DNA of 18,382 nucleotides, taken from positions 1-18,382 of the forward strand of contig RCSS01000248.1 of the NCBI GenBank assembly GCA_004000155.1, written 5' to 3'. The notes under the pieces were generated by a model. That model was not told the DNA's origin. It ran no database searches and saw only the letters and a list, made by a program, of their open reading frames with translations. The DNA is from Tubulinosema ratisbonensis (Eukaryota; Microsporidia; Tubulinosematidae). The position numbers were made by a program, and so were the translations under genes. Positions 1 to 18,382 of the stretch are shown piece after piece; the first letter of the stretch is position 1; every line of letters starts with the position of its first letter.

Positions 1-103
1 GTTAAAAATAAAAATCATTTTTTCTTAATAAGTTAGTTATTTTTAAATAAAACAAAATAAATAATTTAATTTATAAAATTAAACTATAAAATTATAAATA
101 TTT

Positions 104-1486
104 TTAACTATTCGTTACACAATCTTTATCATCCTTAAATACATAAACAGTGGAAGTTTCTTCTTCTTTTGTTGGGGTAGTAACACAATTCTCTTTTTTA
201 TTTACTGGCCTATCTATACATTTTTCTTTTTTAGGCTGTGTATACTTAAATATTGTATTAATTATTGTTTGATTCTGCTGATTTGGTATATTTTGAGTTT
301 TTATTTTAGTTTTTGTCAAAGTTTTAATTTTAGAAAATGTCTCTGTTATTTTTATTGGCTGTGTGGTTGTTTTCACAATTGTTTCTATTTGTTCAGAAGG
401 TTGTTCTTTTATTTCTTTGATAAGTGATTTTAATAAAGAAGGAGAAATTATACTTTTGATCGCCTCTTCTATTTTCTCTTGGTTAAATGGTAAATCATTC
501 TTTATCGTAGAGGGGGATTCTTTAGTTTGGCTTATGGTTGATGGTTCTGTTTGAGATGAGACGGGTGTATTTGTTATTGTTGTGGGATTGGTAGATGATG
601 TTGTAGTAAAANTATTAGTTTCTTTTTCAGTCACAGTGGTTTGTAGAAGAGAAGATAAAATTTTTTCTGTTGTGGTTGTTGTTGTGTAAGAATTTGTGAT
701 TGTGTTTGTGTAAGTGCTTAAAAAAGACTCAGTTAAAATTCTAGTGGTTGTAAAAGATGTTGTATGTGTCTCAGTAAAGGATGNTGTTTTAGTTTCTGTT
801 AATGTTTGTAACAAAGTGGTAAAAATACTTTCAGTGGTTGTAGTTGATGATGTGGTAGTTTCTGTGGAAATACAAGTTTTTAATTTGGTAACAGGCACTT
901 TTTCTGTTATGGTGGACACTTTGTAATTTATTATTGGCATTTCGCTTGTTATTGTTGTGGTAACTTCTCTATACAAAGTTATAGGTTCATTTACAGTAAT
1001 GGTGGAATAAATTGGTCTGATAACAGTTACAACATTTTCAGACACAGAGGTATTCTTTTGATCATTTGAAATATTTGTTGAATCTGTATTATTTTGATCA
1101 ACCAAGTTAACTTTCTGATCTATCAAATTAGACTTTTGATCACTTTGCGTATTCTTTATTTTCGCAACACTTTTCAAAGGTTTATAGTTAATTTTAACAT
1201 TTTTCTCATCATTGCAATTAGGATTTGGCATTCCTTTGGAATTAATTTGAATTTGTGGCAAGTTCTCATTCATAACAAAGTAACATTTTTGTTTTTCACA
1301 TTCAGGATCTTTTTGTATTGGCATATTAAAGCTTCGTAAAAAATTGTCATATTCCGGTTTAGGTAAGTAAGTAGAATTAGAGCAGTCTAGGGCATTTACC
1401 CCGTATTGCCTGCATCTATTGTTAATCTCATCAGGGCTTAAGTTATTTGCGAAGAGTATAAAATTATAAAAGAGAGCAATATTCAT
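104..1486 (-). CDS. secreted Thr/Ser-rich mucin-like protein (about 460 aa)
   Basis: I do not recognise the family. The reading frame opens further upstream (to 1549), but only with a TTG codon. The first ATG is at 1486 and is directly followed by a hydrophobic stretch (MNIALFYNFILFANN), a plausible signal peptide, so I start there. A cysteine-containing N-terminal part (about residues 20-95) is followed by DQK-type repeats (about 115-145). A long Thr/Ser-rich segment (about 152-330) comes next, then a Lys/Thr-rich tail with a few cysteines. Within the Thr-rich part a block of about 20 residues is duplicated (about 216-234 and 271-290, both beginning TTTE and containing LLQT). Such composition fits an O-glycosylated surface, spore-wall or polar-tube-associated protein; that role is inference from composition only. 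Two N bases (612 and 784) leave two residues undefined. No CCC motif is visible just upstream of the ATG. Confidence 0.75.
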   Translation of the reverse strand: MNIALFYNFILFANNLSPDEINNRCRQYGVNALDCSNSTYLPKPEYDNFLRSFNMPIQKDPECEKQKCYFVMNENLPQIQINSKGMPNPNCNDEKNVKINYKPLKSVAKIKNTQSDQKSNLIDQKVNLVDQNNTDSTNISNDQKNTSVSENVVTVIRPIYSTITVNEPITLYREVTTTITSEMPIINYKVSTITEKVPVTKLKTCISTETTTSSTTTTESIFTTLLQTLTETKTXSFTETHTTSFTTTRILTESFLSTYTNTITNSYTTTTTTEKILSSLLQTTVTEKETNXFTTTSSTNPTTITNTPVSSQTEPSTISQTKESPSTIKNDLPFNQEKIEEAIKSIISPSLLKSLIKEIKEQPSEQIETIVKTTTQPIKITETFSKIKTLTKTKIKTQNIPNQQNQTIINTIFKYTQPKKEKCIDRPVNKKENCVTTPTKEEETSTVYVFKDDKDCVTNS

Positions 1487-1921
1487 ATTTGTTTTCTTAC
1501 TTGTTGAGATTATATTTTGATGTAACAGGTTTGTTTTTTTATGTTTCAAAATTTTTTAAATTATTTAAAATTTTTTAAATTATTTTTTTTGCGAAATTTT
1601 TTTTTACTCTTTTCAGATAACATTTTTTTTAAAGTGTAAAAAAATAATTTGATTGTTTAAACTTTAAACTAACAGATTTATAAATAATCCTTTCTAAAGT
1701 TATAGCATAAAGATTTACATATGGTTTTCACTTAGCAAAAAAATAATCTTTTCTAGAGAGAACGTTTTTAATTTAATTCATAATTAAAAGTAAAAGATTA
1801 TTTATATTTAAAAGTTAAAGTTTTTATAACATTAAATCTTTTTTAGTTTAATTTTATTATATTTTGTGATTTTATTGTTATAATTTTCTAAAAAATTAAA
1901 TATTCTTCAATCTTTGACAAA

Positions 1922-1935
1922 CTCAGAATTTTAAT
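1922..1935. repeat. target-site duplication, left copy
   Basis: The 14-bp sequence ctcagaattttaat here is repeated exactly at 1995-2008. The two copies bracket the minus-strand retroposon fragment, as expected for target-primed insertion. The last T could equally belong to the poly-T run. Confidence 0.75.
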
Positions 1936-1994
1936 TTTTTTTTTGTTGCCTAGGGATGGGAAATCCATACGAAGATCTTTTCGCTATAACTTCT
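1936..1994 (-). mobile_element. 5'-truncated retroposon copy (3' end only)
   Basis: Read on the minus strand, positions 1994 to 1948 match 14123-14169 at 44 of 47 bases with no gaps. The match ends in the same CCTAGGC. It is followed by an A-rich tail (the T run at 1936-1944 plus GTT). Perfect 14-bp direct repeats flank it. A shared 3' end, a tail and a 5' truncation are hallmarks of LINE-type retroposition. This is a second, inverted copy of the family represented at 13958-14175. Confidence 0.8.
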
Positions 1995-2008
1995 CTCAGA
2001 ATTTTAAT
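1995..2008. repeat. target-site duplication, right copy
   Basis: Exact second copy of the 14-bp sequence at 1922-1935. It sits immediately next to the 5' truncation point of the minus-strand retroposon fragment. Confidence 0.75.
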
Positions 2009-2074
2009 GGTACAAAGGAAAAAGGTAGAATTACAAATAAATAGAAAAGAGAATCATTATTTTTTAATTTATAA

Positions 2075-2103
2075 AAAATAAGTATTGAAAAAATACTTAT
2101 TTT
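2075..2103. repeat. perfect 12-bp stem-loop
   Basis: The sequence aaaataagtatt (2075-2086) is the exact reverse complement of 2092-2103, with a 5-base loop. It lies in the spacer 3' of the 31-codon minus-strand ORF. Its function is unknown, and AT-rich palindromes of this size can arise by chance. Confidence 0.4.
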
Positions 2104-2116
2104 ATTGTCAAAACAC

Positions 2117-2212
2117 TTAAGGAGTTTTACCGTTTGCAAGTAAAAATCTATTAATTTTTATTAAACCATTTATTTTACCTATTCTTTTAATTTTATTTTT
2201 ATTCATCTTCAT
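2117..2212 (-). CDS. possible 31-aa basic peptide with CCC start signal
   Basis: An ATG at 2212 opens a 31-codon frame ending in TAA at 2117-2119. The peptide is rich in Lys, Arg, Ile and Asn. A CCC triplet lies four bases upstream of the ATG (GGG at 2217-2219 on the plus strand), in the place of the microsporidian start-site signal. The size and charge would suit a very small ribosomal-type protein, but I cannot match it to one. In such AT-rich sequence an ORF this short can be fortuitous. Confidence 0.22.
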   Translation of the reverse strand: MKMNKNKIKRIGKINGLIKINRFLLANGKTP

Positions 2213-2630
2213 TTCAGGGTGTTTAGATTTATTTTTTTTAATCAAGACAATTTTTATTAAATATTTTAAGTTAATCATTTAATTAAGAATTTTCTCTCAT
2301 AAACAATAAAAACATACAGAAATACTTTTAAAAATACATCTTTTTATTATCTTGTAAAACTTAAAAATTATTTAAATTTTTATGTTTTAAATAAAAAAAA
2401 TATTACTCAACGAGTTGGACTCAGGAAGGCATTAAAACATGAATAAAACAAAAAGACATTTTAATTTTGAATCAATATGTTTAAACTATTCAGTACATAA
2501 GTCAGTTACATGTGAGCGACAAATATTTGTATTTTAATCTTAAAAAAATAACATCTTCAAGAATTAAAAATGATTTATTCAACTAAAATTTTTAAGTTAA
2601 AAATATTTTTTACTCTGATTTATTTATATT

Positions 2631-3131
2631 TTAATTATTGGTATTTTCTCGATCATTAGTCCTATTATTAACTTCATAATCTGAAAAATCATAATACCTA
2701 TTTCTTATGGTTGTATTATTAAAGCAAGGAATATTGCTAGGATGAGTAAAAAATGGCTCATTCATTCTCTCTCTTCTATAATTATAATGATTCATAAATA
2801 ATTGGTCAATTTCTTCGTCGCACAATACTCCCTCTTTTCTATCAGTTAAGAGNTCACAAACCTCTCCTTCTTTTGGTGGTCCTTCATAAACAATCCTTAA
2901 TCCGTGCTTCAATATTGGCATTTCGCAGCAAATAACTTGTACTTTAAAAAACATCCTGGCAGAAATAGGTAATCCTGGGAAATCATAGATACGTGGGTAT
3001 CCATAAATAGTCTTGGCATGGCTGTCCAATCTGTCAAACTTTGATGATCTGATGTTATGCTCACTAATAATTCTCTTCCAATACAATATCCTTCTTTTTA
3101 CTATTCCTCTTGGTATTACTCTTATATTCAT
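2631..3131 (-). CDS. hypothetical protein (166 aa)
   Basis: I do not recognise the family. The ATG at 3131 is the first in frame, and the gene diverges from RPA1 across a 362-bp spacer. The N-terminus is basic (about residues 1-25, several Arg and Lys). The middle (about 40-95) reads like a folded domain, with the string YPRIYDFPGLP, paired cysteines and hydrophobic strands. The C-terminal third is Asn/Arg-rich and polar. There is no signal peptide or membrane segment. One N at 2853 falls on a third codon position and gives Asp or Glu. Codon use is less AT-extreme than in the flanks, and the frame holds 166 codons in AT-rich DNA, both supporting a real gene. No CCC motif stands just upstream. 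Confidence 0.65.
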   Translation of the reverse strand: MNIRVIPRGIVKRRILYWKRIISEHNIRSSKFDRLDSHAKTIYGYPRIYDFPGLPISARMFFKVQVICCEMPILKHGLRIVYEGPPKEGEVCXLLTDRKEGVLCDEEIDQLFMNHYNYRRERMNEPFFTHPSNIPCFNNTTIRNRYYDFSDYEVNNRTNDRENTNN

Positions 3132-3493
3132 GTTTTGTTTTGGTTTTTTTTATTTTTATACTTTAATGTGTTTCTCCTTTTTTAAATTAGAAAATGTTTG
3201 TGATCTTTTAATTTTATTCATCAATTTTGTTATAAAAATCATTTTAAGTAAATAAGTGTTTCAAAGTGTTTATTTGATAAAAGAATGTTTTTAATCAAAA
3301 AGGAGATTTTTAGCCTGAAAAATGATTTTATAAAAATTTTTAATCATTAATTGATATTTAAAATTCTATTTTTGAAGATAATTTATAAAAATTAATATTT
3401 TATTAAATTTAAAAATGTAAAAAAAATCTGTGTGTTAATTTAAAAATGATTTTTTAATTAATTTTTTTAAAAATAAAATATTTTTCTACCCAC
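3132..3493. other. divergent promoter spacer
   Basis: Shared 5' spacer between the minus-strand 166-aa gene and RPA1. It is AT-rich with long A and T runs. I see no ORF or RNA gene. The only distinct signal is the CCC triplet next to the RPA1 start. Confidence 0.5.
3489..3491 (+). promoter_or_regulatory. CCC start-site signal of RPA1
   Basis: The context is ctacccacATG. The CCC lies two bases before the start codon and is the only GC cluster in the AT-rich leader. CCC or GGG motifs immediately upstream of the ATG are an established microsporidian gene signal. It supports the chosen RPA1 start. Confidence 0.6.
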
Positions 3494-6400
3494 ATGTTGT
3501 TTAAGCCAAAAGGAATTAGTTTTGATTTGTACACTGATGAAGAATTGTTAAACATTTGTACTGTAGAAATAACTGAAAATGTTTCACTTGATAATTTAGG
3601 TCATCCTATTAAAAATGGTTTACACGATGAAAGGATGGGTCCACTCTCTCAAGGAAGTTTTTGTCATTCATGTAAACAAGGATATTTTTCTTGTCCTGGT
3701 CATTTTGGGTACATTAAGACTGATGAGTATATTAAACCATTGACAGTTGATTTAGTAATGAATGTTTTAATGATTAAGTGTTTAAATTGTAAAAATTATA
3801 AAATTAGATCTCAGAAAAAAGATGAAAAAAAGTCAAAAAAGAAATCAAAAGAAGAAGAAACAGAGTCAGATTTTAATGAAAAAGAGAAGTTGAGTGAATT
3901 AGAGGAATTTGCTGAAAAAGAAAAGTTAAGTGAAGAAGAAGATTTGAGCGAAGAATATCAATCAGATAAGAATGTTGAATCATTAACAATTTATGAATTA
4001 ATAAAAGAAACAGAGAAATTTAATCTTTCTGCGGTAAAAAGATTAAGAAAACTTATTGGAATAAAAAAATGTATGCATTGTTTAACTCAAACAAGGTCAA
4101 TACATAAAATTAACAATGAATTATTCATAAAAGAAGAAAAACTTTTAGTTGAGAAAATAAAAGAAATTTTAGGAAAAAAATTTGACAAATGTTTCAGTAA
4201 AGTAGTTTTAGTGACCCCAAACAAATTTAGACCATTAAATTTTATGGGAAATAAAGTTTATGAGGATAGTAAAAATGGTTTATACAGCAAAATACTCAAA
4301 GAAAAGAATGTAAGTTTAATTTCTCAAATAGATTTGTGTATCAAATCTTTGATAGAAAAGAAAGAAGGTATTTTTAGACAAAATGTTNTAGGAAAAAGAG
4401 TAAATTTCAGTGCTAGAAGTGTTATTTCACCCGATCCTAATTTAGAGACTGGTGAAATTGGTTTACCATTAATTTTTGCTAAAAAACTTTCTTTTCCTGA
4501 GAGAGTCAATGAATTTAATTTTAACAGACTTTTTTTGGCAGTAATTAATGGAAACAAATATCCTGGTGCCACTCATTTATCNTGCGATGACACAAAAATA
4601 GATTTAAGTTTTTTAGATGAAAATAGAAGAAAATCTTTGGCGTACCAACTTAAATTAGGAAACAAAGTGGTACATAGACACGTGAGTGACAAAGATTACT
4701 TGTTGGTAAACAGACAGCCATCCTTGCATAAACCAAGTTTAATGGCGCACAAAGTAAAAGTACTACAAGGCGAGAAAACAATTAGAATGCACTACGCCAA
4801 TTGCAATTCTTACAACGCAGATTTCGATGGTGACGAAATGAATCTTCACTTAGTACAAGATTACTTGGCAATGAGCGAAGCNAAAAATATTTTAAGCACA
4901 GACAATAATTATAAAAGTGATACAAATAATAAACCAATAAGAGGGTTAGTACAAGATCACATTGTTGGAGCCACACTTTTAACCATGAAAGATTCTTTTT
5001 TTACACAAAGTGAATATTTTTATTTAATCAGTTCATCAGAAAAAAAGAATAAAAAAATCAAAAGTGCAATTTTAAGACCTGTCATTTTATTTACAGGAAA
5101 ACAAGTTGTTTCTAATTTACTTATAAATTTGAACACCAAAATTACTTTTACGTTAAAAAGTAAAGTAGAATTAGAAGAAGTAAATTTTAAAAATTCACAT
5201 TTATTGACAGGTGTTTTAGATAAAAATACTTTGGGACCAAGCAGTTTCTCATTGCCAGATTTGGTAGGAAAAGACCATAATCTTATTTTATCATCCTTTA
5301 GCAAATTAATTAACAGGTATTTGATTAAGTATGGGTTTACTTTAAGGATCAATGATTTGTATTTGAATGATTTGGGAGAGAAAGAGAGATTGAAAGAAAT
5401 TAAGAATAGTATTTTACAGACAGAAGCATTGTATAATTTAACTAATCAGAATTATACATCTTTTAATTTAGAAAAAGAGGATTCTTTGAGTCAGAATGGT
5501 GATTTATCTGAAGAAAAAAATAAAGAACCTGAGAAAAAAAATAAACTTGATGATGAAAAAGAACGAGTTAATTATTTAAATAATAATTTATATTGGAATG
5601 AAGAAAAGTACGAAGAAATGTCTTCTCTCTTTAAAAATACAATGAATAAATTTACAACCTCAATTCTTAACACCTCAATGGAAAATACTCTTATTCCTTT
5701 CCCTTACAATAATCTTTCCTTAATAGTTTTATCGGGTGCTAAAGGATCTTTGGTAAATATTTCTCAAATATGTTGTTTATTAGGTCAACAAGAATTAGAA
5801 GGGAAAAGAGTACCACTTATGAAAAATAATTTAACTTTGCAAATACTTTCAAATAACAAAGAAGGATCTTCTATTTTTGAGAGTGAAGTGGAAAAGGGAG
5901 GCTTTATTTTTGATAGATTCCTTACGGGAATAAAAATTCATTCTTTTTTCTTTCATTGTATGGCGGGAAGGGAAGGTTTGATTGATACTGCTGTTAAAAC
6001 TGCTAGAAGTGGTTATTTACAAAGATGTTTAGTAAAACATTTGGAAGGATTGGTAGTAAACTACAATGGGACTGTGCTTAATAATTCTTATTCACTCATT
6101 TCTTACCAAAGTAAAAAGGAAAGTGGCACTCCGGTAGGTTTAATAGCTGCGCAGAGCATTGGTGAACCAAGTACCCAAATGACTTTGAATACTTTTCACT
6201 TGGCAGGTGTGGGAAGTAAAAACGTAACACTTGGAATACCACGTTTGAGAGAAATTCTTATGGTAAACAGAACAAATAAAAAGTACGTGGTTGTAAAAAA
6301 TACCAATTTTAATTCTTTTTTTACAAAGCTAAAAGAAATTTTGAAGAAAGTAGAAATACAAGAATCTTTCGAAGAAAGAAAAATTGTAAAAGTAAAATTA

Positions 6401-7462
6401 GAATTGAAAGAAAAAATTGTTGAAGAAGTTTGTGCAATTTTAAATGAAAAGTTTCTTTTACTTTTAAATAAGAAAATTAAAAAAGTAATTCAAGAGAGGG
6501 TAAGCATAGAAGCTAATATTGTTAAAGAGGAACAGAATGAAGAAATAAACGAAGAAGAAGACGTTTTTAATGAAAATAGTGAAAAAAGTGAGAGTGTAAG
6601 TGAAGAATCTTCTCTAAGTTTCAATGACGAAGAATTAAATGAGGAAAATAATTTTAGAGAAAAAAGAATAAAAGTAGAAGAAAATAAAAAATTAAAAGGA
6701 AAAATAGTAAACAAACTAAAACTTTCTTCCTCTGATGATTGTATTTTCTTAGAATGTGTTGTTTTGAATAATTCTGAGTTAATTTTGTATCCTTTTATCA
6801 TAGACACATTAGAATCAATAAAATTAAAAGAATCAGAGGTGACTAACGTAATAAAAGACACTAAAGAGGGTATTACCACTGTAGAAGGGTGCGGATTAAA
6901 TTACATGACTAAATTTGTATTAGAAAATATAAAATATGACAAAGAAAATGACTCAGAAGATTTTTTAGTAAATAATTCAAATGAAGAGGTACTTAAAGAA
7001 GTAGAAGAAATTATAAAAGTAATGAATCCTAACCCTCACCAAAAGAAATTTAAACAAATAAAAGTAAACAACTCTTTTATTGATTTGATTGATAAAATAT
7101 TTTTAACCACATATTCAAATGATATTCAATCAGTGAACACAGTCCTAGGCTTAGAAGCAGGAAGGACTGTTTTAATCAAAGAATTAAAGAATGTTTTTGA
7201 CTGTTATGGTATTAGTATTGATATAAATCACTTAAATTTGATAGGAGATTACATGTGTAGGAGTGGAAATATCAAAGCATTTAATAGAAATAGCTTTAAA
7301 GATGAAGATTGTTTAATTCAAAGGATGTCCTTCGAAAGCACATATTCAGTCCTTAAAAATAGTTTAAAAAAGAATATTAAAATTAATGGACCTTCTTCTA
7401 AACAACTGATTGGTGGTATTATTAAGGAAGAATGTGAGATTATTTATGATTTAAATAATTAA
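3494..7462 (+). CDS. RPA1: DNA-directed RNA polymerase I largest subunit (RPA1/RPA190)
   Basis: Catalytic subunit of RNA polymerase I, which transcribes rRNA in the nucleolus. The start is fixed by the CCC signal and by DNLGHP near residue 34, as in Pol I homologues. Zinc site 1 is C57-x2-C60-x6-C67-x2-H70; a second uses C96-x2-C99 and C193-x2-C196. The clamp/switch region reads [17 protein letters not shown] (about 300-316). The catalytic loop is [13 protein letters not shown], with Mg-binding D443, D445 and D447. The bridge helix is about 824-848 ([25 protein letters not shown]). The trigger loop is [13 protein letters not shown], 890-902, with His902. The Pol I-type [17 protein letters not shown] follows. 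At 1322 aa it is much shorter than yeast Rpa190 (about 1660). The region between bridge helix and trigger loop (foot) is reduced to about 30 residues. Acidic low-complexity insertions lie at about 105-165 and 1010-1056. N bases at 4388, 4582 and 4882 do not break the frame. Confidence 0.96.
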
Positions 7463-7537
7463 AATAAAAAATAATTTTTTTAATTTATAGAATATTTAAT
7501 CTATTTTTAAATTTAATTGTTATAAATTATAACTATC

Positions 7538-7646
7538 CATCCTTGATGGATTAATTTGTTTTTATAATTTATTTTAAGTATAAAATATTCTCATTTACTT
7601 CTTTTTTCTTTAATTTCTCATGTTTACTTTTTCTTGGAGTTAAAAA
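7538..7646. repeat. diverged direct repeat, copy A
   Basis: Begins with catccttgatgga and ends with tttttcttggagttaaaaa. The same order of words occurs at 8556-8684 (catccttgatgaa ... tttttcttggggtaaaaa), with indels between them. The 5' end folds into a small hairpin (ATCCATC-ctt-GATGGAT, 7536-7552). Its origin is unknown. Confidence 0.5.
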
Positions 7647-7879
7647 ATAAATAAAATTATAAATAAATTATAATTTTGTTATGAATTATAACATAAAAAA
7701 ATTGCTTCTTTGTCTGAAAATTATATGAATTTTACAAAATTTTTTTACTTAACAAAATATTCACTTGAAAATTTACAACAAGAAATTTTGTTGTTTAAAA
7801 TGATTCATTTTATTTGAATTTTGTAAAAAATAAATCAACATTTCTCAAATAATAAAAAAAATTATAATTAAAAAATAGG

Positions 7880-8084
7880 TTATTTTTCATTTATTATTTG
7901 ATAAATGCTTTTTAATTTTTCTGCTTTCTTTTCTTTTAATTCATTACAATTAACTATTAATTCTTCTTTATATTTACTCATATTATCAATTATTTCTTCT
8001 ATTTTATCATTGTATTCATTTGTTTTATCAATTATTTCTTCTATTATTTTTTTTTAATTCTTCTTTTTTAGCTTCCATTTGCAT
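7880..8084 (-). pseudogene. small coiled-coil ORF with a frameshift in a homopolymer
   Basis: On the minus strand an ATG at 8084 (or in frame at 8078) starts 12 codons that run into a 9-base A run (8047-8055, T on the plus strand). The +0 frame then stops, but one frame over it stays open to TAA at 7880-7882. That adds about 55 residues of Lys/Glu/Ile-rich helical sequence. EEIID occurs twice, 14 residues apart, as a coiled-coil-like repeat. One A fewer in the run would give a single frame of about 67 codons. It is either a decayed gene or a homopolymer sequencing error. Product unknown. Confidence 0.5.
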
Positions 8085-8451
8085 AAATTATAAAATACTT
8101 TTTTTATTTTAAAAATCAAATTTTTATGATTCTTTGCAATAAATTATTTTATTTTATGAAAAAACTTATTAGATTTTTTACAGGTATGAATATTAAAAAA
8201 TTTTAATTTGTAAAAGTATCACTTTTATTTAAATTGTCTTTATTCTTTTCTTTTTTCATTCCTAAAATATATCCCCTGTTTTGTTCACATATTTATAAAT
8301 TAAAAATTTTATAACAGAATTAATTTAATTGATGAAATGGTCGATTAACATCCAACAATTGGATTAACGAACTTTGGTAAGAAGAAACATAATTTTTTTA
8401 TTAAAAAAATTATTTAATTTGTAATATAATTAAATATATTTTATTTGTCAT

Positions 8452-8470
8452 AACTCACTTTCTGTGAGTT
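8452..8470. repeat. 7-bp stem-loop
   Basis: AACTCAC (8452-8458) pairs with GTGAGTT (8464-8470) across a 5-base loop. It lies about 100 bp before repeat copy B. Role unknown. Confidence 0.3.
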
Positions 8471-8555
8471 GTGGTGAAAAAAATGCATAAAGATCGATTC
8501 ATTTTTATTATATTTTTTTCGCATAAGTAAATATTTCTATGTTTATTTATTGATG

Positions 8556-8684
8556 CATCCTTGATGAATTATTTGCGGTATAAAAAGTATTAAATAAAGT
8601 TTTGATAACTTATTTAAATATAAAAAATTCTTATTTGTTTATTTCTTCTTATAATTTCTCTGTTTATTTTTCTTGGGGTAAAAA
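8556..8684. repeat. diverged direct repeat, copy B
   Basis: Partner of 7538-7646 in the same orientation about 1 kb away. The best-conserved part is the 3' half (about 75 bp), which ends in ttcttggggtaaaaa. The first 13 bases also match well, and the middle carries a roughly 20-bp length difference. Confidence 0.5.
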
Positions 8685-8910
8685 TAGATTGAAATTTTTA
8701 TTCTTTTATTAACATTTAAACTCACGTAAAGCGTTTTTTTTTATTTAAAAGACAAACTCTTTAAAAGTTAAATTTTTGGGGTTGATCTACAATAGTATAA
8801 AGGTAATAAGAAAATTATTAGCATAAGAAGTTGAATAACCTTATTTCATTACAGACAAAAAAATAACTTTATCAGATATTTTAAAACCCTTAGTATTACG
8901 CTTGTCTAAA

Positions 8911-8940
8911 AGATAGATAGAAAAGTATTTTTATCTATCT
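8911..8940. repeat. GATA-repeat hairpin
   Basis: AGATAGATA (8911-8919) is the exact reverse complement of TATCTATCT (8932-8940), with a 12-base loop. This is a short tetranucleotide-type inverted repeat in the gene-poor region. Confidence 0.4.
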
Positions 8941-9051
8941 ATATTTTAAGATAGTGTTTTTTTAAAGATAAATCTAAGAAAAGAAATGTTAACTGGCAAA
9001 TATTATAATGATCAAATTAAAATTTAATTTTAACTTTTAAAATATAATGAC

Positions 9052-9300
9052 CGCCAAGTAGAGGTATAAATTCACAGAATATTATACAAGACTTAGATAA
9101 ACAAACAATCATTTGAGAAACATTTTATAAAAACTACTATACAAACCATAAAATATTTATGGTGGTATCAAAGAATTACTTATTTAGAAGTTTAATTTAT
9201 TTTTCATAAAATTTAAACATTATTTTAAATGTTGTTATTATTGTCGAGTTCACAGGGAATTTATAAAATAGAAGACGCATTAGGCAAAAGACTTTATCTA
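9052..9300 (+). pseudogene. possible decayed transposase fragment
   Basis: In one forward frame, interrupted by stops, 9052-9190 reads like QSFEKHFIK ... KYLWWYQRITYLEV. The layout resembles the part of IS1595/Merlin transposases after the zinc ribbon (GSFF ... helical segment with YLW). About 80 bp (9052-9130) also match 14562-14640, including a shared in-frame stop. Both the relic interpretation and the family are inference. The nucleotide match is direct. Confidence 0.3.
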
Positions 9301-9841
9301 TTTTAAATATTAACTTTGATTTATACCTTTTTATTCATTTTTTGTTGGTCTCTCATAAATATTAGAGGTAAAGATTATTCTAATTAGGATAAAAATTAAG
9401 ATAGTTATTTCCTAGAATTCTATAAAACATTACAATAATAGTTAATTATTAAAATATTACGATCATTTCAAATTAGTTGCTGTTAGAAATTTGTTTTTAT
9501 AGTAAGACCTTTAGAATATATTGGTTGTTTCACTTATAGGAAGTAAAATTTGATTATTGTTTTGTAAGCACTAAATAAATTTTCTTTAATTTAACATACT
9601 CTAAAAAAGAGGAAATAGTTCAAGATTAGCTTATAATAAGCAATAAAAATATTACTAGAATACAAAAATGACTCATTATACACTTAGCTTTTATGTAAAA
9701 AAACATGTTAAATTGTTATCTTAACTTAATACAAATCTAATTAGATTTTAAAAATTAAAATTTTCTTATGATTAAATCAAAAAATTTAAGTTTTAAACAA
9801 ACAATTTTTACGAATTGAGATTTTTATAGCTTATTATTTAT

Positions 9842-10909
9842 TTAAATAAGAAGCATGCTGTTAGGATTGATTATACAAGAGTTTCTACAGATATTTCTCA
9901 ATAAAACACTAAGACTTAGTATTATTTCCTTATTTCCTCTTATTAGAATTTTTGTAATTGCTCTTCTCGTTTCTACAAGTTGTAGAGCTATTAGTGATCT
10001 TATTGATTCATCCATTCCTTTTAAAGCAGAAGAAATAGCATCAGAAATACAAAGTAGACAGGAATCAAAAGCCGATTCAAGTTTGTTGATCAGCTCTTTC
10101 CTTTCTTCTTCGTTAGCTGCGACTAAGGCTGAAGATGTATTTTCGAAGATTGTATTTGTAATAGGAACTAAGCCATTATTAATCTGAGTTAAATATTGTG
10201 TCATGGTTACCAATAATCCTGCATTAGCATCATGTACGGCTGTAAATAAATCTGCTGGAAGTATGATAGCAAGCAATTTTTGGATATAGTTATATATATT
10301 TGCTTCTACTTTTGACAAAAAAGCGCCCTGCGTTTTATTTAGCAGGCTTGAAGCGGTTTTGGATGCTGCAACAATACTTTCATTTGCATGTATTACTGAA
10401 TTTTGAAATAAAATTAACATTGACTTTTCAAGAGAATTCAAACATCCGAGAATAGATGTCCTTAAATCCACGCCTCCCTTTTCTAAAATATCATTGATCA
10501 CTCTCAACAAGTTGGAAAATTCCGAGGAAATCTCAGAATTTACTCTTGATATGGTGTCTCGGCTGATAAACGAAATCGTAGTATAGAGTTCATTGCAATC
10601 TACACTAGAAGAATCTGTCGAAGATGAACTTTTAGCATTTCTTTTTCTTTTTTTTAAAACGATTTCTGCTTTCCTTCTTTTTTTCACTGGTAAATCACAA
10701 TTAAAATCGCTACATTTCAAATCTAAACAGTCAGCTGAATATGATGAGCTAGAAGATGAGTCATCGCAATTTAAATTACAGAATCTTGTACCTTTGACTA
10801 CTTTATCTTTGTTTTCATTAAGTATGAATTCAAACAAAAATGGAAGAGTGATGATGTTCATGGTGGTAAATTTAAAATTTTTTAAATATTTTTCAAAATT
10901 TAAGAACAT
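9842..10909 (-). CDS. probable secreted protein with NLS-like basic cluster (355 aa)
   Basis: I do not recognise the family. ATGs at 10909 and 10861 are in frame. The second begins the hydrophobic stretch MNIITLPFLFEFIL, a plausible signal peptide, so the mature protein is the same with either start. It is followed by a cysteine-rich, Ser-rich segment (about residues 44-71: C44, C48, C61, C66, C71 and a run of six Ser). A basic cluster comes next (K76-R90, KKRRK then KKRKR, bipartite-like), then a second Ser-rich linker. From about 110 to 345 it is a continuous series of amphipathic helices rich in Leu, Ala, Ile and Ser, probably a helical bundle. A signal peptide plus a nuclear-targeting motif is the layout of secreted effectors that act in a host nucleus. 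That is inference. A long AT-rich spacer lies on each side. Confidence 0.72.
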   Translation of the reverse strand: MFLNFEKYLKNFKFTTMNIITLPFLFEFILNENKDKVVKGTRFCNLNCDDSSSSSSYSADCLDLKCSDFNCDLPVKKRRKAEIVLKKRKRNAKSSSSTDSSSVDCNELYTTISFISRDTISRVNSEISSEFSNLLRVINDILEKGGVDLRTSILGCLNSLEKSMLILFQNSVIHANESIVAASKTASSLLNKTQGAFLSKVEANIYNYIQKLLAIILPADLFTAVHDANAGLLVTMTQYLTQINNGLVPITNTIFENTSSALVAANEEERKELINKLESAFDSCLLCISDAISSALKGMDESIRSLIALQLVETRRAITKILIRGNKEIILSLSVLLRNICRNSCIINPNSMLLI

Positions 10910-11972
10910 TTTTTTCAGATAAATAAATTCCTAAAATAGAAGTTTCTTTCTATAAAATAAGTTAAATTTTCTTTTTTCTAAAAAATATTATAAGAAACAA
11001 AAATACCCCTGATTTATTTTTTGTAAACGTTTAATACTGGTTTTATAAGTAAAATCATTTTACAATTAAAAAATAAAAATGAATCATTTTTTAGTTATAT
11101 ATAAAAATATCGAGATTTTTTTATCCCGGGGATCTACTTTGATATAAATAATTTTTTAATCTGTTTTTTTAATTTACGTCTAAATATTTATAAATTTTCT
11201 TTAAAATATCACTTGATATTTATGATTATTTATAGATACTTAGAGTTTTTATAAAATTATCAGGTCTAATGATCTAACAGTAAATTTATAAAAACTGCGC
11301 TGTTTTATTATTTTTAAAAAGATCCAAATAAGTCAAACAAGAAAAAATTTATATTAAAAAACTTAGAATTATTTCGTATTCTGAAAACATAAATCAATGT
11401 AAAAAAATCTCATAATAAGTAAAGTTGGAAGATAATATCTATAAACCTTAATAGGTTTGAGATCTAATTTGCTGATTGAATTTTATGGTTTGAAAGAAAT
11501 TTTTATCAACTTGATAATTAAATAAATGGTAGTTCCTACGAAAATTTTTCTAAAAACAAACTATCTCGCCATCCAGCCAAATCCAACCCAGATTACTACA
11601 ATATAATATAAACAATCATTTTTATATACAAACAATTATATCACTAGCACAAGGAATACTTGCAGGTATACACCAGTATATGATGTTTAAAATCTTAATA
11701 AATTTAAAATAAGATTTTATAAAAACATTTTAAATATAGCGTATAATAAGCTAAAAAAATTCTTATCTAACATTTACTTATAAATTAGTAAAAGTAATAT
11801 ATTTATATCTATACCTAAAATATTTTAAATAATTAAAAGATTCTATTCATATTATATTTTTTATAACTATCATAACATAATCAATTAAAAAATATCATTT
11901 TAAATTAAAAACATATTAAAAAAAAATTATATATTTCAAATTAATATTTAAAAAAAATTAATTTTTACCTAA
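10910..11972. other. AT-rich spacer upstream of transposase
   Basis: About 1 kb with no ORF of note and no recognisable RNA gene. A slightly GC-richer stretch lies at about 11570-11600. I looked for a 5' terminal inverted repeat of the Merlin element that would match the 12867-13007 side and found none. Confidence 0.5.
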
Positions 11973-12866
11973 ATGAACTTTACACCTGATGAGCTAGAAG
12001 TAATATTTTTGACTTCTACGAACAAGGAACTTTTACAGTTTCTTATGGATAGAAAGTTCATTAAAAATGAATTTTTCTGCCCGAAATGTCATCATGCCGC
12101 AAAGAATGTCAAATATTTGCGAAGTATTGATGAATGTGCTTGGAGATGCATGCAAAGTGCATGTCCAAGTTACAAAAAATACTATTCTATACGAGCAGGT
12201 TCTTTTTTTGAACCATTTAGCTTAAAAATGTCCTCCATACTGAGAATTCTTCTTAAGTATGCATGCAGACAGCCGATGCACAGCATTAAAATTTCATTGG
12301 ATGTTTCGGCTAGCACCATTGAAAAAGTAATAAACAGGCTAATTGAAAAAATACCTGAAACTGACTTTTCCAATAATAAGTTTGGCGGGCCTGACTCTGT
12401 GGTACAAATCGATGAGACAATTCTTAATTATAAGTGCAAAAGCCACAGAGGAAGGTCTTCTACTAACAGAACAGATTCAATCTGTATTGTAGAGGTAAAA
12501 AGTAGCATTACTAGGTGTTTTGCCAAAGTTATACCTGATAAAAAATCAAGAACCTTAGTTCCAATTATTTGCTCACAAGTAGCTAATAATTCTATCATTT
12601 GGACAGATGAGCATAAAAGTTATGCTAAATTAGAAGATTTTGAATTTTACCATGGTACCGTATGCCACAAATATGAATTTATGTGTAGTGCAACAGGTAT
12701 CAACACGCAAGCAGTAGAATCATTTAATAATGAATTAAAATTAGAGATAAAGCGCCGTAAAGGAATCAAAACGGAAAAAAGAGAAAAGTTTTTAAAAGAA
12801 TTTTGTTTTTTATTTAATAACAAAAGAAATTTATTACAAAAAATATTGGAGTTAATTAAAATTTAA
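11973..12866 (+). CDS. Merlin/IS1016-type (IS1595 group, ISXO2-like) DDE transposase
   Basis: Transposase expected to cut and paste a class II element. The frame is intact at 297 aa, close to full length for the family. An N-terminal zinc ribbon uses C36-x2-C39 and C59-x4-C64 and is followed by the typical R-x-GSFF motif (about residue 78). A helical segment leads to the DDE core: D147 in QIDETIL, D212 in WTDEHKSY and E249 in NTQAVESFNNELK, spacing D-64-D-36-E. A basic tail follows. The ATG context is ttttacctaaATG. The copy lies between a secreted-type gene and the Csm1-like gene. I found no terminal inverted repeats or 8-bp duplication, so it may be an old copy with eroded ends or a captured gene. 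Codon use is less AT-biased than in most of the neighbourhood. Confidence 0.88.
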   Translation: MNFTPDELEVIFLTSTNKELLQFLMDRKFIKNEFFCPKCHHAAKNVKYLRSIDECAWRCMQSACPSYKKYYSIRAGSFFEPFSLKMSSILRILLKYACRQPMHSIKISLDVSASTIEKVINRLIEKIPETDFSNNKFGGPDSVVQIDETILNYKCKSHRGRSSTNRTDSICIVEVKSSITRCFAKVIPDKKSRTLVPIICSQVANNSIIWTDEHKSYAKLEDFEFYHGTVCHKYEFMCSATGINTQAVESFNNELKLEIKRRKGIKTEKREKFLKEFCFLFNNKRNLLQKILELIKI

Positions 12867-12964
12867 ATGCAAAAAATGTTTTTTAAATTTAAATTTTATA
12901 AATTGTTTTTACCCCTTAAATATTTTTATGAAATTTATTTTATTCTTATTAATATTCTGTATCT

Positions 12965-12990
12965 TATTTTATTTTATTTTATTTTATTTA
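12965..12990. repeat. TTTTA microsatellite
   Basis: About five tandem copies of TTTTA in the 141-bp gap between the transposase stop and the Csm1-like start. Length polymorphism is likely. Confidence 0.7.
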
Positions 12991-12995
12991 TTTAA

Positions 12996-12998
12996 CCC
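12996..12998 (+). promoter_or_regulatory. CCC start-site signal of Csm1-like gene
   Basis: The context is aacccattttanaaATG. CCC lies nine bases before the ATG and fits the microsporidian upstream signal. It supports the start at 13008. Confidence 0.5.
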
Positions 12999-13007
12999 AT
13001 TTTANAA

Positions 13008-13523
13008 ATGAAAACTCCACGCAAAAGAATTTGTTTCAAAACTCCTAAAAGAAAACCCATCAAAAATACAAAATCATTCAGCATAGAAAGTAAATCCTAC
13101 CTTTCCCAAGACTCATCCCAATATCATAAAAATAAAATTATAGCAGATAAGGAAAACATAGAAACCAGGTTAGAACTAGAAGTAGCACAAACAGAAGAGA
13201 AACTAATTCAAGCTTACATAGAAGAGAATAAGTTTTTGAGAGAAATTAATTCAGACGTACTTCTCTTCAAAAAATTTTTAGGATTAGAAATAAAGATACT
13301 TGATGTTGGTTTATATGAGTTTTCTCAGAGAATAGATAGTAGGTTTATTAAGTTTACCTTATTAGAAGAGGATGATTCTTTGGTTTATAAATTGATAGAT
13401 TGTTTTGGTTTGGAATTGGCAGGATTTTTTATGGAAAAGATTGTTTTTAAGAAAACAGATATTTTTAAGTTTTTTTATAAAATATTTGAAATGTTTTTAA
13501 TGAAGGAATGTAAAATTGATTAA
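13008..13523 (+). CDS. probable monopolin complex subunit Csm1/Pcs1
   Basis: Csm1/Pcs1 acts at kinetochores and rDNA, linking kinetochore-microtubule attachments, and in yeast is a homodimer with an N-terminal coiled coil and a C-terminal globular domain. This 171-aa protein has that layout. A basic N-terminus carries two Cdk-type sites (T3-P-R-K and T12-P-K-R). A KEN sequence stands at 48-50, and a coiled coil spans about 48-92. The compact C-terminal domain starts at LGLEI (about 91). It then follows the family pattern: hydrophobic strands, a variable turn, IKFTLLEEDDSLVYKL, and a final EKIVF...IFKFFYKIFEMFL helix. The assignment rests on this pattern without an alignment. Spc24/Spc25-type RWD proteins are the main alternative. 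Cdk sites and KEN suggest cell-cycle control (inference). Confidence 0.6.
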   Translation: MKTPRKRICFKTPKRKPIKNTKSFSIESKSYLSQDSSQYHKNKIIADKENIETRLELEVAQTEEKLIQAYIEENKFLREINSDVLLFKKFLGLEIKILDVGLYEFSQRIDSRFIKFTLLEEDDSLVYKLIDCFGLELAGFFMEKIVFKKTDIFKFFYKIFEMFLMKECKID

Positions 13524-13787
13524 TAAATTAAAAAAATAAAATATTAAATATAAAATATTAAATTAATAAATTAAATAAAATTTAATATTTAAATTAATAA
13601 ATAAATCAAATACAAATGAAATATTAATAAATATTTTAATGAACAGTAAAATAATAATACTATAATTTTTCATTTTCAAACAATAAAATTGCTGTAAGAT
13701 TTTACATTCAACCCTCAATCTAAGAATTATACAAATATTTAAGTAAAAACTTAATTAAGTTCTAAAGATTGATATTATAGATTTTAT

Positions 13788-13849
13788 ATTTGTCATTTTG
13801 ATTAAATGCCAGTTAATAAAAAAACTGTCATTTAATCAAAGTGACAAAA
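13788..13849. repeat. 27-bp inverted repeat / long stem-loop
   Basis: The arm 13788-13814 and the reverse complement of 13823-13849 agree at 24 of 27 bases, and one of the three differences is a G-U type pair. The loop is 8 bases. This is far longer than the other palindromes in the window. It begins about 265 bp after the stop codon of the Csm1-like gene. It could be a minute foldback element or the stem of a small structured RNA. I cannot choose between them. Confidence 0.7.
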
Positions 13850-13940
13850 AACATGTAAAAATTCTCTAAAATTTTTATACATTAATATTTGAGACAAAAA
13901 GGATTGCAAAAGGAAAATGGTTTTTCAAACTTAATATTTT

Positions 13941-13957
13941 AATTAATTATACTGAAT
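13941..13957. repeat. target-site duplication, left copy
   Basis: The 17-bp sequence aattaattatactgaat is repeated exactly at 14176-14192 and brackets the retroposon. Exact matching suggests a fairly recent insertion. Confidence 0.85.
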
Positions 13958-14175
13958 CCTGTAACCAAAACCCGCAAGGTAAGATAGAATTAGGCAGTCA
14001 ATAGAGTGTACGGGGGTGGGTTTTAGCGGGTGAAAGGCTCGCAGTATCTTGAGCTATACTTAAGTATGGAGAAACATATTTTACCCTATGTTTCCGTCGA
14101 CTAGGTATAAATATTCTTGTAAAGAAGGTATAGCGAAAATATCTTCGTATGGATTTTCCATCCCTAGGCAAAAAA
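13958..14175 (+). mobile_element. SINE-like or 5'-truncated LINE retroposon, 218 bp
   Basis: A 218-bp insert starts at cctgtaacc and ends in CCTAGGC plus an A tail. It lies between perfect 17-bp direct repeats and is clearly GC-richer than its surroundings. The last 47 bp before the tail recur in inverted orientation at 1948-1994. It has no long ORF. It contains structured segments: ACCCGC (13970-13975) can pair with GCGGGT about 50 bases later, ATACTTAAGTAT is a perfect palindrome (14056-14067), and 14068-14078 pairs with 14087-14095 with a two-base bulge. A 3' terminal hairpin (ATGGA-ttt-TCCAT, 14149-14161) precedes the end. This fits a non-autonomous element or the 3' end of a LINE. I could not confirm a tRNA, 5S or 7SL ancestry or clear A and B boxes. 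Confidence 0.85.
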
Positions 14176-14192
14176 AATTAATTATACTGAAT
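14176..14192. repeat. target-site duplication, right copy
   Basis: Exact second copy of the 17-bp sequence at 13941-13957, directly after the A tail of the retroposon. The first two A bases are shared between tail and duplication. Confidence 0.85.
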
Positions 14193-14561
14193 ATTTGAAA
14201 ATTAATTATTTTTAGTGTTGTAAAATCATTGCTGTTTAATAGATTTAATATTTGTCATATCCTTGGGGATATAATCAGAACACCAAGTGGTTTAAATAGA
14301 TAGACTTCAAATAATGTTTTATAGTTTGTTTTTATTCATTGATGATTTAATGAGTACTAGTCAATTTTTCTTCATAACCAATAATTTATAACAAAAGTCA
14401 CTTACGAAAGTTTAATGATAGAGGTTGTTTAAGTATTAACACCATCAAATATATAAAATATGTTATTATTTTAACAGAAAATAGCATAATTTATTTACAA
14501 ATTATATAGAAAAGAACTTAAAAACTGATGGAACATATTCCACCAATGAACAATAAATACT

Positions 14562-14700
14562 CTCCAAATAAAAGTATAAATATTCAGCAGAGCTAAAGAG
14601 ATGGAGTTTAATAGACAATCATTTAAGAAACAATTTGTAATAAGTATTTATTTAAATTATGAAATATAGAAAGTAAACCAAAGAGATTTCATAACTACAT
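14562..14700 (+). pseudogene. possible decayed transposase fragment, second copy
   Basis: 14562-14640 aligns with 9052-9130 along its length. It includes caatcattt(a/g)agaaaca and a shared TAA in the same relative place. The frame reads NRQSFKKQF here and NKQSFEKHF there. Preservation of similarity at protein level suggests both are remnants of one coding element. The transposase label is tentative. Confidence 0.28.
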
Positions 14701-14806
14701 AAAAAATAAATTAACACAATATCACCAGATTATATTGTAATTTTCATTATTAAAAGTATAAAAATAATAAAACAAATAATTTATTTTTTAATTTAGAAAA
14801 ATTTAT

Positions 14807-15255
14807 TTATTTTTTCATAATTTTAACATTCTTGTATTTTTTTAATACTCTCATACTCTCCTTTTCTCTGTTAACACTTTTTTTCTTATTTACTTCTTTG
14901 GTATCTTCTTTAATTTTATCATCAATCACCAAATTACAATACACTTCATTTACATTAGCCTCTAAATTAATCTCTTCTACTATTTCTTTAAAAAGAACAG
15001 CCATCTCTTCTTTTGTCATATCAATCTTCTCTTCGTACTCCTCTTCTATCTTTTGGATTTGTTTTTGAGGTTGAACAAAATTATCAAAATTTTTCTCGAA
15101 AAGCCTGGTTTTTATTAATTTTATGTAATTGAATGAATCTTCTATCTTTCCTTTTAGTTTATCAAATTCTATGTNATTGANTNNNTNAATAAACTGTCTT
15201 TGTTTCTTTCTTTACAAGTTACTTCACCAGTGTATTTCCATTCTTTATTAATCAT
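14807..15255 (-). CDS. hypothetical coiled-coil protein (about 149 aa), frame broken in an N cluster
   Basis: I do not recognise the family. The uninterrupted 3' part encodes a charged helical protein with a Lys-rich tail. The first ATG in that frame is at 15019, but the same frame stays open upstream to the Ns at 15175-15187 (IEFDKLKGKIEDSFNYIKL and onward). On the far side of the Ns an ATG at 15255 starts MINKEWKYTGEVTCKERNKD in a different frame. The simplest reading is one gene of about 149 codons from 15255 to 14807, with an unresolved one- or two-base error in the N cluster. Residues about 30-95 form amphipathic helices with coiled-coil character. There is no signal peptide. No CCC motif is visible upstream. 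Confidence 0.6.
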
Positions 15256-15725
15256 ACGGTAATTAAATAATAAAAAAAATTTTAATATTTAAATAAAAAA
15301 AATATTTAAAATAAAAAATTTTTTTACAGATTGCTTGTTTATAAAATCAATCAATGATATTTGAATTTAAATATTCTTTATAAATTTATTAAAATAAAAG
15401 GAGTTGAAATTATCTCTTCAAGTAAAATTACTTATAAAAAATTTAATTATTTTATTAAATTTTAACATTTAAAATCAATTTTCTTTTTTCGGTTAATATG
15501 ATTTAAAATGTTAAAATATTATTCAAAACATTGGTTTTTAGAATAAACAAATGGTAAAAACGTATTAATTTCTTTGAATTAAAATCCGATAATTTAATCT
15601 TACATCAGTAGTAAGGGTAAAAAACTTTTTTATGAATTTATAACCAGATGAAATAATTACAATAATTGAAATTAGGTAAATTATAATAAAAACTTATAAA
15701 TCGAAAAAAATGGAACCCCATAATT
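15256..15725. other. AT-rich divergent spacer
   Basis: A 470-bp 5' spacer between the minus-strand coiled-coil gene and the plus-strand gene at 15726. I see no ORF, RNA gene or repeat except the CCCC signal at its right end. Confidence 0.5.
15716..15719 (+). promoter_or_regulatory. CCCC start-site signal
   Basis: The context is ggaaccccataattATG. The CCCC ends six bases before the ATG at 15726, as in other microsporidian genes. An out-of-frame ATG at 15710 upstream of the motif gives only 12 codons, so the start at 15726 is preferred. Confidence 0.55.
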
Positions 15726-16196
15726 ATGCATTTGTTGAGACTGATTAACAGTGTACTCTCTCCATCCTTATGGAAGAAAATGGATTATAATTTGATTGCA
15801 GAAGAAGCAAAGAGTCTGAGTGATAAAATGACCGGAGCCCACATAGAAAAAATATTTCTAGTAAACGTGCTAACAGCACATACCTTGGAACAATCCCAGT
15901 CTAATAATGACTTTTTCAAAAACTCTAAAGCTGCATCGGTAGATCAACAAGAGGTACTTAGAAATGCAGCAAAAATACTCTTAAAAGACAAACCCAACGA
16001 AACATTAAAAACAGATCTTTTGAATTATTTTTACGGTTTTTGGGACTCAGCAACTAACAGGAATAAAAAGTTAACAGATGAAGTAAAAAAGATACTTTCC
16101 AAACTTATTATTCTGTCTGAAATGATCATAAGCGGGAAGATGGAGAATACACGGTCAGGAATAGTGAAATTATCCCCAAAATTTCTGGAATCGTAG
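15726..16196 (+). CDS. 5' part of frameshifted long coiled-coil gene
   Basis: 156 codons, starting just after a CCCC signal. The first 16 residues (MHLLRLINSVLSPSLW) are moderately hydrophobic and could be a weak signal or anchor sequence. The rest is predicted helical and polar. Coding quality ends near 16135: beyond it this frame gives a short tail and a stop at 16194-16196, while another frame continues without a break into the large ORF downstream. I therefore read this as the N-terminal part of one protein of about 854 residues. Family not recognised. Confidence 0.6.
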   Translation: MHLLRLINSVLSPSLWKKMDYNLIAEEAKSLSDKMTGAHIEKIFLVNVLTAHTLEQSQSNNDFFKNSKAASVDQQEVLRNAAKILLKDKPNETLKTDLLNYFYGFWDSATNRNKKLTDEVKKILSKLIILSEMIISGKMENTRSGIVKLSPKFLES

Positions 16197-18289
16197 ACAA
16201 AGATCTTAGTGTAACTGAGTGTCTAGATGAATTATATAAAGCTTTGTTTGATGACAGCAAGATGCCAAAATTAGAAAATGAATTACCAGAAAACGAGAAC
16301 CCACCTAAAAGAAGCGATTTAAAAGAAAAAGGAACAAAAGCTGAAGATCTTTCTGCGGTTTTTAAAGAATTTTTTGATGAAATTTTTCAAATTACAGGCA
16401 AAAAAAACATAACCAAGGAAACTATTTTGGAATTGGTAGACACACTTGATTTCTTTAAAGATTTGCTCGACAAAGATGATCTGTGCCAAGATATTGTTGA
16501 GCCTGCAAAAATAGTTTATAGAAATTTATATGACAAAATTCAATCAACAAAATACGATGAACTTAAATCCATTTCTATTAGCGCAGATCGAAAGATTCCT
16601 GATATTAGAAATAAAATTAAACAAAAATCTGAAGAATTGAAAACTTCATCAAAGGAAAATGACGCGGCTTTAAGAGAAAAGTTAGATTCGCTTTTGGAAG
16701 ATTTTCTAAAGTTAACCTTTGAGAAAGAAATAGCTATTGAAGAACAGAAGTTATTGAAATCGTTTTTAGTTGATTTATTAAAGGTTTCCGAGAAACAAAT
16801 GTCTGAATGTCTTGACTTGCCGGTGGAAAATGTTAAAAAGCTTATACCAGGAGAATTTTTGAATGATACATTTAAAGCAAACGAAGAGAAAGCCCAAATG
16901 ATAAAAGCCGAATTAAATAATTTATCTAAGAAACTTCAACAATTTGGTGAAATTAAATCACAAGAAACAAAGAAAACAGAGGAACTTAACAATCAGTTGC
17001 AACAACATAAAGAAAACTTTGAAAAAAATTTAAATGCACAAAAAGTAAAATTAGAAGATGAAATTAATAAAATGAAAGAAATATTTAAAACTCAAGGAAA
17101 AGAATTTCTACCTGAATTACCAAATAAAATTCAAAATTTAATGCAGCAAACAAACGAAAATGTTATAAAACTCGTTGATGATCTTCAATCCACAATCACA
17201 CAGAACAAACTACCAGAAAATCTTGCAATCGGTTTAGAACCTCTAGATTTGACAACAAAGGCTAAATTTGATCTTAATAATTTATTTTCTGAATTTTCAA
17301 CTTTAAAAAATCATTTAGTTTATTCGGAATTAACTCCTGAACTCAAAACATCATTTGATAAGTTGAATATCTTTTTTGATAAATTGGTAGATTCAAATAA
17401 AACAGAAAATGTAAAATTACAGTTAAAAGATGAACAAGGAAATGTTATTTACCCCAAAGTAAATATTATTAATGAGCCTGAAATTAAGCAGCCTGAAAAC
17501 AAGAATCAACCAAGTGGCGAAACTGGCCAAAAAACTTCTTTGTTTTCTTTCTTTAGAAGTTTTGCAAATTGGTTTAGAAAAGATGGAGATGAAACTCAAC
17601 AAAAACCAAAAATTCAAGCTAGTAGTGAAGAAACACCTCAACCCCCAGATAATGAAAAACCCCCTAAAACTTCAGATAGTAGTGAAGAAACACTTCAACC
17701 CTCAGATAGTGAAGAATCCTCTGAAACTCCAACTGGAGGTAGTGGAGTACCCCCTAAAACTTCAGATAGTAGTGAAGAAACCCCTCAACCCCCAGATAGT
17801 GAAGAATCCTCTGAAACTCCCATTAGAGATGGTAAAAAATACAAAATAAAACTACCACCCAATTTAACATACGACATTAAAGACTTAACTCTTCTTCACA
17901 ACAATCAAACAAATCACATTTCATTAGAATCATCCTCTCTACCCCAAGAAATACTATCTAACTTACTAACCAAATACACTCATAACACAATACAAGATTA
18001 CATAACATTCTTACAACTAAACTTACAATCCTTGTTGGATGGTAAAGAAACAAAAAACAAAGAAATATTTTATGATGGTCCTTTAAATATAAAATTAATA
18101 GCAGTGATAAAACATTTTTTATTAATTGAATTAACTAAATTTACTTTACTAATCAAATGTATAAAATGTAATAAAATTAATAAATGTAAAAGTAACGAAG
18201 AATATTTGTGTACTTGTAAAGAAATAATACAAATATTCTGTGTTTTTTATCTGGTAAATGTGGTAAAATGGTTTGTTAAATGGTTCTAA
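16121..18289 (+). CDS. 3' part of frameshifted long coiled-coil, Ser/Pro-repeat protein
   Basis: The frame is open from 16121 to TAA at 18287-18289. The first 40 or so codons carry no ATG, so this is a continuation of the preceding ORF after a one-base deletion, not a separate gene. A candidate site is the GGG at 16134-16136. After that point it encodes charged helical sequence, then a strong coiled coil (about 16874-17108). A linker and a Ser/Glu/Pro tandem repeat follow (17621-17822). A C-terminal domain has a Cys cluster (C-x2-C-x5-C, then C-x-C) and a hydrophobic end. No known domain is recognised. The layout suggests a scaffold or surface-associated protein, but no function can be assigned. 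Confidence 0.68.
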   Translation, partial: NDHKREDGEYTVRNSEIIPKISGIVDKDLSVTECLDELYKALFDDSKMPKLENELPENENPPKRSDLKEKGTKAEDLSAVFKEFFDEIFQITGKKNITKETILELVDTLDFFKDLLDKDDLCQDIVEPAKIVYRNLYDKIQSTKYDELKSISISADRKIPDIRNKIKQKSEELKTSSKENDAALREKLDSLLEDFLKLTFEKEIAIEEQKLLKSFLVDLLKVSEKQMSECLDLPVENVKKLIPGEFLNDTFKANEEKAQMIKAELNNLSKKLQQFGEIKSQETKKTEELNNQLQQHKENFEKNLNAQKVKLEDEINKMKEIFKTQGKEFLPELPNKIQNLMQQTNENVIKLVDDLQSTITQNKLPENLAIGLEPLDLTTKAKFDLNNLFSEFSTLKNHLVYSELTPELKTSFDKLNIFFDKLVDSNKTENVKLQLKDEQGNVIYPKVNIINEPEIKQPENKNQPSGETGQKTSLFSFFRSFANWFRKDGDETQQKPKIQASSEETPQPPDNEKPPKTSDSSEETLQPSDSEESSETPTGGSGVPPKTSDSSEETPQPPDSEESSETPIRDGKKYKIKLPPNLTYDIKDLTLLHNNQTNHISLESSSLPQEILSNLLTKYTHNTIQDYITFLQLNLQSLLDGKETKNKEIFYDGPLNIKLIAVIKHFLLIELTKFTLLIKCIKCNKINKCKSNEEYLCTCKEIIQIFCVFYLVNVVKWFVKWF
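17621..17822 (+). repeat. coding tandem repeat, Ser/Glu/Pro-rich
   Basis: Three in-frame units begin at 17621, 17678 and 17768 with SSEET(P/L)QP and continue (P/S)D(N/S)E. Units 1 and 2 are separated by PPKTSD, and the same PPKTSD precedes unit 3. Spacing is 57 and then 90 bp, the second unit carrying an extra Gly-rich segment. Near-identity at DNA level suggests recent expansion. Confidence 0.8.
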
Positions 18290-18351
18290 TAAATTTTTAG
18301 ATAACATGTTTGTGATCGCTGAGATGAATAAAATGTTTATGAGTGAGTAAA

Positions 18352-18382
18352 ATGAGTATTTTTTTAGAAGATTGGTTGGATT
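18352..18382 (+). CDS. possible start of next gene (truncated by window)
   Basis: An ATG at 18352 is open for the remaining ten codons (MSIFLEDWLD). Nothing can be said about the product, and the start is unsupported by a CCC motif. Confidence 0.12.
   Translation, partial: MSIFLEDWLD

Follow-up and report, generated by a model that had tools for sequence, protein, structure and literature searches.

The 218-nucleotide (nt) insert at positions 13958-14175 of the Tubulinosema ratisbonensis DNA analyzed here is very probably a copy of a non-autonomous, SINE-like family of non-LTR retroposons with an RNA of about 218 nt, inserted by LINE-mobilized target priming. Copies of this family are dispersed, have a common 3' end with an A tail, are in part truncated at the 5' end and carry copy-specific target-site duplications, and for one of them a corresponding empty site was found. 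We call the family SINE-like rather than a canonical SINE because neither tRNA-type boxes nor an Rfam relative was found in it. T. ratisbonensis parasitizes Drosophila; microsporidia are reduced relatives of fungi, and their genomes serve as models of genome reduction.

The insertion in the window

The window, the whole stretch of 18,382 nt that was analyzed, is the entire contig C110. The features of the two copies described in it are as follows:

13941..13957, + strand: left target-site duplication, 17 bp, an exact match to 14176-14192
13958..14175, + strand: full-length copy of the retroposon in its short form (218 nt; K2P distance to the family consensus 0.058)
14123..14175, + strand: 3' tail module, corresponding to positions 166-218 of the element (the 3' flank of the C19 LINE matches profile positions 161-197)
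14170..14177, + strand: A run (tail), its last two A overlapping the right duplication
14176..14192, + strand: right target-site duplication, 17 bp, identical to 13941-13957
1936..1994, - strand: second copy of the same element, 5'-truncated to the tail module, 59 nt including the A/T run
1922..1935, - strand: 14-bp target-site duplication of the second copy on the element's 3' side, identical to 1995-2008
1995..2008, - strand: 14-bp target-site duplication of the second copy on the element's 5' side, identical to 1922-1935

The 17-mer AATTAATTATACTGAAT is present identically on both sides of the 218-nt insert and abuts it; its unambiguous part is 15 bp, since the right repeat opens with two A that are common to the A tail. 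Shuffling the mononucleotides of the local 860 nt 2000 times never produced an exact 17-mer repeat at a spacing of 150-400 nt. The first-pass annotation had placed the insert, with an A run at its end, between exact 17-bp direct repeats, and its coordinates and the identity of the repeats were confirmed. Its description of the insert as relatively GC-rich and non-coding also stands: the element has 39.9% GC, about twice the 19.7% and 22% of its 300-nt flanks, and none of the window's open reading frames of at least 80 aa overlaps 13958-14175. The truncated second copy has its own exact 14-bp duplication.

Several other features of the window are recorded here in their own right. A hairpin at 13789-13848, just upstream of the insertion, has 26-nt arms that are 92% complementary and an 8-nt loop, and the genome search found no other place for it. 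The window also contains an RPA1-type gene; among the candidates scored, its best hit is a protein of Anncaliia algerae, with 57% identity along its length. The 297-aa frame at 11973-12866 contains a DDE_Tnp_IS1595 domain (PF12762, E 7.7e-18) and, by the name of the domain, is presumably a Merlin-type transposase. A 156-aa frame (15726-16196) precedes a 681-aa frame (16244-18289) with a repeated 90-nt unit near its 3' end that is rich in S, E, P, and T codons.

A dispersed family with a common 3' end

The draft genome comprises 7,555,974 nt in 952 contigs with 23.2% GC, according to its announcement (PMC6675976). Our genome searches covered 4,116,903 bases in 236 contigs, and about 45% of the draft lies outside these contigs. 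The 28-mer at the 3' end of the element had 107 matches with up to three mismatches in the 236 contigs, whereas the reversed control had 0; within the same assembly, the sequence is not single copy. A DNA search with the element returned at least 41 matches (best 40 of 257 candidates scored). A profile of the element found eight copies in 73 kb chosen on other grounds (the reverse-transcriptase loci without C19, plus the window), or six in 55 kb when the window is excluded; the first figure extrapolates to about 450 copies in 4.1 Mb, a rough estimate, since reverse-transcriptase loci may hold more repeats than average. A scan of IMG/VR with the tail pattern gave 0 matches.

In 227 kb of sampled DNA, mostly chosen for containing the element, the profile gave 140 hits, some of them pieces of one copy, and 128 of the 140 reach the 3' end. 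The 5' starts of these 128 fall at positions 1-3 (64 hits), 4-20 (9), 21-100 (19), 101-150 (17), and beyond 150 (19); the full-length share is biased, because the sampled places came from the list of 3' 28-mer matches (the first places of the 107) and from a best-score list favoring full-length copies. The common 3' end and varied 5' ends that were anticipated for a retroposon are therefore both present, with 64 of the 128 starting after position 3. The insert had been proposed to belong to either a SINE-like or a short-LINE family. The former fits better and the latter does not account for the starts at positions 1-3: because half of the sampled hits have one common 5' end, we prefer the SINE-like reading.

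The family consensus runs from CCTGTAACC to CCCTAGGCAACAA, followed by A. The 64 full copies lie at K2P distances of 0.028-0.695 from it, and the closest pair of full copies is at 0.049. The family is long-lived and, because this closest pair differs by 4.9%, without sign of very recent movement. Among 60 aligned rows, 13 belong to an old and 32 to a young subfamily type, and the remaining rows are unassigned.

The surroundings of some copies are themselves repetitive. On C11, C20, C158, and C222, some full or partial copies stand a few nucleotides from a partial copy that is diverged and equally oriented, and some weak hits have flanks in common, at 70-93% identity. Both observations may reflect tandem insertion into older copies, or else a second family related to this one. 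Copies also lie 30-260 nt from decayed LTR-type reverse-transcriptase stretches (L057, L046, and L040, on C83, C106, and C154), where they are perhaps nested insertions. Pieces of repeat reach contig ends, at the end of C36 and the start of C82 (L147, L159). Repeats may break the T. ratisbonensis assembly, so that copies would be undercounted.

Target-site duplications and an empty site

Of the 126 copies whose flanks were long enough, 33 reach a duplication score of at least 10 next to the element, against 0.8% of permuted flank pairs, and 22 do so at a score of 12, against 0.0% (rounded). In the permuted control, 5' and 3' flanks were paired randomly among copies in eight permutations. The duplications are 10-18 bp long and copy-specific, as the proposal of different flanking duplications around different copies had foreseen. 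The other 93 of the 126 copies are without a duplication at score 10; many of these are old and some are young, such as the copy on C60 (K2P 0.028). Where the duplication starts, T/A is weakly preferred, with T at -1 in 20 of 33 and A at 0 in 22 of 33; the A tail accounts for part of this preference.

The joined flanks of the 126 copies were also searched against the sampled DNA. By position, most of the 14 spanning hits are the locus itself or element-element matches. A paralogous empty site was found for the copy on C235, whose flanks match C104 with 84% identity over 201 nt, the element being absent and the target single; this empty/filled pair belongs to the C235 copy, not to that of the window. 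The spanning hit between C112 and C11, at 68-69%, was too weak to use. Taken with the dispersed copies, their common 3' end and the copy-specific duplications, the C235/C104 pair supports target-primed retroposition, which had been read from the window copy by itself.

In the mechanism that we propose, the element RNA of about 218 nt with its A tail would be bound by a LINE reverse transcriptase, and the LINE endonuclease would nick AT-rich DNA. The A tail at the nick would prime the first-strand cDNA, completed insertion would leave duplications of about 10-18 bp, and incomplete copying would give rise to 5'-truncated copies. We infer the RNA intermediate, the LINE as helper, recognition via a shared tail, and the type of promoter.

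RNA fold, promoter, and head

The claim that the insert is structured was borne out for the family and not for the window copy. The family consensus folds better than 200 of 200 shuffles (z -4.02), and the consensus sequences of the old and young subfamilies gave z -4.0 and -3.4, whereas the window copy alone folds no better than its shuffles (z -0.66). RNAalifold kept only four pairs on 60 of the 64 full copies (the three most diverged and one without a single covering locus were left out). Between the old and young consensus sequences, 3 of the 64 pairs of the young fold are changed; because all three are broken, covariation does not support the fold. The element body contains GCTATACCT, a perfect 9-nt complement to AGGTATAGC of the LINE-homologous tail, and the two are paired in the predicted fold. 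The consensus has two internal TTTT runs.

A search for A and B boxes with a score trained on 20 of the 30 tRNA genes found in this genome, which themselves score 23.0-35.6, gave a best score of 2.2 in the element (125 of 200 mononucleotide shuffles were as high) and 9.6 in the long copy on C52 (23 of 200 shuffles as high). ARAGORN found no tRNA in the window. The ancestry of the element, which folding and Rfam were expected to reveal, did not emerge: Rfam gave only matches far below gathering scores for the window (E up to 5) and for the long copy L077 (E up to 10). The element is short, non-coding, and dispersed, with variable-length duplications, 5' truncation, and a common 3' end with an A-rich tail, as SINEs are, and a tRNA, 5S, or 7SL head with internal pol III boxes, as in a canonical SINE, was not found.

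These data bear on two further readings, both of which we regard as unlikely. According to the first, the family would be a microsporidian retroposon lineage whose head is a new structured RNA, whose tail may be offered to the reverse transcriptase as part of a long helix, and whose two or more length forms arose by a change of head while the tail was kept. Stringent LINE/SINE pairs present the tail as a free 3' hairpin, whereas here, on this model, it would lie in a long helix. According to the second, which we consider somewhat less probable, the copies would be retro-pseudogenes of a cellular structured non-coding RNA taken by a LINE and not self-propagating, the insertion mechanism being the same. 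The consensus fold is consistent with such an origin, but no Rfam match rises above chance level, and the subfamilies, together with the longer form described below, suggest evolving source copies. All the alternatives weighed here overlap in part with the SINE-like reading, and their probabilities do not add up to a whole.

A longer form of the element

Some copies are extended at the 5' side by about 160 nt, from GGCTCTTGGGAGG to AATCAATACTT, ahead of the 218 nt, which gives a form of about 378 nt. This part has 11 matches including the query, nine of which continue as far as the 3' end of the element. When 10 of the 11 matches are aligned, six starts fall within two nucleotides near GGCTCT, a seventh lies 7-8 nt later, and the others are truncated. 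The long form is probably older, because the matches are only 70-84% identical to the C52 copy. Two long forms, on C2 and C36, have still more upstream sequence in common; forms longer than about 378 nt are ambiguous, because C82 has the further upstream piece where the element is absent. On C201, the reverse-transcriptase match of a LINE relic is followed, at a distance of about 0.9 kb and on the same strand, by one long form.

A candidate helper LINE

We detected 27 RVT_1 matches in the 236 contigs and inspected 20 of these loci by eye. Those other than C19 look LTR-type or are too decayed to call, and we take C19 to be the only one that is clearly LINE-like by its motifs. C19:9276-12128 (L049, L156) is a frame-broken APE-type LINE. 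Its endonuclease stretch matches PF14529 with an E value of 5.8e-5, which is below Pfam's cut-off, and its reverse transcriptase is split across shifted frames, the larger piece matching RVT_1 with an E value of 4.3e-19; the closest solved structure is human L1 ORF2p (E 7.2e-11). This LINE is single-copy in the 236 contigs searched. Protein searches of these contigs with two C19 pieces found two further reverse-transcriptase relics, one on C157 with 30% identity and the other on C201 with 47% over 49 residues, and no relatives of the endonuclease. In the protein database, a piece of the C19 LINE has at least seven weak relatives, 27-32% identical, four of them from Rhizopus, among the best 7995 candidates by shared words. 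No target duplication was found around the C19 LINE, where only AT-rich 9-10-mers recur. The LINE start reads CCCTGTATAG ahead of its ATG, with the letters CCCTGTA just before the first ATG; these resemble the CCTGTA at the 5' start of the element (CCTGTAACC). A signal common to both starts would rest on six letters, and the likeness may be due to chance.

About 620 nt past the end of its frame, the 3' flank of the C19 LINE contains 37 nt that match positions 161-197 of the element profile (E 1e-5), and the match ends before the element's last ~20 nt. The number of same-strand element copies expected by chance in the 700 nt behind this LINE is 0.038, and the match comes from one LINE copy, so that it may instead be an independent fragment of the element. 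The match is suggestive, though not proof, of a tail shared between LINE and SINE. The first-pass annotation had called for a LINE with the same last ~50 bp; tail homology was indeed found, over about 37 nt that exclude the very last nucleotides and in a single LINE copy. The likely helper, and the best candidate, is a LINE of the C19 lineage, now frame-broken.

The longer form and the C201 relic also raise the question of whether the 218-nt copies come from the 3' end (3' UTR) of some larger element, a LINE or another long retroposon, cut at a preferred point. The nine long-form matches that reach the element's 3' end, the upstream sequence common to C2 and C36, and the position of one long form behind the C201 relic are compatible with this explanation, but a search of the C19 LINE stretch did not recover the body of the 218-nt element, and C19, the LINE with readable frames, has only ~37 nt in common with the element. 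Moreover, the 64 starts at positions 1-3, albeit in a sample drawn partly from a list favoring full-length copies, are unlike random truncation, and the further upstream piece occurs on C82 without the element. We therefore consider this explanation improbable, slightly more so than that of retro-pseudogenes. A DNA transposon (MITE) or a segmental duplication can practically be dismissed, although the element is a short dispersed repeat and Merlin and Mariner elements are reported in the T. ratisbonensis announcement (PMC6675976), because the duplications vary in length from 10 to 18 bp; in addition, many copies combine 5' truncation and an A tail, the consensus ends CCTGTAACC and GGCAACAA are not inverted repeats by eye, and shared flanks occur in some pairs only, several of them via neighboring copies or the long form.

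Comparison with known retroposons and implications

The element works like a SINE: its novelty is in the taxon and the head, and its mechanism is that of known SINE-like retroposons. Known SINEs mostly have heads of the tRNA, 5S, or 7SL type, none of which was found here. The EhSINE1/EhLINE1 pair of Entamoeba histolytica is similar in that short, mostly intergenic elements of a parasite have target duplications and are mobilized by a LINE, most copies of which are inactive; however, EhSINEs are described as 0.5-0.7 kb long with internal repeats, whereas the T. ratisbonensis forms have 218 and ~378 nt, and the endonuclease named for EhLINE is restriction-enzyme-like, whereas the candidate LINE is APE-type (PMC3716655). 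LINE-derived SINE tails of the stringent type are described for an eel pair and for SINEX-3_CR and L1-1_CR of Chlamydomonas, which have a common 3' end of ~80 nt; as in those pairs, a 3' tail may be common to SINE and LINE, here ~37 nt within a module of ~53 nt (PMC3747384). The T. ratisbonensis LINE partner, unlike theirs, is inferred from one copy. Among fungal SINEs, AfuSINE2 and AfuSINE3 of Aspergillus fumigatus are comparable in size (140-493 bp), and AfuSINE2 has duplications of 4-14 bp, but these elements are reported to have tRNA or 5S heads and a low copy number, against the ~450 copies extrapolated here (PMC5063351).

Such elements had been called little described in microsporidia. 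Among the titles listed from open-licence papers, none concerns a SINE in microsporidia; there may be a report elsewhere. The word SINE is absent from the main text of PMC7313128, PMC12558613, and PMC4202319. Table 1 of PMC4202319 sorts microsporidian transposon families into LINE, LTR, and DNA elements, with no column for SINEs, and the list of elements in the T. ratisbonensis announcement is limited to LTR, Mariner, and Merlin (PMC6675976). The size of the family described here suggests that many short insertions are unreported. Filled and empty sites could be used as strain markers, and the pair of LINE and tail would allow tests of how a helper is recognized in such a reduced fungal relative.
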